Part shown: piece by piece, positions 1 through 64,000 of the stretch
Position numbering within the stretch: position 1 is the stretch's first letter
Layout of the letters: every line of letters begins with the position of its first letter
Source: Synechococcus sp. KORDI-49
GTDB taxonomy: Bacteria; Cyanobacteriota; Cyanobacteriia; PCC-6307; Cyanobiaceae
Assembly (NCBI RefSeq): GCF_000737575.1
Contig: NZ_CP006270.1
Span: 251,163 to 315,162, forward strand
Direction: 5' to 3'
DNA length: 64,000 nucleotides
Position numbers and translations under genes: made by a program
The notes under the pieces: model-generated
The model's input: the letters and a program-made list of their open reading frames with translations, nothing else
The model's database searches: none
What the model was told of the DNA's origin: nothing

Positions 1-3000
1 GTGACACGATCAACTCGATTTCCGGTGTTCTGGATCAACGGAACGAGGGTTACCGCGTTCAGACCACGGAACCAGCCAACTTCCAGGCCAGCAATGGCCG
101 CCCCAGTCCCATCGTTGATGACCAGGCCTCACTCACCCTGGCTGGGTTCAATCTTCTCAATTTCTGGAATGGTGATGGAGCTGGTGGAGGATTCCCCACG
201 GAACGGGGGGCACGGGATATCGAGACGTACAACCAGCAGCTCAGCAAGTTGGTGCCGGCGATTGTTGGTCTGAATGCCGATGTGATCGCCCTCCAGGAAC
301 TTGAAAACGACGGTTATGAAGAGCTCAGCGCCATCGACAGTCTCGTCGATGCCCTGAATGCTGTAAGCGATAGCGCTGTTTATGCCTATGTGACTGTTCC
401 AGACGCTTTGTTGAATGGTGGCATCGGACGTTCCGAGCTGGTTGCGGCGGATCTGATCAGTGCAGGCGGGCTGGCCCATGAGATTCCTTCTCACAACTCG
501 GTGACCACGGAACTGGAATTCCGTTCACTGATCAATGCCTTTGCACGCTCCCGTGGCGAAAGTGCCAACTTTGAGGCCGTCACTCCATTCGACAGCAATT
601 TTGTCAATGGCATCAGTGCCACCGTTGGTGAGATCTCCTTCAGTTGGAATGTTTCTGGTCACGGTGCTGACGCCGGTGCTGGTACGGGGCCACACGCCAC
701 CCGTGATGGTTCCGGGCTCAGCTTCAGTGATGCCGAATTCCAGTCGATGCTCTCCCTGGGCCTTCTTGGAACCGATGCGATCGCGAACGGATTCATCTAT
801 CGCACCGATGCTGTGCGGTTGGCACCCGATACCGGAGTTGCTGTTCTCGACCTGGGCTATACGCGGGTCGGAGATGATCCAGCAACAGATGAAGCCAATC
901 GTCCGGTCATCGCTGTCAGTTTTGAAGAGATCTCGAGTGGTGAGGTGTTCACCGCGGTTTCTGCTCACTTCAAGTCGAAGGGATCCATTGCTCAAGGTGA
1001 TGGAAACGAAGATCTGGGAGATGGTGCTGGAAACAATAATGGACAACGAACAAGAGAAGCACAGGCGGTTGTGGATTGGCTTGAAACCGATCCAACCAAC
1101 AGCAACGACACTGATGTGATCATCTTGGGCGACTTGAATGCCTACAGCATGGAAGACCCGTTGATGGTCTTCAGGGATGCTGGTTACACCAATCTTGTGG
1201 GAACTGATGATTATACCTATCAGTTCAGAGGTCAATTCGGATCCTTGGATCACGCTTTGGTCAGTGACTCAATGCTGTTCCCCATCACATCGTCATCGCC
1301 GTGGCACATCAACAGTGACGAACCCGTTGCCTTGACAACTGGAAATTACCAATATGCTCAAAATCCTGAAAATTATTACGCTGCTGATGCATTTGCCTCA
1401 TCGGATCACGATCCGATCGTTGTGGGCCTTGATTTCGACCGTGCTGATACCTTCCGAATCAACCCTTACCTTCAGAATCCGTCCAATGAGGGTACATCGA
1501 TCACATGGTTCACGCATCGGGATGGCTTGGCTTCGATTTCACTGACCGGCCCGGGAATTACAGGTGAACGCTTGATCGAAAGCAGTGTTACCGAGGAGCC
1601 TCTGCTGTCGTACACATCCGCAGAGCGTCGTCAGACCATCAGTGGATTGGATGAATCTTGGTTGATCTCCGGTGGCAACTTCAAGCATGTTGTTGATCTT
1701 GATGGTCTGGAATCAGGAGCCACCTACAACTACATCGTTACCCTTGAGGGCGGAGAAACGTTCCAGTCTTCATTTGAGACAGCACCGGATTCTGATGATT
1801 GGAGCCACATTCGCTTCATTGCGATGGCGGATAGCGAGACAGAGCCGTACGGTCGGGTGGATGCCCGCGACTGGCAGCCGAGCCCATTGCAGGAGGGTTC
1901 CCTCGATCGTCCGTCAATGGATGACAGCCAGTGGGCCGAGATCATTGGCACCCGATCCGGCAGCCTTCGTTATGCCCTGAATCAGCGCGACGGTTATCAA
2001 GCCAATCTAGACATCGTCAATGAACGTGAGCCTGACTTCCTGGTCATGCCAGGTGACCTGGTGCAGGGTGGTGGTTATCAACCAGGATGGGATGAGTTTT
2101 TCCGTCATAACGCTGGTGAATTCTCCAGTGGTTTGTCGTCCTATCCACTGCTGCCAGCGCTGGGCAACTGGGAAAATTACGGCGCACTGAATGGTGGTTA
2201 CGGCGAAGATGAGGATGGACGTTTCGGACCGATGTTTGGCCGCCAGAAATACCATGCTTATTTCGATGCCCCTGAGAACGGCACTCCGGAGCATCAAGAC
2301 AATTATTACCGTGTGGATTATGGCCCTGTCACGATTCTGACCCTCGACAGTTCCAACGGTGAACCCGATGACAGCCGCAGCAATTACGGAGGTGAAGGAC
2401 AACCCGAACAGGCCACCGGGCTTGAATTGACAGACGTCGGGACGGACACGCAGGCCAATTACACCAGAGAGCAGTATGAGGGCTATGGCGGAACTGATTT
2501 ATCAGATTTCAATCCAGGAAGTATCCAGTGGAACTGGGTTGAAGACCAGCTCCGAGACGCCCGCGATCAAGGTCAGATCATTTTTGCTCAATTTCACCAT
2601 GCTCCCTACAGCAGTGGTGTTCATGGTTTCCCCATGAATCATGACCAATCCAGTGGTCAGGCCGGTACCCCTCTACGTCAGTACAGCGAGATGTTTGAGG
2701 AGTATGGCGTTGCTGCTGTCTTCAGTGGCCACAGCGAAATGTTTGAGCGCAGCTTTGTGGATGGTGATGGCGATGGCCATGGCGTCAATTTCTATGATGT
2801 TGGAGTTGCTGGCGATGGCTTGCGTGGTCAGCACCGCACCGTCAGTCGGGATTTCGATTCACCACTGTTTGGATACAATTCAGAATTCAGCCAGTGGACG
2901 GCTGATCAGAATGAACCTGAGCTTTGGCAACTTGTTGACGGGGTGCCTCAGTTGATGGATGGAGGCAAGCATTATGGTCATTTGGAGGTGAATATTGAGC

Positions 3001-3797
3001 CAGTCGACGACATCCTGGGTGTGAAGGCGAAAGTTGAACTAAGCCCCGTGTACAGCTTCCCAATTCTTGATTCGAATTATGAGCTGATTGAAACGGAGCG
3101 AAGGGTGTATGGAGATCAGCTGCAAATGTGGATTGCCGAAGACGGAGCGGTCGCCAACTCATTGGATGGTTTTTACCCCGATCCCCTAAGAGGCACTGCA
3201 GGTAACGACGACACCCTCACTGATGCGCTGGATTTTGGTTCCTCTGACGTTCTCTTCATGGGCTCCGGCGACGATGTCGCAGATGCTGCCATTGTTAGCG
3301 GTCGAGAGAACACAGTGTTCACTGGAAGCGGTGACGATGTGGTCTATGCGAGCCATCGTGATGTCGTGATTGGCGGATCAGGAAATGATTCGGCGTACTT
3401 GATCGAAGATGGTGATAACCGTGTTGCTGGTAATGAAGGATTTGATGTGTTCCATGTCGGCACATCCGGCAACCGCGTCTTGGGTGGTGCTGATGATGAT
3501 GTGATTAATGTTTTGGATGGAGCTGGTATCAACTACCTCAGAGGCGGTGATGGCTATGACGCCTTCTGGTTGGTCTCCGCCGCAGGCGATCGTCCTGCTG
3601 AGGCTCAGATGGTGATGGATTTCAACCCGGACGAAGATGTGGTTGGTCTTGCTGGAGTGAGTTATGAGAGTTTGGCATTTGAGCAGGTTGGCTCTGATAC
3701 TCGCCTTTCAGTCAATGGTTTTGCTGTAGGTGTTTTTAGAGATCTCGATCCGTCAACCCTGTCTGATATCAGCAATTTTGCAGGCCTTTTGATATGA
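1..3797 (+). CDS. Secreted nuclease-metallophosphatase fusion with RTX-like C-terminus (5' end missing)
   Basis: The frame starting at base 3 is open from the window edge, so the true start lies to the left; 1264 residues are visible. Order of domains: an endonuclease/exonuclease/phosphatase fold of the ExeM/NucH type (about residues 45-480, with LAGFNLLNFWNGDGAGGGF, ALQELEND near 96, ILGDLNAY near 376 and the SDHDP motif near 467); a linker; a calcineurin-like metallophosphatase resembling purple acid phosphatases (about 600-940, with MPGDLVQGG, GNWENYG, FHHAPY and FSGHSEMFE); and a calcium-binding RTX-like module from about 1061 to the end, with GSGDD and GGSGND repeats. Such modules usually go with type I secretion, so the protein is probably outside the cell or on its surface and could cut DNA and release phosphate. 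No transporter gene is adjacent. Family assignment is firm; the substrate is inferred. Confidence 0.88.
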   Translation, partial: DTINSISGVLDQRNEGYRVQTTEPANFQASNGRPSPIVDDQASLTLAGFNLLNFWNGDGAGGGFPTERGARDIETYNQQLSKLVPAIVGLNADVIALQELENDGYEELSAIDSLVDALNAVSDSAVYAYVTVPDALLNGGIGRSELVAADLISAGGLAHEIPSHNSVTTELEFRSLINAFARSRGESANFEAVTPFDSNFVNGISATVGEISFSWNVSGHGADAGAGTGPHATRDGSGLSFSDAEFQSMLSLGLLGTDAIANGFIYRTDAVRLAPDTGVAVLDLGYTRVGDDPATDEANRPVIAVSFEEISSGEVFTAVSAHFKSKGSIAQGDGNEDLGDGAGNNNGQRTREAQAVVDWLETDPTNSNDTDVIILGDLNAYSMEDPLMVFRDAGYTNLVGTDDYTYQFRGQFGSLDHALVSDSMLFPITSSSPWHINSDEPVALTTGNYQYAQNPENYYAADAFASSDHDPIVVGLDFDRADTFRINPYLQNPSNEGTSITWFTHRDGLASISLTGPGITGERLIESSVTEEPLLSYTSAERRQTISGLDESWLISGGNFKHVVDLDGLESGATYNYIVTLEGGETFQSSFETAPDSDDWSHIRFIAMADSETEPYGRVDARDWQPSPLQEGSLDRPSMDDSQWAEIIGTRSGSLRYALNQRDGYQANLDIVNEREPDFLVMPGDLVQGGGYQPGWDEFFRHNAGEFSSGLSSYPLLPALGNWENYGALNGGYGEDEDGRFGPMFGRQKYHAYFDAPENGTPEHQDNYYRVDYGPVTILTLDSSNGEPDDSRSNYGGEGQPEQATGLELTDVGTDTQANYTREQYEGYGGTDLSDFNPGSIQWNWVEDQLRDARDQGQIIFAQFHHAPYSSGVHGFPMNHDQSSGQAGTPLRQYSEMFEEYGVAAVFSGHSEMFERSFVDGDGDGHGVNFYDVGVAGDGLRGQHRTVSRDFDSPLFGYNSEFSQWTADQNEPELWQLVDGVPQLMDGGKHYGHLEVNIEPVDDILGVKAKVELSPVYSFPILDSNYELIETERRVYGDQLQMWIAEDGAVANSLDGFYPDPLRGTAGNDDTLTDALDFGSSDVLFMGSGDDVADAAIVSGRENTVFTGSGDDVVYASHRDVVIGGSGNDSAYLIEDGDNRVAGNEGFDVFHVGTSGNRVLGGADDDVINVLDGAGINYLRGGDGYDAFWLVSAAGDRPAEAQMVMDFNPDEDVVGLAGVSYESLAFEQVGSDTRLSVNGFAVGVFRDLDPSTLSDISNFAGLLI

Positions 3798-3941
3798 GCC
3801 TTTTGATTTCTGGTTGAGTCCCAAGCCAGTGAACAACTCTTATTTCTATTGTGTTCCTTGATACAGGCTCAATGTATTCTGCATGCTGCCAGTTGCAATA
3901 TGTTTTAAATAAAGTCGGGTGCGCTCCTTTTCTAGCTCGCC

Positions 3942-6900
3942 ATGCCGTTCGACTTTCGGCTGATCTACGCGTCCGACCTTGAGGAATCGCTGGGTCGCGA
4001 CTCAACGATCAATTTTGCAGCGATTGTTGAGGCACTCAGAGCAGAAAGCTCATCCGATCTGTTGATTTCGGCTGGCGATAATTACATTCCAGGTCCTTTT
4101 TTTAACGCTGGTAACGACGGCACCATGCGTCGCGTTGATGGCGACGCAACTCTTGGTGCGTTGAACATTGCCTACAACGCCCTTGCGGCTCTGGAGGGCG
4201 ACGCACAGGCGTACGACGCCTTGCGTGGAGCTCCCGGTGCGATTGACATCGCACTCATGAACATCATCGGTTTCGACGCTTCGGCTGTCGGTAACCACGA
4301 GTTTGACGCTGGCACCTCCAGTTTTGAAACGCTTCTGGAAGCTGATCAGCGCGGTGATGAGGGTGTTGCTGGTGACCGTTCAGCAGGTACTTTCTTCCCT
4401 TATCTGACCACCAACCTCGACTTCTCTGAAGAAAGTGATCTCGCCGGTTTTGTGACCGACGCACCCAACGGGATTGTCAATGCCACTGGCGGGACTCAAC
4501 CGAGAACGTTGGCTGATGCGGCCATCTTCGACTTCGACAACAATGGTGTTGTTGAGCAGGTTGCTGTTGTGGGGGCCACAACCCCCATTGTGCAATTTAT
4601 CTCATCACCCGGTGATGTTGAGGTGCTCGGTACTGCCGGCCTGACGGGTTATCCCACGAACGATGCTGAACTTGCAGCAGTGACGGAAGCACTGGCTGCA
4701 GTCATCCAGCCCACCATCGATGCCCTGCTCGCAGACGGCATTGATCAAATTGTTCTTGCCAGCCATCTGCAGCAGTATGAGATGGAAGAAGCCCTGGTCG
4801 GGCTTCTGAGTGGAGTTGATGTGATCGTCTCCGGTGGATCCGGTACGGAGGCCACGTTGCTTTCCGACGGTATTGAGATGGTGAATGCCGATGGAGATCC
4901 CGCTTACGTGGTCTCCATCGATGGCTACTACGACTCGGTTGGTGTTCTTGACATCACCTTCGACGACAACGGAGTTCCTTCAGCTGTTACGGCTCAGGAG
5001 ATCCTTTCCACTGATGCTGGGGTGGCTTCTGTCGGTGGCGACGTCACCACAGGACGAGCTGCGATTGCTGCTGATCTGATTGAGGCTGCACGTGATGTCG
5101 TGGTCTCCAACGATCAGACCATCTACGGCTACACGGACGTGTGGCTGGAAGGCCGCCGGGGATCCATCCGGACGGAAGAGACCAACATGGGCAACCTTGC
5201 CTCTGATGCCCAGCTCTGGTATGCACGCACGGTGGATCCTGAAATCCAGGTTTCCCTCAAGAACGGTGGTGGACTCCGTGCTCCGATCGGCACGATTACC
5301 GCTGATTCCGAGTTGACGGCACCTGCCGCATTGACTGAAGTGGTCGATGGTTACGACAAACCCGCAGGTGCCATCTCACAGCTTGATCTGGAAGCTGTTG
5401 CCGCCTTCAACAACGACCTGGTTCTCGTCAACACAACGGCAGCTGGCCTCCATGAATTGATGGAGCACTCCGTTAACGCGAGTTCACCGGGTTCGACCCC
5501 AGGCCAGTTCCCACAGATCGCTGGAATGCGTTTCAGCTTCGACTACGACGCTGACTTCAATCCGCTTGTTGATGGACAGCAGCGTGTGCGCGATCTGGCT
5601 TTGGTTGATGACGATCACGACATCACCGAGGTCATCGTCGCCAATGGTCAGCTTGTTGCTGATCCAGACATGGAGATCAAAATGGTCTCCCTTGATTTCC
5701 TGGTGAACAACAACGGTGACAGCTACCCCTTCACCGACGATGCCGACTCGGGCATCGAAGGGGTTGCCACCAGTGTGATCGACCTGCTGGATGACAACGG
5801 TGAAGAACTTGGCGAGCAGGTTGCGATTGCCCAATACCTTCAGGAGTTCCACGCCACCCCGGAAAGCGCCATCGATGCTGAGGAGGAGCCTGCGTTCCTC
5901 GACACCCGCACGATGAATCTGGGTGCTGACAACTTGGCAGCCTATGAATTCGCTGCAGAGATTGCCGGTGCCAACGGGATTCACGCTCCCATCGGCACCA
6001 TCGATCTGGAAGGGTCCGAGATCGTGGCCTTCGCTCCTGATCATCAGGTCGCCGTTCTGGTGACTGGTGTTGACAGCAACGCCGCTGGCGATGTGGTTCA
6101 CATCGTTGATCTCACCGATCTGACCGAGCCCGAACTGATCTCCTCGATTGTTGAGATCGGCGAGGTTCAGAGCGTCGACATCGCCGGCGATCTGGTCGCC
6201 GTCGCCGTTGCCGATCAGTCAGATCCAGAAACCGATCCTGGTGTTGTCTCTTTCCACCGCATCACCGGCTTCGGCGAACGGGCCCAGCTCAATTTCGTCG
6301 GCCACGTTGAGGTCGGTGCTCTGCCTGACTCTTTGGCCTTCAACGACCACGGCACTCGCCTGGCCGTTGCCAACGAAGGCCAGTCGAACGATGTCGAAGA
6401 TCTCGCCGATGATGCCCTGGGCACCATCTCGATCATCGACACCAGCAGCTTTGATGAAACCGGTTCTGTTGACGAGTTCACTGTCGAGACCATCGACTTC
6501 TCTTATCTCGATGATCTGACCGAACAACTCAACAACCAGGGCATCCGGATCGCCCGTTCAGCCGAGAGCGTTGGTCAGGACATCGAACCGGAATTCATCA
6601 CGACCATCGGGGACACGGCGTATGTCTCACTGCAGGAGGCCAATGCCATTGCCGAGATCGATCTGATCGAGGCAGAAGTTGTTGATCTGTGGACCACCGG
6701 CTTCAAGGACTGGGTGCACGGCCGCCCCGTTCTGACCGACATTGAATTTGATCTCGCTTATCCCAGTGTTCACAACGGCGGCGTCGGTCGCCCTGACGCC
6801 AATGGCAATGGCGCCGTTGATGTTGGCGAAGCCATCGCCGGTGGCATCTCCGGTGCCTTCTACATCGGTGATGACGAGGAAGACGGTCTGGACCGTTATG

Positions 6901-9542
6901 TGGTCGTCACCGACCGTGGTCCTCAGGCCTTCGACATCGGTGATCGCGATCTTGATGATCCCGATGATGCGTTCGACGGTGAAAAGGTCTTTGACGACCC
7001 GATGTATCCGATCACCGTCTACACCCTGACGGATGACGATGGAGTGGTTCTCGAAGAGAGCGCCCTCCAGCTGATGGTTCCCGACAGTTCTGTGGAAGGC
7101 GGTTTCCGTCTGTCCACTGGTCTGCCCGGTCTGGATGGACAGGAGGCCGGTGTTGCCTACGACATCGCCATGGAGCTGGTGGCTGTGGGTAACGCCGAAC
7201 TCGGCACCTTCAACCAGTACCAGGTGGCACCTCTCGATGCTTTCGGTATCGATGCTGAGTCGATCAATCTGATCCCTGATGCTGCTGATGCGGCAGCTCA
7301 GATCAACGGTGGCGACTCCATGTATGCCATCTCCGATGAGTACGGCCCTCAGATCCTGCTCTTCGATTCCGAGAGTGGTCATCTCGTTCAGCGTTACGTT
7401 CCCGAAGGCACCGTTTACGACGCTGACTATCCCGACAACATGGCGGATGTGGAAGGGTTCACCTTCGACACGCTTCCTTCGGTGTACTCCGATCGCCGCA
7501 CCAACCGTGGCTTCGAGAGCATGGCGTTCAACACCGACGACAACCTGCTCTACGCCTTCATCCAGAGCCCGATGCGCCCTGAGGGCTATCAGGACGGAAA
7601 CGCCGAGATCATCCGTGTTCTGGCAGTTGATCCCTACACCGGCACACCGCAGGCTGAGTACCTGCACCTGCTCCCCAGTGCCGATATCTCCGCGAAGAAT
7701 GACGGTGTCGACAAGGTCGGTGATGCTGTTTACGACCCTCACCGCGGCGTCTTCCTGATCTCGGAGCGTGATTCCTCGGATGGTGACCCCACGGCGACGA
7801 AGCGCGTTGTGGAGGTGGATCTTCTCGGTGCCACGAATGTTCTCGACACCGACTGGCAGACCATCCTCGGTGTGACTCAGCCTGAGGCTTACGCCACCGA
7901 CAGCCTGGTGGATGACCTGGCGGCTGAAGACATCTACTTCACCAACCGTGTGGAGCTGTTCAACCTGCCGTCGTTGGGTGCCCACCTCGGCTTCGACAAG
8001 ATGACCGAGGGTCTGGCCCTGAACACCAACGATGGATCACTGATGGTGTTCAGTGACAACGACTTCGTCAGCCAGGCCAACAGGCCAGGCAACATCGTCA
8101 CGCAGGTGGCGTTCGAGCCTCTTCCCCTTGACACCTCCAACCGTGGAGAAGCCGGCGGTGAATTCGGCCTGAAGAACGTCTACGGCATCAAGCATCCTGA
8201 CGGTCTGCATGCCTTCGAACTGAATGGCGAGACCTACGTGATCACGGCCAACGAGGGGGATGCCCGTGATGGCGATGAGACCATCGACGAAGTGCGCGTA
8301 GGCGATCTGGTGGAAGACCTGGAGACCTCCCAGGAAAACCAGGATTACTGGGTTGAAGAGCTCGGCGAGCGTCTTCACCTGGTCGCCACTGAAGGCGACT
8401 ATGACCGGGATGGCGACATCGATCAGGCCTTTGCCTTCGGTGGACGCAGCTTCAGCATCTACGACGAGGTCGGCAACCTGGTGTTCGATTCCGGCAATGA
8501 GCTGGATGAGCTGATGAAGGGTATCGGCCTCTATCGCGACAGCCGCAGTGATGACAAAGGCATGGAACCCGAGTGTGTTCTCACCCAGGAAATCGATGGA
8601 AGGATGTATGCCTTCATCGGTCTTGAGCGTGGTGCGCATTCCACGGTTGTCGTTTACGACGTGACCACCCCTGCGGACTCCCACCTGGTGGACATCCTTG
8701 CCAACACCATCGTTGAGCCTGGTGTTGACGAGGATGGCAACGCAGATCTGTTCACCGGATCGATGCACCCCGAGGGTTTGCTGTTCATCGAGACAGCCCC
8801 CAACGGCGGCGGTGTTCTGCTGGTGGCCAGTGAGGGTGACGACTACCCCATCGAGTCACAGTTCGATGTCTACAGCTACGGGCTGCCTGACGGTGTGACC
8901 CCTGAGTTGGCATTGACCTCTGAGGCCGACCTGGTTCTGGGTACGGCCGGCGACGACGACACCCTCGTTGATGATCTCGGCTTCAGTGGCCACGCTGAAG
9001 TGCTGTTCACCGGAGCCGGCACGGACACCGCTGATTCCGAGATCATCAGTGGTGAAGAGAACACCATCTTCACCGGCAGCGGCGACGACACCATCTACGC
9101 CAGTGAAGGTGATGTGGTCATCGGTGGTTCCGGTAACGACACCGCCTTCGCCACGGCGTATGACGGCAACCGCCTCAGCGGTAACGATGGCTTCGATGTC
9201 TTCAACATCGGCACCAGCCACAACCGAGTTCTGGGCGGCGACCACGACGACGTCTTCAACGTTCTCGATGGCGCAGGTGTCAACTACCTGAACGGTGGTG
9301 ATGGCTTTGACCAGTTCTGGCTGATCCCCGGCGCTGGTGATCGTCCTGCCGAGGCTCAGATGGTGATGGACTTTGACTCCGATGAAGATGTCATCGGTCT
9401 CTCCGGCGTCAGCTACGACAACATTGACCTTGAGTATCAGGGTGGAAACACGCTGCTGCGGGTGAATGGAGCGGAGGTTGGCCTGTTCATGAACACCACG
9501 ACCGAAGACTTCCACATCAGCAACTTTGCTGGTTTGGCTTGA
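3942..9542 (+). CDS. Giant 5'-nucleotidase / phytase-like esterase / RTX protein (1866 aa)
   Basis: Residues 1-330 are a UshA-type metallophosphatase (ASDLEES, SAGDNYIPGPFF, VGNHEFDAG, LASHLQQ). Residues 390-600 are the 5'-nucleotidase C-terminal domain (TNMGNLASDAQ, NGGGLRAPIG). A choice-of-anchor-I propeller begins near 680, breaks off at GFKDW (921) and resumes at KNVYGIKHPDG (about 1410). The roughly 480 residues between look like the phytase-type esterase-like domain (YVVVTDRGPQAF, RGFESMAF). The last 200 residues are the same RTX-like module as in the gene upstream. There is no N-terminal signal peptide, which fits type I export through the C-terminus. The likely role is hydrolysis of nucleotides and other organic phosphates outside the cell. 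No clear Shine-Dalgarno sequence precedes the ATG, but the domain starts at once, so the start is plausible. Third-position G/C is high, unlike the gene before it. Confidence 0.87.
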   Translation: MPFDFRLIYASDLEESLGRDSTINFAAIVEALRAESSSDLLISAGDNYIPGPFFNAGNDGTMRRVDGDATLGALNIAYNALAALEGDAQAYDALRGAPGAIDIALMNIIGFDASAVGNHEFDAGTSSFETLLEADQRGDEGVAGDRSAGTFFPYLTTNLDFSEESDLAGFVTDAPNGIVNATGGTQPRTLADAAIFDFDNNGVVEQVAVVGATTPIVQFISSPGDVEVLGTAGLTGYPTNDAELAAVTEALAAVIQPTIDALLADGIDQIVLASHLQQYEMEEALVGLLSGVDVIVSGGSGTEATLLSDGIEMVNADGDPAYVVSIDGYYDSVGVLDITFDDNGVPSAVTAQEILSTDAGVASVGGDVTTGRAAIAADLIEAARDVVVSNDQTIYGYTDVWLEGRRGSIRTEETNMGNLASDAQLWYARTVDPEIQVSLKNGGGLRAPIGTITADSELTAPAALTEVVDGYDKPAGAISQLDLEAVAAFNNDLVLVNTTAAGLHELMEHSVNASSPGSTPGQFPQIAGMRFSFDYDADFNPLVDGQQRVRDLALVDDDHDITEVIVANGQLVADPDMEIKMVSLDFLVNNNGDSYPFTDDADSGIEGVATSVIDLLDDNGEELGEQVAIAQYLQEFHATPESAIDAEEEPAFLDTRTMNLGADNLAAYEFAAEIAGANGIHAPIGTIDLEGSEIVAFAPDHQVAVLVTGVDSNAAGDVVHIVDLTDLTEPELISSIVEIGEVQSVDIAGDLVAVAVADQSDPETDPGVVSFHRITGFGERAQLNFVGHVEVGALPDSLAFNDHGTRLAVANEGQSNDVEDLADDALGTISIIDTSSFDETGSVDEFTVETIDFSYLDDLTEQLNNQGIRIARSAESVGQDIEPEFITTIGDTAYVSLQEANAIAEIDLIEAEVVDLWTTGFKDWVHGRPVLTDIEFDLAYPSVHNGGVGRPDANGNGAVDVGEAIAGGISGAFYIGDDEEDGLDRYVVVTDRGPQAFDIGDRDLDDPDDAFDGEKVFDDPMYPITVYTLTDDDGVVLEESALQLMVPDSSVEGGFRLSTGLPGLDGQEAGVAYDIAMELVAVGNAELGTFNQYQVAPLDAFGIDAESINLIPDAADAAAQINGGDSMYAISDEYGPQILLFDSESGHLVQRYVPEGTVYDADYPDNMADVEGFTFDTLPSVYSDRRTNRGFESMAFNTDDNLLYAFIQSPMRPEGYQDGNAEIIRVLAVDPYTGTPQAEYLHLLPSADISAKNDGVDKVGDAVYDPHRGVFLISERDSSDGDPTATKRVVEVDLLGATNVLDTDWQTILGVTQPEAYATDSLVDDLAAEDIYFTNRVELFNLPSLGAHLGFDKMTEGLALNTNDGSLMVFSDNDFVSQANRPGNIVTQVAFEPLPLDTSNRGEAGGEFGLKNVYGIKHPDGLHAFELNGETYVITANEGDARDGDETIDEVRVGDLVEDLETSQENQDYWVEELGERLHLVATEGDYDRDGDIDQAFAFGGRSFSIYDEVGNLVFDSGNELDELMKGIGLYRDSRSDDKGMEPECVLTQEIDGRMYAFIGLERGAHSTVVVYDVTTPADSHLVDILANTIVEPGVDEDGNADLFTGSMHPEGLLFIETAPNGGGVLLVASEGDDYPIESQFDVYSYGLPDGVTPELALTSEADLVLGTAGDDDTLVDDLGFSGHAEVLFTGAGTDTADSEIISGEENTIFTGSGDDTIYASEGDVVIGGSGNDTAFATAYDGNRLSGNDGFDVFNIGTSHNRVLGGDHDDVFNVLDGAGVNYLNGGDGFDQFWLIPGAGDRPAEAQMVMDFDSDEDVIGLSGVSYDNIDLEYQGGNTLLRVNGAEVGLFMNTTTEDFHISNFAGLA

Positions 9543-9572
9543 TCAACGATCTGATTCATCATTAACATCCCG

Positions 9573-9604
9573 AAAGGCGGCCATATGGCCGCCTTTTTTT
9601 TTGT
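9573..9604 (+). terminator. Rho-independent terminator after the giant 5'-nucleotidase gene
   Basis: A perfect 24-base palindrome, AAAGGCGGCCAT and its complement (9573-9596), runs into a tract of Ts broken by a single G after 9602. It lies about 30 bases after the stop codon and should end transcription from the left. As a palindrome with A-runs on the left it may work weakly in the other direction too. Confidence 0.85.
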
Positions 9605-9731
9605 TTTTCAATGATCATTCATGAGCCTATAGAGCATGCAAACCTTCTGATGATTGCCAGGCCATTGTCCAGTGGCTTTGCCGGTCCTTAACCACTCATT
9701 GTTAGTCTTTTTTGGGATGTTTTGATTTCAC

Positions 9732-11534
9732 GTGAGCAATCATCAGGTCGACGATTCGGAAATGCTCGACCTTGTCTCCTCGGCCTCGGTAACGATTCCG
9801 TGGAATATCGCTTGGCAGGAGCTTGATCTCATTTTCGGCCTTGGTCGGTTGGCGAGTGGAGAGCAGGTGCTTCTGAACCCAGCGGACTTTGGAGTTGTTC
9901 CTGCTGGTGGTGTGCAGCTCCCTGGCGTTGAAGTGCGTGGATCTGATGCTGGCAACATCATCTACGCCTCAACCAATTCTTCCGTCTATGGCGGTGATAA
10001 CGGCGATTCTCTCTACAGCATCGATGGTTATTCGGATAATTTGCTTGTTGGAGAAGAGGGGAGCGATCGTTTCGTCATCGCTCCGAGCAATGATTACATC
10101 GTTGGTGGTTCACTGATTGAGAATGCGATTACCTTCGGCCTTCATCGTTATCTTGCTGAGGTCGATTCTGTTCCGGATCTCTTTTATCTGACGAATTCAG
10201 GTGCGAGTGCGGCTGACGATCCTTCTTTGATCGCGGATTTTCACGTTGGTGTTGATCGTGTCTTCGTCGATGGCGAAGAGCGTACTGGTGAATGGTCCTC
10301 TCTCAAGGCGGATCTGGCGCTACTGGGATTCGATGTGAATGCAGCACCCGTGCTCAAGGACTCCTTGAGCAGCATCAGTCGTGAGCTTGTGGGAGGTCAG
10401 CAGGGATTGATCGATCTCGCAGGTGCTGTGATCGATCCTGACGACGACGAACTGGCGGTTGTGATTCTGTCGGGTCCTGAGTGGATCAGCAGTTCCGGTC
10501 TCCAGATCGTCCTGGCTCCCCCGAGCAATAGCTCGCGGAATGACGTTGTGACCTACGGAGTTCATGACGGTCGTGCCATCGTTCTTGGTGAGATTCAGTT
10601 GGCAGTTACACCGGGCGATGAGCCGGTGGCACCCTCTCCTGATCCCTCACCCAGTCCTGATCCCTCACCCAGTCCTACTCCCTCACCCAGCCCTGCGCCG
10701 TCGGTGCCACCGACTGGTCCGTCTCCCGCTTTCGTCGGTGACAGCTCCAACGTTGACGTCATCCAGGATGGCCAATCCGTCCGCGTGATCGGTACTCGAG
10801 CTGCTGTGTCGATTCCTCTTGATGCCGTTGACAAGGTCACTCTGGATAACACCTCGTCTGAAAGAACTCAACTGGCTGTCTCAGCTGAAGTTCGTGGTCT
10901 TGACATTCGAATTGACAGTGGGGCGCTGACGCTGGAGGGTTCCAAGGTTGTTGGTTCCACGATTGAGTTTGCTCAAGGAGAGGATGCCGAGTTTGTCAGT
11001 TCAGTACAGAAGATTGGCGGTGGTACAACCATCGTGATGAGTGAGGGGAATGACTCCGTTGAAATTGGTCAGGGTGTTGTCAACAAAAGTTTCTTCTCCA
11101 CTGGGGAGGGAGGTGATGCCGTCCTCCTCGATTCCGCAGTGAAGATCAAGGGGAATACTGTCTTTGATCTTGGCAAGGGCACGGATTCGGCAACGATCGA
11201 TGCAGAGATCCGAAGGGCAACGTTCGAGTTGGGGAAGGGGGCTGATCAGATCACCATGACTGGTGCGGTGAAGAAAGCATTTGTTGACCTCGGTTTTGAC
11301 AAGGCTGGTGATGTTGTGACCATTGCGTCTGAAAATCTGATCTCGAGGAAGATCAAACTGACCAATTTTGATAAAAAGGATGAGCTGATTATCGGTGGAG
11401 AAAGCTTTGGTTACGCTGATCTTCAGTCGAATGATTTTGACCGGATCAGTGTGAGTTTCCGCGGTGAAACCCCTGCGATTGTTCCGGAAGAGTCCAGCGA
11501 CTCCAATGCCTCGACGGGGTTTGATTTCCTCTGA
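9732..11534 (+). CDS. RTX-like secreted repeat protein, function unknown (600 aa)
   Basis: No enzyme domain is recognised. Residues about 75-185 hold glycine/aspartate-rich calcium-binding-type sequence (SVYGGDNGDSLY, LLVGEEGSDRF) and end with LFYLTNSG followed by DPSLIADFHVGVDRVF, which lines up with the end of the module in the two preceding proteins. Next comes a short cadherin-like stretch (IDLAGAVIDPDDDELAV), then a Pro-Ser-Asp linker made of 18-base DNA repeats. The C-terminal 250 residues are beta-rich with imperfect repeats (FDLGKGTDSATI, FELGKGADQITM). There is no signal peptide, so C-terminal type I export is likely. The start is a GTG with a poor ribosome site; an ATG 30 bases downstream (9762) is an alternative. 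It is probably a surface or matrix protein. Confidence 0.72.
   Translation: MSNHQVDDSEMLDLVSSASVTIPWNIAWQELDLIFGLGRLASGEQVLLNPADFGVVPAGGVQLPGVEVRGSDAGNIIYASTNSSVYGGDNGDSLYSIDGYSDNLLVGEEGSDRFVIAPSNDYIVGGSLIENAITFGLHRYLAEVDSVPDLFYLTNSGASAADDPSLIADFHVGVDRVFVDGEERTGEWSSLKADLALLGFDVNAAPVLKDSLSSISRELVGGQQGLIDLAGAVIDPDDDELAVVILSGPEWISSSGLQIVLAPPSNSSRNDVVTYGVHDGRAIVLGEIQLAVTPGDEPVAPSPDPSPSPDPSPSPTPSPSPAPSVPPTGPSPAFVGDSSNVDVIQDGQSVRVIGTRAAVSIPLDAVDKVTLDNTSSERTQLAVSAEVRGLDIRIDSGALTLEGSKVVGSTIEFAQGEDAEFVSSVQKIGGGTTIVMSEGNDSVEIGQGVVNKSFFSTGEGGDAVLLDSAVKIKGNTVFDLGKGTDSATIDAEIRRATFELGKGADQITMTGAVKKAFVDLGFDKAGDVVTIASENLISRKIKLTNFDKKDELIIGGESFGYADLQSNDFDRISVSFRGETPAIVPEESSDSNASTGFDFL
10638..10691 (+). repeat. 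Three 18-base tandem repeats coding a Pro-Ser linker
   Basis: Three consecutive copies of an 18-base unit (cctgatccctcacccagt, the third with two changes) encode PDPSPS or PTPSPS. The reading frame is kept, so copy number could vary by slippage without breaking the protein. Confidence 0.9.
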
Positions 11535-12647
11535 TCAGCCCTCGAGGCATCGCAGGATCTCCTCCCGGCTGATGTCATCCCGCACTTCCACGGTCCCGAT
11601 TGATGTCGGCATCACGAAGCGAAGCTGTCCGTCGCGCACTTTCTTGTCACCCTGAAGCGTCCTGAGTACCGACTCGGGATCCAGATCAGGCCAGCTGGTG
11701 GGCAGACCTGCTCGATCGATCAACCTGCGCTGACGATCGGCCTCCTCCCGGCTCCAGCTGCTGCGCTGCACCGCCAGCTCTCCCACCGCAACCATTCCGA
11801 TGGCCACCGCTTCACCGTGCAGCCAGGTTCCGTAACCACTCAATGTCTCCACGACATGGCCGAAGGTGTGGCCGTAATTGAGGATCGCCCTCAGCCCTCC
11901 CTCTTTTTCGTCGGCGGCCACCACCCTGGCCTTGGCGGTGGCTGATCGTTCCAGCAGGTTGATCAGAGCGTCGCCGGCAAGTCCCTCGGCGCAACTCGGG
12001 TCGGCGATCGCCTCAAGGGTTTCGAACAGCTCCGTATCACCGAGGATTCCATACTTGATCACCTCAGCCATCCCGGCGCGGAATTCGCGTACCGGCAGGG
12101 TGGCCAGGGTTTCCGGGTCCATCAGCACGAGTGTCGGCTGGTGAAAGGCTCCGATCAGGTTCTTGCCGCCGGGATGGTTCACTCCCGTCTTGCCTCCGAT
12201 CGAGGCATCCACCATCGCCAGGAGTGTCGTCGGAACCTGAACCACAGCGATTCCTCGCAACCAGGTGGCCGCTGCGAACCCGGTCATATCGCCGACCACC
12301 CCTCCACCGAGGGCGAGCATCAGTGAGCTGCGTTCCAGCTTCATCGCGAAGGCCGCGTCATGAATGCGTGCCACGGTCGCGGGCGTTTTCTGCTCTTCAC
12401 CGGCCTCGATCACCAGGAGTTCCACCTGGAAACCGCTGCTCCTGAGACTGTTCAGGCAACGATCGCCGTAGGGGCCGGCCACATCCGCGTTGCTGACCAC
12501 GAGAATCTTGCGGCCGGGACGCACCCCGGCCGCAATCAGCTCAGTTCCGACGCTCCTCAAGGCTCCATCACCGATCACCACCTGGTAGGGCGTCGTCTCC
12601 AGTTCCACAGCAATGCGACGGAACGGCGCGGACTGGGTGATGGACAT
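11535..12647 (-). CDS. aroB: 3-dehydroquinate synthase
   Basis: This enzyme converts DAHP to 3-dehydroquinate, step two of the shikimate pathway. At 370 residues it has the usual family length. Visible motifs are the NAD-binding [13 protein letters not shown], the substrate loop [19 protein letters not shown], and the metal-ligand segments [11 protein letters not shown] and HGEAVAIGM. Its stop codon directly abuts the stop of the convergent gene to its left (TGA|TCA). An ABC permease diverges about 80 bases beyond its start. Confidence 0.97.
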
Positions 12648-12726
12648 GGGAGCTCAACCAACCTGCCCACTCTGCCGCTCTGCGACGGTCACGCGCGCCT
12701 ACCCTCACGCCAGCACCCCGGGGCTC

Positions 12727-13599
12727 ATGCGCAACAGCCTCACTGCCTGGGCCTTCCTGCTGCCAGCGGTTGTTCTGATCAGCCTGTCCGTCCTCATCCC
12801 GGCCGTCATGGCGCTCGTCATGAGCTTCACGACCACGGGCCTCGATGTGAGTGAGCCCCTGCAGTTCGTGGGCTTGGCCAATCTCCGCCGGCTGATCAGC
12901 GACCCCATGGCCCTGCGGGTGATGACCACCACCCTTCTCTATCTGATCGGTGTTGTTCCGCCGATCGTGCTGGGTTCCCTGGCCCTGGCCGTGCTGGTGA
13001 ACCGCAGCCTTCCCGGCATCCATGTGCTGCGGGGGGCCTTCTACACGCCTGTGTTGGTGTCGATCGTCGTGGCAGCGATCGCGTTCCGCTGGCTCTACGC
13101 GGAAAACGGTCTGGTCAACGGCTGGCTTGTGGCCTGGTTCGGTGAAACCTTTTCGCCGATCGGGTTTCTCACCACGCCGCAGCTGGCCCTGCCGGCCGTG
13201 ATGCTGGTGACGCTCTGGAAAGGACTCGGCTATTACATGGTCATCTTTCTGGCCGGTCTTCAGGGGATTCCCAAGGAGTTGTACGAGGCTGCCGAGCTCG
13301 ACGGCAGCGAAGGCTGGCGTCAGCATCTCGACATCACGCTTCCGTTGCTGCGTCCCTACGTCGCGCTGGTTGCCGTGGTCTCATCCATCGCCGCAACCAA
13401 GGTCTTCGAGGAGGTGTACCTGATGACCCAGGGAGGCCCGGCCGACTCCACCAGAACCATCGTTTACTACGTCTACGACCAGGCTTTCGCGGAACTTGAA
13501 ATCAGTTATGCCTGCACGCTTGGACTGGCGCTGTTCCTGCTGGTGATGCTCTTCACCCTGATCCGCCTGGCCTTCAGTGGCGATCGCGCCTTGATCTAA
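12727..13599 (+). CDS. Sugar-type ABC transporter permease (MalF/UgpA class), orphan
   Basis: The 290-residue inner-membrane protein has about six transmembrane segments and the binding-protein-dependent permease signature ELYEAAELDGSEGWRQHLDITLP, which docks with the ATPase. The open frame extends back to 12613, but that would run into aroB, and the sequence before MRNSLTAWAFLLP is not membrane-like, so 12727 is preferred. No binding protein, second permease or ATPase is adjacent; it may pair with subunits elsewhere, or with the ATPase at 34322. The substrate is unknown. The gap to purK is 51 bases. Confidence 0.88.
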   Translation: MRNSLTAWAFLLPAVVLISLSVLIPAVMALVMSFTTTGLDVSEPLQFVGLANLRRLISDPMALRVMTTTLLYLIGVVPPIVLGSLALAVLVNRSLPGIHVLRGAFYTPVLVSIVVAAIAFRWLYAENGLVNGWLVAWFGETFSPIGFLTTPQLALPAVMLVTLWKGLGYYMVIFLAGLQGIPKELYEAAELDGSEGWRQHLDITLPLLRPYVALVAVVSSIAATKVFEEVYLMTQGGPADSTRTIVYYVYDQAFAELEISYACTLGLALFLLVMLFTLIRLAFSGDRALI

Positions 13600-13650
13600 G
13601 CAGCCGATCGCGGATCCCGGTGGCAAGCTGCGGGAGTCTGCTCGACCTGG

Positions 13651-14811
13651 ATGATCGGCGTTGTGGGAGGAGGCCAGCTGGCCCGCATGCTGGTTCAGGC
13701 GGCGGCTTCACGTCAGATTCCCGTCGCTGTTCAGACGGGCTCCGATGACGACCCTGCCGTGGAGGGGGCCTCCAGGCTTGTGACGGCGGATCCCAGGGAT
13801 GTTGCCGGTACGCGCCAGCTGGTGGAGGGATGCAGCGGCATCACCTTTGAGAACGAATGGGTGAATATCGATGCTCTGATCCCCCTTGAGCAGCAAGGAG
13901 TTCGCTTCCGGCCTTCCCTGGCTGCGCTCTCTCCCCTGGTCGACAAGCTCTCCCAGCGCCAGCTGCTTGCCGATCTTCTGATTCCGAGCCCGCCCTGGTG
14001 CCCGCTGAGCCTGGTGTCCCCTGCTCAGCCGGCCCTTCCTCAAGGCTGGAGTTTTCCTGTGATGGCCAAGGCCGCCAGGGGTGGATACGACGGCAAGGGC
14101 ACCCTGATCCTCAAGGACATCGATGCGCTGGCTCAGTTGATCCGCTCGGTCACTGCCGAGGAGTGGATGCTCGAGGCCTGGGTGGACTACGAGCGCGAAC
14201 TGGCGTTGGTGGTCAGCCGCGACACCAGCGGATGCGTCCGGGCATTCCCCCTGGTGGAAACCCATCAGAGCCAGCAGGTCTGCGACTGGGTCCTCGCACC
14301 TGCCGCCGTGCCCCAGGCCGTGGAAGCGCTTGCTTTCAACGCAGCCTCGTCGCTGCTGACGAAGCTCAACTATGTCGGGGTTCTCGCTCTGGAATTCTTC
14401 TTCGGCCCTGACGGTCTTCAGGTGAACGAGATCGCACCCCGGACCCACAACTCCGGCCATTTCTCGATCGAGGCCTGCACCAGCAGCCAGTTCGATCAGC
14501 AGCTGTGCATTGCAGCCGGGCTGCCGGTGCCAGCTCCTCAGCTCGCCTGCCAGGGTGCGGTGATGGTGAATCTCCTCGGTCTGTCCGACGGAATCGCCGC
14601 CCCCCTTGATCATCGGCTGGCCTCACTGCGTCAACTGCCCGATGCCACGCTCCACTGGTATGGAAAGAGCCCGGAATCGCCGGGGCGGAAACTCGGCCAC
14701 ATCACCGTGGTGCTGCATGGGGCGACCGCGGATGAGCGCTCCGATGAAGCGCACAGGATCACCACCAGGATCAGAGAGATCTGGCCGTTGCCTTGCTTCG
14801 GCTCCGACTAA
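13651..14811 (+). CDS. purK: N5-carboxyaminoimidazole ribonucleotide synthase
   Basis: This ATP-grasp enzyme of de novo purine synthesis joins AIR, bicarbonate and ATP to give N5-CAIR. It starts with the nucleotide-binding loop MIGVVGGGQLARML. The ATP-grasp core includes FPVMAKAARGGYDGKGT, and the metal/phosphate region includes VNEIAPRTHNSGHF. Its length of 386 residues is normal. The probable 6S RNA lies immediately downstream, the order seen in other cyanobacteria. Confidence 0.96.
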   Translation: MIGVVGGGQLARMLVQAAASRQIPVAVQTGSDDDPAVEGASRLVTADPRDVAGTRQLVEGCSGITFENEWVNIDALIPLEQQGVRFRPSLAALSPLVDKLSQRQLLADLLIPSPPWCPLSLVSPAQPALPQGWSFPVMAKAARGGYDGKGTLILKDIDALAQLIRSVTAEEWMLEAWVDYERELALVVSRDTSGCVRAFPLVETHQSQQVCDWVLAPAAVPQAVEALAFNAASSLLTKLNYVGVLALEFFFGPDGLQVNEIAPRTHNSGHFSIEACTSSQFDQQLCIAAGLPVPAPQLACQGAVMVNLLGLSDGIAAPLDHRLASLRQLPDATLHWYGKSPESPGRKLGHITVVLHGATADERSDEAHRITTRIREIWPLPCFGSD

Positions 14812-14850
14812 CGTGGCATTGAACTGCTGTGTTGGTGACGGCCTTTTCTA

Positions 14851-15000
14851 GTGCTCTGATCTGACTCTCTTTCGACTTGGGGAGACTGTCGTGAAGGTGC
14901 CGTAAACCGGCCTTGCAGCCGGAAACGAAGCCTCATTTTGACTCCCCTTCTGGTTCTTCCAGGTCGACCACTGGGGCTCGCACGGCATGGCGGTTCACCC
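14851..15000 (+). ncRNA. ssaA: Probable 6S RNA (boundaries approximate)
   Basis: The gap after purK can fold into a long rod. GTGC (14851-14854) can pair with GCAC (14980-14983). TCGACTTGGGGAG (14872-14884) pairs with CTCCCC (14942-14947) and then AGGTCGA (14961-14967), leaving a 13-base one-sided bulge. A terminal hairpin CCGGC/GCCGG lies at 14907-14922. A long stem with a central asymmetric bubble is the 6S hallmark, and the cyanobacterial 6S gene is known to follow purK. If real, the RNA binds RNA polymerase holoenzyme and tunes transcription. The ends are not defined by the sequence alone. Confidence 0.55.
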
Positions 15001-15030
15001 ACTTTCTTCAGGCGTTCTCGAGGAGATCAC

Positions 15031-15264
15031 GTGAATCTCTCGTTTCCGACCATCGTTCTGATGCTCCTCGCCTGTTCCTCACCCGTGAAGGCCGACGGGA
15101 TCAGCTTTCGTCCAGACGATGCCATGGTGGCCTGCCGCGCCATCCTTCCTCAGTGCTTCACGCGGGCGGACTGGGCTGAGCTCTGCCGAACCGATCCCTC
15201 GTTGTTGGAGGCTCATCCGGAGGCCTGCCGACTGGCCATGCAGGCCGATCCCGAGAATCCCTGA
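15031..15264 (+). CDS. Small secreted cysteine-containing protein (77 aa), unknown function
   Basis: A GTG preceded by a good ribosome site (GAGGAGATCAC) is a better start than the upstream in-frame ATG at 14938, which lies inside the probable 6S RNA. The first 20 residues (NLSFPTIVLMLLACSSPVKA) form a signal peptide. The mature part of about 57 residues has four cysteines (VACRAILPQC, ELC, EAC) that could form disulfides. No family was recognised. Confidence 0.65.
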   Translation: MNLSFPTIVLMLLACSSPVKADGISFRPDDAMVACRAILPQCFTRADWAELCRTDPSLLEAHPEACRLAMQADPENP

Positions 15265-15300
15265 GCGACTCCATCGCGCCCTTCAGGGGCGATGTCGCTC
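15263..15300. terminator. Dyad between convergent genes
   Basis: GAGCGAC, ATCGC and CCC pair with GGG, GCGAT and GTCGCTC around a TTCA loop. The hairpin begins at the stop codon of the small secreted protein and holds the stop codon of the convergent DUF2103 gene in its loop. No T-tract follows on either side, so it is a weak bidirectional terminator or an RNA end-protecting hairpin. Confidence 0.5.
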
Positions 15301-15600
15301 CATCGCCTGCTGAAGATCCGGTTTCGGCAGGTCCGTGATGATGAACACCTCCTGCACTGTCGTTCCACGACGGGCCACAAGTTTGTAGCCGCCCCGGATT
15401 GGCGTGGACACCCGCAGTTCAAGGGTCGGGCAGCGACCCTTGACCCGGTTGATCACCGCCGGGGTGATCGTCTGGATGCCCTGCTCGGACGCCAGGGATC
15501 TCAGCCAGGGGATCAGACCCTCGACGTAGGTGCTGTGGGTGATCACAACCCGGCCCAAAACCGAACACTTTCCCAGGAACTGGTCGAAGTTAGCGGCCAT
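15283..15600 (-). CDS. DUF2103 family protein (105 aa)
   Basis: The sequence GKCSVLGRVVITHSTYVEGLIPWLRSLA and the following region match the DUF2103 family of small cyanobacterial proteins, sometimes called metal-binding; the function is unknown. The frame is open to 15753, but the conserved part begins at MAANFDQF. An alternative ATG at 15633 shares the bases CATG with the start codon of the divergent gene. The convergent neighbour on the left ends 18 bases away. Confidence 0.75.
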   Translation of the reverse strand: MAANFDQFLGKCSVLGRVVITHSTYVEGLIPWLRSLASEQGIQTITPAVINRVKGRCPTLELRVSTPIRGGYKLVARRGTTVQEVFIITDLPKPDLQQAMERHRP

Positions 15601-15631
15601 GGCTATGCCGGAGAGAGGGTGCTGTGTCGCC

Positions 15632-15859
15632 ATGCTGAGATCCGTGGATGCCCTGCGCCGAGCAGTCTCCGGTCCACTCACCGACAGCTGCGGTCCCCAG
15701 GCCCGCATGCTCACCGCTGAAGTGCATGGCAGTGAAGTGCGCGGCCTCGCCATCTGCCCGGGACGGGTTGTGCGCTATGTGCTCGATGCACAGAAGTCTC
15801 ACCTGGACACCGTTGACCTGTTGCGGTTAACCCGGGCCACCCGCAAACCAGCAGCCTGA
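15632..15859 (+). CDS. Small hypothetical protein (75 aa)
   Basis: The protein begins MLRSVDALRRAVSGPL and contains VRGLAICPGRVVRYVLDAQ. It lies between two minus-strand genes and ends one base before the end of clpS. The start at 15632 avoids long overlap with the DUF2103 gene; the frame extends upstream to 15530. No family is recognised. A clean open frame filling an otherwise empty stretch supports it, but expression is not assured. Confidence 0.5.
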   Translation: MLRSVDALRRAVSGPLTDSCGPQARMLTAEVHGSEVRGLAICPGRVVRYVLDAQKSHLDTVDLLRLTRATRKPAA

Positions 15860-15860
15860 A

Positions 15861-16157
15861 TCAGCAGCGTTCGAGTGGTGCCATGGTCAGACCCTCGGAT
15901 CCCAGTTGCTGGTGGTAGAGCTCGGCCTGCTCGAGCGGGCCGCACCACACTTCTGCAGACCCCTGACTGTCGATGCGATTCGCCAGGGTCCAGGCCTTTT
16001 CCTCACTCATCCCCGGGATGATCCGCCGCAGGCAGTCCACCACATGCTGAAAGGTGTTCACGTCATCGTCGAGGACGATGACCCTGGCCTCTGGATAGCG
16101 CTGGGTTGTCCTCTGACGCTCCAGCAGCGTTGTGGATCCCGGGCTGGAGCTGCTCAT
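15861..16157 (-). CDS. clpS: ATP-dependent Clp protease adaptor
   Basis: The 98-residue protein has the ClpS core VIVLDDDVNTFQHVVDCLRRIIPGM and EEKAWTLANRIDSQGSAEVW. ClpS binds the N-domain of ClpA/ClpC and delivers N-degron substrates to the Clp protease. It is the first gene of a proteolysis-rich stretch that includes clpP and ftsH. Confidence 0.93.
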   Translation of the reverse strand: MSSSSPGSTTLLERQRTTQRYPEARVIVLDDDVNTFQHVVDCLRRIIPGMSEEKAWTLANRIDSQGSAEVWCGPLEQAELYHQQLGSEGLTMAPLERC

Positions 16158-16228
16158 GACAGATGCTGGCGCTTGGGTTGCGAGGACGGGAACCTAGGTA
16201 GGATCACACGAGCGAAGCGGTCAAGCAC

Positions 16229-16330
16229 ATGCTGTTCACCCTGGCCTGGGCATCTCTAGCCGCCATATTCAGCTTCTCCATTGCGATGGTCGTCTGGGGT
16301 CGCAACGGTGACGGAACTCTGAAGTTCTGA
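16229..16330 (+). CDS. petN: Cytochrome b6-f complex subunit PetN (33 aa)
   Basis: This short gene encodes a single membrane helix followed by the diagnostic ending [17 protein letters not shown]. PetN is a small structural subunit of the cytochrome b6-f complex in the thylakoid membrane. The gene is divergent from clpS, 71 bases away. A second tiny membrane-protein frame follows after five bases. Confidence 0.93.
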
Positions 16331-16335
16331 GGCCG

Positions 16336-16467
16336 TTGCCGTCCCTTGATGGTTCCCTGATCAGTCAGTCACTGGCGGTCTCGGCAGCCGTTCTGCTGGT
16401 GTTCGTGAGTGTATCGGTGATCTACCTGTCGCTGATCGAGTGGAAAGACCGACGCCGACGCCGCTGA
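16336..16467 (+). CDS. Tiny single-helix membrane protein (43 aa), unknown
   Basis: A TTG start (16336), preceded by GAGG at the end of petN, opens a frame whose middle is a clear membrane helix (LAVSAAVLLVFVSVSVIYLS). It ends in the basic tail EWKDRRRRR. Its stop overlaps the ATG of the next gene (TGATG), which suggests translational coupling and supports the frame being real. The layout of helix plus positive tail resembles small photosystem or cytochrome subunits, but no family is recognised. Confidence 0.55.
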   Translation: MPSLDGSLISQSLAVSAAVLLVFVSVSVIYLSLIEWKDRRRRR

Positions 16468-17879
16468 TGAAGGTCGCGGCAGGTCTGTTTCGCCGCTTGG
16501 CGACCTTTCCGATCACCGCCCCGGCACTGCTGTTGCTGCTGATGCTGTCCACGGCTTGGCTGACGCATGTCGCCCGGCGGGAGCTCTCGCCCAGAGATTC
16601 TCTGACGCAGCAGCTGGATCTGCTCAGCGCATCCCTGGTGATGTTGCAGAGCTTTCAAGTGGATTCCGGGCAATCCGTTCCGGAGATCTGGTCTGAACGG
16701 CTCGGTCCGGAGCAGGCCTCCCGACGCTGGCGTGCCTCCAGGGAGCAGATCTGGTGGAAAGGGTGGGTTTCCTCGGGCAGCAGTGTGCTTGTGCTGCCAC
16801 GCCAACAGGGCTCAACGGCGGGCAACAGTCCTCTGGATCGGCTCCTGCCCGGGTTTGATCTTGTCTTTTCCGATCCCGCTGAACGCAGCAGCTTCATGGA
16901 GTCGTTGCGTCCCCAGCCAGGGGACCCATCACCGTTGGAACGGTTCTGTCTGAGGGCCCTCGAGGTCTCAACGGCTGTGCGATGGACGCCGGAGGCCCTG
17001 CTTCCGATGGCCGGACCACTCGCTTCGATGCTCAATTCGGCCTCCCATGGCTGTCTTGTCCTGAATGTCGACGCCAAGGATCTGCGTTGGAGCGGGGTGT
17101 TTGCCAGTCGACCGCTTCGGGATGCCCCACGACGACTCAAGCCTCCAAGAGGGACAACGCCTCTGGCACCGGGCAGGCTTCGGGCTCCCATGGCTTCCGA
17201 TCCTTCGCTGCTGCCGATGTTGCAGCTGGACAGTTCAACTGCGGAGCCCGTGCTCAGTGGAATTCTGAATCGCCCTCTGATCCGGGACGGTCTTGAGAAG
17301 GACTACGGGTTGACGCTGGCCATGCGTCGCCAGCTTCTTGAGGTGCCGATGCGCCTGAGTGTCGAACCTCAGGCGAAAGGTCCTTTCCAGGCCCGTGTGC
17401 AGATCGATCTGCAGCTCCCCTATCGGGATCCGGACGTGAGACGAGCACTTGAGTTGACGGCGACCCGTCTCGAGAAGCAGGGATTCCGGCGACGACGCGT
17501 CGATCTGGTTCACCCGGATGGCCAGACCGTCATCCGGGCGACTCTCTGGCTCGATGATGACGAGGACCCTGGACGGGTGCTTGGGGGATGGACCTGGCTG
17601 CCCAGAGATGCAAGCCATGGACACCCCGCTCTGCTCCGCATGGTGCTTGCCGGTGCGCCCACGCTGAAACGCTCGGCAACGGCCGAGCTCGGCTCCGACA
17701 GCAGCATGAATCTCATGCTGTCTCCAAGGGATCTGGTCACCCACGGTCTGCTGCCCGTCAGCTGGCCGACTGTGGTGCGATCAGCGGAAAGGCTGATGCT
17801 GCGCACGATGCCGCTGCGTGGGCAGACAGCCCGGGACGACTCCTGGCGATGGGTGCGTGGTCAGCTCGATGTTCCCTGA
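16467..17879 (+). CDS. Membrane-anchored hypothetical protein (470 aa)
   Basis: The start MKVAAGLFRRLATFP at 16467 overlaps the stop of the preceding small gene; the frame extends to 16440 but adds nothing conserved. One N-terminal membrane helix (APALLLLLMLSTAWLTHVA) is followed by a large, probably lumenal or periplasmic domain rich in Arg and Leu, without recognisable motifs. Position after petN and before thf1 hints at a thylakoid role, but this is only context. The end overlaps the convergent thf1 gene by 19 bases. Confidence 0.7.
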   Translation: MKVAAGLFRRLATFPITAPALLLLLMLSTAWLTHVARRELSPRDSLTQQLDLLSASLVMLQSFQVDSGQSVPEIWSERLGPEQASRRWRASREQIWWKGWVSSGSSVLVLPRQQGSTAGNSPLDRLLPGFDLVFSDPAERSSFMESLRPQPGDPSPLERFCLRALEVSTAVRWTPEALLPMAGPLASMLNSASHGCLVLNVDAKDLRWSGVFASRPLRDAPRRLKPPRGTTPLAPGRLRAPMASDPSLLPMLQLDSSTAEPVLSGILNRPLIRDGLEKDYGLTLAMRRQLLEVPMRLSVEPQAKGPFQARVQIDLQLPYRDPDVRRALELTATRLEKQGFRRRRVDLVHPDGQTVIRATLWLDDDEDPGRVLGGWTWLPRDASHGHPALLRMVLAGAPTLKRSATAELGSDSSMNLMLSPRDLVTHGLLPVSWPTVVRSAERLMLRTMPLRGQTARDDSWRWVRGQLDVP

Positions 17880-18508
17880 GCGGCTTCATCCTGACGTTTT
17901 TCCCGCTTCCTTCGGTCGGAGGCCAGGGTTTCCTCCATCAGTTCCACGGCCTGTTCCATCCGTTCACTGTTGGAGGCGAACAAGTTCAGGTCCTTCTCCA
18001 CCCGTTCAGAAGGGAAGTTGAGGTCAGTGCAGAGATCGACAGCCTGTTGGGCCAGAGCCTTGCCGTCTGGACTGTCCTGCTTGCCGCGAGCGGTTTCGAG
18101 CACGGTCAGCAGGCCGATCGCCATCATCCGCGAGTAGTGCGATCCCTCGGGCAACCGCTGCTCGGCCAGCATTGTCGTAATGCCTTCCATCGCTGCGGAG
18201 GCAGCGGCGTCGCGGGTTTGAGAAGCCTCCCGTTTCAGGGCGTCGGCATCAAAGCCGTTGCTGCTGCAGATCGCTTCGAAGAGACGATCGGGATGGCTTT
18301 CCGGTCGATACCCTCGCGTGAAGGTTGTGAAGACCTTTTCGAGGCCTACCGCGAACAGTGGCGTGCTGCTGAACTGTGTCTGATGGCTGAGTAGATGCAG
18401 TTCCACCAGCAGCTCATCGCTCACCCGCCGGTAGAGGGGGGCGATGACATGGGGGAACGCCTGATGAAACGCCCGCTTGCTGTCAGCAATGGTCTGACGA
18501 TCGCCCAA
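17861..18508 (-). CDS. thf1: Thylakoid formation protein Thf1/Psb29
   Basis: The sequence [38 protein letters not shown] is the conserved start of the Thf1/Psb29 family. The protein takes part in photosystem II assembly and repair and in stabilising thylakoid FtsH. The frame is open to 18577, but homologues begin just before the [10 protein letters not shown] segment, so a TTG at 18508 is chosen (215 residues). The C-terminus is a charged helix (KRQDEAAQ). It diverges from clpP; clpP and ftsH follow in the same neighbourhood. Confidence 0.9.
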
Positions 18509-18587
18509 GTCGGAACCCTGGAATGTCGGCAATGACCATAGCGCCGAGGACGACGCCGTTAGGATTGACGCAATCACGCAGAAGCAG

Positions 18588-19181
18588 ATGATCCCGATCG
18601 TGATCGAGGAGTCCGGCCGGGGCGAAAGGGCCTTTGATATCTACTCCCGTCTTCTCAGAGAAAGAATCATTTTTCTGGGAGAAGCCGTAACGAGCGATTC
18701 AGCCAATCGCATCGTTGCTCAGATGCTTTTCCTGGAAGCGGAAGACCCGGAAAAGGACATCTACCTGTACATCAACTCACCTGGCGGTTCCGTCTACGAC
18801 GGGCTTGGAATCTTTGACACGATGCAGCACATCAAACCAGATGTTCATACCGTCTGTGTTGGTCTCGCAGCAAGTATGGGAGCCTTCCTTCTCTGTGCTG
18901 GTACGAAGGGCAAGCGCAGCAGCCTTCAGCATTCGCGCATCATGATTCACCAACCACTCGGCGGGGCTCGCGGTCAGGCCAGTGATATCCGAATACAGGC
19001 TGATGAAATCCTTTTCCTCAAGGATCGCCTCAACCATGAACTGGCTTCGAGAACCGGCCAGCCCCTCGACCGCATCCAACAGGACACCGATCGTGATTTC
19101 TTCATGTCACCCACGGAAGCTGTCAGCTACGGGCTGATTGACTCAGTGATCGACAAGCGCCCGGTGCATTCCGTCGCTTGA
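18588..19181 (+). CDS. clpP: ATP-dependent Clp protease proteolytic subunit
   Basis: The 197-residue serine peptidase carries [16 protein letters not shown], the nucleophile in GLAASMGA (Ser96) and the histidine in MIHQPLGG (His121). It forms the tetradecameric chamber that works with ClpC/ClpX and with the ClpS adaptor encoded nearby. All catalytic segments are present, so this is an active ClpP and not a ClpR. Confidence 0.97.
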
Positions 19182-19330
19182 AATCCGGTCTTCCAACCAA
19201 GATCTGTCCGGTCTGCGAGAGACCGTTTCAGTGGAGGAAGGCGTGGAGGAATTGCTGGGACGAGGTTATTTATTGCTCTGATCGATGTCGCCGAAGGAAA
19301 TCAACGATTTCTTCAAAGGATAATGTTTAA
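19178..19330 (+). CDS. DUF2256 zinc-finger-like protein (50 aa)
   Basis: A TTG start overlaps the clpP stop (TTGA) and opens a 50-residue frame containing [15 protein letters not shown]-like sequence (actual: [15 protein letters not shown]), then [16 protein letters not shown]. The two CxxC/CxxxC pairs and the tryptophans match the DUF2256 family, which is widespread and of unknown function. The stop TAA overlaps the convergent DUF7219 gene by four bases. The overlap with clpP suggests translational coupling. Confidence 0.8.
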
Positions 19331-19557
19331 TGCAGCAAATCATTGCGACTGACCTTCAGGGATTTCCACATATCTTTGATTTGTTCAAAAGCTTTTTCCT
19401 GGCTGACTTTTCCGTTTGATTGCAGTCCGACAATCAGGCCGACGCGATCGGCAAATTCCTCGAGATTCTGGTGAAAGGCAACCCGCTGAGGGGTCCAGTC
19501 GGGGCCATGAAACTGGCTATGACCCTGCATCGGTGAACGGGTGCCATCACTGGTCAT
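19327..19557 (-). CDS. DUF7219-like cyanobacterial protein (76 aa)
   Basis: The sequence [51 protein letters not shown] resembles a short cyanobacterial family (DUF7219) of unknown function. A later start at MQGHSQFHG (residue 10) is possible. It is downstream of ftsH on the same strand but separated from it by a terminator. Confidence 0.7.
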
Positions 19558-19574
19558 GAGTGATGCTCAGAAAT

Positions 19575-19616
19575 GCAAAACAAGACCCTGACACCTTAGA
19601 GATGCTCAGGGTCTTG
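19575..19616 (-). terminator. Terminator after ftsH
   Basis: CAAGACCCTGA (19581-19591) pairs with TCAGGGTCTTG (19606-19616) around a 14-base loop. On the minus strand the stem is followed by TTTTGC, giving a short U-tract just after the ftsH stop. Confidence 0.75.
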
Positions 19617-19632
19617 CGGTGTGATCTCCGAA

Positions 19633-21546
19633 TCAGTTGAGAATCGGTGTCGAGCGGTCCTTGTCGGGAACCGTCGCGAACTCGCCGACCATGGCGCGGA
19701 ACTCATCGCCGTCCATCGTCTCCTTCTCGATGAGAGTTTCGACCAGGGAATCCATGGCCTGGCGATGCGCCGAGACAATGGACACGGTCTCCTCGTAGCA
19801 GTGCTTTACCATGGCGCGCACCTGTTCGTCAATCTGACGGGAGATGGAATCGGAGACGTCGCTGCGGGTCATCAGATCACGACCCAGAAACACTTCCTGA
19901 TTGCCGCCCTCAAGAGCAACAGGTCCGAGATCGCTCATGCCGAATCGCGTGACCATCTGACGGGCCATCGAGGCCACTTGCTGAATGTCGCCACCCGCAC
20001 CGGTGGTGACTTCCTGGTGGCCGAAGACCACATCTTCCGCTGCGCGTCCACCGAGAGCTCCCATGATGCGTGCCTTGAGTTGAGCTCGCGTCACAAGTGA
20101 CTGCTCCTCGTCGGGGGAGAACCATGTGAGGCCCTGTGCCTGCCCCCGGGGAATCAGCGTGACCTTCTGAACCGGATCGTGATCTTTGACGAGGGTTCCG
20201 ATCAGGGCGTGACCGACTTCGTGGTACGCGATCAGACGCTTGCTGCGTCCATCGGTGAGAGGCCGACCTTCCATGCCGGCGATGATCCGATCCACGGCAT
20301 CATCGATTTCGCTGAGGCCGATCGCTTCCTTGCGGCGACGGGCCGTGAGAATCGCGGCTTCGTTCATCAGGTTGGCCAGATCAGCCCCTGTGAAGCCGGG
20401 GGTGCGACGCGCAATGCTCTCGAGAGACAGCTCTTCCTTGAGTTTCTTGTTCCGGCAGTGCACTTCGAGGATTGAAAGCCGGCCTTTGATGTCCGGTGCA
20501 TCGACGGTCACCTGGCGATCGAAGCGGCCAGGACGCATCAGAGCTGAATCCAGAACATCCGGACGGTTGGTGGCCGCGATGATGATGATGCCGCTGTTGC
20601 CCTCGAAACCATCCATTTCGGTGAGCAGCTGATTGAGGGTCTGCTCGCGCTCATCGTTGCCGCCGCCGATGCCGGCACCCCGCTGACGGCCGACGGCATC
20701 GATCTCATCGATGAAGATCAGGCAGGGGCTGTTTTCCTTGGCTTTCTTGAACAGATCCCTGACACGACTGGCACCGACACCGACGAACATCTCGACGAAT
20801 TCGGAACCTGACAGAGAGAAGAACGGCACACCGGCCTCACCTGCGATCGCTTTGGCCAGAAGCGTCTTGCCGGTTCCCGGAGGTCCGACCAGCAGCATGC
20901 CGCGGGGAATCTGTGCACCGACGGACGTGAAACGTTCCGGCTGCTTGAGGAAGGTGACGACCTCTTCAAGCTCCTGTTTTGCCTCATTCACACCGGCGAC
21001 GTCGTCGAACATCACTCCGGTTTCGGCCTCCATCATGAAGCGGGCCTTGCTTTTGCCGAACTGCATCGCCTGACCGGGGCCACCGGGCATGCCGCTGTTG
21101 CGTCGGGCCAGGAAGATGAGAGAGCCGATCAGGATCAGTGGGAACAGCAGGTTGCCCAGCAGACCGAGAGCCGGAGGTGCGGTGCGGGGTGGATGAATGT
21201 CGAAGCTGATGCCCTCGCTCTTGAGGGTGTTGATCAGTTCTGGGGCCAGCCCAGGAAGATCCACTCTCAGCCGTTGGACGCGATTGTCGAGATCGGGATC
21301 GACGGCTTCAACCACGGCATTGCGACCTCCGTCGTAGATGTCGACGGCTGTGACGCGGCCTGCCTCGACGTAGTCAAGGAAGCGTCCGTAGCTCATCCTC
21401 GCGACGGCGGCATTCCGGGGTGCCACGGTCGGGCCGCTGGGGCCCACTCCGTTGACGCCGCCGTTGCTCACGACCTGCCAGCCGATCAGCAGGACCACGG
21501 CGATCGGCAGGAGCCAGAGAACAAGGAGGCGCCAGCGCTGATTCAT
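19633..21546 (-). CDS. ftsH: ATP-dependent zinc metalloprotease FtsH
   Basis: The 637-residue membrane protease has an N-terminal helix ([17 protein letters not shown]), a second helix near residue 135, an AAA+ module with Walker A GPPGTGKT near 218 and Walker [12 protein letters not shown], the second region of homology ([20 protein letters not shown]), and the zinc site HEVGHA near 440. Cyanobacterial FtsH removes damaged D1 and other membrane proteins. The paralogue number cannot be fixed here. Nearness to thf1 and clpP fits a proteostasis group. Confidence 0.96.
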
Positions 21547-21603
21547 GATCCTGAGAAATGATGAACGATTGTAAAGCAGTTGGACCGCTCTCTGACGCGT
21601 CGT

Positions 21604-22833
21604 TCAGAGACTTCTGAGGGCCACGATCGGATCCAGCCTTGCAGCTCGGCGGGCCGGAACGACGCCGAAGAACAGCCCGATCGAACCGGACAGCCCCACC
21701 GTGATCAGCACCATGCCGGTGCCGATGGTCGCCGGCAGCGGCGTCGCGGCCGCCACAAGCGCAACGGTGCCGAGGCCTGCCGCCGTGCCGATGGCGCCGC
21801 CGAGGCTGGACAGCACCAGGGATTCGACCAGGAACTGCTGCAGAACGTCGCTGCTGCGAGCCCCCAGAGCCTTGCGGAGTCCGATTTCCTCGGTTCGCTC
21901 GCTGACGGAGACGAGCATGATGTTCATGATTCCGATGCCTCCCACCAGCAGGGAGATGCCGCCGATGGCAGCAAGCATCAGCGTCAGCCCTCCGGTGATG
22001 GTTCCCACGATGCTGAGGGCATCCTTCTGGGAACGGACGGCGAAGTCGTCATCGCGCAGGATCCGATGCCGCTGCCGCAGCAGATTGGTGATCTGGAACT
22101 TGGCCGCACCGGTGCTCGCCTCATCCCGTGCTTCCACGCTGATGAAACTGAGACTGATGCCGTAGGTGGGATCCCGACCCGTCAGCCTTGTCACCATCGT
22201 GCTGAGGGGGATGTAGGCATTCTCATCCTGGTTGCTGCCGAACACGGCTCCCTTCGGTGCCATCACACCGACCACCTCGAACGCCTGGCTCCCGATCCGG
22301 ATCTGCTGCCCCAGAGCGTTGCCGGTGGGGAAGAGTTTCAGACGCAGATCCGGGCCGATCGCCACGACGTTGCGGGCAGCCTTGTTGTCCTCGGCGGTGA
22401 TGAACCGCCCCCGAGCAACCTCAAAGCTGCGCACGGGGAGAAACTCGGGCGTGACGCCGGAGATCGAGCTGGTGGCGCTGCGGGCTCCCGTCTGGACCAC
22501 CTGGCTGCTGGTGATCTGCGGAGCCACGCGACTGACGCTTGGCACCTGCTCGGCGATCGCTTCGGCATCCTCCAGAACCAGTGTTCTCGGGAAGGCGACT
22601 CCTCGGCGACGGGTGTCGTTGTTCCCAGGAACCACAAACAGAACGTTGGCTCCGAGGTTGCTCAGCTGTTCCTCGGCCAGGCCCTGCGCACCGCGCCCGA
22701 CTCCGACAAGGGTGATCACCGAGGCATTGCCGATGACAATGCCCACCATCGTGAGCAGGCTGCGAAGCCGGTTGCTCCGCAGGGTGGTGAGGGCCATCCT
22801 CACCGTCTCCGTTGGCGGCATCCGCCGGGTCAT
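21604..22833 (-). CDS. MacB/FtsX-type ABC transporter permease
   Basis: The 409-residue protein has an N-terminal helix (LRSLLTMVGIVIGNASVITLVGVG), a large MacB-type periplasmic domain, and a C-terminal FtsX domain with GGIGIMNIMLVSVSERTEEIGLRKALGA. Such permeases move lipoproteins, peptides or drugs together with a separate ATPase and often a membrane-fusion protein; neither partner is adjacent. The start is 24 bases from the end of pyk on the same strand. Confidence 0.9.
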   Translation of the reverse strand: MTRRMPPTETVRMALTTLRSNRLRSLLTMVGIVIGNASVITLVGVGRGAQGLAEEQLSNLGANVLFVVPGNNDTRRRGVAFPRTLVLEDAEAIAEQVPSVSRVAPQITSSQVVQTGARSATSSISGVTPEFLPVRSFEVARGRFITAEDNKAARNVVAIGPDLRLKLFPTGNALGQQIRIGSQAFEVVGVMAPKGAVFGSNQDENAYIPLSTMVTRLTGRDPTYGISLSFISVEARDEASTGAAKFQITNLLRQRHRILRDDDFAVRSQKDALSIVGTITGGLTLMLAAIGGISLLVGGIGIMNIMLVSVSERTEEIGLRKALGARSSDVLQQFLVESLVLSSLGGAIGTAAGLGTVALVAAATPLPATIGTGMVLITVGLSGSIGLFFGVVPARRAARLDPIVALRSL

Positions 22834-22856
22834 GGCTGCTCAGGCAGGTGGGTGCT

Positions 22857-24311
22857 TCAGATCATGTTGACCGCTGACTCCTCGGAACTGACGATTCCCA
22901 CCTTGAGCAGATCGGTGGAACCCGAGACGCCTGTGTGCGTGCCCGCGGTCTGCACCACCAGATCCCCCTCATTGAGCAGTCCCAGCGACTTCGCCTTGTT
23001 CATGGCCGCCAGGAAGGTGTGGGTGGTCCGTTCATGCTGCGGAATCACCAGAGGCTTCACGCCCCACACGAGCTGCAGCCGGCAGGCGACGGTGGGATCC
23101 GGGGTGATGGCCAGGATCGGCGCAGCTGGACGGAATTTGCTCACGTTCTTGGCGGTGGCACCGCTTTTGGTGAGCGGCAGAATCGCCGACGCATTCAGCT
23201 GACTGGCGATGGAACTCACCGCCAGGCTGAGGGCGTTGGGAATCGTGCTGGGCAGATGACTGTCAATGGCCCGCCGGGGATAGTCCTTCTCGATGCGGCA
23301 AGCGATGGTCGCCATCGTCTGAACCGCCTCCACGGGAAAATCGCCGACGGCGGTTTCGTTGGACAGCATCACGGCATCGGTGCCGTCGAGGATGGCATTG
23401 GCGACATCGCTCACTTCCGCGCGGGTCGGCCGCGGGCTGGAGGCCATCGAATCCAGCATCTGGGTCGCTGTGATGATCGGGATGCCGAGGCTGTTCGCCT
23501 TGCTGATCAGTTCCTTCTGCAGCAACGGCACCTCCTCTGCGGGCATCTCAACCCCCAGGTCTCCCCTGGCCACCATCACTCCGTCACAGAGCGGCAGGAT
23601 CGCGTCGATCTGATCGATGGCCTCGAATTTCTCGATCTTGGCCACCACGGGTGTGGAATGGCCGTGCTGACGGATCAGGTCACGGATCTCCTCCATGTCG
23701 GAGGGATTTCGGACGAAGCTGAGCGCCACCCAGTCCACCTGCTGGGACAGCCCGAATTCCAGGTCCACCTTGTCCTTATCGGTCAGCGCCCGGACGGACA
23801 GCTGCACATCGGGGAAGTTCACTCCCTTGTTATTCGACAGAACCCCGCCGACGGTGACGCTGCAGTGCAGGGTCTGTTCGGCCTGATCAACCTGTTCGAC
23901 CTTCATCTCGACGCGTCCGTCGTCGAGAAGGATGCGGCTGCCAGCGGTCACTTCATCCGCCAGCTTGTCGTAGGTGACGGTGGCGATGGTCTGGTCGCAG
24001 CTCACCGGTCTGGAGGTGAGGGAGAACCGGTCGCCGTTGGCCAGGGTGATCGGACCATCAGCAAAGCGACCCAGACGGATTTTCGGCCCCTGCAGGTCCT
24101 GAAGGATGCCGATGTTGATGCCCAGTTCGTTGGAAACCTCCCGGATGGTCGCGATCCGTGCCGCATGCTCGCTGTGATCGCCGTGCGAGAAGTTCAGGCG
24201 GAAGGTGGTTGCTCCAGCCTGAACAAGTTCCTTGATCCGCTCGGCGCTTTCCGTGGCGGGGCCGATGGTGGCCACGATCTTGGTCCGACGGTTCTGATCG
24301 AACTGGCCCAT
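22857..24311 (-). CDS. pyk: Pyruvate kinase
   Basis: This enzyme converts PEP and ADP to pyruvate and ATP. Motifs are RTKIVATIGPATES, FRLNFSHGDH, the active-site segment VAKIEKFEAIDQ and VARGDLGVEMP, followed by the C-terminal allosteric domain. The frame extends to 24395, but homology starts at MGQFDQNRRTK (24311), giving 484 residues, a normal length. Confidence 0.95.
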   Translation of the reverse strand: MGQFDQNRRTKIVATIGPATESAERIKELVQAGATTFRLNFSHGDHSEHAARIATIREVSNELGINIGILQDLQGPKIRLGRFADGPITLANGDRFSLTSRPVSCDQTIATVTYDKLADEVTAGSRILLDDGRVEMKVEQVDQAEQTLHCSVTVGGVLSNNKGVNFPDVQLSVRALTDKDKVDLEFGLSQQVDWVALSFVRNPSDMEEIRDLIRQHGHSTPVVAKIEKFEAIDQIDAILPLCDGVMVARGDLGVEMPAEEVPLLQKELISKANSLGIPIITATQMLDSMASSPRPTRAEVSDVANAILDGTDAVMLSNETAVGDFPVEAVQTMATIACRIEKDYPRRAIDSHLPSTIPNALSLAVSSIASQLNASAILPLTKSGATAKNVSKFRPAAPILAITPDPTVACRLQLVWGVKPLVIPQHERTTHTFLAAMNKAKSLGLLNEGDLVVQTAGTHTGVSGSTDLLKVGIVSSEESAVNMI

Positions 24312-24327
24312 ACCGAGGCTAAAAACC

Positions 24328-24714
24328 TTGCGGAAACTACCATCCAGTCGTTTGGAAGCCGGCGTCCGCCGGTGGGAGGCAGCCATCGACATCAATGCTT
24401 ATCAGGCCGCTGCCCGCCGCACTGCCGCTTATCCCGACGTGGGCGCCAACCCCGTCTATCCGACGCTGGGTCTCAGCGGCGAGGCCGGAGAGGTGGCGGA
24501 CAAGGTCAAGAAGGTGCTTCGGGACCGTGGGGGTGTCTTCGACGACCCAACCCGGGAGGCGATCAAGCTCGAGCTGGGCGATGTGCTCTGGTACGTGGCG
24601 CAGCTCGCGTCAGAGCTCGGTTATGACCTCGAGGAGGTTGCCACCGCCAACCTCGACAAGCTCGCCAGCCGTGCCGCCCGTGGTCGCATCGGCGGCAGCG
24701 GTGACCATCGCTGA
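24328..24714 (+). CDS. MazG-like nucleotide pyrophosphohydrolase; start uncertain
   Basis: The core GLSGEAGEVADKVKKVLRD and LELGDVLWYVAQLASELG belongs to the MazG/all-alpha NTP pyrophosphatase superfamily, which removes non-canonical nucleotides. In-frame starts are only TTG (24328, 24352), neither with a ribosome site. A perfect GGGAGG at 24374-24379 sits five bases before an ATC at 24385, exactly where DINAYQAAARRTA would begin in relatives. Translation may start at this ATC (110 residues), or an ATG was changed. It is divergent from pyk and nine bases before the next gene. Confidence 0.85.
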   Translation: MRKLPSSRLEAGVRRWEAAIDINAYQAAARRTAAYPDVGANPVYPTLGLSGEAGEVADKVKKVLRDRGGVFDDPTREAIKLELGDVLWYVAQLASELGYDLEEVATANLDKLASRAARGRIGGSGDHR

Positions 24715-24722
24715 TCGCTGCC

Positions 24723-25187
24723 ATGTCCCGTCGTCTGCTTGCGCTCCTCACCAGCCTGCTGATCCTGCTTGGATCAGCGGCTCCAGCCAGGGCTGCGGAT
24801 CTGAAGCTCTCCGCCATCCAGTTGCTTCCCTGCACTGAGGAGGATCCGGGAAATCAACCGGATGTCGGACGCCCGATGGGAGCCAGTTGCTTCGTGCTCA
24901 GCGGCAAGGTGGACAACCCCGGTCGTCGTCCGGTCGTCGACACGGATGTCTATGCCCGCATTCTGGATGCCAGCGGAGAACCTGCTCTGCAGAACCGCAC
25001 CCGAGTGGGATCCATCGGTGATGTGGCCCCAGGGACACATCCGTTCGCCCTGCGGATCGCCGTTCCGGCAGGAACACCAGGTCCCTTTGATGTCCGGAAC
25101 GCCAAAGCCAGGGGGTTTTCAGCTCCGGTGCGCAGCCGCGCCGACGATGGTGATGATCTTCTGCCTCTGGAGCAGGAGATTCAGTAG
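24723..25187 (+). CDS. Secreted hypothetical protein (154 aa)
   Basis: A clear signal peptide (LLALLTSLLILLGSAAPARA) precedes a beta-rich domain with two cysteines (LLPCTEED, GASCFVL) that may form a disulfide. The central part (LSGKVDNPGRRPVVDTDVYARI) looks like an immunoglobulin-like fold. No named family is recognised. It begins nine bases after the mazG-like gene, so the two are probably co-transcribed. Its end overlaps the convergent yggT gene by seven bases. Confidence 0.75.
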   Translation: MSRRLLALLTSLLILLGSAAPARAADLKLSAIQLLPCTEEDPGNQPDVGRPMGASCFVLSGKVDNPGRRPVVDTDVYARILDASGEPALQNRTRVGSIGDVAPGTHPFALRIAVPAGTPGPFDVRNAKARGFSAPVRSRADDGDDLLPLEQEIQ

Positions 25188-25477
25188 CTCAGACCGCCGG
25201 CATAGAAATAGAAGCTGGCGTTGAGCAGCAGTTGCTGAAGCAGGTTCAGCGCCACGAAGGCCAGGATGGCGGAGAGGTCGATGCCACCCAGGGGAGGAAT
25301 CAATCCGCGGAAGGCGTTCAGGTATGGATCTGTGATCGAACTCACCGTGCTCAGCACAGGATTGCCCCAGTCCAGATTGGGGAACCAGCTCAGCAGCACC
25401 CGGACGATCAACACCAGGGAATAGATCTGAAGGGTCTGGGCCAGAACCTGAAGGATGGTGACGGAGAGACTCGCCAT
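25181..25477 (-). CDS. YggT family membrane protein (CCB3/Ycf19-like)
   Basis: The 98-residue protein has two membrane segments and the family signature VRVLLSWFPNLDWGNPVLSTVSSITDPYLNAFRGLIPPLGGIDLSAI. Plastid relatives (CCB3) assist haem attachment to cytochrome b6, and other relatives affect thylakoid or division organisation. Which role applies here is unknown. It is last in a run ilvA-scpB-yggT. Confidence 0.92.
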   Translation of the reverse strand: MASLSVTILQVLAQTLQIYSLVLIVRVLLSWFPNLDWGNPVLSTVSSITDPYLNAFRGLIPPLGGIDLSAILAFVALNLLQQLLLNASFYFYAGGLSY

Positions 25478-25501
25478 GGCTGGAGCTGTTGTACTTCGAC
25501 T

Positions 25502-25999
25502 CTATGCAGGCTCCGTTGTTTCGGACGTTCCAAGATCCGGGAGCACTGAAAAGGTGCGATGGAACTTCTCCGAAAGCGTCAGCCAGTAGGAACGGCCTTC
25601 ACTCTGCCGTCGGCGTTCGATGAAGTCCTGGGCGAGCAGTTCCTTGATGTGGTCGTAGGCACCGGAGCCACGCAGATCAACCAGCTCCGACTGAAGGATG
25701 CGCTTCTTCAGCGCGATGGTGGCCAGGGTGCGCAGGGTGGCCGTTGACAGGTTCACCGGAAGAAGATCGCGGACCAGATCTCCGAGTCCGGCTCGCAGTT
25801 GCAGCCCGTACCGTCCGTTCTGGCTGACGATTTCGAGGGCTGTTTCGCGCTGCGAGTAGCTCGTGCTCAGTTCAAGGAGCGCCTGCTCCACCTCCGATCG
25901 CGGAACACCGGCCAGTTCCGACAGTTCACCCACCGCAATCGGCCGCCCCTTGAGATAGAGAATCGCCTCCAGTCGGGTGGCCAGTGACGGCTCCGTCAT
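25502..25999 (-). CDS. scpB: Segregation and condensation protein B
   Basis: Two winged-helix domains are visible (LATRLEAILYLKGRPIAVGELSELAGV and ATLRTLATIALKKRILQSELVDLRGS). ScpB binds ScpA and SMC to form the bacterial condensin complex. Its 165 residues are normal. The gene is 39 bases after ilvA and 24 before yggT on the same strand. Confidence 0.93.
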   Translation of the reverse strand: MTEPSLATRLEAILYLKGRPIAVGELSELAGVPRSEVEQALLELSTSYSQRETALEIVSQNGRYGLQLRAGLGDLVRDLLPVNLSTATLRTLATIALKKRILQSELVDLRGSGAYDHIKELLAQDFIERRRQSEGRSYWLTLSEKFHRTFSVLPDLGTSETTEPA

Positions 26000-26038
26000 C
26001 TCTACCCCGCAGGATGAGTCAAGGTACCGCCTGATCCC

Positions 26039-27571
26039 TTACAGGAACAGGGCATAGGCGGGATTCGTCGTTTCCTCCCAGCATCGGTACCCGAGGTCGT
26101 CCAGGAAGGCCCTCCAGCCATCCATGCCATCGACGGGCACAAGAACTCCCACCACGATGCGACCGACGTCGGCACCGTGATTCCTGTAATGAAAAATGCT
26201 GATGCTCCAGCCGGGGTGAAGGGCATTCACGAAGTTCATCAGGGCGCCGGGGCGCTCCGGGAACTCGAAGCGATACAGCAGTTCGCGGCAATCACCGGCG
26301 CAGGCCTGTCGGGCTGAGGAGGGCAGTCGCCCGCCCACCATGTGGCGAAGGTGATTCTTGGCGAATTCGTTGTCGCTGAGGTCATGGCAGGGGAATCCGG
26401 CGGCGCCGAGTGTGCTCACCAGAGCGCTGCGGTCCCGTTCGTCCTGCACCTGCACACCGATGAAGATCTGTGCCCGGGAGCCTTCCGTCATCCGGTAGCT
26501 GAATTCCGTGAGGCTGCGGCGTTTGAGCTGCTCGCAGAGATCGCGCAGGCTTCCAGGTCGCTCCGGGATCTCCACAGCGAGCATCGCTTCCCGCTCTTCC
26601 CCGAGTTCAGCCCGTTCGGAGATGAAGCGAAGCCGATCGAAATTCATGTTGGCGCCGCAGGCCACGGCGATCAGACGCCGACCGGTCAGCTGCCGATCGA
26701 TCACGTCCCGCTTCATCCCCGCCACGGCGAGGGCTCCGGCGGGTTCCAGAATCGACCGGGTGTCCTCGAACACATCCTTGATGGCTGCGCAGATGGCATC
26801 CGTGTCGACCGTGACCATGCGGTCCACGTGCCGTTTCGCCAGATCAAAGGTGTGTTCCCCGACCCGGCGCACGGCGACACCATCAGCGAACAGCCCCACC
26901 TGGTCGAGCTCAATGCGCTCGCCAGCCTCCAGAGAGCGGGTCATCGCTGCGGCATCCTGCGGTTCGACGCCGATGATCTCGATCTCGGGCCAGAGCGCTT
27001 TCACATAGGCAGCAATCCCACCGATCAGGCCACCTCCGCCGACGGCGACATAGATCGCCTGGGGTGGTTCCTCGCTCTGCCGCATGATTTCCAGCGCGAT
27101 CGTGCCCTGGCCGGCGATCACCTCCGGATCATCGAAGGGGTGGATGTAGGTGAGCCCTTCGGCACTGCAGCGGCGTCGCGCTTCCGCGGAACATTCGTCG
27201 TAGGTCTCCCCGTGCAGGACCACCTCTCCACCGAGCGCCCGCACCGCCCGCACCTTCACTTCGGGCGTCGTGCTGGGCATCACGATCACCGCACGGCAGT
27301 TCAGGCGACGGGCACTGAGAGCGACACCCTGAGCGTGATTGCCGGCGCTGGAGGCGATCACGCCACGCTGCAGCTCATCCGTGGTCAGCTGCGACATCCG
27401 GTTGTAGGCGCCCCGCAACTTGAACGAGAACACCGGTTGAAGGTCCTCACGCTTGAGCCAGACGCGGTTCTGCAGACGGCGACTGAGATTTGGGGCGGGT
27501 TCGAGCGGAGTCTCGTGGGCGACGTCATAGACGCGGGCCCGCAGTATCCGCTGCAGATAGTCGGTCATCAC
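26039..27571 (-). CDS. ilvA: Threonine ammonia-lyase, biosynthetic
   Basis: This PLP enzyme converts threonine to 2-oxobutanoate, the first step of isoleucine synthesis. The PLP lysine lies in [24 protein letters not shown] is the substrate loop, and [10 protein letters not shown] binds the phosphate. The C-terminal 190 residues form two ACT-like domains ([25 protein letters not shown]), which mark the isoleucine-inhibited biosynthetic type. It diverges from dxs with 77 bases between starts. Confidence 0.96.
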
Positions 27572-27648
27572 ACCATTCTCTCCAGAGCCCGCAGCCTCTG
27601 GTCAACGGAAGGGACCCCGTAGATTGCATGGATTGCAGTGGGCTGTGC

Positions 27649-29583
27649 ATGCATCTCGGAGATCTGAAGCATCCGAATGAGCTGCACGGACTCAGCGTCG
27701 CTGAGCTTGAGGATGTCGGTCGTCAGATCCGTGAACGCCATCTCGAGGTGGTGTCCACCAGTGGTGGCCATCTCGGCCCGGGGCTCGGTGTTGTTGAGCT
27801 CACGCTTGCTCTGTATCAAACCCTCGATCTCGACCACGACCGTGTGATCTGGGATGTGGGCCATCAGGCCTATCCCCACAAGTTGATCACCGGCCGCTAC
27901 AACGACTTCGGAACGCTCCGTCAGCAGCACGGAGTGGCCGGCTATCTCAAGCGGTCGGAGAGTCGTTTCGATCATTTCGGTGCCGGTCATGCCAGCACCT
28001 CCATTTCCGCAGCCCTCGGAATGGCCCTGGCGAGGGACAACCGCGGCGAAAGCTTCAAATGCGTTGCCGTGATCGGCGACGGGGCCATGACCGGTGGCAT
28101 GGCTCTCGAAGCGATCAACCACGCCGGTCACCTGCCGGAGACCCCCTTGCTGGTGGTGCTGAACGACAACGACATGTCGATCTCACCGCCGGTCGGGGCT
28201 CTCTCCAATGCACTCAACCGGGCACGACTCAGCCCACCGATGCAGTTCCTTTCCGGCAGTGTCGAGGAAAGCGTCCGTCATCTGCCCTTCATGGGCGGCG
28301 AACTGCCGGCGGAATTGAACCGTCTCAAGGGAAGCATGCGCCGACTGGCGGTGCCGAAGGTGGGGGCGGTGTTCGAGGAACTCGGTTTCACCTACATGGG
28401 GCCGATCGACGGCCACGACATCGGTGAGATGATCCGAACCTTCCAGGCGGCCCATCGTTCCCACGGTCCGGTTCTGGTGCATGTGGTCACCACCAAGGGC
28501 AAGGGCTATCCCTATGCCGAGGCTGATCAGGTCGGGTACCACGCCCAGTCCGCCTTCGACCTGAGCACCGGCAAGGCGATTCCCTCCAAGAAGCCGAAGC
28601 CTCCCAGTTACAGCAAGGTGTTCGGGCAGACCCTGGTGAAGCTGTGCGAACAGAACAGCCGCGTGATCGGTATCACTGCCGCCATGGCCACAGGAACCGG
28701 TCTGGATCTGCTGCAGAAGGCTGTTCCCAAGCAGTACGTCGATGTCGGAATCGCCGAACAGCATGCGGTGACGCTGGCCGCCGGGATGGCCTGCGAGGGT
28801 CTGCGACCGGTGGTGGCGATCTACAGCACCTTCCTTCAGCGGGCTTACGACCAGCTCATTCACGACGTGGGCATCCAGAAACTGCCGGTCACGTTTGTGC
28901 TCGATCGTGCCGGCATCGTCGGAGCCGATGGCCCGACGCATCAGGGGCAGTACGACATCAGCTACCTGAGATCGGTGCCCAACTTCACCGTGATGGCTCC
29001 CAAGGATGAAGCTGAGCTTCAGAGGATGCTGGTCACCTGCCTTGCACACCCTGGCCCCACGGCGCTTCGGATCCCACGGGGCTCCGGTGTGGGCGTCACG
29101 CTGATGGAGGAGGGATGGGAGCCGCTGCCGGTCGGCTGCGGTGAGGTTCTGCGAGAGGGCGATGACCTGCTGATCGTTGCTTACGGCGCCATGGTCAAAC
29201 CGGCGCTTGACACAGCAACACTTCTGGAAGAAGCCGGGTTCTCGGCCACTGTGGTGAATGCGCGATTCCTGCGGCCGCTCGATGAAGCGCTGATCCACCC
29301 CCTGGCCCGACGCATCGGCAGGGTGGTGACCATGGAGGAAGGGGCTCTTCCCGGTGGTTTCGGTGCCGCCGTTCTCGAGTCTCTCAACGATCGCGACATC
29401 AACCCCTCCCTGCTGCGTATCGGTATCCCCGATCAGCTGGTGGATCACGCCACACCCCAGCAGAGCAAGGAATCCCTGCAGCTGACCCCCCCACAGATGG
29501 CCAAGCGCATCCTCGACAGGTTCCCTCTGTCATCCCGTGCCGACTTCATCGAAACCTCACCCGTCGGCGCGGTCCAGTCCTGA
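27649..29583 (+). CDS. dxs: 1-deoxy-D-xylulose-5-phosphate synthase
   Basis: This thiamine-diphosphate enzyme commits pyruvate and glyceraldehyde 3-phosphate to the MEP isoprenoid pathway. The ThDP motif [18 protein letters not shown] and the transketolase segment [15 protein letters not shown] are visible. The open frame reaches back to 27490, but homology begins at [16 protein letters not shown] (27649; 644 residues). Downstream lies a geranylgeranyl-reductase-like gene, so isoprenoid supply and use may be co-expressed. Confidence 0.97.
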
Positions 29584-29604
29584 GCTCTCCAGGGCATTGA
29601 AGCG

Positions 29605-30798
29605 ATGACGGTTCTCGTCGCCGGCGCCGGACCTGCTGGAGCGCGCCTGGCGATCCGTCTCGCCCAGGCCGGGGAGCAGGTGATGTTGGTGGATCCCCTG
29701 AGCGACCCCCACCGCAACGCCTATTCCAGTGCTGCCGTTCCGATGCGGGACGTTCTCCAACTCGGGATTCCGAACGATTGCTGGGGCAGTCGCTGGAACG
29801 GTTGGCAGCTGCACGATCCAGAGGGCATGACTCACCAGTGGTGGGCAAACGATGCTCTTGGTGTCGTGCTCGATTTCGGTCGCCTTCGGGCCGCACTGTG
29901 GGAGCAGGCCTGCCGTGCGGGGGTCCATTTGATCAGCGGCTGCAGGGTTGCGCTGGAACAGCTGCAGGACGATTGCGCCACCGTGGAGCTGCGCTCCGGT
30001 CGCAGCGCCTCAGAGCGCCGGACCGTCCGATGGCTGGTGGATGCCACGGGCTCTCAGCGGATTCTGTTGCGTCAGGCGGGGGTGCCCGTGGAGACCCGGG
30101 AGGATCCGCTGCTGAAGGGTGAGGGCGTCGAATGGCTGCTTCAGGCGGATGACCGCCGTTCGGCTCCGTGGCGGGATCGGCTCAGCTTCTTTCTCGGCTC
30201 ACGGTGGGTTTCTCACGGCTACGGCTGGGTGTTCCCCATGGATCAGCATCGTCTGAAGGTGGGAATCTGCCGGTTGCCACCTCCCTTGTCAGGCCGGGGC
30301 GATGCCCTCGGTTCCAGTCTCCGGCGCCTGATACAGCACTGTGACCTCGACAGCCTGCCGGTGCTGGATCGCCACGGCGGCTTGGTCTCCAGCACAGTCC
30401 GTCGGGACCAGAGCATGGGACGTGGTGCTCTGATCGCGGTCGGTGATGCGGCAGGAACCTGCAACCTTCTCGGTGGCGAGGGACTTCGTCACGCTCTTCG
30501 GAGTTCCGATCTGCTGGCGGACGTCATGAGCGATGAGAGGGCTCATCCTCAGAAGCGGGATGCCTTGATCTCCCACTACTCCTCTCGCTTGCGCCGACGT
30601 CTGGGCTGGCGTTGGGGCATCAGTGGACGTCTGGCTCGACGCACCTGGTGGGGTTTGGATGCTCCCCGGGCGGATCGGCGGATGCTTCGTCTGATCGAGG
30701 GACTCTCCAGACAGGCAGACGCAGAGGACCTGTCGCAGCTTCTGTTCGACTACAGGTTCGAACGCTACGGGCCGCGTCTGCTTCCTTATCTGATCTGA
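29605..30798 (+). CDS. FAD-dependent oxidoreductase, geranylgeranyl-reductase-like
   Basis: The Rossmann FAD motif VLVAGAGPAGARLAIRLAQAG and the second FAD segment GALIAVGDAAGTCNLLGGEGLRHAL place it in the geranylgeranyl reductase/lycopene cyclase flavoprotein superfamily. At 397 residues it is similar to ChlP or CrtL but matches neither convincingly by eye. The position 21 bases after dxs suggests a carotenoid or prenyl-chain substrate. The precise reaction is unknown. Confidence 0.85.
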   Translation: MTVLVAGAGPAGARLAIRLAQAGEQVMLVDPLSDPHRNAYSSAAVPMRDVLQLGIPNDCWGSRWNGWQLHDPEGMTHQWWANDALGVVLDFGRLRAALWEQACRAGVHLISGCRVALEQLQDDCATVELRSGRSASERRTVRWLVDATGSQRILLRQAGVPVETREDPLLKGEGVEWLLQADDRRSAPWRDRLSFFLGSRWVSHGYGWVFPMDQHRLKVGICRLPPPLSGRGDALGSSLRRLIQHCDLDSLPVLDRHGGLVSSTVRRDQSMGRGALIAVGDAAGTCNLLGGEGLRHALRSSDLLADVMSDERAHPQKRDALISHYSSRLRRRLGWRWGISGRLARRTWWGLDAPRADRRMLRLIEGLSRQADAEDLSQLLFDYRFERYGPRLLPYLI

Positions 30799-30843
30799 GG
30801 GAGTGCCGGTGGGGGCAGCTCCCTCAGGACGGTCTGTTCCGAA

Positions 30844-31101
30844 TCAGAGAACGCCGCGGGCAGCAAGACCCTGGATGGCGCCGATGCCCATCACGTGGCC
30901 AAGGCTGGTGGTGGCCAGCAGGGCAGCGCGGCCCATGCCGCCGAAGAAGGCGGGATTGGGGAGTTGAGCACCTTCGTTCGGGTGCTTGATTGTTGCCTTG
31001 CCGATCGCGATGGCAATCACGTTGCAGGCAATCATCACCAGGGCAACCTTGGGAGACCAGGAGACGGTTGCAGGGGCGATAGCGAGGAGAGGGGTCAGCA
31101 T
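30844..31101 (-). CDS. psaK: Photosystem I subunit PsaK
   Basis: Two membrane helices (VALVMIACNVIAIAIGKATI and a second ending in LGHVMGIGAIQGL), separated by a short loop (KHPNEGAQLPNP), match PsaK, a peripheral PSI subunit. The frame reaches 31128, but MLTPLLAIAPATVSWSPKV (31101) is the expected start, giving 85 residues. Confidence 0.93.
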   Translation of the reverse strand: MLTPLLAIAPATVSWSPKVALVMIACNVIAIAIGKATIKHPNEGAQLPNPAFFGGMGRAALLATTSLGHVMGIGAIQGLAARGVL

Positions 31102-31154
31102 GCAAGGCGTGGAGCGACGCTCCATCATCCGAGGTCATCACTGTTGTGAACTGC

Positions 31155-31166
31155 ACTCTTAAGAGT
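31155..31166. promoter_or_regulatory. Dyad upstream of psaK
   Basis: A 12-base palindrome ACTCTTAAGAGT is flanked by GAAC and GTTC arms (31148-31171). It lies between the psaK start and the end of the DUF3593 gene. It may be a psaK operator or a weak terminator for the genes upstream; no T-tract follows. Confidence 0.35.
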
Positions 31167-31169
31167 TGT

Positions 31170-31457
31170 TCACCCTTGATGCCGCTGGATCAGCCCGATC
31201 ACCAGTACGGCGTTTCCGAGTGTGAGAAAAGCTTCCGCGCCCCCGTGGAGGGCATCGATCTCCACGAGTTCCGCGTTGCAGCAACGCAGCGCCACAATCG
31301 CCGCCCCGATCGTCACCAGCACGAAGAGCAGGGTGAGCCGGAAGCCCCAGAGAGCCAGAGGAGGCAGGGCGTCGCTTTGTCGCAGCCAGTGCAGAAACAG
31401 CAGGTAGGGCGGCAGAGACAGGGCGAAAAGGGGAGCGGGATCGAGGTCCATGGGCAT
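31170..31457 (-). CDS. DUF3593 membrane protein (95 aa)
   Basis: Three hydrophobic segments (LFALSLPPYLLFLHWLR, LALWGFRLTLLFVLVTIGAAIVAL, FLTLGNAVLVIGLIQRH) match the DUF3593 family found in cyanobacteria and plastid-bearing eukaryotes. The function is unknown. Its ATG region overlaps the stop of the DUF2499 gene by one base, and the pair is commonly adjacent. Confidence 0.85.
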   Translation of the reverse strand: MPMDLDPAPLFALSLPPYLLFLHWLRQSDALPPLALWGFRLTLLFVLVTIGAAIVALRCCNAELVEIDALHGGAEAFLTLGNAVLVIGLIQRHQG

Positions 31458-31732
31458 CAGGTCGCCGCGCGACGTTTCAGCTGCAGAGCGGCCAGTGCCA
31501 GAACAACGTTGCCCAGCAATGTCAGGCTGGCCTGAAGCAGCACGAGGCCGCGCAGAGCTTCGCTGTTATCGAACAGGTGCCAGGTGCAGGCGGCCATGGC
31601 GCTCACCAGGGCGGGAAGCATGGCCAGGGCCAGCCCGTTCAGACCCCGCCGCTGGATCAGAACAATCGCCAGGATCCACTCGATCACTGAAGCGATGTGA
31701 ATCCACCAGGTTCCGAAGGAAAGCTCATGCAT
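31457..31732 (-). CDS. DUF2499 (Ycf49-like) membrane protein (91 aa)
   Basis: The start MHELSFGTWWIHIASVIEWILAIVLI is typical of the DUF2499/Ycf49-like family. Three membrane helices are predicted. It forms a two-gene operon with DUF3593. No function is established. Confidence 0.87.
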   Translation of the reverse strand: MHELSFGTWWIHIASVIEWILAIVLIQRRGLNGLALAMLPALVSAMAACTWHLFDNSEALRGLVLLQASLTLLGNVVLALAALQLKRRAAT

Positions 31733-31784
31733 GGCGACACCCTAATGATGGGAACTGCCGGATAATGAGCCTGTTTGCAGGGCG

Positions 31785-32852
31785 ATGACCGTGGCTGGGA
31801 CCGGCACGCGCACCCTGCTTCTGTGCGGTTACTACGGGGAGAACAACCTCGGGGATGATGCCCTGCTGCTGGTGCTGCTTCAGCAGATCCCTGCCGGCTT
31901 CAGCCTGTTGATCACTGCGAACGATCAGGAGGCGTTGCGGGCCCTGGCGCCGATGGCGGACGGCGTGGCCCGTCGATCGCTGGGCTCCGTGCTCGCGGCC
32001 GTGGGCCGGGCCGATGCCCTGATTCTCGGCGGCGGAAGCCTGCTGCAGGACAGCACCAGCCTGCGGAGCCTGATCTATTACCTGCTGCTGATCGTGACGG
32101 CACGGATTCAGCGCCGCCCGATTCTGCTCTGGGGTCAGGGGCTAGGCCCCTTGAACAGACCGACCAGTCGCTGGCTGGTGCGGCAGGTGCTGCCTCTGTG
32201 CACAGCCGCCAGTTGGCGTGATCGGAGTTCCCTGGAGCGTTCCAGGCGCTGGGCTCCCCGACTGCCGTCGCAGATGGCCCCTGATCCGGTCTGGCAGATG
32301 CCTCCGCAGTCCTGGTCTGGAGGCGTTTCGATCGTCGTCTGCTGGAGACCGACATCCCTGCTGGATGACTCCGGCTGGTCCGTGCTCCTTTCGGCTCTCG
32401 ATGATCTGGCGGAACAGCTGCAGGCCCCTGTGCGCTGGCTCGCGTTTCACCAGCATCAGGATGCCGTGCTGTTTGATGCGCTGAAGGAGCGTGGTCTGAT
32501 CCCTGCGTCTCTCGCGGCCCGCAGCTCAACGATCGTGCCGCGCAGCGTTGAAACTGTTTTCGCGACCGTGCGCAAGGCGAGGCTGGTGGTGCCCATGCGC
32601 CTGCATGCGCTGATTCTCGCCAGGCTGACCGGTTGCCCCATGGCGGCCCTCAGTTACGACCCGAAAGTGGAAGCGGCTGCGGAGATGGCCGATGTGCCCT
32701 GGCTGAAGCTGGACAAGCTGCCGACGGCAGCAAGCATCCTCAGCCAGTGGCTGGCCGCAGCCGATTCACCCGCCGATCCTCAGACCATCGAGCAGATCCG
32801 AACCCAGGCTTCAGCCCATGGCCGCATGCTGGAGCAGTTTCTTCAACGGTGA
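31785..32852 (+). CDS. csaB: Polysaccharide pyruvyl transferase CsaB
   Basis: The N-terminal CGYYGENNLGDDALLL and the segment ALILGGGSLLQDSTS mark the CsaB/WcaK family, which adds pyruvate ketals to cell-wall polysaccharide. In other bacteria this lets S-layer-homology proteins bind the wall. His in PMRLHALILARLTGCP is the conserved C-terminal site. The end overlaps the convergent phosphate-binding protein gene by ten bases. Confidence 0.92.
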   Translation: MTVAGTGTRTLLLCGYYGENNLGDDALLLVLLQQIPAGFSLLITANDQEALRALAPMADGVARRSLGSVLAAVGRADALILGGGSLLQDSTSLRSLIYYLLLIVTARIQRRPILLWGQGLGPLNRPTSRWLVRQVLPLCTAASWRDRSSLERSRRWAPRLPSQMAPDPVWQMPPQSWSGGVSIVVCWRPTSLLDDSGWSVLLSALDDLAEQLQAPVRWLAFHQHQDAVLFDALKERGLIPASLAARSSTIVPRSVETVFATVRKARLVVPMRLHALILARLTGCPMAALSYDPKVEAAAEMADVPWLKLDKLPTAASILSQWLAAADSPADPQTIEQIRTQASAHGRMLEQFLQR

Positions 32853-33880
32853 GCGGATGTTTTGTGTTGATCGAAACTGCGATCGATGGCCTGGCCGATG
32901 GTCAGCCCCACCGGTAGATCACCACCGAAGCTTGTGCCGAGAATGTGGCGATACAACTTGGCGTCCACGAGCCGGTAGGTGGAGTCCGGGAGGGGGATGT
33001 AGTTGCTGCTGTTCACCAGTGAGCTGATGTTGCGCAGGTAGTAGCTCACGAACTGACGAAAGTTTTTGTTCTTTCTCAAGGCCTGATCGTTGACGTACAG
33101 AAACAGTGGCCTTGCCAGTGGTTGATACTTTTCGTTCTGGACTGACTGCCTGGAAGGCGCAGTAGCCTGCCCTTCAGGATTGATGATTTTAACAGACTTG
33201 AGACTCTTGGCATTATTCTTGAAGTAGGCGTAGCCGAAATAAGCCAGAGCATCTTTGTTCTCCATCACGCACCTGACAAGAACGTTGTCGTCTTCACTGG
33301 AGGTGTAATCAGTTCGGGAGTTTGTCTTCGAGCCATTCACTGTCTTGTTGAAGACGTCAAATGTTCCTGAATCCATGCCAGGGCCGCATAGCTTGATGCC
33401 GACATCAGGAAAATCAAGATTTACTTGATTCCATTTGCTGATCTTCCCTTGAGCCTGCTTGCTCCAGAGCCTTGAGAGTTCATTGATGGTGAGGCTGTTC
33501 GCCCAGCTGTTGGCAGGATTGACGACAACTGTGATGGCATCAAAGGCAATCGGCAATTCGATGAAACTGATGTTATTGGTCTTGCAAGACCTTAATTCTT
33601 TGGCGGAAATCGGACGCGAAGCGTTGGCAAGAACGATGGTCCCACTGCAGAACTGACGGAACCCGGCTGATGATCCTGTTTCGCTGAGTTTGAAGTTGCT
33701 CGTCGCACCAGCAGCAGTGGACTTGAATTCACGGATTGCTGATCGCGTGATCGGGTGAACGGTGCTGGATCCGCTGATCCTGATGGTGTCTGAGCTTTGC
33801 GCTGTTGCTGCGGTCAGTCCCACTGCTGCACTGACGCCCGCAAGAAGAATTACTGGGCGGATAGCTGCCGATGAACCCAT
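32843..33880 (-). CDS. sphX: Phosphate-binding protein (SphX/PstS family)
   Basis: A signal peptide (VILLAGVSAAVGLTAATAQS) precedes a periplasmic binding domain with the phosphate loop ISGSSTVHPIT, SETGSSAGFRQFCSG and GPGMDSGTFDVF. It binds phosphate in the periplasm and should pass it to a Pst permease; pstCAB lies 13 kb away. The two-lobed form with the SRPIS segment is closer to SphX than to classic PstS, but the split is not certain by eye. A Pho-box-like triple repeat lies 38 bases upstream. Confidence 0.88.
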   Translation of the reverse strand: MGSSAAIRPVILLAGVSAAVGLTAATAQSSDTIRISGSSTVHPITRSAIREFKSTAAGATSNFKLSETGSSAGFRQFCSGTIVLANASRPISAKELRSCKTNNISFIELPIAFDAITVVVNPANSWANSLTINELSRLWSKQAQGKISKWNQVNLDFPDVGIKLCGPGMDSGTFDVFNKTVNGSKTNSRTDYTSSEDDNVLVRCVMENKDALAYFGYAYFKNNAKSLKSVKIINPEGQATAPSRQSVQNEKYQPLARPLFLYVNDQALRKNKNFRQFVSYYLRNISSLVNSSNYIPLPDSTYRLVDAKLYRHILGTSFGGDLPVGLTIGQAIDRSFDQHKTSAHR

Positions 33881-34321
33881 CGTCGAACAGGGATGCTTCT
33901 TAATGATGGGGACGGAAGTTGACCGCCGGGTTAAGCAACGGTTATTGCTCCTGACAGATGCTCACCATGCATGGATTGGATGGGATGCCAAAGGATGGAA
34001 ATCATCAGAAATGGTCAATATTGATGATTTTACTTCTCTGTTTCTATTGCAAACTTTGCCCGGAATGAATCAGCTTGTTGATCGTTCTTGTTGAGATTAT
34101 GGAGAGTTGAAACTGATGGTTGTGCCTGTGTTGTCTTGCTTCCATGCCTGAGCTGCAGGCCCTGAAGGCTCTGACCGATGACAATCAACAAGGTCTGGAT
34201 CAGAAGGCAGATCAGAACGTCACTGCGTTGTCTCCAGAGTGCGGACGTCATCACCAGACTGCATCGACATTTATTTCAGCGACTTCGGCTGATCCAGGAC
34301 GTGTCGCAGCGCACCGCTGGA
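33881..34321. other. 441-base intergenic region
   Basis: The region lies between sphX (minus) and the end of ggtA (minus). It contains the Pho-box-like repeat near sphX. The rest (33960-34321) is less GC-rich than the surroundings and holds only short open frames on both strands without ribosome sites or recognisable proteins. A small gene or RNA here cannot be excluded. Confidence 0.6.
33918..33948 (-). promoter_or_regulatory. Pho-box-like triple repeat upstream of the phosphate-binding gene
   Basis: On the + strand GTTGAC, GGTTAA and GGTTAT start at 33918, 33929 and 33940, an exact 11-base period. Read on the gene's strand these are ATAACC, TTAACC and GTCAAC, close to the cyanobacterial PhoB/SphR box of 8-base units with 3-base spacers. 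The position just upstream of the ATG fits activation under phosphate limitation. A possible -10 (CATTAA) lies near 33899-33905. Confidence 0.7.
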
Positions 34322-35293
34322 TCAGGCCATTCGAGTTCCGCTGCCGTCCAGAAATCGGTGCTCATCGGAGCTGTTCCACGACACCCTGAGATCGTCGCCA
34401 GGCTCAACCGTGCCGTCGCAGAGCATGCGCAGCGTTCCAGCGCTGCACTCCAGAAGCAGCTGCTGCCCGGCCCCCAGCCATTCCCGGCCGATCAGACGGC
34501 AGGGGAGGCCTTCTCGATCGAGTCGCAGATGCTCAGGTCTGATCCCCACGATCAATCCCGTCTCCCGATGCAGCAGGTTCATCTGTGGTCGTCCGATGAA
34601 CTGTGCGACAAACAGGGTCGCCGGGCGTTCGTACAACTCCCTGGGCGTTCCGATCTGTTCGATCCTGCCGTTGCGAAGCACGGCAATCCGGTCTGCCAGC
34701 GCCATCGCCTCCTGCTGGTCGTGGGTCACGTACACCACCGGCTGTGGACCCTGCAGGACGAGTCGCTTGAGCTCAGGCCTCAGCTCTTCCCTGAGCTGGG
34801 CGTCGAGATTGCTCATCGGTTCATCCAGCAGATACACAAGCGGATCCCGCAGCAACGCCCGTGCCAGGGCAACCCTCTGCCGTTGCCCTCCCGACAGCTC
34901 CGAAGGCCGTCGTTCCGCGAGCGATCCCAGCTGCATCACCTCGATGATCGACGCCACCCTGCGGCGCTGATCATCGGGGGACACCCCACGGATGCGAAGT
35001 CCGAGATTCAGATTCTCCCGGATGCAGAGATGGGGGAAGAGGGCATAGCTCTGGAAGACCATGGCCACCCGTCGCCGATCCGGCGGCACGCCGTTCATGA
35101 CCTCGCCATTGATCCGGATGCTGCCTTCATCGGGCGTGTCAAGGCCGGCGATCAGACGCAGGGCTGTGCTCTTGCCACAACCGCTCGGGCCGAGCAGCGC
35201 GAGGCATTCCCCTGAACCGACCTCAAGGTCAAGGTTCTGAAGGATCCATGTGTCGCCGTAACGGCGGCCGACCGATTGCAGAGTCAGGCTCAT
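34322..35293 (-). CDS. ggtA: ABC transporter ATPase, glucosylglycerol uptake
   Basis: The 323-residue MalK/UgpC-type ATPase has Walker [10 protein letters not shown], the signature LSGGQRQRVALARAL, Walker B VYLLDEPMSNLD and the switch VTHDQQEA, plus a C-terminal regulatory OB domain (GIRPEHLRL). It powers import through GgtC and GgtD. The ATG overlaps the ggtD stop by four bases; it is the last gene of the ggpS operon. The role rests on operon context. Confidence 0.9.
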   Translation of the reverse strand: MSLTLQSVGRRYGDTWILQNLDLEVGSGECLALLGPSGCGKSTALRLIAGLDTPDEGSIRINGEVMNGVPPDRRRVAMVFQSYALFPHLCIRENLNLGLRIRGVSPDDQRRRVASIIEVMQLGSLAERRPSELSGGQRQRVALARALLRDPLVYLLDEPMSNLDAQLREELRPELKRLVLQGPQPVVYVTHDQQEAMALADRIAVLRNGRIEQIGTPRELYERPATLFVAQFIGRPQMNLLHRETGLIVGIRPEHLRLDREGLPCRLIGREWLGAGQQLLLECSAGTLRMLCDGTVEPGDDLRVSWNSSDEHRFLDGSGTRMA

Positions 35294-36105
35294 CCCTTCA
35301 CAGCGCCGTTGGTGAGGCCGGAGACGATCTGGCGCTGAAACAGCAACACGAGCAAGAGCAGAGGCAAAGCTCCGAGCACTGTGGCAGCCGCGTAAGCGCC
35401 GTAGGGAACGGAATACACCGAAGAGCCGGCGATGCGGGCCATCGCCACCGGCAAGGTGAGCTGTTCACTGCGGCTCAGCCAGGTAAGGGCGATCGGATAT
35501 TCATTCCAGGCGAACAGGAAGACGAGAATCGCCGTGCTGGCCGTCGCCGGTGCGATCAGGGGAATCAGAACCCATCGCAGCCGCTGCACCAGGCTCATTC
35601 CTTCCAGTTTTGCGGCGTCATCGAGATCCTTCGGAAGCCCTTCGAAGGCTGCCGTCAGCAGCAGCAGGGCCAGTGGGAGGGAAAGGGCTGAATACGGAAT
35701 GGCCAGGGCGAGAAGACTGTTGCCCAGATTCAGGCTGCGGGCCAGTTCCAGCAGGGCCAGAAACAGGAGCACATAAGGAAAGAGGGCGGCACCGGCGATC
35801 AAGGTCCGACTGACGCGCAACCACCGTTGGGGCAGTCGCACCAGTCCGTAGGCGGCGGGGATGGCCAGGGCGATGGTGAGCACGGTGGACGCCGAGGCCA
35901 GCACGGTGCTGTTCAGCAGAAATCTCCAGAAGGGTGGATCGCTGCTCAGCAACTGGCGGTAGTGGATCAGGGTCCAGCGCTGAAGGAACGGGACCCCACC
36001 ATCCACCAGTGCCGCCGTGGTGGTGAAGGAGCTGATCAGCTGCCAGAGCATCGGAGCCAGTGACCAGAGCAACAGCAGGCTGATCCAGAGTTGTCGTCGG
36101 TTCAT
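35290..36105 (-). CDS. ggtD: ABC transporter permease GgtD, glucosylglycerol uptake
   Basis: The 271-residue MalG-type permease has six helices and the ATPase-docking loop GLPKDLDDAAKLEGMSLVQRL. The start is MNRRQLWISLLLLW at 36105, overlapping the ggtC stop by four bases; the longer open frame to 36915 is a shadow of ggtC. Confidence 0.9.
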   Translation of the reverse strand: MNRRQLWISLLLLWSLAPMLWQLISSFTTTAALVDGGVPFLQRWTLIHYRQLLSSDPPFWRFLLNSTVLASASTVLTIALAIPAAYGLVRLPQRWLRVSRTLIAGAALFPYVLLFLALLELARSLNLGNSLLALAIPYSALSLPLALLLLTAAFEGLPKDLDDAAKLEGMSLVQRLRWVLIPLIAPATASTAILVFLFAWNEYPIALTWLSRSEQLTLPVAMARIAGSSVYSVPYGAYAAATVLGALPLLLLVLLFQRQIVSGLTNGAVKG

Positions 36106-36968
36106 GGCTGCAACGGTCGCAGCGCGCCGGAGAGCCGCAGCGCCAGGGCACCGAGCAGGATCGAGAGACTCAGCAGCAGGAACCCACCCAGCATGACCGT
36201 GGCGCTGTAACCGAAGTCGAGGAAACGCATGGCGTTGAAATAGGCATACAACGCGAGGCTCTCCGTGCTCCCGGCCGGTCCGCCTCCCGTGAGGACCTGA
36301 ATCAGGTCGAACACTCCGAAGGCCTGGGCCAGCCGGAACAGCAGGCTCAGCAGGATGTACGGCAGCAGCAGCGGCAGGGTGATGTCGCGCAGTGCCTGGA
36401 TGGAGCGGCCTCCTTCCAGACGGAAGGCTGCGTAGAGATCGGCCGGAATCGTCTGCAGGCCAGCCAGAAGGATCAACGTGATGAAGGGAGTTGTCTTCCA
36501 GACATCGGCCACCACCGTGGCCAGCCAGGTCCACTGCGGTGATGCCATCAGATTCAGCGGACCCAGCCCCACGAACCCGGCGACTGCTTCCAGGGGGCCG
36601 TAGGGGGTGTTGAAGATCCAACGCCAGCCCAGAGCCATCATCGTGGTGGGCAGAGCCCAGGGCAGAAGCGTGAGAGCTCTCACGGCACCGCGCCCCCTCC
36701 AACGCTGATCGAGCAGCAGGGCGATCAGAAGGGCGAGGAACAGCTCGGCTGTCACGGATACCAGAGCGAAGCGGCTCGTCTGCAGCACGTCCTGCCAGAA
36801 ACGGTCGTCGGCCAGCAGCCGCATCCAGTTGGCACCGCCGTTGGCCACCGGCACCAGGCCCGTCAGGACCGAGTTGGCGTGGAAGCTGAGCCAGGCATAA
36901 CGCAACATCGGCCATCCGAAGATGAGAGCCATCAGCAGCAGCGCCGGCGTCAGCAGCAACCAGGTCAC
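36102..36968 (-). CDS. ggtC: ABC transporter permease GgtC, glucosylglycerol uptake
   Basis: The 288-residue MalF-type permease begins MTWLLLTPALLLMALIFGWP and has the docking loop TIPADLYAAFRLEGGRSIQAL. It forms the membrane channel with GgtD. Four-base overlaps join it to ggtB upstream and ggtD downstream. Confidence 0.9.
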   Translation of the reverse strand: MTWLLLTPALLLMALIFGWPMLRYAWLSFHANSVLTGLVPVANGGANWMRLLADDRFWQDVLQTSRFALVSVTAELFLALLIALLLDQRWRGRGAVRALTLLPWALPTTMMALGWRWIFNTPYGPLEAVAGFVGLGPLNLMASPQWTWLATVVADVWKTTPFITLILLAGLQTIPADLYAAFRLEGGRSIQALRDITLPLLLPYILLSLLFRLAQAFGVFDLIQVLTGGGPAGSTESLALYAYFNAMRFLDFGYSATVMLGGFLLLSLSILLGALALRLSGALRPLQP

Positions 36969-38233
36969 GAGGCGCCTCCCGCGGCTTCGACGATCGTCAT
37001 GCTGTTGATCTGTGCCTTGTTCATCGCCTGGTCAACCGCCAGATCATCTGTGAGCACGCCACTGAGCTGACGCTGCAGCACATCACTGAGCTGGGCATAG
37101 AGCGGCGTGGGAGGTCGCGGAACAGCGTGGGTGAGGGCCTGCTCCAGGTCCGGCAGGATTGGGGAGAGTTCCAGCATCTCGGGATCCCGGAACAGGGACC
37201 GGTCGGTGGGGGTGTAGCCCTGATTGCGGAATCGCTCCCTCTGTGCCTCGGGAGATGTGAGGAATCGAATCGCCTCGATCACGGCCTGTGGATGATCCGA
37301 GCCCTTCAGCAGGCTCAGCCCCCAGCTCCCGAGCGTGGCAGCGGGCTGATGCCCCGCGTTGTGGACCATCAGCGTCACCCCGACCTGTCCCCGCACAGCA
37401 CTGTCAGGCTTCTGAAGCTCCGCCCAGGCGTACGGCCAGTTCCGCATCAGGGCGGCATCTCCTGCCTTGAAGGCCTGCAGCGACTCGGATTCGGAATAGT
37501 TGGTCACAGCTTTCGGACTGATGCCATCACGGATCAGGCTCCGCATCCATCCGACGGCCTCAAGCGCCTCGGATGAGTTGAGCGAGGGTTCACCGGTCTG
37601 TGGGTTCAGCCAGTTGCCACCGAAGGCACTGAGCATCTCAACGAAATCACAGCTCAATCCCTCGTACTGACGCCCCTGCCAGACGAATCCACTGTTCACC
37701 GCACCGTCATCCATCAGCCGGCGGCCGACACTGCTCAGCTGGTCCGGAGTGCGCGGTGGTGCCTCCATCAGGTCTTTGCGCCAGTAGAGCAGACCCACGT
37801 CGGCGATCAGAGGCCAGCGGTAAAGAACGCCGTCGTAGTGATTGCCAAGCCGGGCTCCCGCGACCAGTGCATCGATCTCCTGAGGTTCAAAGTAGGAATC
37901 AAGCGGTTCAAGCCACCCGGCGGCGGCGTACTTGGCCAGCCAGGTGACATCCATCAGCAGGGCATCGAAGGGGGGACTGCCCAGCAGAAGACTGCTGATG
38001 GCCAGGTCGGAGATCGACTCGGTGTCGCGGGGGCCGCGGGTCACTCTGAGGGCGATGCTCCCGCGATGGTCACGATTGAACCGCTGCACCAGCTCTGCCG
38101 TGGCATCCGCGAAGGGAGCCGGCATCAGGATGTTGACCCGCTGAATCTGTCGTTGTCCGGACCAGGCCAGCCCGAAGCTGAACAGCAGGGTGAGGCCGAG
38201 CAGAGCGGCCAGCGTGCGCCGGCCGATGGTCAT
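36965..38233 (-). CDS. ggtB: ABC transporter substrate-binding protein GgtB
   Basis: The 422-residue extracellular solute-binding protein (family 1) has an N-terminal export signal (TLAALLGLTLLFSFGLAWSG) without a lipobox cysteine. Sugar-binding-fold segments include LMDVTWLAKYAAAGWLEPL and FKAGDAALMRNWPYAW. It should catch glucosylglycerol leaked to the periplasm. The ATG overlaps the ggpS stop by four bases. Confidence 0.9.
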   Translation of the reverse strand: MTIGRRTLAALLGLTLLFSFGLAWSGQRQIQRVNILMPAPFADATAELVQRFNRDHRGSIALRVTRGPRDTESISDLAISSLLLGSPPFDALLMDVTWLAKYAAAGWLEPLDSYFEPQEIDALVAGARLGNHYDGVLYRWPLIADVGLLYWRKDLMEAPPRTPDQLSSVGRRLMDDGAVNSGFVWQGRQYEGLSCDFVEMLSAFGGNWLNPQTGEPSLNSSEALEAVGWMRSLIRDGISPKAVTNYSESESLQAFKAGDAALMRNWPYAWAELQKPDSAVRGQVGVTLMVHNAGHQPAATLGSWGLSLLKGSDHPQAVIEAIRFLTSPEAQRERFRNQGYTPTDRSLFRDPEMLELSPILPDLEQALTHAVPRPPTPLYAQLSDVLQRQLSGVLTDDLAVDQAMNKAQINSMTIVEAAGGAS

Positions 38234-39714
38234 GCAACGACAGCCTGAGGGAAACCGGCCAGCTGCTCTTCAGCCCAGTCTTTGACGGTGTAGTTCTCGA
38301 CTGCCTCAGTCATCCGACTCATCCGATCCCGCTGCTCCTCCTCCGGCATGACCAGTGCCGTCTCGATGGTTTCATCCATGCGTCGGTTGGAGTATGGGTT
38401 GGTCAGCACCGCTCCATCAAGCACCACAGAGGCGCCTGTGAATTCCGACAGAACCAGGACTCCCCCACGGTTCCGGCGGGCTGCGGCATATTCCTTGGCG
38501 ACCAGATTCAGCCCGTCCCGAAGTGGCGTGATCCAGCAGACATCGGCGTGGCAGAACCAGGCGATCATCTCCTCGTAAGGAATCCTTCGGGTGGAGAAAC
38601 GCACCGGAACCCAGTCAATCTGGCTGAAGCGACCATTGATGCGACCGGCCATTTCTTCGATCGACCGCTGTGTGTCCTCGTAGATCTTCATGCCGCTCGC
38701 AGCTGCAACACAGGCCAGCATCAGCACAACGTCACCGTGAAGATCAGGACGTCGCTCCAGCAGGCGTTCATAGGCAAGCAGCAGTTCTTCGTTTCCCTTG
38801 GTGTAATCGACTCGGCTTGCGGAAAGAATCAGCTTGCGTCCCTTCTTGGTGTCCTGAACGATCAGTTCACCGTGATTTTCGACAGCAGCACTCCAGGAGA
38901 GCTCCTGAATCACATCCGGCGATGTTCCCACCGGTGAACTCAGTAACTGAACACAGCGGCCGTTGTGCTCCAGATGACTGGTGACGGTGCCTTCTGACAG
39001 GGCTGTCCCGACCGTGATGAATTTCTTGTCGACCGGCACCTTCGGTCCGCGGTTGGCTCCAACAAGAGTGCTGGCAGCTCTGGCGAAGTTCTCGGTGTAT
39101 CGGGGGATGTGAAAACCCACAACATCACAGCAGAGCAGACTCTCGAGGATCTGCTCACGCCAGGGAAGAATTGCGAAAACATCATTCCCCGGGAAAGGAG
39201 TGTGGTGAAAAAACGCAATTTTCAGATCTGGACGTCGTTCCCGGATGTATCCGGGTGCGAGCCAGAGGTTGTAGTCGTGCACCCAGACCGTGGCGCCCTC
39301 AGCAGCTTCCTCGCATGCTGCCTCAGCAAATCTGAGATTCACTTCTTCGAAGATGGACCAGTCGGCGTTATTGACGTTGAAGTGTGTTGGAAATGTATGC
39401 AGAATCGGCCAGAAGGACTCCTTAGATGTGATGTGATAAAAACTGGTTATCTGAGTATCATGGAGCGGAATTCTGCAGAGCGTAAATGGTGATGGATCAT
39501 GCATTCCGATCCGCTCAATGTCGCCGGATTCGGGATTCTCGACCCTTCTCCAGGCAATCCAGGTTCCGTCATCGCAGTCTCTGAATATATTTCTCAGCGT
39601 TGGAATGATGCCGTTCGGGCTTTTCTGATCCACCCATATTCGATTTCCCTGCTCATCAGTTCCTTCGTCAAAAGGTGTGCGGTGGTAGAGAATGATGAAA
39701 CTACTGCTGCCCAT
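38230..39714 (-). CDS. ggpS: Glucosylglycerol-phosphate synthase
   Basis: This retaining glycosyltransferase of the trehalose-phosphate-synthase type joins ADP-glucose and glycerol 3-phosphate to give glucosylglycerol phosphate, the precursor of the main osmolyte of moderately salt-tolerant cyanobacteria. Motifs are FIILYHRTPFDEG, VWVHDYNLWLAPGYIRERRP, FFHHTPFPGNDVF, SASRVDYTKGN and the nucleotide-sugar site ITPLRDGLNLVAKEYAA. The frame opens at 39747 (GTG), but MGSSSFIILYHRTPF (39714) is the likely start. It heads a five-gene operon with the uptake system; the phosphatase gene is not in the window. Confidence 0.94.
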   Translation of the reverse strand: MGSSSFIILYHRTPFDEGTDEQGNRIWVDQKSPNGIIPTLRNIFRDCDDGTWIAWRRVENPESGDIERIGMHDPSPFTLCRIPLHDTQITSFYHITSKESFWPILHTFPTHFNVNNADWSIFEEVNLRFAEAACEEAAEGATVWVHDYNLWLAPGYIRERRPDLKIAFFHHTPFPGNDVFAILPWREQILESLLCCDVVGFHIPRYTENFARAASTLVGANRGPKVPVDKKFITVGTALSEGTVTSHLEHNGRCVQLLSSPVGTSPDVIQELSWSAAVENHGELIVQDTKKGRKLILSASRVDYTKGNEELLLAYERLLERRPDLHGDVVLMLACVAAASGMKIYEDTQRSIEEMAGRINGRFSQIDWVPVRFSTRRIPYEEMIAWFCHADVCWITPLRDGLNLVAKEYAAARRNRGGVLVLSEFTGASVVLDGAVLTNPYSNRRMDETIETALVMPEEEQRDRMSRMTEAVENYTVKDWAEEQLAGFPQAVVA

Positions 39715-39770
39715 GTTCACAACATCGCGCATGAATTTGATAACCACCTTTCATCAAGGTGGCGAATTTG

Positions 39771-40331
39771 TCAAACAGACGTGTTGTTCTGAAGATTCAG
39801 AAGAGAATCCAGCACCTCCTTCGCGTGACCGTTCGGGCGTACGGCGACCCACCGCTCGCGCAGAACGCCGTTGGGGTCGATCAGGAAGGTGTGACGCAGC
39901 GAGTAGGGAGCCATCCACGACCCGTAGGCCTTGCTCACGGTTCCGTCGGGGTCGGAGAGCAGTGGAAAGCTCAGCTCCTCGCTGTCACAGAAGGATGTGT
40001 GGTCATCGACGCTGTCGGCACTGATGCCCACCACCTGAGCCCCCGCGTCCCGGAAGCTCTGATGCATGGTCTGGAAGCCGCGGGCCTCCAGCGTGCAGCC
40101 CCCGGTGAAATCCCGGGGATAGAAGTACAAGGCAAGCCATTGGCCCTGGAAATCGGAGAGAGACCACAGGGAACGATCTTTATCGGAGCGACTGGATCCA
40201 GGCAGCTGGAAGGTCGGCACGGCCTCGCCGATGGAGAGCTGGGCGCCTCCCAGAGCACTCACGCTTCTCGGGCCAAGACACACCGCCGCCATCAGCAGAC
40301 CGGTGCGTATCAGCAGATCCCTGCGCTGCAT
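39771..40331 (-). CDS. Peroxiredoxin, BCP/PrxQ-type, lacking the resolving cysteine
   Basis: The fold is of the AhpC/TSA type, with YPRDFTGGCTLEARGF holding the peroxidatic Cys79. In PrxQ the resolving Cys comes five residues later (CxxxxC); here that place is Arg84. A single further mature cysteine is Cys115 (SFCDSEE). The N-terminus MQRRDLLIRTGLLMAAVCLG looks like a signal peptide with a twin-arginine-like RRDLL, so export to the lumen or periplasm is likely. The frame extends to 40388; 40331 is the preferred start. Confidence 0.87.
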   Translation of the reverse strand: MQRRDLLIRTGLLMAAVCLGPRSVSALGGAQLSIGEAVPTFQLPGSSRSDKDRSLWSLSDFQGQWLALYFYPRDFTGGCTLEARGFQTMHQSFRDAGAQVVGISADSVDDHTSFCDSEELSFPLLSDPDGTVSKAYGSWMAPYSLRHTFLIDPNGVLRERWVAVRPNGHAKEVLDSLLNLQNNTSV

Positions 40332-40341
40332 CGGAGCGGCT

Positions 40342-40578
40342 TCAGAGCTTGGCGAGATTGATGCCGAGGGACTTGGCATAGGCACCAAGACCCTTCTTCT
40401 GGATGGTCTTCAGGGCGCGAGTCGTGATGCGCAGGTTCACCCAACGCTTTCCTTCGGCCCACCACAGACGACGCTGCTGCAGATTGGCCTGCTGCAACTT
40501 CTTGGTACGGATGTGGGAATGGCTCACGGCCATGCCGTTGTTGGCGCGAGTACCCGTGAGCTGACACACCCGTGACAT
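40342..40578 (-). CDS. rpmB: 50S ribosomal protein L28
   Basis: The sequence [27 protein letters not shown] and the C-terminal [18 protein letters not shown] identify L28, 78 residues. The start at 40578 is set by the conserved MSRVCQ. It lies ten bases before the peroxiredoxin gene and 77 after htpG. Confidence 0.96.
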
Positions 40579-40655
40579 GACGACGTCCTTCTGACTTGAG
40601 GTTGCTCGATCCCGATCAGACGGAATCAAACAACAACCCTATCAAAGACTGGCTG

Positions 40656-42560
40656 CTAGAGGCCTCTCTGCATCAGGTCACCCATCAGGGTTGCGCTGCG
40701 GGTCTGGAATCCGGCCAGTTCGTTGGGTTCCAGCCCGCCGACCCCGAGTCGTGCCATGTCGTAGAGGTGAACCGCCAGATCGCGGGATAGCCGCTCAGTG
40801 GGGGACGACTCCGCCGAACCCACGAGAACGGAGCCGGATTTGAGTTTCAGAAGCCCCTCCACGAGGGGATGGCGGCGATTCACCAGCAGAACATGGTGAT
40901 CCGGCAGTCCTGGAAGTCTCTGCTCCATCAGGGCTCCCATGTCATTCAGCCGCCGCATCTGCTCCGGCAGAAGAATCATGGCCGGGGGTGCGCCCTCACT
41001 CTTGAGCGCCTGCACCTGAACGGTGACCTTGTCGTTGGCCAGAGCCTCCTTGATCAGACTGCGAAGAGTTTCAGACTGGGTGTTGCCATCCTGATCCGCC
41101 AGCTCGGAGTCATCGTCCTTGAGGCTTTCATCCAGCTCGGAATCAACCCGCTGGAACTTCAGATCGTCATGTCGCTGCTCCATCCAGGGGATGAACTGCG
41201 TGTCGATCACCGTTTCGAGTTTCAGGACCTCGGCCCCCTGAGCGGTCCACAGATTCAGAGCGCCCGCCTGAGCCACATCATCCGTGCTGTAGAGAATGCG
41301 GGTGCTGTTGTCGGATGGAAGTCTGCTGCGGTATCCGGCGAGCGTTGTGTAGCAGTTGCCGTTTGCACCCACAGGATCTGCCTCGTCGCCTGTCCCTGCG
41401 GGCGCTGATGTTCCGAACAGAATCAGTTCGGACACCTGATCAGCGAACTTTTCATCCTCCATCGCGCCGATCTTCACGAACGGGGCAAGTGATTCCCAGG
41501 CTTCTGCGTAGGCAGAGGGGTCGTCCTGTTTGAGGCTGCGAAGTCGATCGGCCACTTTCTTGGCGACGAAACTGCCGATGGAGCGGACTCTCCGATCTGT
41601 TTGCAGGGCACTGCGGCTCACATTCAGGGGAATATCCGGTGAATCGATCACCCCTCGCAACGGCAACAGATAGCGCGGAACAACTTCCTTGATCGAGTCG
41701 CTGACGAAAACCTGATTGCAGTACAACTTGATTTCTCCCTTCTCCCAGTCGGCGCGACCAGTCTGTTTCGGGAAGAAAAGAATTCCCTGAAGGTTGTAGG
41801 GATAATCCGTATTGAGATGAACCCACAGCAGGGGATCACCCTGGAAGGGATAGAGATAGTTGTAGAGATCGATGTAATCCTGATCTGTCAGGTCACGAGC
41901 ACTCTTTCTCCAGGGTGCTTCCCTCTTGTTGATGGTCTCGCCTTCGAGTTGCACCGGTACTGCCATGAAATCGCAGTAGGTATTGATCAAGGTCCGGATT
42001 CTTGCCGGCTCAAGGTATTCAAGTTCCTCCTCCATCAGATGGAGAATCACATCGGTCCCGGCCGACTCGCGTTCTGCCGCGACGATGCTGAAATTCGGAG
42101 ATCCATCGCAGCTCCATCGAACCGCTTCACTGTCAGGTCGGGCTGATCGCGTCACCAGCTCGACGCGCTGAGCCACCATGAAGCTCGAGTAGAAGCCAAG
42201 GCCGAAGTGGCCGATGATTGCGTCGTCCTCCTGTTTGTATTTCTGGAGGAAATCCTCAGCGCTTGAGAAGGCGACCTGGTTGATGTAGCGCTTCACCTCA
42301 TCAGCCGTCATTCCGATCCCGTTGTCGGAAATGGTGACGGTTTTGGCTTCACGGTCGACGCAGATCCGGATGGCGCCCTCATCGCCCTCGCTGCAGTCGC
42401 CAGCCATGGCGGCCATCCGCCTCTTGCTGATGGCGTCGACCCCATTGCTCACCAGTTCTCTGAGGAACACCTCGTGGCCTGAATAAACGGCCTTCTTGAT
42501 GATCGGAAAGATGTTCTCGGTGTGGATCTGAATCTGACCCTGTTCTTCCATCACCGACAT
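40656..42560 (-). CDS. htpG: Chaperone HtpG (Hsp90)
   Basis: The 634-residue ATP-dependent chaperone shows the GHKL ATPase motifs FLRELVSNGVDA, ISDNGIGMTADE and GHFGLGFYSSFMVA, the middle domain (GVIDSPDIPLNVSR) and the C-terminal dimerisation part. One motif reads SNGVDA, where most Hsp90s have SNASDA; the catalytic Glu and Asp are kept. Confidence 0.95.
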   Translation of the reverse strand: MSVMEEQGQIQIHTENIFPIIKKAVYSGHEVFLRELVSNGVDAISKRRMAAMAGDCSEGDEGAIRICVDREAKTVTISDNGIGMTADEVKRYINQVAFSSAEDFLQKYKQEDDAIIGHFGLGFYSSFMVAQRVELVTRSARPDSEAVRWSCDGSPNFSIVAAERESAGTDVILHLMEEELEYLEPARIRTLINTYCDFMAVPVQLEGETINKREAPWRKSARDLTDQDYIDLYNYLYPFQGDPLLWVHLNTDYPYNLQGILFFPKQTGRADWEKGEIKLYCNQVFVSDSIKEVVPRYLLPLRGVIDSPDIPLNVSRSALQTDRRVRSIGSFVAKKVADRLRSLKQDDPSAYAEAWESLAPFVKIGAMEDEKFADQVSELILFGTSAPAGTGDEADPVGANGNCYTTLAGYRSRLPSDNSTRILYSTDDVAQAGALNLWTAQGAEVLKLETVIDTQFIPWMEQRHDDLKFQRVDSELDESLKDDDSELADQDGNTQSETLRSLIKEALANDKVTVQVQALKSEGAPPAMILLPEQMRRLNDMGALMEQRLPGLPDHHVLLVNRRHPLVEGLLKLKSGSVLVGSAESSPTERLSRDLAVHLYDMARLGVGGLEPNELAGFQTRSATLMGDLMQRGL

Positions 42561-42694
42561 GAGGATCTGAGAGAAAAACCGACCCTACAAATCGACCCAG
42601 ACCTCCCTCAAGAGCCACCCTTGGTGGTTCTCCGTACTGATGGGCTCATCCGGGGCAGAACGCAGCTTCAGAATTCGGCTTTGAGCTCCGTGCC

Positions 42695-43303
42695 ATGAAG
42701 GTTGACGGCCCGAGAATCACTGTTTGGGTCAGCGGTCTGATCCTTCTCTCACTGGCCGTCTTCCTGATGCAGGCCGGGTGGAGTGCGGCCTCCATCAAGA
42801 CAGGCATCGATGCCACCGGTCGCAGCTCCCTGCTTCTGTTCTCGATCGCCTTCACAGCCTCCAGTCTCCAGAGTCTCTGGAGATCACCTCTCACCATCTG
42901 GATCCTGCGCAACAGGCGTTGGATCGGTCTGAGCTTTGCAGCGTCCCACTTCGTTCATCTGGCTCTGATCCTGGCGATCTCCCTCTGCTTCCCGGAACCA
43001 TTTCTCAGTGATCAGTCAAAGGCGCAGTGGGTGTTCGGGGGGCTCGGCTACCTGTTCGTCGCTCTGATGGCTTTGACGTCCACAGATCAGGCCCAGAAAT
43101 GGATGGGTCTGCAGAACTGGAAGCGGCTTCACTTCATCGGCAGTCACTGGTTGTGGGCTGTGTTCGCACTCACCTATGTCGAGCACACGAAGAAGGGTCC
43201 GCTCTGGCTTTACGCCCCGCTGCTTGTGTTCACTCTGGCTCTGATACCGGTTCGCATGGCGAAGCACCAGCCACCCGGAGCGCTTCACGGAACCACGAAC
43301 TGA
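42695..43303 (+). CDS. Ferric-reductase-like transmembrane protein (MsrQ-like)
   Basis: The 202-residue protein has about six helices of the ferric-reductase haem-binding fold. Histidines in FAASHFVHLALIL and RLHFIGSHWLWAVF are placed to bind haem b. MsrQ partners the methionine sulfoxide reductase MsrP, but no msrP gene is nearby, so the electron acceptor is unknown. It is divergent from htpG. Confidence 0.78.
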   Translation: MKVDGPRITVWVSGLILLSLAVFLMQAGWSAASIKTGIDATGRSSLLLFSIAFTASSLQSLWRSPLTIWILRNRRWIGLSFAASHFVHLALILAISLCFPEPFLSDQSKAQWVFGGLGYLFVALMALTSTDQAQKWMGLQNWKRLHFIGSHWLWAVFALTYVEHTKKGPLWLYAPLLVFTLALIPVRMAKHQPPGALHGTTN

Positions 43304-43314
43304 GGGAACGTGGT

Positions 43315-43539
43315 TCAGCTCACCTTCTGCAGGTCAGGTCGCTCCTCGGCCAGGATCGCCCCCTCCACAGGGCAGACCTGCAGACAGATCCCGCAGTCGA
43401 TGCAGGTGTCGAAGTTGATCCAGTAGAAGTCGGTTCCCTTGCTGTTCTTACCGCCCCCCTGATCGATGCAGGCGACCGGACAGGCATCGACGCAGTCGGC
43501 GACGCCTTCGCACACATCGCTCACGATGGTGTGGGGCAT
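43315..43539 (-). CDS. Two-cluster ferredoxin, 7Fe/8Fe type (74 aa)
   Basis: The first cluster motif is CEGVADCVDACPVACI, and the second is CIDCGICLQVCPVEG (CxxCxxCxxxCP). The longer spacing in the first half resembles [3Fe-4S]/[4Fe-4S] ferredoxins. It should carry low-potential electrons in the cytoplasm. The start is MPHTIVSDVCEG at 43539, four residues after the first in-frame start. It lies 27 bases after hisZ on the same strand. Confidence 0.9.
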   Translation of the reverse strand: MPHTIVSDVCEGVADCVDACPVACIDQGGGKNSKGTDFYWINFDTCIDCGICLQVCPVEGAILAEERPDLQKVS

Positions 43540-43565
43540 GACGGGAATCAAATGGGACCCGGACT

Positions 43566-44744
43566 TTAGGGAGTGATCCAGTCCAGCTGCAGCCCGCCTC
43601 GCTCCCTGGCCATCGCCTCCGCCTGGGTTCGATCAGCCACCGGTTTCAACTCCACCACCGCGCGTGTTCCCTGTTGATGCCAGGACAGCTGTCTTTGCAG
43701 TGCATCCTCCAGACCGGTTCCGGCTGAATAGGCCACCAGAACAGCCGGTTCAGCGGCTTGCCCCGCGCTGGATTCGCTGAGCAATTCTCGGATCGGATCG
43801 ATCGCCAGGCTGAACCCGACACCGGCCGCATCCATCCCCGTCGCCCCGCAGCGTCGAACCAGATCGTCGTAACGACCTCCACGGGCAATCACGACAGGTG
43901 CTGCCTTCCCCTGGCACACCAACTGGAACACAAGACCTGTGTAGAGCTCGAAGATCGGCTGGAAGGTGGCATCCAGCTGAACTGAGACACCCTGGGCGTC
44001 AGCCGCCGGCGTGAGCAGGTCCGTGAGACGCTTCAGATCCGCGAACACCGGCTGCGGGCCGAACCGTTCCTCCAGCTCCCGCAACTGCAGGTCAGGTCTG
44101 CCTCGGCTGTCGAGATGCCGAAGCAGCCGGTCACGATCGACCTGCGGCAGATCCATCGCTTCGATGGCCAGGCGATCGTATCGGGTGAGAGCTGTGCGGA
44201 TGGCGTCCTTTCGGACTCCGTCATACGGAGAGAGCACCAGATCCATCAGGGCGGTGTGACCGATCAACAGCTGCGGTTGATGCCCTGCCCCCAGATCGAG
44301 GGTCGATACCGAAGCGATGAGCAGGGCCAGCAGTTCCATCTCCGCTTCCACTCCCTGGACGCCGAACAGCTCCACTCCGCTCTGGAGGTTCTCCTCGATG
44401 CACATGCCGCCTTCATCGGCAGAACGGCTCTGGAAGACCGTGCCTGAGGCCCAGAGGCGCAGAGGTCGAGGACGACTCGCCAGCCGCGTGCTGGCTGCGC
44501 GAGCGATCGAGGCGGTCATCTCGGGGCGAAGCCCGAGTGGGTCGTCCGAAACAAGCCTGACGACATCACCGCTGGCGATGGCACCCCCTGCCATCAGGGT
44601 GTCCAGCCGCTCGACCCGGGGAGGAGACACCTCGTCGTATCCCCAGAGTCTGTAGACGGCGGCAAGCCGTTCACTGAGCAGGCGATTGCTCTCCACCTGC
44701 CGCGGGTTGAGATCCCGGGCGCCAGCTGCGGGTTGCAGCGCCAT
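43566..44744 (-). CDS. hisZ: ATP phosphoribosyltransferase regulatory subunit
   Basis: The protein resembles a class II histidyl-tRNA synthetase core ([52 protein letters not shown]) but lacks the tRNA-binding C-terminal domain, which marks HisZ. It pairs with a short HisG for the first step of histidine synthesis. The preferred start is [18 protein letters not shown] (44744; 392 residues); the frame continues to 44810, where it would overlap the next gene. Confidence 0.9.
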
Positions 44745-44766
44745 GTCCGAAGTCGTCGGCGACGCT

Positions 44767-45654
44767 TCAGGATCCCACGGCCGTGATCCCCGGCGCACCG
44801 AAACAGGCACCGCTGAGTGGCTCCACCTGGTTCAGTTCGTCCACCATGGCCTGATGCAGCCCGGGGGCACAGGCCAGGACGCGTCCGCTGCCGATGTCGA
44901 AACGCTCTCCCCTGTAATCGCTGACCTGTCCGCCGGCGATCTCCACCAGAGCAACGCCAGCCGCGAGATCCCAGGGCGCGAGACCCCGTTCCCAGTAACC
45001 GTCGAGACGCCCCGCTGCGACAAAGGCCAGATCGACCGCAGCAGCTCCGCCACGACGCACGCCGCGGGTGCGATGGGTGAACCAGCAGAACTCCGCGTAG
45101 TTGTTGTCGAGCCGTGTGTGACGGTCATAGGCGAAGCCCGTCACCAGAAGCGCGTCCGCCAGGTGGTTGCAAGAACTCACCTGCATCGGTGATGTGTTGA
45201 GAAAGCTGCCGAGGCCCGGAGCTCCCCAGAAGGTCTCGTTCAGAAACGGCACGGCGATCGCCCCGAGCACGGGCTGTTGTTGCCACGTCAATCCGATCGA
45301 TGTGGCGAAGAAGGGATACCCGTGAGCGAAGTTGGTGGTTCCGTCGAGCGGATCGACACACCAGCGCAGGCCGTCCTGTTCACCTCTGGCCCCGCTCTCC
45401 TCAGCCAGAACGGCGATTTCGGGCGTTCGTTCCCTCAGGGCCTCCAGCACTCTGGCTTCCGCTGCGAGATCTGCGTTGGTGACCAGATCCCCGATGCGAC
45501 CTTTGTTCTCGATGCTTGAGAGACGTCCGTAATGACGCATCAGCTCAGCACCGCCGAGTTCGGCCACCTCCCTGGCCACGTCTGCCAGGTGACGCAGAGC
45601 CGCCTGATTCAGACCAGCCTGCTCAGCGGCCTGCGCACACAGGTTTGATGTCAT
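44767..45654 (-). CDS. Inositol monophosphatase family protein
   Basis: Metal-binding motifs [15 protein letters not shown] and [19 protein letters not shown] are intact, with LAEESG before them, so this is an active Mg-dependent sugar or nucleotide phosphatase. The substrate may be inositol, histidinol phosphate or PAP; a histidinol-phosphatase role is tempting because hisZ is 22 bases downstream, but this is inference. It follows the ferredoxin gene by three bases. Confidence 0.9.
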
Positions 45655-45657
45655 CGT

Positions 45658-46026
45658 TCAGTCCTCCTCCAGAGGGAGTCCGGCCCGTACGGAACCGCGA
45701 CCGAAGTGGCGACCGAACTGGAGCTCATAGACCTCGTCCTCATCCTGGGTCTCCGCTTCAAGCGGGCCCGTCGCCCTGGCGACACACAACAGTCCATAGC
45801 CTCGGGCACGCAATTCCTTCGACAGTCCCATCGCCTCCCGTTGATCGAGTTCTCCTTCCAGCACCCGGACGGCGCAGCTCGTGCAGCATCCGTTCCGACA
45901 GGAAAAGGGCAGCGGATCGCCCTGCAGCTCGAAGCTGCGCAGGATGTAATCACCCTCAGCCACCTCATGGGTGATGGTGCGGTTCTGCTGGCGCCAGTGC
46001 ACCGTGATCCTGTGCTGCGGCCGCAT
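45658..46026 (-). CDS. [2Fe-2S] ferredoxin with C-terminal extension (FdC2-like)
   Basis: The plant-type cluster motif CRNGCCTSC, with the fourth cysteine in GYGLLCVA, is clear. The C-terminal tail DEVYELQFGRHFGRGSVRAG, longer than in photosynthetic PetF, resembles FdC2 of cyanobacteria and plants. The start MRPQHRITVHW (46026) is chosen; the frame runs on to 46113 and would enter the tRNA. It heads the run ferredoxin-IMPase-hisZ-ferredoxin. Confidence 0.88.
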   Translation of the reverse strand: MRPQHRITVHWRQQNRTITHEVAEGDYILRSFELQGDPLPFSCRNGCCTSCAVRVLEGELDQREAMGLSKELRARGYGLLCVARATGPLEAETQDEDEVYELQFGRHFGRGSVRAGLPLEED

Positions 46027-46080
46027 GCAGCCCTCTGGAAAAGGCCCTGCTACATTGGCATCTGCCCCACATAAGCCGGT

Positions 46081-46167
46081 GGAGAGCTGGCCGAGTGGTC
46101 GAAGGCGCAGCACTGGAAATGCTGTATAGGGGCAACTCTATCGAGGGTTCGAATCCCTCGCTCTCCG
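46081..46167 (+). tRNA. tRNA-Ser (anticodon GGA)
   Basis: The acceptor arms GGAGAGC and GCTCTCC pair, with discriminator G at 46167. The anticodon stem CAGCA/TGCTG encloses loop CTGGAAA with anticodon GGA at 46115-46117. The long variable arm and the TTCGAAT T-loop are typical of serine tRNA. No CCA is encoded. Confidence 0.96.
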
Positions 46168-46172
46168 CTTCT

Positions 46173-46199
46173 CCGGTCCGTCAGGACCGGATTTTTTTT
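46173..46199 (+). terminator. Terminator after tRNA-Ser
   Basis: CCGGTCC pairs with GGACCGG around a GTCA loop, followed by A and eight Ts (46192-46199). Confidence 0.9.
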
Positions 46200-46225
46200 G
46201 CCTGGCTTCCACATCAGCAGCACGC

Positions 46226-46258
46226 ACAAAAACAGGGTGGCTGTGACACCACCCTGTT
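46226..46258 (-). terminator. Terminator after pstB
   Basis: AACAGGGTGG (46231-46240) pairs with CCACCCTGTT (46249-46258). On the minus strand the stem runs into TTTTTG, giving a U-tract about 30 bases after the pstB stop and ending the pst operon. Confidence 0.85.
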
Positions 46259-46288
46259 CCGCTGGTTGATGGCACCCCCTGGAACTGA

Positions 46289-47110
46289 TCAGCCGAAACG
46301 GCCCGACACGTAGTCCTGAGTGGCCTGTTGCTGGGGGGAGTTGAAAATCTTCTCGGTGTCACTGAATTCCACCAGATACCCCACCTTGCCGGTCCCACCC
46401 TCAACGGCCTCGGCGTTGTAGAAGGCGGTCATGTCACTGACGCGAACGGCCTGCTGCATGTTGTGCGTCACGATCACGATGGTGAAGCTCTTCTTGAGCT
46501 CATGCATGGTTTCCTCGATCTTCAGGGTGGAGATCGGGTCGAGCGCTGAACAGGGCTCGTCCATCAGGATCACCTCCGGCTGAATGGCGATGGTCCGTGC
46601 GATGCAGAGACGCTGCTGCTGACCACCTGAGAGGGAGTATCCGCTTTCCTTGAGCTTGTCTTTGCACTCGTCCCAGACCGCTGCCTGCCTTAAGGAGCGT
46701 TCCACAAGCTCGTCCATGTCACCGGTGAAGCCGTTGATGCGAGCACCGAAGGCGATGTTCTCGTAGATACTTTTGGGGAAGGGATTCGGCTGCTGGAACA
46801 CCATTCCGATGCGCCGCCGCACCTCAACAGGGTCCACCTGCGCACCGTAGAGATCAACACCATCGAAGAGAACACGCCCCTTCAGAGAGCAACCTTCGAT
46901 GAGATCGTTCATGCGGTTGAGGGCACGCAGAACGGTTGATTTTCCGCAGCCAGATGGTCCGATGAACGCCGTCACCTTGCCGCGCGGAACATCGCAGTAG
47001 ACGTTCTTCACGGCTTCATAGGAGCCGTAGCTGATGGTGACGTTCTGAATCGAGATGGCGGTATCTTCCGACACCTGCTGCTGTTCAGTGTGGAGCTGGG
47101 AGGTGGTCAT
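46289..47110 (-). CDS. pstB: Phosphate ABC transporter ATPase
   Basis: The 273-residue ATPase has Walker [10 protein letters not shown], the PstB-specific [18 protein letters not shown], signature [14 protein letters not shown] and Walker [17 protein letters not shown]. It energises phosphate import through PstC and PstA. It is 56 bases after pstA and the last gene of pstCAB. Confidence 0.97.
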
Positions 47111-47166
47111 GGCTCTGTAGGGGAGCGATGGGGAAGAGGAACGGTTGGAAGAAATCAGTCAGTCGA

Positions 47167-48069
47167 TCACTTGGAAGCGAAACGACCGAGCCAGCGGGAG
47201 AAGAGATTGAGCATCAGGATCATGGCCACGAGAATGAACGAAGCGGCCCAGGCCAGTTCGTTCTGTATCTCGTAAGGCATGATCGCGAAGTTGTAGATCA
47301 GCACGGAAAGCGTTGCGATCGGTGCGAAGATCCCCTCGGCCCAGAAGGGTGAGAACAGGGCCGTGAAAATCAGGGGAGCAGTTTCACCGGCTGCTCGGGC
47401 GATGGCCAGAACGACACCTGTGGCGATCGGGGTGAACGCGGTTGGAAGCGTGATCCGCACGATCGTGACGAAGCGGGAGGCGCCAACACCCAGTGCTCCG
47501 CGTCTCAGATCATCCGAGACGAGTTTGAGGCCCTCGTCGGTGGTCTTGATCACCGTGGGCAGCATCAGGATCGAAAGAGCGATGCCACCGGCTAGAGCGC
47601 TGTAGGCATTGCCGAAAACGATGCGGCTGGTGACGATCGTCCCGTAGATGAAAACACCGGCGATGATCGAGGGAACTCCCGCCAGCACGTTGGTGCCGAA
47701 GCGGATGAACTTAGAGAAGGAACCAGACCGGGAGTATTCAGCCAGGTAGATCCCGCCTCCGACGCCAACCGGAATCGCCACAAGCCCGGCGATGACCGTC
47801 ACCACGAAGGTCCCGATGATCGCGTTGCCGATGCCGCCACCCTCAAGACCGGGAGGAGGGGGCAGCTCGGTCAGCAGACTGATGCTGATCTTCGAAGCTC
47901 CCCGGATCAGCACGTAGCCGAGAACGAGAATCAGCGGAAGAACAGCAATGCCCGCAAACAGACCGGCGATGATCGTGAGAATGCGGCTGCCGATGTTGCG
48001 GCCCAGTGCAGGCTTGTAGGAAAGATCGGGAAGCCCGTCAGCAGTTTTGATGGAAGTGGAATAAGTCAT
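47167..48069 (-). CDS. pstA: Phosphate ABC transporter permease
   Basis: The 300-residue, six-helix permease begins the conserved core at ILTIIAGLFAGIAVLPLILVLGYVL. It contains YLAEYSRSG and the docking loop LVSDDLRRGALGVGASRFVTIVRITLP. The single-base gap to pstC shows co-transcription. Confidence 0.96.
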   Translation of the reverse strand: MTYSTSIKTADGLPDLSYKPALGRNIGSRILTIIAGLFAGIAVLPLILVLGYVLIRGASKISISLLTELPPPPGLEGGGIGNAIIGTFVVTVIAGLVAIPVGVGGGIYLAEYSRSGSFSKFIRFGTNVLAGVPSIIAGVFIYGTIVTSRIVFGNAYSALAGGIALSILMLPTVIKTTDEGLKLVSDDLRRGALGVGASRFVTIVRITLPTAFTPIATGVVLAIARAAGETAPLIFTALFSPFWAEGIFAPIATLSVLIYNFAIMPYEIQNELAWAASFILVAMILMLNLFSRWLGRFASK

Positions 48070-48070
48070 C

Positions 48071-49021
48071 TCAATACTTCAGGCTGAGTCGTTTAACGAT
48101 CCACTGAGCGAAGATGTTCACCGCAAGGGTCATGATGATCAGAACGAAGGCCGCATACATCAAGGAGGAGACCTGTGAACCATCAGCTTCACCGAACTGA
48201 TTGGCGAGCATCGAGGCAATCGTGTTGCCGGGTGCCAGCAGTGAGACGCTGAAGTTGTTTGAGTTGCCAATGATCATCGTCACGGCCATCGTCTCTCCCA
48301 TGGCACGGCCGAGTGCGAGCATCACGCCTCCCACGATTCCGGAAACGGCTGCTGGAAGCATCACATTCATGATCGCTCCCCAGCGGGTTGTTCCAACTCC
48401 ATAAGCAGCCTGACGGAGTTTCATCGGCACCTGATTCAGAGAATCACGCGCGATGGCCGTGATGATCGGAAGAATCATCACCACCAGAATCAGAACCGCA
48501 GGCAGAGTGCCTGGACCCATCGGAGGTGTGCTGAAGAAGGGCAACCAACTGAACAGTGTGTAGAGCAACTCCAGCAACGGACGGATGAATGGCTCCATCA
48601 CGAAGATGGCCCAGAGGCCGAGCACAACGGAAGGAATGGCTGCCAATAACTCGACCATCACCCCGATCACATTTCTGATATTGCGGGGGATGATGTTTTC
48701 CGTGATGAAGATTGCTGTGCCAACGCCAAGTGGAACTGCAATCAGGAGAGAAAGCAGCGACGTGACAAGTGTTCCGTAAATGGCTGCTCCGGCTCCGTAC
48801 TCGTCGTCGACTGGATTCCAGTTGGATGTGACCAGGAATTTCCAGCCGTATCGACCCATGGATTCGAGACCTCCCCAGAACACCACCACGAGAATGGAGA
48901 GGAGAACGATCGCCACCATCGAAGCCAGAACGACTGCGAGATTCCTAAAGCCGACATCGACAAGTTTTTCTTGCGGAGGACGCCTGCGGAGAAGATATTG
49001 AGTGTCTGTTTCGGGGGACAT
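48071..49021 (-). CDS. pstC: Phosphate ABC transporter permease
   Basis: A six-helix permease with IYGTLVTSLLSLLIAVPLGVGTAIFITE and the docking loop QVPMKLRQAAYGVGTTRWGAIM. An AGGAG sits just before the ATG at 49021 (MSPETDTQYLLRRRPPQEK; 316 residues); an in-frame ATG at 49063 is the alternative. No pstS lies beside the operon; the sphX-type protein at 32843 may serve. Confidence 0.95.
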   Translation of the reverse strand: MSPETDTQYLLRRRPPQEKLVDVGFRNLAVVLASMVAIVLLSILVVVFWGGLESMGRYGWKFLVTSNWNPVDDEYGAGAAIYGTLVTSLLSLLIAVPLGVGTAIFITENIIPRNIRNVIGVMVELLAAIPSVVLGLWAIFVMEPFIRPLLELLYTLFSWLPFFSTPPMGPGTLPAVLILVVMILPIITAIARDSLNQVPMKLRQAAYGVGTTRWGAIMNVMLPAAVSGIVGGVMLALGRAMGETMAVTMIIGNSNNFSVSLLAPGNTIASMLANQFGEADGSQVSSLMYAAFVLIIMTLAVNIFAQWIVKRLSLKY

Positions 49022-49040
49022 TCTCCTGTAAATCTCACTT

Positions 49041-49053
49041 CGATAAGTTATCG
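49041..49053. promoter_or_regulatory. Palindrome in the pstC leader
   Basis: CGATAAGTTATCG is a perfect 13-base palindrome centred on one G, about 20 bases before the preferred pstC ATG. Two TAA triplets 11 bases apart (49074 and 49085) form a weak Pho-box-like pair further upstream. An operator is possible but unproven. Confidence 0.35.
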
Positions 49054-49166
49054 GTGACTTCACTGCACGTCACTAAGAACGTCTTAACGGGACGTTGGCT
49101 TTTGGTCGAGGCTCGCGACCTCGCTCTGGATGCGGTCGGTAGCGTGGGGATCGAACGCGTGGGGTT

Positions 49167-51158
49167 ATGGGCCGGATCGTCGGAATCGACCTGGGGACAA
49201 CCAACTCGGTCGTTGCCGTCCTCGAAGCCGGCAGGCCTCTCGTGATCGCGAATGCCGAGGGGAGTCGAACCACGCCCTCGGTGGTGGGCTACAGCAAGGA
49301 TCGGGAGCTGTTGGTCGGTCAGATGGCCCGGCGTCAGCTGGTCCTCAGCCCACGCAACACCTTTTCCAATCTGAAGCGATTCGTCGGTCGTGACTGGGAG
49401 GAGCTTGAGGATGGCAGCCTCTCTGTCCCTTACACGGTCCGGGCCAATGACGTCGGCCAGGTCCGTGTGCCCTGTCCGGTGACGGAGCGGGAATACGCGC
49501 CGGAGGAACTCGTGGCCAGTATCATCCGCAAGCTTGTGGATGATGCGGCCGTTTATCTCGGTGAGAGCGTCGAGGCCGCGGTCGTCACCGTGCCGGCCTA
49601 TTTCAACGATGCTCAGCGCCAGGCAACCCGGGATGCCGGCCGTCTTGCCGGTATCTCCGTCGAGAGAATCCTGAACGAACCCACCGCTGCCGCTCTTGCC
49701 TACGGCTTTGATCGCAGCGCCGTCCGGCGTGTTCTGGTCTTCGATCTGGGTGGTGGAACCTTTGACGTGTCGCTGCTTCGCATCGCCAACGGTGTTTTCG
49801 ATGTGAAAGCGACCAACGGCGACACGCAGCTGGGGGGAAATGATTTCGATCAGCGCATCGTCGACTGGCTCGCCGATGCCTTCCAGTCCGAACACGGCAT
49901 CGATCTCCGCCGTGACCGCCAGGCACTGCAACGACTGATCGAAGCTTCCGAGAAGGCCAAGCAGGAGCTCTCCGGCGTACTGAGCACGCCGATTTCCCTA
50001 CCTTTCATCGCCACCGGAACTGAGGGACCTCTGCATATCGAGACCTCTCTCGACCGATCCACCTTCGAATCCCTCTGCCCCGATCTGCTCGACCGTCTGT
50101 TGAATCCCGTGCAGTGTTCCCTGCGGGATTCCGGCTGGGCGGCTGAGGACATCGATGACGTGGTTCTGGTCGGCGGAGCCACGCGCATGCCGATGGTTCA
50201 GCAGCTGGTGCGCACCCTCGTGCCCATCGATCCCTGTCAGTCGGTGAACCCCGATGAGGTGGTGGCGATCGGCGCAGCCGTGCAGGCGGGCATCCTCACC
50301 GGCGAGCTCCGGGACCTCCTGCTGAACGACGTCACGCCTCTATCGCTCGGACTGGAGACGGTTGGAGGCCTGATGAAGGTGCTCATTCCCAGGAACACGC
50401 CAATTCCCGTGCGTCAGTCCGACGTGTTCAGCACCTCGGAGGCGAACCAGTCCTCGGTCGAGATTCATGTCTGGCAGGGGGAGCGTCAGATGGCCGCTGA
50501 TAACAAGTCACTGGGTCGATTCCGACTCTCGGGGATCCCACCCGCCCCTCGCGGTGTCCCTCAGGTGCAGGTGGCCTTCGACATCGATGCCAACGGTCTT
50601 CTGCAGGTCAGTGCCACTGATCGCACCACCGGCCGCAAGCAGTCCGTTTCGATTCAGGGAGGTTCCAATCTCAATGAGGACGAACTTCAGGCACTCCTGG
50701 CTGAAGCGGAGGAGCGCGCGGATGACGACCGGCGTCGTCGCAGTCAGGTGGAGCGTCGCAACCGTGCCCAGACCCTTGTGGCTCAGGCCGAACGTCGCCT
50801 CCGGGATGCTGCGCTCGAACTTGGGCCGTACGGAGCGGATCGCCAGCAGAGGGCGGTCGAGATGGCCATCCGTGATGTCCAGGACTGTCTGGCTCAGGAT
50901 GACCTTCAGGAACTCGATCTCACCGTGAGCGGCCTGGAGGAGGCCCTGTTCGGCCTCAACCGGCGCCTCTCCATGGAGCGACAAGGGGATGGCAATCCCC
51001 TCCAGGGTCTCCGCAACACGCTTGGATCCCTGAAGGATGAACTGTTCTCCGATGACTGGGAGGATGACCCCTGGGGCTCCCCCAGCCGTCCTCCCTCGCG
51101 AAGCCGTGGACTAGGCCAGCGGGGTTCCGATCCCTGGGACGATGACTTCTATCGCTGA
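49167..51158 (+). CDS. dnaK: Chaperone DnaK (Hsp70), paralogue with Asp/Trp tail
   Basis: The ATPase domain is complete (GIDLGTTNSVVAVLEAG, ILNEPTAAALAYG, VFDLGGGTFDVSLLR, VVLVGGATRMP), followed by a substrate-binding domain. The C-terminus is not the EEVD-like or DnaK2 end but a low-complexity tail (DDWEDDPWGSPSR to WDDDFYR), as in the diverged cyanobacterial DnaK1/DnaK3 types. Length is 663 residues. The end overlaps dnaJ by 17 bases, so the pair is co-translated. Confidence 0.93.
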   Translation: MGRIVGIDLGTTNSVVAVLEAGRPLVIANAEGSRTTPSVVGYSKDRELLVGQMARRQLVLSPRNTFSNLKRFVGRDWEELEDGSLSVPYTVRANDVGQVRVPCPVTEREYAPEELVASIIRKLVDDAAVYLGESVEAAVVTVPAYFNDAQRQATRDAGRLAGISVERILNEPTAAALAYGFDRSAVRRVLVFDLGGGTFDVSLLRIANGVFDVKATNGDTQLGGNDFDQRIVDWLADAFQSEHGIDLRRDRQALQRLIEASEKAKQELSGVLSTPISLPFIATGTEGPLHIETSLDRSTFESLCPDLLDRLLNPVQCSLRDSGWAAEDIDDVVLVGGATRMPMVQQLVRTLVPIDPCQSVNPDEVVAIGAAVQAGILTGELRDLLLNDVTPLSLGLETVGGLMKVLIPRNTPIPVRQSDVFSTSEANQSSVEIHVWQGERQMAADNKSLGRFRLSGIPPAPRGVPQVQVAFDIDANGLLQVSATDRTTGRKQSVSIQGGSNLNEDELQALLAEAEERADDDRRRRSQVERRNRAQTLVAQAERRLRDAALELGPYGADRQQRAVEMAIRDVQDCLAQDDLQELDLTVSGLEEALFGLNRRLSMERQGDGNPLQGLRNTLGSLKDELFSDDWEDDPWGSPSRPPSRSRGLGQRGSDPWDDDFYR

Positions 51159-52026
51159 TCCTGATTACTGGTCGCTGCTCGGACTCGAACCGGGCAGCAG
51201 CCAGGACCAGCTCAAGCGTGCCTTCCGCCAGGAAGCCCGCCGATGGCACCCCGATCTCAACGGCAATGACCCTGTTGCGGAAGAGCGCTTCAAGCTGGTC
51301 AATGAGGCTTATGCGGTGCTCAGCGACCCGCGTCGCCGGCAGAGCTGGGAAGCCGGTGATCGCGCATCGGAGACCAGCCACGATCCCTTCGCCAGCGGAT
51401 TTCCCCATTTCGAGGATTACCTCGAGGTGGTTCTCGGTATTCCGACGACGGCCGTGCAGGACGAACCTGCGAGAGATCGCGGGGATTCACCGGTCTCCGC
51501 ACCGCCGCCGCCGCCGCCGGTTCAGGTCAGGGAAGACCTGGAATCCACCATCGAGCTCACCCCTGATCAGGCGCTGTTCGGAACCCGTGTGGAGCTTGCC
51601 CTGGAGGATGGAACGCTGGTGGAGCTCGACACCCCTCCCTTCGCTGGAGACGGCTGGAGACTCAGGCTGGAGGGGGTTGCCGCCGGTGGGCGTGATCATT
51701 TTCTGCAGCTGCGTGTGGTGACACCGGAAGGACTTCGCATTGATGGGCTCAGGGTTCTGTACAGGCTGGAGCTCTTCCCGCCCGATGCCGCTCTCGGATG
51801 CGCGGTGGATGTTCCCACCCTCGACGGCCCCGTGACACTGCAGGTCCCTCCTGGTTCCTCCAGCGGCCGCCTGCTTCGTCTTCGTGGTCGTGGGCTGACC
51901 ATCGATGACCGTCGAGGTGATCAGCTCGTTGAGATCGTGATCGTCATTCCCGCCGATCTCGGAGATGCGGAACGGGCGCTGTACCGCCGCCTGCAGGAGC
52001 TGGCTCTCGATCCGGATGCCAGCTGA
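51142..52026 (+). CDS. dnaJ: J-domain co-chaperone, type II (CbpA-like)
   Basis: An N-terminal J-domain with the HPD motif at residues 36-38 (RRWHPDLNG) is followed by a proline run, APPPPPPPV-like. The C-terminal DnaJ substrate domains (LRLEGVAAGGRDHFLQLRV, LQVPPGSSSGRLLRLRGRG) follow. The zinc-finger domain is absent, making it a type II protein that stimulates the ATPase of the DnaK encoded just upstream. Confidence 0.9.
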   Translation: MTSIADPDYWSLLGLEPGSSQDQLKRAFRQEARRWHPDLNGNDPVAEERFKLVNEAYAVLSDPRRRQSWEAGDRASETSHDPFASGFPHFEDYLEVVLGIPTTAVQDEPARDRGDSPVSAPPPPPPVQVREDLESTIELTPDQALFGTRVELALEDGTLVELDTPPFAGDGWRLRLEGVAAGGRDHFLQLRVVTPEGLRIDGLRVLYRLELFPPDAALGCAVDVPTLDGPVTLQVPPGSSSGRLLRLRGRGLTIDDRRGDQLVEIVIVIPADLGDAERALYRRLQELALDPDAS

Positions 52027-52077
52027 GCGAGGATCGGTGAGAGACTCCTGCCCTCCTCCGGTGATGTGACCGACGCA

Positions 52078-52512
52078 ATGCGCGTGCACGTGCTCCTTTT
52101 CGATGCAGGCACTGACAGCGAGGGAATCCATTCCCTTGAGATCGGGGGGCGCACGGTGGTTCTCCTGTTCGAGAATCCCGATGACGCCGAGCGGTACGCC
52201 GGTTTGCTCGAAGCACAGGACTTCCCTGTGCCGAGCATCGAAGCCCTGGATCGCGTGGAAGTGGAGGCGTTCTGCAGCGAGGCGGGATATGAACCGCGCT
52301 TCATCGAGACCGGTTTCCTACCGGGCAGTGACGAAGAGAGATTGTTCATCTCCCCTCCGGAATCCAATCGCGATGTCTCCCGCTGGAAAGAGGAGATCGA
52401 CACCGATGATGAAAGTGCCCGTGACGCTGCCAGTGACGGTGAGAGTGACAGTGCGGTGAGGTCCTCCCCGGAGCTAGATGAACTGCGTCAGCGACTGGAG
52501 GGTCTCCTCTGA
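52078..52512 (+). CDS. DUF3110 family protein (144 aa)
   Basis: The sequence MRVHVLLFDAGTDSEGIHSLEIGGRTVVLLFENPDDAERYAGLLE is the core of DUF3110, a cyanobacterial and plastid family of unknown function. The C-terminal 50 residues are acidic and serine-rich and probably disordered. The ATG at 52078 fits the family better than a GTG 12 bases upstream. murQ begins three bases after the stop. Confidence 0.83.
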   Translation: MRVHVLLFDAGTDSEGIHSLEIGGRTVVLLFENPDDAERYAGLLEAQDFPVPSIEALDRVEVEAFCSEAGYEPRFIETGFLPGSDEERLFISPPESNRDVSRWKEEIDTDDESARDAASDGESDSAVRSSPELDELRQRLEGLL

Positions 52513-52515
52513 TCC

Positions 52516-53466
52516 ATGGCTGAGTTTCAGCGTGACCTGCAGCCCTCGGATGACCGCGGGCATCTGCTCACGGAGCAGAGCAACAGCCTCAGCCGTGACC
52601 TCGATCAGTTGCCGACCCAGGAGCTGGTGGACCTGTTCGTGGCCGAGGACCGTCGCCCTCAACAGGCGGTCCAGGCTGCCGCCACAGAGATCAGTCATGC
52701 CGTGGACCGCATTGCTGAACGACTGAGGACGGGAGGCCGGCTTTTTTATCTGGGAGCGGGGACTTCCGGACGGCTGGGTGTTCTCGACGCTGCCGAATGT
52801 CCCCCCACCTTCTGCAGTGATCCCGAGATGGTGCAGGGTGTGCTCGCGGGTGGGGCACCGGCACTGCTGCGCAGCTCCGAAGGTCTGGAAGATCTTGAGC
52901 AGGCCGGCCGCTCCGATCTGGAGCAGCGGGGCTTCTGTTCCAGGGATTGTCTGATCGGCATCGCTGCAGGTGGCACCACCCCCTATGTCAGGGGAGGTCT
53001 CCGCCATGCACTCGAGCTCGGGGCTCTGGCGATCGCCATGGCCTGCGTGCCCGCTGAGCAGGCACCACTCCCCTGTGATCTCGACATCCGGCTGCTCACC
53101 GGCCCGGAACTGCTCACCGGTTCAACCCGCCTGAAGGCGGGCACCGCCACGAAGATGGCGCTCAACATCCTGTCGACCGGCGTGATGGTGCGTCTCGGCA
53201 AGGTGTACGGCAACCGCATGGTTGATGTGGCTGCCAGCAACAGCAAACTGGTGGACCGCTCCCTGCGCATCCTGCGCGATCTGGCCGGACTCGATCGGGA
53301 GAGTGGCCTTGCGCTTCTCGAACAGACAGGCGGTTCGGTGAAGCTCGCGCTGATGATGGCGGCCACAGGTCTGGATCGTTCCGGAGCAACCGAGCGACTG
53401 CAGGAGCACAGACAGCAGTTGCGTGCGGCGCTCGAAGCCAGTGGTGTCAGCCTGCTTCAGGCCTGA
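52516..53466 (+). CDS. murQ: N-acetylmuramic acid 6-phosphate etherase
   Basis: The SIS-domain enzyme splits the lactyl ether of MurNAc 6-phosphate to give GlcNAc 6-phosphate and lactate in peptidoglycan recycling. The signature GTSGRLGVLDAAECPPTF and IGIAAGGTTPYVRGGL are present, as is TRLKAGTATKMALNILST. It has 316 residues. No muramyl transporter or kinase is adjacent. The end overlaps mtaP by ten bases, convergently. Confidence 0.94.
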   Translation: MAEFQRDLQPSDDRGHLLTEQSNSLSRDLDQLPTQELVDLFVAEDRRPQQAVQAAATEISHAVDRIAERLRTGGRLFYLGAGTSGRLGVLDAAECPPTFCSDPEMVQGVLAGGAPALLRSSEGLEDLEQAGRSDLEQRGFCSRDCLIGIAAGGTTPYVRGGLRHALELGALAIAMACVPAEQAPLPCDLDIRLLTGPELLTGSTRLKAGTATKMALNILSTGVMVRLGKVYGNRMVDVAASNSKLVDRSLRILRDLAGLDRESGLALLEQTGGSVKLALMMAATGLDRSGATERLQEHRQQLRAALEASGVSLLQA

Positions 53467-54365
53467 TCAAAGGATCCCCAGTAGGGAGCTGTGAACAGAT
53501 CAAGCCGTCGCCTGGTCTCCGTTGGGACCCTCTCCTTCCGGGTGAAGAGAGCATCCGCGAGCGCGGTGTGGGCCGCGGACACAGGCCGCGTCGCTTGCAG
53601 CTGATCCATCACCCGGCTCAGGATCGGTGCGGTGGCCTCCGCATTGGCCTTCAGATTGCTCAGCACCAGTTCGACGCTGACAGCGTCCTGGTCCCGTTGC
53701 CAGCAGTCGAAGTCGGTCACCATGCTGAGGGAGCTGTAAGCGATCTCAGCCTCGCGGGCGAGCCGTGCTTCGGTGTGATTCGTCATTCCGATCACCGCAC
53801 ATCCCCAGCTGCGGTAGAGCTCGCTCTCGGCACGGGTGGAGAAGGCAGGACCTTCCATGCACAGATAGGTTCCGCCGCGATGCAGATGATGACCGGCGGG
53901 GATCGCCTGCTCGGCAGCATCAGCCAGCAGGGCATTGAGGATCGGGCAGGTCGGATCGGCCAGGCTCACATGAGCAACACAGCCGTCACCGAAGAACGAC
54001 TGCGGGCGTCGATGGGTGCGATCGATGAACTGATCGGGCACCACCATGTCGCGCGGCCGGAGATGTTCCTTCAGGGATCCGACGGCGGACACGGAGATCA
54101 GCCAGCGCACGCCGAGACTCCGCATCGCCCAGATGTTCGCCGTGTATGGAACTTCCATCGGCATCAGATGGTGGTCACGGCCGTGACGGGCCAGAAAGAC
54201 GACCTCCATTCCTCCCAGCCGTCCGAGACGCATCACATCCGACGGACTCCCGAACGGGGTCTCCACGGAGTGTTCCTCCAGCTGCTCGAGTCCGGGCATG
54301 GCATAGAGACCGCTGCCGCCGATCACACCGACACGGGCATGGCTCAGATCCATGGGCTCAGTCAT
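53457..54365 (-). CDS. mtaP: S-methyl-5'-thioadenosine phosphorylase
   Basis: The purine-nucleoside-phosphorylase fold protein has [15 protein letters not shown], the phosphate site ARHGRDH, and the base site [22 protein letters not shown]. It splits methylthioadenosine, a polyamine and SAM by-product, into adenine and methylthioribose 1-phosphate. The frame continues to 54473, but [13 protein letters not shown] (54365) avoids overlap with ppiB. It has 302 residues. Confidence 0.92.
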
Positions 54366-54406
54366 CCCTGCACAGCTCCCTACACTCCAGTTTTGCTCGC
54401 GGCACC

Positions 54407-54847
54407 ATGACCAAGGCTCTGATGGAGACGGAGGCGGGCCCGATCGAGCTCGAGCTGTTCGAGGCGGACGCACCCAACACCGTGGCCAATTTCGTCAAGC
54501 TGGCGAAGGATGGCTTTTACGACGGTCTGGCTTTCCACAGGGTCATTCCAGGTTTCATGGCCCAGGGAGGCTGTCCGAACTCCCGTGAAGGATCCAAGGG
54601 CATGCCCGGCACCGGTGGCCCTGGCTACCAGATCGACTGTGAGATCAATTCCAAGAAACACCAGGCAGGCACGCTGGCGATGGCTCACGCCGGCAAGAAC
54701 ACCGGCGGCTCGCAGTTCTACATCTGCCATGAGGCTCAGCCTCATCTCGATGGCGTGCACACCGTGTTCGGTCTCACCGGGAACATGGACACCGTGCTGA
54801 AGCTGGGCAACGGATCCCGTATCACCAAGGTCACCATCCAGGACTGA
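54407..54847 (+). CDS. Peptidyl-prolyl cis-trans isomerase, cyclophilin type
   Basis: The 146-residue cyclophilin has [32 protein letters not shown] and [11 protein letters not shown], the standard active-site set including the catalytic Arg. There is no signal peptide, so it is cytoplasmic. The start at 54407 is set by [18 protein letters not shown]. The stop abuts the ribBA stop (TGA|TCA). Confidence 0.95.
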
Positions 54848-56485
54848 TCAGTCCGTGGTCCAGTGCAGCAGGGACGGTTCGGAAGGCAGCGGTCCGTCCC
54901 CCTGCCCATCAACCAGGTCGTTCAGGCCAAGCTCGGTCCGCTCCAGCGTGTGGGGCGGATGCATTGCCATCCGGTCGGTTGCTGCCTTCAACAGACCGAG
55001 TCGACGTGTCTCCGGCCATTGCGCCATCAGACGCAGCAGGGGGAGAGGATCCTCCTGACCCGGACGAAGCGTCCAGACGAACTGGGGGCGCTCCCAAAGG
55101 GCCAGCAGGCGGGGGGTCTGGACGGCTTCCAGCAGGAAGCCGTGGTCCGAGGCCGCCGACTCGGCTCGTCGACGGATCTGAGGCCACTGGTCCGTGGCGG
55201 CGTCGACGGCCAGCGCCAGCACGGTGCAGGGTCCCTGTTCTGCCATCAGATGACCGAGCTTGTCGCGTTTCGTGGCCAGATACTCGGCGTTGTGATCCCC
55301 GGCATCCATCACAAGCGGAACGCGTTCCTCCACCTTCAGTCCATAGCCACCGAGGCCGGCGATCTTGCGCGGGTTGTTGGTCAGAAGCCGCAGATGGTGG
55401 ATGCCGAGGTCGGAAAGAATTTGAGCTCCGACCCCGTAATTGCGCAGGTCGGCCGGAAAACCCAGGCGCTCGTTGGCTTCCACCGTGTCCAGCCCCCCAT
55501 CCTGGAGGCTGTAGGCCTTGAGCTTGTTGATCAGTCCGATCCCCCGGCCTTCCTGCCGCAGATAAACGACGACGCCTTCCCCCTCCTGTTCGATCCTTCG
55601 CAGCGCTGTCTCTAGCTGGGAACGGCAATCGCAGCGAAGTGAACCGAAGGCATCGCCGGTGAGGCATTCCGAATGCATGCGCACGAGCACCGGTTCCTTC
55701 AGGGCTGCAGGATCTCCCTTGATCAGGGCGACGTGCTCGGAACCGTCGAGTTCATTGCGATATCCGATCGCCTGAAAGTCGCCGAACTGGCTGGGCATGC
55801 TCGCCTGGGCCTGTCGTCTGACGAACCGCTCGTTTTCCAGTCGGTATCGGATCAGATCCGCGATGTTGATCAGCTTCAACCCCCAGTGGGTGGCGTACTC
55901 CCGCAGCTGCGCCAGCCGAGCCATCGAGCCATCGGTGTTCTGGATCTCGCAGATCACACCGGCTGGTGCCAGTCCGGACAGCTGGGCGAGGTCAACCGCG
56001 GCTTCGGTGTGCCCTGCCCTCTTCAGAACCCCACCCGGACGGGCCCGCAGGGGGAAGATGTGACCGGGGCGCCGCAGATCGGCCGGTCGCGTGGACGGGT
56101 TGAGGGCCACCTGGATCGTTCGGGCCCTGTCCTCAGCGGAAATCCCCGTGCTGACGCCATGCTCACGGCCGGCATCGATGCTGACGGTGAAGGCGGTCTC
56201 ATTGACGTCGGTGTTGCGATCCACCATCAGGGGCAGATCGAGGGCATCCAGACGACTCCCCTCCATTGCCAGGCAGATCAGTCCACGGGCTTCGGTGGCC
56301 ATGAAATTGATCGCTTCAGGGGTGGCGAACTGCGCGGCGCAGATGAGATCACCTTCGTTTTCACGCTGTTCGTCGTCGACCACCACGACGCAGGCCCCGT
56401 TACGGATGGCCGCCAGGGCATCGGGAATGCTGTCGAATTCGATCTGATCTCCCAGGGTCCTGAAAACGATGGAATGAGTTGTCAT
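54848..56485 (-). CDS. ribBA: Bifunctional DHBP synthase / GTP cyclohydrolase II
   Basis: The N-terminal half makes 3,4-dihydroxy-2-butanone 4-phosphate ([32 protein letters not shown]). The second half opens GTP ([19 protein letters not shown] with the zinc cysteines, [21 protein letters not shown]). Both start riboflavin synthesis. About 125 extra residues follow the cyclohydrolase domain and match nothing recognised. The start [13 protein letters not shown] at 56485 is chosen; the frame begins 42 bases earlier. It diverges from argC. Confidence 0.95.
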
Positions 56486-56525
56486 TATCGATACCTGTAC
56501 GATCAGCCGCGGTTTGATACCGCCC

Positions 56526-57632
56526 ATGGACAGCAGTATCCCGTCGCCCCTGGCCGCGATGACGTCATCGGAGCCGTCCAGGGTCGCGGTGATCGGTGCC
56601 TCGGGTTACGGCGGGCTTCAGACGTTGAGGCTTCTGCTCGGGCATCCTCGCTTCGATGTCACCTTTCTGGGGGGAGAGCGCAGTGCCGGACAGCGCTGGA
56701 GTTCGGTCTGTCCATTCCTCCCCCTTCCCGACGATCCACAGGTCCAGTCGGCTGATCCCGACCGCGTCGCGGAGGCCGCTGACTACGCGGTGCTGAGTCT
56801 CCCGAACGGACTGGCCTGTCAGCTCGCACCCCGTCTTCTGGAGCGGGGTGTTCGCGTCATCGATCTGTCTGCCGATTTCCGTTACCGGTCGCTTGAGCAG
56901 TGGAATCAGGTCTACGCCCAGGAAGCCGCCCGTCTCAACAGGACCGATGCCGATCTCTGCCGAGATGCCGTCTATGGGCTGCCGGAATGGCATGGTCCGG
57001 CGATCGCCGAGGCCTCGCTGGTGGCGGCCCCAGGTTGTTTTCCCACCGCCAGCCTGTTGCCGCTGCTGCCCTTCCTGAAGCAGGGGCTGATCGACACCGA
57101 CGGGATCATCATCGACGCGAAGACCGGTACCTCCGGGGGAGGACGTGTTCCCAAGGAGGCCATGCTGCTGGCTGAGGCCTCCGAATCGATCTCGCCCTAC
57201 GGAGTCGTCGGCCACCGACACACCTCCGAGATCGAGCAGCTCGCACAGGAGGTTGCGGGGCAGTCCGTGCAACTGCAGTTCACACCCCATCTGGTGCCGA
57301 TGGTGCGCGGATTGCTGTCCACCGTCTACGCGCGGCTTCGTGATCCGGGCTTGACCGCAGAGGACTGCACGACGGTGCTGGAGGCGGTCTATCGCCATCA
57401 TCCCTGCGTGCAGGTGATGCCGGTGGGTACCTATCCGGCCACCAAGTGGGTGCGCCACACCAATCGCGCCATGCTCTCGGTGCAGGTCGATACCCGAACC
57501 GGGCAGCTGATCCTGATGAGTGCCATCGACAATCTGATCAAGGGACAGGCCGGTCAGGGCATTCAATGCCTGAATCTGATGGCTGGTCTCGAGCCGGAAA
57601 CCGGACTTCCTCTGCAGGCCTTCTATCCCTGA
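56526..57632 (+). CDS. argC: N-acetyl-gamma-glutamyl-phosphate reductase
   Basis: The third step of arginine synthesis. The NADP loop [19 protein letters not shown], the active-site cysteine in [11 protein letters not shown], and [12 protein letters not shown] are present. The start could be 56526 ([12 protein letters not shown]) or 56559 ([13 protein letters not shown]); neither has a clear ribosome site, and the family usually starts close to the NADP loop, which favours the second. The end overlaps purN by ten bases. Confidence 0.95.
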
Positions 57633-58291
57633 CGCCAGCGCAGTCCGGCCCTGAGAACGGCTTGAGGCAGCACACGATGCTCCTGGCGGCGGATGCGAGC
57701 CGACAGGCTGACGTGATCATCCGTTTCCAGCACTGGAACCGCCGCCTGGGCAAGGATCGGGCCGGCATCGAGCTCCTCGGTGACCAGGTGAACGGTGCAA
57801 CCGCTGATGGTCACGCCAGAGGCCAGGGCCTGCCCGACAGCATCCAGACCCCGGAAGCTGGGGAGCAGTGAGGGATGAACGTTCAGCAACCGACCCGCAA
57901 ACGCCTGAACCAGCACCGGTGTGACGATGCGCATCCAGCCGGCCATCACAATGCCTTCCACCTCCGCTTCCCGGAAGCGGCGCACCAGTTCACGATCGAG
58001 TTCAACGCGATCGCGCAGGACCCGGTGATCCAGCACGCTGCAGGGCACGCCGAGACGCTGCGCCCTCTGTTGCGCACCACATCCTGGGTTGTTGACCACC
58101 AGCAGAGGGATCTCCGCACACAGCTCCCCCGCCGCGATCGATTCCACCAGGGCTTCGAAATTGGTCCCGTTTCCGGATGCCATCACGCCGAGTCGCAGCG
58201 GAGCACGCAGAGCGGCGCACTGTTCTGCGTGGGGATGCATCAGGGCCTGGTCCGCCGGTTCACGCTGGCTAGGGTCTGAGAAAGCGGGCAT
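57623..58291 (-). CDS. purN: Phosphoribosylglycinamide formyltransferase
   Basis: The folate-dependent enzyme of purine synthesis shows LGVMASGNGTNFEALVE, GWMRIVTPVLV, NVHPSLLPSFRG with the catalytic His, and CTVHLVTEELDAGPI with the catalytic Asp. It has 222 residues from the first start; an ATG at residue 18 (58240) also fits. It is convergent with argC. Confidence 0.93.
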   Translation of the reverse strand: MPAFSDPSQREPADQALMHPHAEQCAALRAPLRLGVMASGNGTNFEALVESIAAGELCAEIPLLVVNNPGCGAQQRAQRLGVPCSVLDHRVLRDRVELDRELVRRFREAEVEGIVMAGWMRIVTPVLVQAFAGRLLNVHPSLLPSFRGLDAVGQALASGVTISGCTVHLVTEELDAGPILAQAAVPVLETDDHVSLSARIRRQEHRVLPQAVLRAGLRWRQG

Positions 58292-58299
58292 CCGGATTC

Positions 58300-58641
58300 A
58301 TGTCCCATCTCTCCATCCTGCCGACCGTCTTCACCCGCCTCGACCTGCTTGAGACCGCACTGGGGCTCGAAGGGTTCGACGTGATCCGCCATGGGGTCCT
58401 GCCTGATTTCGGTCGCGCCCCCCGATCCGTGGATCTGCTGGCGCTCCGCGACGGCTCCCGTCCCATGGGCTGGTGCATCGATGACCAGGGCGTGATCCGT
58501 CTGCACGGAGATCTTCAGCGGATTCCGGGGTTGTCCTCCCGTCTGCAGCGCCTCTCGCGTCGCTACGCCTTGTTGTCGGCGATCGACTCACTGCAGTCCC
58601 TCGATCTGCCGACCGCTGAGTTCAGCATCGGCCAGTGCTGA
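58300..58641 (+). CDS. Ycf35-like protein (DUF1257), 113 aa
   Basis: The beginning MSHLSILPTVFTRLDLLETALGLEG and the YALLSAIDSLQSL end match DUF1257, encoded as ycf35 in some plastids. No function is established. The next gene begins with a GTG two bases after the stop. Confidence 0.82.
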   Translation: MSHLSILPTVFTRLDLLETALGLEGFDVIRHGVLPDFGRAPRSVDLLALRDGSRPMGWCIDDQGVIRLHGDLQRIPGLSSRLQRLSRRYALLSAIDSLQSLDLPTAEFSIGQC

Positions 58642-58642
58642 G

Positions 58643-60340
58643 GTGAGTTCCGCTGTCCGGATCCATCTCGACCTTCGCGAGCCTGAACGGCAGACGGTTC
58701 GGGTCAGCCTGAGCTGGTCTCCGGAGACTATGCACCAGTCCTGGCAGATGCCGGTCTGGACACCCGGGTCCTACACGGTTCGGGATCACGTGCAGCACCT
58801 TCACAGCCTGCGGCTCGAGTCTGAGGGCGGACCCGTCCCGTTCCGACGTGTCACACCATCGCGCTGGCAGGCCGATCTGCCCCATCTGGCTCCGCTCACG
58901 CTCAGTTACGCCGTGGAGGCGCGCAACCTGACCGTGCGCACCTGCCACCTGGATCCGGACCTCGCCTCCCTCTGCCTGGCGGGCCTGGCCATGGAGGTGG
59001 AGGGATGTCGCTGGAGCGCCCACCAACTGACCGTCAGCGCACCGGAGGACTGGTCCGTTCACGTTCCCCTTGATCACTCCGGCGAAGGCTGGATCGCCGC
59101 TGACTTCGATGCACTCGTCGACAGTCCGGTGCATGCCGGTTCCCTCGAAGTCCGTCACTTCCGCGTGCTGGATCATCAGCATCAGCTGCTTCTGATCGGA
59201 GCGCCCCCCGGAGGATGGCCCCCCAGCTTCCTCGACGATGTCATCGCCGTCTGCGAGGCCACCTGCCGCCTGATGGGAACACCACCGCCGGCGGCAGACC
59301 GCTACCAGCTGGTGCTGATTCTTCTGGAAAACGGTTACGGCGGCCTTGAGCATGATCACGGGGCAGTTCTGCACTACAGCTGGGCTGCACTGGAGAAACC
59401 GGAGGGATACCGGCAGCTGCTGCAGCTGATCGGTCATGAATACCTGCACCAGTGGAACATCCGCCGTCTTCGCCCTGCGGAGTTGCGTCCCTACAACTAC
59501 GGCTCCGCGGTGATCAGTGAGGGGCTTTGGTTCGCCGAGGGCATCACCAGTTATTTCGATCTGGCCCTGACGTTGCTCGCGGGCCGCAGTGACCGGCCGA
59601 CCTTTCTTGCCGATCTCGGCGATGAGCTTTCAAGGGTGCAGCTCACGCCGGGACGTCGGGTGCAGAGCCTGTCCGACAGCGCCCGGGAGGCGTGGGTGAA
59701 GCTCTACAAGGCGACGGCGACCTCCCGCGACACGCAGGTGAGCTACTACCGCCTCGGAGCTGCAACGGCCTTCTGCCTGGATGTTCGCTTGCGCCGGCGC
59801 AACTCATCCTTGTCGTCTCTGCTGCGCCGGCTCTGGGGCAGCCACGGCAGAAGCGCCCGCGGGTTCCACCGCGGCGACATCCAGGCCCTGCTGGCGGAAT
59901 CCGATCCGGCCCTCTCCGATGATCTCGCAACCTGGCTTGATCAGCCGGATTCCCTGCCGCTGGAAGCCTGCACGCAGGAGCTCGGCCTGCGCCTGGATCC
60001 GGTGATGCGTTCATCCCCCGATCCCGGCATGACTCTGCGGGACGAGGGTGGCGCGGTGCTCGTCAGCCGCGTCCGCCCTGGCGGCCCCGCTGCCACCGCG
60101 GCCCTGGTTCCAGATGATGAACTGATCGCCGTTCGGGGCCGGCGGCTGCGGCGGATGACCGACATCTCCGGATTACTCAAGGGTTCGACGCCTGTTGGGA
60201 TCGTCTATGCGCGCCGCGGTTGCCTCGCTGAAACGCATCTGATTCCTGACGAAGCGGTAGACCGCTGGCTGCTCTCCTGGGACCCTGGGTCAAGCGCATC
60301 TCAGCGGGCCCTGCGGGATCAATGGTTCCAGATCCTCTGA
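58643..60340 (+). CDS. M61 family peptidase with PDZ domain
   Basis: The 565-residue protein has the metallopeptidase motif LIGHEYLHQWNIRRLRP near residue 266, the third ligand region in SEGLWFAEGITSYFDL, and a C-terminal PDZ-like domain (VLVSRVRPGGPAATAALVPDDELIAVRGRRL). It is related to glycyl aminopeptidases. No signal peptide is seen. The start is a GTG two bases after the ycf35-like stop, so they are probably coupled. The end overlaps the amidase start by 19 bases. Confidence 0.92.
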   Translation: MSSAVRIHLDLREPERQTVRVSLSWSPETMHQSWQMPVWTPGSYTVRDHVQHLHSLRLESEGGPVPFRRVTPSRWQADLPHLAPLTLSYAVEARNLTVRTCHLDPDLASLCLAGLAMEVEGCRWSAHQLTVSAPEDWSVHVPLDHSGEGWIAADFDALVDSPVHAGSLEVRHFRVLDHQHQLLLIGAPPGGWPPSFLDDVIAVCEATCRLMGTPPPAADRYQLVLILLENGYGGLEHDHGAVLHYSWAALEKPEGYRQLLQLIGHEYLHQWNIRRLRPAELRPYNYGSAVISEGLWFAEGITSYFDLALTLLAGRSDRPTFLADLGDELSRVQLTPGRRVQSLSDSAREAWVKLYKATATSRDTQVSYYRLGAATAFCLDVRLRRRNSSLSSLLRRLWGSHGRSARGFHRGDIQALLAESDPALSDDLATWLDQPDSLPLEACTQELGLRLDPVMRSSPDPGMTLRDEGGAVLVSRVRPGGPAATAALVPDDELIAVRGRRLRRMTDISGLLKGSTPVGIVYARRGCLAETHLIPDEAVDRWLLSWDPGSSASQRALRDQWFQIL

Positions 60341-61263
60341 ATCGTCGCCTGTCCGATGTTCTGAAGATGATCGGCAGGCATCCAGGTGCTCTCCTGAGTG
60401 CCCTGGCTGCGGGGGCCCTGACCCTGGTGCTGGTGACCTGGCTTGGAGGTGAACAGGGGGAACGCTCCCACGCCGGTGATCGCCCCTCTCTGCTTGAGCT
60501 GCTGGATCAGGTGAGCAAGGAGCGGGGCCGTCAGTTGGAGGATGCTCCCCTCGACACCGCGCCGCAGGCCCCCCGAGCTCGATCCTGGACCTCACCCCTG
60601 GCCCGCCAGTGTTCAGGCATCGATCCCGCGGTGAAGCAGCGCCTGGAAACGCTGATGAGCCAGGAAGCGTCCTGGCGGTCCGATCTCGCCATCGACGCCA
60701 CGAACTTCGGTCGGCGACACGAACGCGATGCCTTCGGACGCCGCCTGGACATCACCCCCCGGGTGGTGGTGATGCACGAGACGGTCTATTCGATGACCTC
60801 TGCGGTGAACACCTTCCTGACACCCCATCCCCGGGACGAGGATCAGGTCAGTTATCACACGCTCATCGGCAGGGATGGTCGTGTTCTCGACCTGGTGGAC
60901 CCGTCCCTGCGTGCCTATGGCGCCGGCTACTCCGCCTTCCTGGGGGAGTGGGCCATCACCAACAAGCGCTTCAAGGGGTCGGTCAACAACTTCGCCCTGC
61001 ACGTCAGCCTGGAGACCCCCAGCGAAGGGGCCAACAACAACCCACGCCACAGCGGCTACAGCTCATCTCAGTACGACGCCCTAGCACTTGTTCTGTCGGG
61101 CTGGATCCGCGATTTCAACCTGCCGCCGGCAGCGATCACCACCCATCGGCATGTGGATATCGGAGGCGAACGCAGTGACCCACGCAGTTTCGACTGGGCA
61201 GCTCTTCAGAGCCGGCTCGCTTCGCTCGGAGATCTGTGTGTCGCCAGGGCCCTGACCCCCTGA
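60322..61263 (+). CDS. N-acetylmuramoyl-L-alanine amidase (Amidase_2 type)
   Basis: An N-terminal membrane anchor (LLSALAAGALTLVLVTWLGG) precedes the zinc amidase domain, with the first zinc His in RVVVMHETV, VSYHTLIGRDGRVLDLV, and later HVSLETPSEG and ITTHRHVDIGGERSDP. It cleaves the bond between MurNAc and L-alanine in peptidoglycan. An internal ATG at 60367 (MIGRHPG) is an alternative start that removes the overlap with the peptidase gene. Confidence 0.87.
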   Translation: MVPDPLNRRLSDVLKMIGRHPGALLSALAAGALTLVLVTWLGGEQGERSHAGDRPSLLELLDQVSKERGRQLEDAPLDTAPQAPRARSWTSPLARQCSGIDPAVKQRLETLMSQEASWRSDLAIDATNFGRRHERDAFGRRLDITPRVVVMHETVYSMTSAVNTFLTPHPRDEDQVSYHTLIGRDGRVLDLVDPSLRAYGAGYSAFLGEWAITNKRFKGSVNNFALHVSLETPSEGANNNPRHSGYSSSQYDALALVLSGWIRDFNLPPAAITTHRHVDIGGERSDPRSFDWAALQSRLASLGDLCVARALTP

Positions 61264-61264
61264 G

Positions 61265-62050
61265 TCAGATCAGCCAGTCCGCGCCGCCGTGCTGTTTGCT
61301 GTAGATCAGTCCGTGCAGCTCGGCGTCCTGCATGTAACGCAGAACCCGAGCCGGGTAATCGAGTTTGCCGTTGTGGAGATAGGTGAGTGTGGCGATCGCC
61401 TTGGCGTCGAGATAGGAGCGGCTCGCCTGAAGCATCGACTCAGCCGGCAGTCCAAGGGCACGTTTCAGCCGCTGCAGCTTGCCGGCGAGCAGTTCAACGT
61501 TGAAGGCAGGATCCAGAAGCTGTTCCCGTGCCCAGGCGATGTCGGTGTCGCTGGGATCCTCTGGTAGCCAGTTCTGATGAATCAGCTCAGAAATCCCGAT
61601 CTGGGCGGGACCGTGGGTGCGGACCAGACCGGAGTGGGCGATGAAGGGCAGGGATTCCCCCGGTTTGGAATGCTGGATCTCATCGAACAGGATTGCCGTG
61701 AGCAGCATCGGGTTGACGCGATATCGCGCCGACTGGCGGTGGATATCGCTCTTCAACGAGCGCAGCTGATCCAGGGTGCGGGTCCGCAGCGGTTGAAGCT
61801 GGTCGACTCCGTTGGTGAACAACTGGGCGAGAGGTGTCTGAGGGCCGTGCACCCCGAAGCGGACCTGCAGCATCCGCAGTTCCTCCGCGGAGAAATCCGT
61901 CGGGTCCCCCTGCTGGGTGATGGTTTGTTGCGCGTTCTCGTCCGCAACGGTCTGTCGATGGTCCTTCCCAGACAGAAGCACAGCCGAACTGGTGAGAAGT
62001 CCCAGGCATGCCAGCAGTGGCAGAGCGGATTGACGCAGGAACTCACCCAT
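61265..62050 (-). CDS. Lysozyme-fold/lytic-transglycosylase-like secreted protein (261 aa)
   Basis: A membrane signal (LPLLACLGLLTSSAVLLSG) is followed by a domain with RYRVNPMLLTAILFDEIQHSKPGE, GPAQIGISELIHQNW and FNVELLAGKLQRLKRAL. This order (acidic residue, GPAQIG, NVxLxAGKL) is that of SLT/lysozyme-like folds, with Glu of FDEIQH as a possible catalyst. It is probably a murein hydrolase; one base separates its end from the amidase end. The start is 62050 by the signal peptide; the frame runs to 62083. Confidence 0.72.
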   Translation of the reverse strand: MGEFLRQSALPLLACLGLLTSSAVLLSGKDHRQTVADENAQQTITQQGDPTDFSAEELRMLQVRFGVHGPQTPLAQLFTNGVDQLQPLRTRTLDQLRSLKSDIHRQSARYRVNPMLLTAILFDEIQHSKPGESLPFIAHSGLVRTHGPAQIGISELIHQNWLPEDPSDTDIAWAREQLLDPAFNVELLAGKLQRLKRALGLPAESMLQASRSYLDAKAIATLTYLHNGKLDYPARVLRYMQDAELHGLIYSKQHGGADWLI

Positions 62051-62165
62051 GAAGTGCAGAGCTGGACGGGAACAACACGGCACAGAAATTAGCCGTGGTG
62101 TCGCAGGCGATGGGCAGTCCGTTCGAAGATGGATAACTTCATCGTGAGTGCATCCTCAGGCCCTG

Positions 62166-63764
62166 ATGAGTTTTCCGGATTTCAACGGTACCGATGCACA
62201 GATCCAGTGGCAGAGATTCTGTGATCTGATCTGGTACCACGACGATCTCGGACTCTGGCTTGATGTGAGCCGGATGCATCTCAACACCTCCCATCTCGAT
62301 CAGCTGCAGCCTGGCTTCGACAAGGCCTTTGCGGCGATGCAGGAGCTGGAGGCCGGTGCGATCTCGAATGCCGATGAGCAGCGCCAGGTCGGTCACTACT
62401 GGTTGCGCCATCCCCAGCTGGCCCCCTCCGAGGAGGTGCGCGTTCATGTGTCCCGCGAGATCGATCAGATCGAATCGTTCGGCAAGGACGTGCTCAGCGG
62501 CACCATCAAGGCCCCCAACGGGGAACCGTTCACGGATGTGCTCTGGATCGGCATCGGCGGCAGCGGCCTCGGCCCGCTTCTGATGATCAGGGCACTCCAG
62601 CGCCATGGGGAGGGTCTGCCCTTTCACTTCTTCGACAACGTCGATCCCAACGGCATGAGCGCCGTGCTGGAAGCCCTCGGAGAGAAGCTCAAGACAACGC
62701 TGGTGGTGACGGTGAGCAAATCCGGTGGCACGCCGGAACCTCACCTGGGCATGGAACAGGCCCGTCACCGGGTCGAGGCCAACGGCGGCCAGTGGGCGGG
62801 TCAGGCCGTCGCGATCACCATGCTGGACAGCAAGCTCGACGTCGAGGCTCGGCAGCAGGGCTGGCTGCAGCGGTTCGACATGTTCGACTGGGTCGGCGGA
62901 CGGACCAGCATCACCAGCGCCGTCGGCCTGCTCCCAGGAGCACTGATCGGATGCGATATCCGCGAGTTTCTGGGTGGTGCCGCCCAGATGGATGAAGCCA
63001 CGCGGGTGGCCGATCTTCGTCGCAATCCTGCTGCGCTGATGGCAGCGTCCTGGTTCGTTGCCGGCGACGGCAAGGGCAAGCGCGACATGGTGGTGCTTCC
63101 CTACCGCGATCGTCTCGAGGTGTTCAGCCGCTATCTGCAGCAGCTGGTGATGGAGTCCCTCGGCAAGCGTCTCGACCGCGACGGCAACGTGGTGCACCAG
63201 GGCATCGCGGTTTACGGCAACAAGGGATCCACCGACCAGCACGCTTACGTCCAGCAGCTGAGAGACGGAGTCGACAACTTCTTCGCCACCTTCATCGAGT
63301 GTCTCGAGGATGTTGAGGACATTCCCGAGATCAAGGAGGAGCGTCCAGGGGATTTCCTCGATGGATTCCTGCAGGGCACCCGATCGGCACTGACGGAAGG
63401 AGGTCGACAGAACATGAGCATCACCATGCGCCGTTTCGATGCCCGCCGTCTCGGCGCGCTGATCGGACTGTTTGAACGGGCGGTCGGCTTTTACGGAGAG
63501 CTGGTGAACATCAATGCCTATCACCAGCCTGGGGTGGAAGCCGGCAAGAAAGCAGCTGCCGCCGTGCTGGATCTTCAGAGCCGTGTGGAGGGCGTGCTCA
63601 AGGACGGTGCATCCCGTTCCGTCACGGAGATCCGTCAGGCCCTCGGGGAGGGTTCCGACGAATCAGTCTTCTGGATCATGCGGCACCTCACCGGCAACAA
63701 GCGCGGCTACACCGCTGAAGGCGACTGGTCCAGTCCCGCCAGCATGCGATTCAGCAAGGTCTGA
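62166..63764 (+). CDS. pgi: Glucose-6-phosphate isomerase
   Basis: The enzyme interconverts glucose 6-phosphate and fructose 6-phosphate. The sugar-phosphate isomerase motifs WIGIGGSGLGPLL, VTVSKSGGTPEP and GNKGSTDQHAYVQQL with the catalytic region are present. It has 532 residues from MSFPDFNGTDAQ; the GTG at 62148 is less likely. Confidence 0.95.
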   Translation: MSFPDFNGTDAQIQWQRFCDLIWYHDDLGLWLDVSRMHLNTSHLDQLQPGFDKAFAAMQELEAGAISNADEQRQVGHYWLRHPQLAPSEEVRVHVSREIDQIESFGKDVLSGTIKAPNGEPFTDVLWIGIGGSGLGPLLMIRALQRHGEGLPFHFFDNVDPNGMSAVLEALGEKLKTTLVVTVSKSGGTPEPHLGMEQARHRVEANGGQWAGQAVAITMLDSKLDVEARQQGWLQRFDMFDWVGGRTSITSAVGLLPGALIGCDIREFLGGAAQMDEATRVADLRRNPAALMAASWFVAGDGKGKRDMVVLPYRDRLEVFSRYLQQLVMESLGKRLDRDGNVVHQGIAVYGNKGSTDQHAYVQQLRDGVDNFFATFIECLEDVEDIPEIKEERPGDFLDGFLQGTRSALTEGGRQNMSITMRRFDARRLGALIGLFERAVGFYGELVNINAYHQPGVEAGKKAAAAVLDLQSRVEGVLKDGASRSVTEIRQALGEGSDESVFWIMRHLTGNKRGYTAEGDWSSPASMRFSKV

Positions 63765-63789
63765 AACCACGGATTTGCAGCTGAGTGAT

Positions 63790-64000
63790 TCAGGGCACCA
63801 GATTCACCAGCTTGCCCGGCACGACGATCACCCGGCGCGGCTCAGCTCCCTCGAGCCACTTCTGAGCCACCTCACTGCTGAGGGCGAGTTTCTCGAGGGT
63901 CTCCTTGTCCGCATCGGCGGGAACGCTGATGGTTCCCCGCACCTTCCCCTTCACCTGAATCACCAGATCAACGCTGTCCTGCACCAGCGCCGAGGCATCC
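63790..64000 (-). CDS. leuS: Leucyl-tRNA synthetase, C-terminal end (5' part beyond window)
   Basis: The frame is open to the window edge. [20 protein letters not shown] and [13 protein letters not shown] are the conserved last 60 residues of bacterial LeuRS, part of the tRNA-binding C-terminal domain. The catalytic and editing domains lie to the right. It is convergent with pgi. Confidence 0.9.

What the first reader, a model, noticed from the sequence alone, without database searches (positions are those of the whole stretch)
16336..16467. Overlooked 43-residue membrane protein between petN and a coupled gene
A TTG-started frame with a ribosome site, a perfect helix and a basic tail ends in a TGATG overlap with the next gene. 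Size, topology and position right after petN make it a candidate for an undescribed small thylakoid subunit or assembly factor.
Basis: partly seen in the sequence, partly recalled or inferred. Interest (0 to 1): 0.55.

Follow-up and report, generated by a model that had tools for sequence, protein, structure and literature searches.

The report
Widespread small membrane protein beside petN
The short reading frame next to petN is a real gene found in nearly all cyanobacteria searched, and it has decayed in relatives that gave up photosynthesis but kept the cytochrome b6f complex, so it probably serves photosynthetic electron flow rather than b6f alone.

Summary
The frame is real and much more widespread than the finding supposes. 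A profile of its relatives matches 373 of 388 genomes of the class, including two of Gloeobacter size. Among loci fetched because they match, it sits directly behind petN in 36 of 36 of the window's family and 39 of 45 others. It is under strong purifying selection. The core reads LLxxVxxxVxYL[ST]xxEWRDRRR. It is not wholly overlooked: by position it is Synechocystis sgl0002, a 49-residue hypothetical already noted as co-expressed with photosynthesis genes. No Pfam, NCBIfam or PDB family was found to cover it.

The informative result is a natural experiment. Two UCYN-A-like genomes keep PsaA and b6f, lack a PsbA match, and keep the gene under selection. A constitutive b6f subunit is therefore unlikely. 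A photosynthesis-specific factor working where b6f meets photosystem I fits best. The claimed ribosome site (3 of 57 loci) and TGATG coupling (2 of 58) are not conserved.

The parts
16229..16330 (+). petN, cytochrome b6f subunit VIII
   Evidence: PF03742, E 5.6e-14, own genome; frame
16336..16467 (+). 43-residue small membrane protein gene (sgl0002-like), TTG start
   Evidence: homologues; purifying selection
16372..16437 (+). predicted transmembrane helix, residues 13-34, with the conserved YLS
   Evidence: hydropathy; AlphaFold2 helix 4-42; alignments
16438..16464 (+). conserved basic tail EWKDRRRRR, residues 35-43
   Evidence: alignments
16467..17879 (+). next frame, 470 residues, fast-evolving hypothetical of the window's family; probably not part of the system
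   Evidence: 65 of 80 named loci match, mostly near 30% identity; no Pfam or NCBIfam family

Best explanation
The frame is a member of an ancient, nearly universal cyanobacterial family of small one-helix membrane proteins, encoded directly behind petN and probably translated by ribosomes that have just finished petN. The helix should sit with its N-terminus in the lumen or periplasm and its basic tail on the cytoplasmic face (positive-inside rule). It most likely acts as an accessory or assembly factor of photosynthetic electron transport on the photosystem I side, at the point where cytochrome b6f feeds photosystem I, for example stabilising a b6f-photosystem I contact or cyclic electron flow. 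It is not needed for b6f as such. Shown: the gene, its conservation, the petN linkage, selection, no match among solved chains, loss together with PsaA while b6f genes stay, retention with PsaA where PsbA is absent. Inferred: topology, translation by coupling, a partner at photosystem I, and the tail as a docking site.
For: Presence in 373 of 388 class genomes. petN within 250 bases upstream on the same strand in 36 of 36 family loci, 39 of 45 other class loci and 15 of 15 loci of family f31, all loci having been chosen because they match. Four reduced g193 genomes have no match and only broken remains behind petN. The same four keep PetN and PetB, D, A, C as open frames, with no PsaA match and PsbA only as stop-ridden pieces. 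dN is well below dS for the pet genes compared. G611, G631 and G607 have the exact chromosome lengths printed for the spheroid bodies of Epithemia turgida and Rhopalodia gibberula and for PCC 8801. Such endosymbionts are said to keep complete respiratory electron transport, and thylakoids in Epithemia species (passages). Two UCYN-A-like genomes keep PsaA and b6f, lack a PsbA match at E 1e-5, and keep the gene with dS 0.81, dN 0.12 between them. sgl0002 is in a co-expression cluster with photosystem, phycobilisome and b6f genes.
Against: The endosymbiont contrast rests on about two evolutionary events, one loss and one retention, and genome reduction itself removes genes. In the UCYN-A-like copies the EWRDRRR tail is gone, so part of the function may be lost there or tied to something they lack. 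The co-expression cluster holds more photosystem II genes (15) than photosystem I genes (8), so expression does not single out photosystem I. Position behind petN argues for b6f itself. One draft genome with petN has no detectable copy (G549). I found no biochemical data.
Confidence: 0.5

Rival explanations
1. It is a small subunit or assembly factor of the cytochrome b6f complex itself, made together with PetN.
For: petN linkage across the class, genomes of Gloeobacter size included; size and one-helix form like PetG, L, M, N; the co-expression cluster contains three b6f genes.
Against: Four endosymbiont genomes keep petA, B, C, D and N while this gene is wreckage. No solved chain matches with either profile or with the protein of a genome of the size I recall for Thermosynechococcus BP-1.
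Confidence: 0.2
2. It is a small photosystem II protein or photosystem II assembly factor.
For: Weak similarity to the PsbZ model in 6 of 30 and 8 of 32 members, best E 0.0013; 15 photosystem II genes in the co-expression cluster; the tail motif is lost in the UCYN-A-like genomes, which lack a PsbA match.
Against: The gene itself is kept under purifying selection in those genomes. One predicted helix, whereas PsbZ has two (recalled). No match among solved photosystem II chains apart from PsbX at E 1.1.
Confidence: 0.13
3. It is a general photosynthetic-membrane or light-stress regulator (for example acting on chlorophyll proteins, proteases or lipid surface charge) with no fixed complex.
For: Basic tail; no match among solved chains; decays although thylakoids are reported to persist in such endosymbionts.
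Against: Strong sequence conservation and petN linkage suggest a specific partner.
Confidence: 0.14
4. The frame is not a protein gene, or acts only as a translated leader for the next gene.
For: Non-ATG start and TGATG overlap in the window.
Against: Conservation, selection and independence from the next gene: overlap in 2 of 58 loci, next gene in 65 of 80.
Confidence: 0.01

Closest known systems
Synechocystis sgl0002 (hypothetical, 49 residues)
   Same: Same place directly behind petN on the same strand (159812-159961 and 160004-160093), similar size, one predicted hydrophobic domain, photosynthesis co-expression.
   Different: Sequence not compared: no Synechocystis 6803 genome was recognised among the genomes searched. 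The identification is by position and description.
PetN, PetG, PetL, PetM (small b6f subunits)
   Same: One-helix proteins under 50 residues; PetN is the neighbour gene.
   Different: No match to their solved chains, nor to their Pfam models among the families shown (25 of 48 weak ones); the new family is not retained with b6f in the four endosymbiont genomes.
PsbZ (Ycf9)
   Same: Weak similarity in a minority of members.
   Different: PsbZ has two helices (recalled); best E 0.0013; gene kept where no PsbA match exists.
NdhP and NdhQ (small NDH-1 subunits)
   Same: Small cyanobacterial proteins of 40 and 46 residues.
   Different: Listed as separate Synechocystis genes; no solved cyanobacterial NDH-1 chain matches.

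Membership tests
sgl0002-type family | gene directly behind petN, same strand | tested here: met
   36 of 36 family loci and 39 of 45 other class loci, all chosen because they match
sgl0002-type family | sequence similarity to sgl0002 itself | not tested
   no Synechocystis 6803 sequence in hand; position only
cytochrome b6f small subunits | match to a Pfam model or solved chain of a b6f subunit | tested here: not met
   (one search shows 25 of 48 weak families)
cytochrome b6f small subunits | retained wherever the complex is retained | tested here: not met
   4 of 4 endosymbiont genomes keep petA, B, C, D, N but not this gene
PsbZ | clear model match and two helices | tested here: not met
   best member E 0.0013; one helix predicted
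PsbZ or photosystem II subunits | lost with photosystem II | tested here: not met
   2 of 2 UCYN-A-like genomes without a PsbA match keep the gene
NDH-1 small subunits (NdhP, NdhQ) | match to a solved cyanobacterial NDH-1 chain | tested here: not met
   (one search lists only NADH-ubiquinone oxidoreductase chain 1 at E 0.15 or worse)
photosystem I accessory proteins | physical association with photosystem I | not testable with these tools
   only co-retention with PsaA tested: 3 of 3 genomes with a PsaA match have the gene, 0 of 4 without

The most novel reading that the evidence does not exclude
A previously uncharacterised, ancestral component of oxygenic photosynthesis, present in nearly all cyanobacteria including Gloeobacter, that joins cytochrome b6f to photosystem I (supercomplex or cyclic flow) and is dispensable when b6f serves respiration alone.
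Probability: 0.3. Interest if true: 0.82.

Novelty: new member of a known kind. Interest (0 to 1): 0.58.

Why it matters
Nearly every cyanobacterial genome searched carries this protein and no solved chain matches it, so the parts list of cyanobacterial photosynthesis may still be incomplete. The endosymbionts separate two roles of cytochrome b6f, respiratory and photosynthetic, and this gene follows the photosynthetic one. That makes a direct question testable in a model strain: what does photosystem I need from the b6f neighbourhood that respiration does not?

Tried and rejected
Rejected: spurious frame (conservation, selection). Rejected: cistron coupled to the next gene (overlap 2 of 58 loci; no match to the next gene in 15 of 80 named loci, at least three of them cut short). 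No sign of a viral origin (no match). Weak hits to PsbZ, HemY_N, TRAP-alpha, ND1 and others are spread over minorities of members and I take them for one-helix noise. A Synechocystis 6803 genome to check sgl0002 by sequence was sought in one genus (4 genomes) and one family (38 genomes) and not recognised.

Genomes without a match: 22 of the 44 unmatched ones were checked for petN. 18 lack petN over the cut-off too (assembly gaps likely). Of the four with petN, two are spheroid bodies, G540 is cut at a contig end, and G549 remains unexplained (a 750-contig assembly; L236, of the same genus, has no petN beside the gene). In family f31 one further miss, G644, also lacks petN. Dropped rows: L022 and L028 from the selection count (N in the core); L062, L068, L076 and L083 from the start count because my motif missed them, and L088 as a repeat of a genome already in hand.

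Papers: apart from those cited, I saw only listings and passages of PMC12903740 and PMC2663038, which do not treat this gene in what I saw. Not done: fold search (one helix would be meaningless), plastid genomes (none held).

Full report
Observation. The frame 16336-16467 is as described: TTG start, 43 residues, five bases behind the petN stop, TGA overlapping the ATG at 16467. petN is confirmed by its Pfam model. The best hydrophobic stretch is residues 13-31 at mean hydropathy 2.6, with a +4 tail, and AlphaFold2 on 22 window and the search for related loci sequences gives a single helix 4-42 at mean pLDDT 91.9.

Is it a gene? The 43-residue protein finds 270 of 300 genomes of the family at E up to 1. 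An alignment of 30 relatives (A1) finds 373 of 388 genomes of the class at E up to 0.1, 325 of 334 among the more complete ones. Family and class are not named by the tool; the named loci are Synechococcus, Cyanobium, Prochlorococcus and the like, so I take them as Cyanobiaceae and Cyanobacteriia. Among the matches listed (the lists are capped) the only stop is one terminal TAG (G028). In the genus, pS is 0.65 against pN 0.17 over a 36-codon core, all pairs of 28 of 30 loci. The invariant residues of A1 are L19, L20, F22, Y29, L30, S31, D37, R39 and R40. Across the class the consensus is LAxxAxxLLVxVTGGVxYLTxxEWRDRRRR, with one invariant tyrosine.

Where does it sit? All loci counted here were fetched because they match. 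petN lies within 250 bases upstream on the same strand in 36 of 36 family loci (L061-L096), 25 of 30 and 14 of 15 other class loci, and 15 of 15 loci of family f31. The six exceptions keep the gene without petN directly beside it, so it is not kept merely by hitchhiking. In the window's family the first start codon lies between 8 bases before and 40 bases behind the petN stop in 57 of 61 loci, with GTG 29, TTG 17, ATG 11; three loci show no usual start and one starts further away. A purine-rich ribosome-site tetramer precedes it in 3 of 57, so termination-reinitiation behind petN is the likelier way of translation; this is inference. The next gene is a different matter: it matches in 65 of 80 named loci, mostly near 30% identity, and in none of the seven loci titled Prochlorococcus, and the TGATG overlap occurs in 2 of 58 loci, one being the window.

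Known or not? Table 2 of PMC5126843 (section 12 read; passages) lists petN sml0004 at 160004-160093 and sgl0002, 49 residues, hypothetical, at 159812-159961, both minus. PMC4770689 (passages read) puts sgl0002 in a co-expression cluster of 43 genes (15 photosystem II, 8 photosystem I, 3 b6f, 12 phycobilisome), notes one hydrophobic domain and the vicinity of petN, and suggests a thylakoid location. A search of the held library for sgl0002 gives only these two papers. No Pfam or NCBIfam model gave more than weak hits. No solved chain matches convincingly, including with the protein of a genome of 2,593,857 bases, the size I recall for Thermosynechococcus BP-1, whose complexes are well represented among solved structures (recalled). 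A quantitative Synechocystis proteome missed even PetN, which its authors ascribe to size, hydrophobicity and resistance to trypsin (passage, PMC9958174), so lack of mass-spectrometry data says little.

Natural experiment. In family f31, 45 of 50 genomes match. The five misses are one draft without petN (G644) and four single-contig genomes of genus g193 (G611, G631, G669, G670), while three larger genomes of that genus match. G611, G631 and the free-living G607 have exactly the lengths given for the spheroid bodies of Epithemia turgida and Rhopalodia gibberula and for PCC 8801 (PMC5638926, passages); G669 and G670 are presumed kin. All four have an intact petN followed by broken remains of the small gene. 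A joined query shows PetB, PetD, PetA and PetC in all four, no PsaA match, and PsbA only as stop-ridden fragments. The open frames of the pet genes were confirmed in fetched DNA, and pairwise dN is far below dS where computed (PetB in one pair only, because my motif missed some copies). PMC11070190 (passages) states that such endosymbionts keep complete respiratory electron transport and that thylakoids are seen in Epithemia species. So the gene decays while b6f genes, and by that report thylakoids and respiration, stay. The R. gibberula body keeps nine of ten chlorophyll genes without signs of decay (passage) yet has already lost this one.

The converse case is G635 and G636 (1,491,611 and 1,443,806 bases, taken to be UCYN-A by size, recalled, and by gene content). 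They keep b6f and PsaA, have no PsbA match at E 1e-5, and keep the small gene behind petN, with dS 0.81 and dN 0.12 between them and Fisher p 4e-5 on the counts. Their tail has lost the EWRDRRR motif. UCYN-A is reported to lack photosystem II and to transcribe b6f and photosystem I genes highly (passages, PMC4804200).

Reading. Together these point away from a constitutive partner in b6f, and, on the papers' statement only, in NDH-1, ATP synthase or oxidase; away from photosystem II as the only partner; and toward photosystem I or the photosynthetic use of b6f. The contrast is about two evolutionary events, so confidence is moderate. Presence in two genomes of 4,659,019 and 4,724,791 bases, which I take to be Gloeobacter (recalled sizes), with petN adjacent, would place the gene before thylakoids.

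Noticed in passing
   Followed up: partly
L292, L293, L294, L295: Behind an intact petN, four reduced endosymbiont genomes carry broken remains of the small gene, decayed to different degrees.
   Followed up: yes
L287, L288: In two UCYN-A-like genomes the small protein keeps its helix but has lost the otherwise strongly conserved EWRDRRR tail.
   Followed up: partly
L223, L229, L230, L234, L236, L250: Loci where the small gene persists without petN directly beside it, so the pair can separate without loss of the gene.
   Followed up: partly
L257: One draft genome (G549) has petN followed by a terminator-like stretch and no match for the small gene in the assembly.
   Followed up: no
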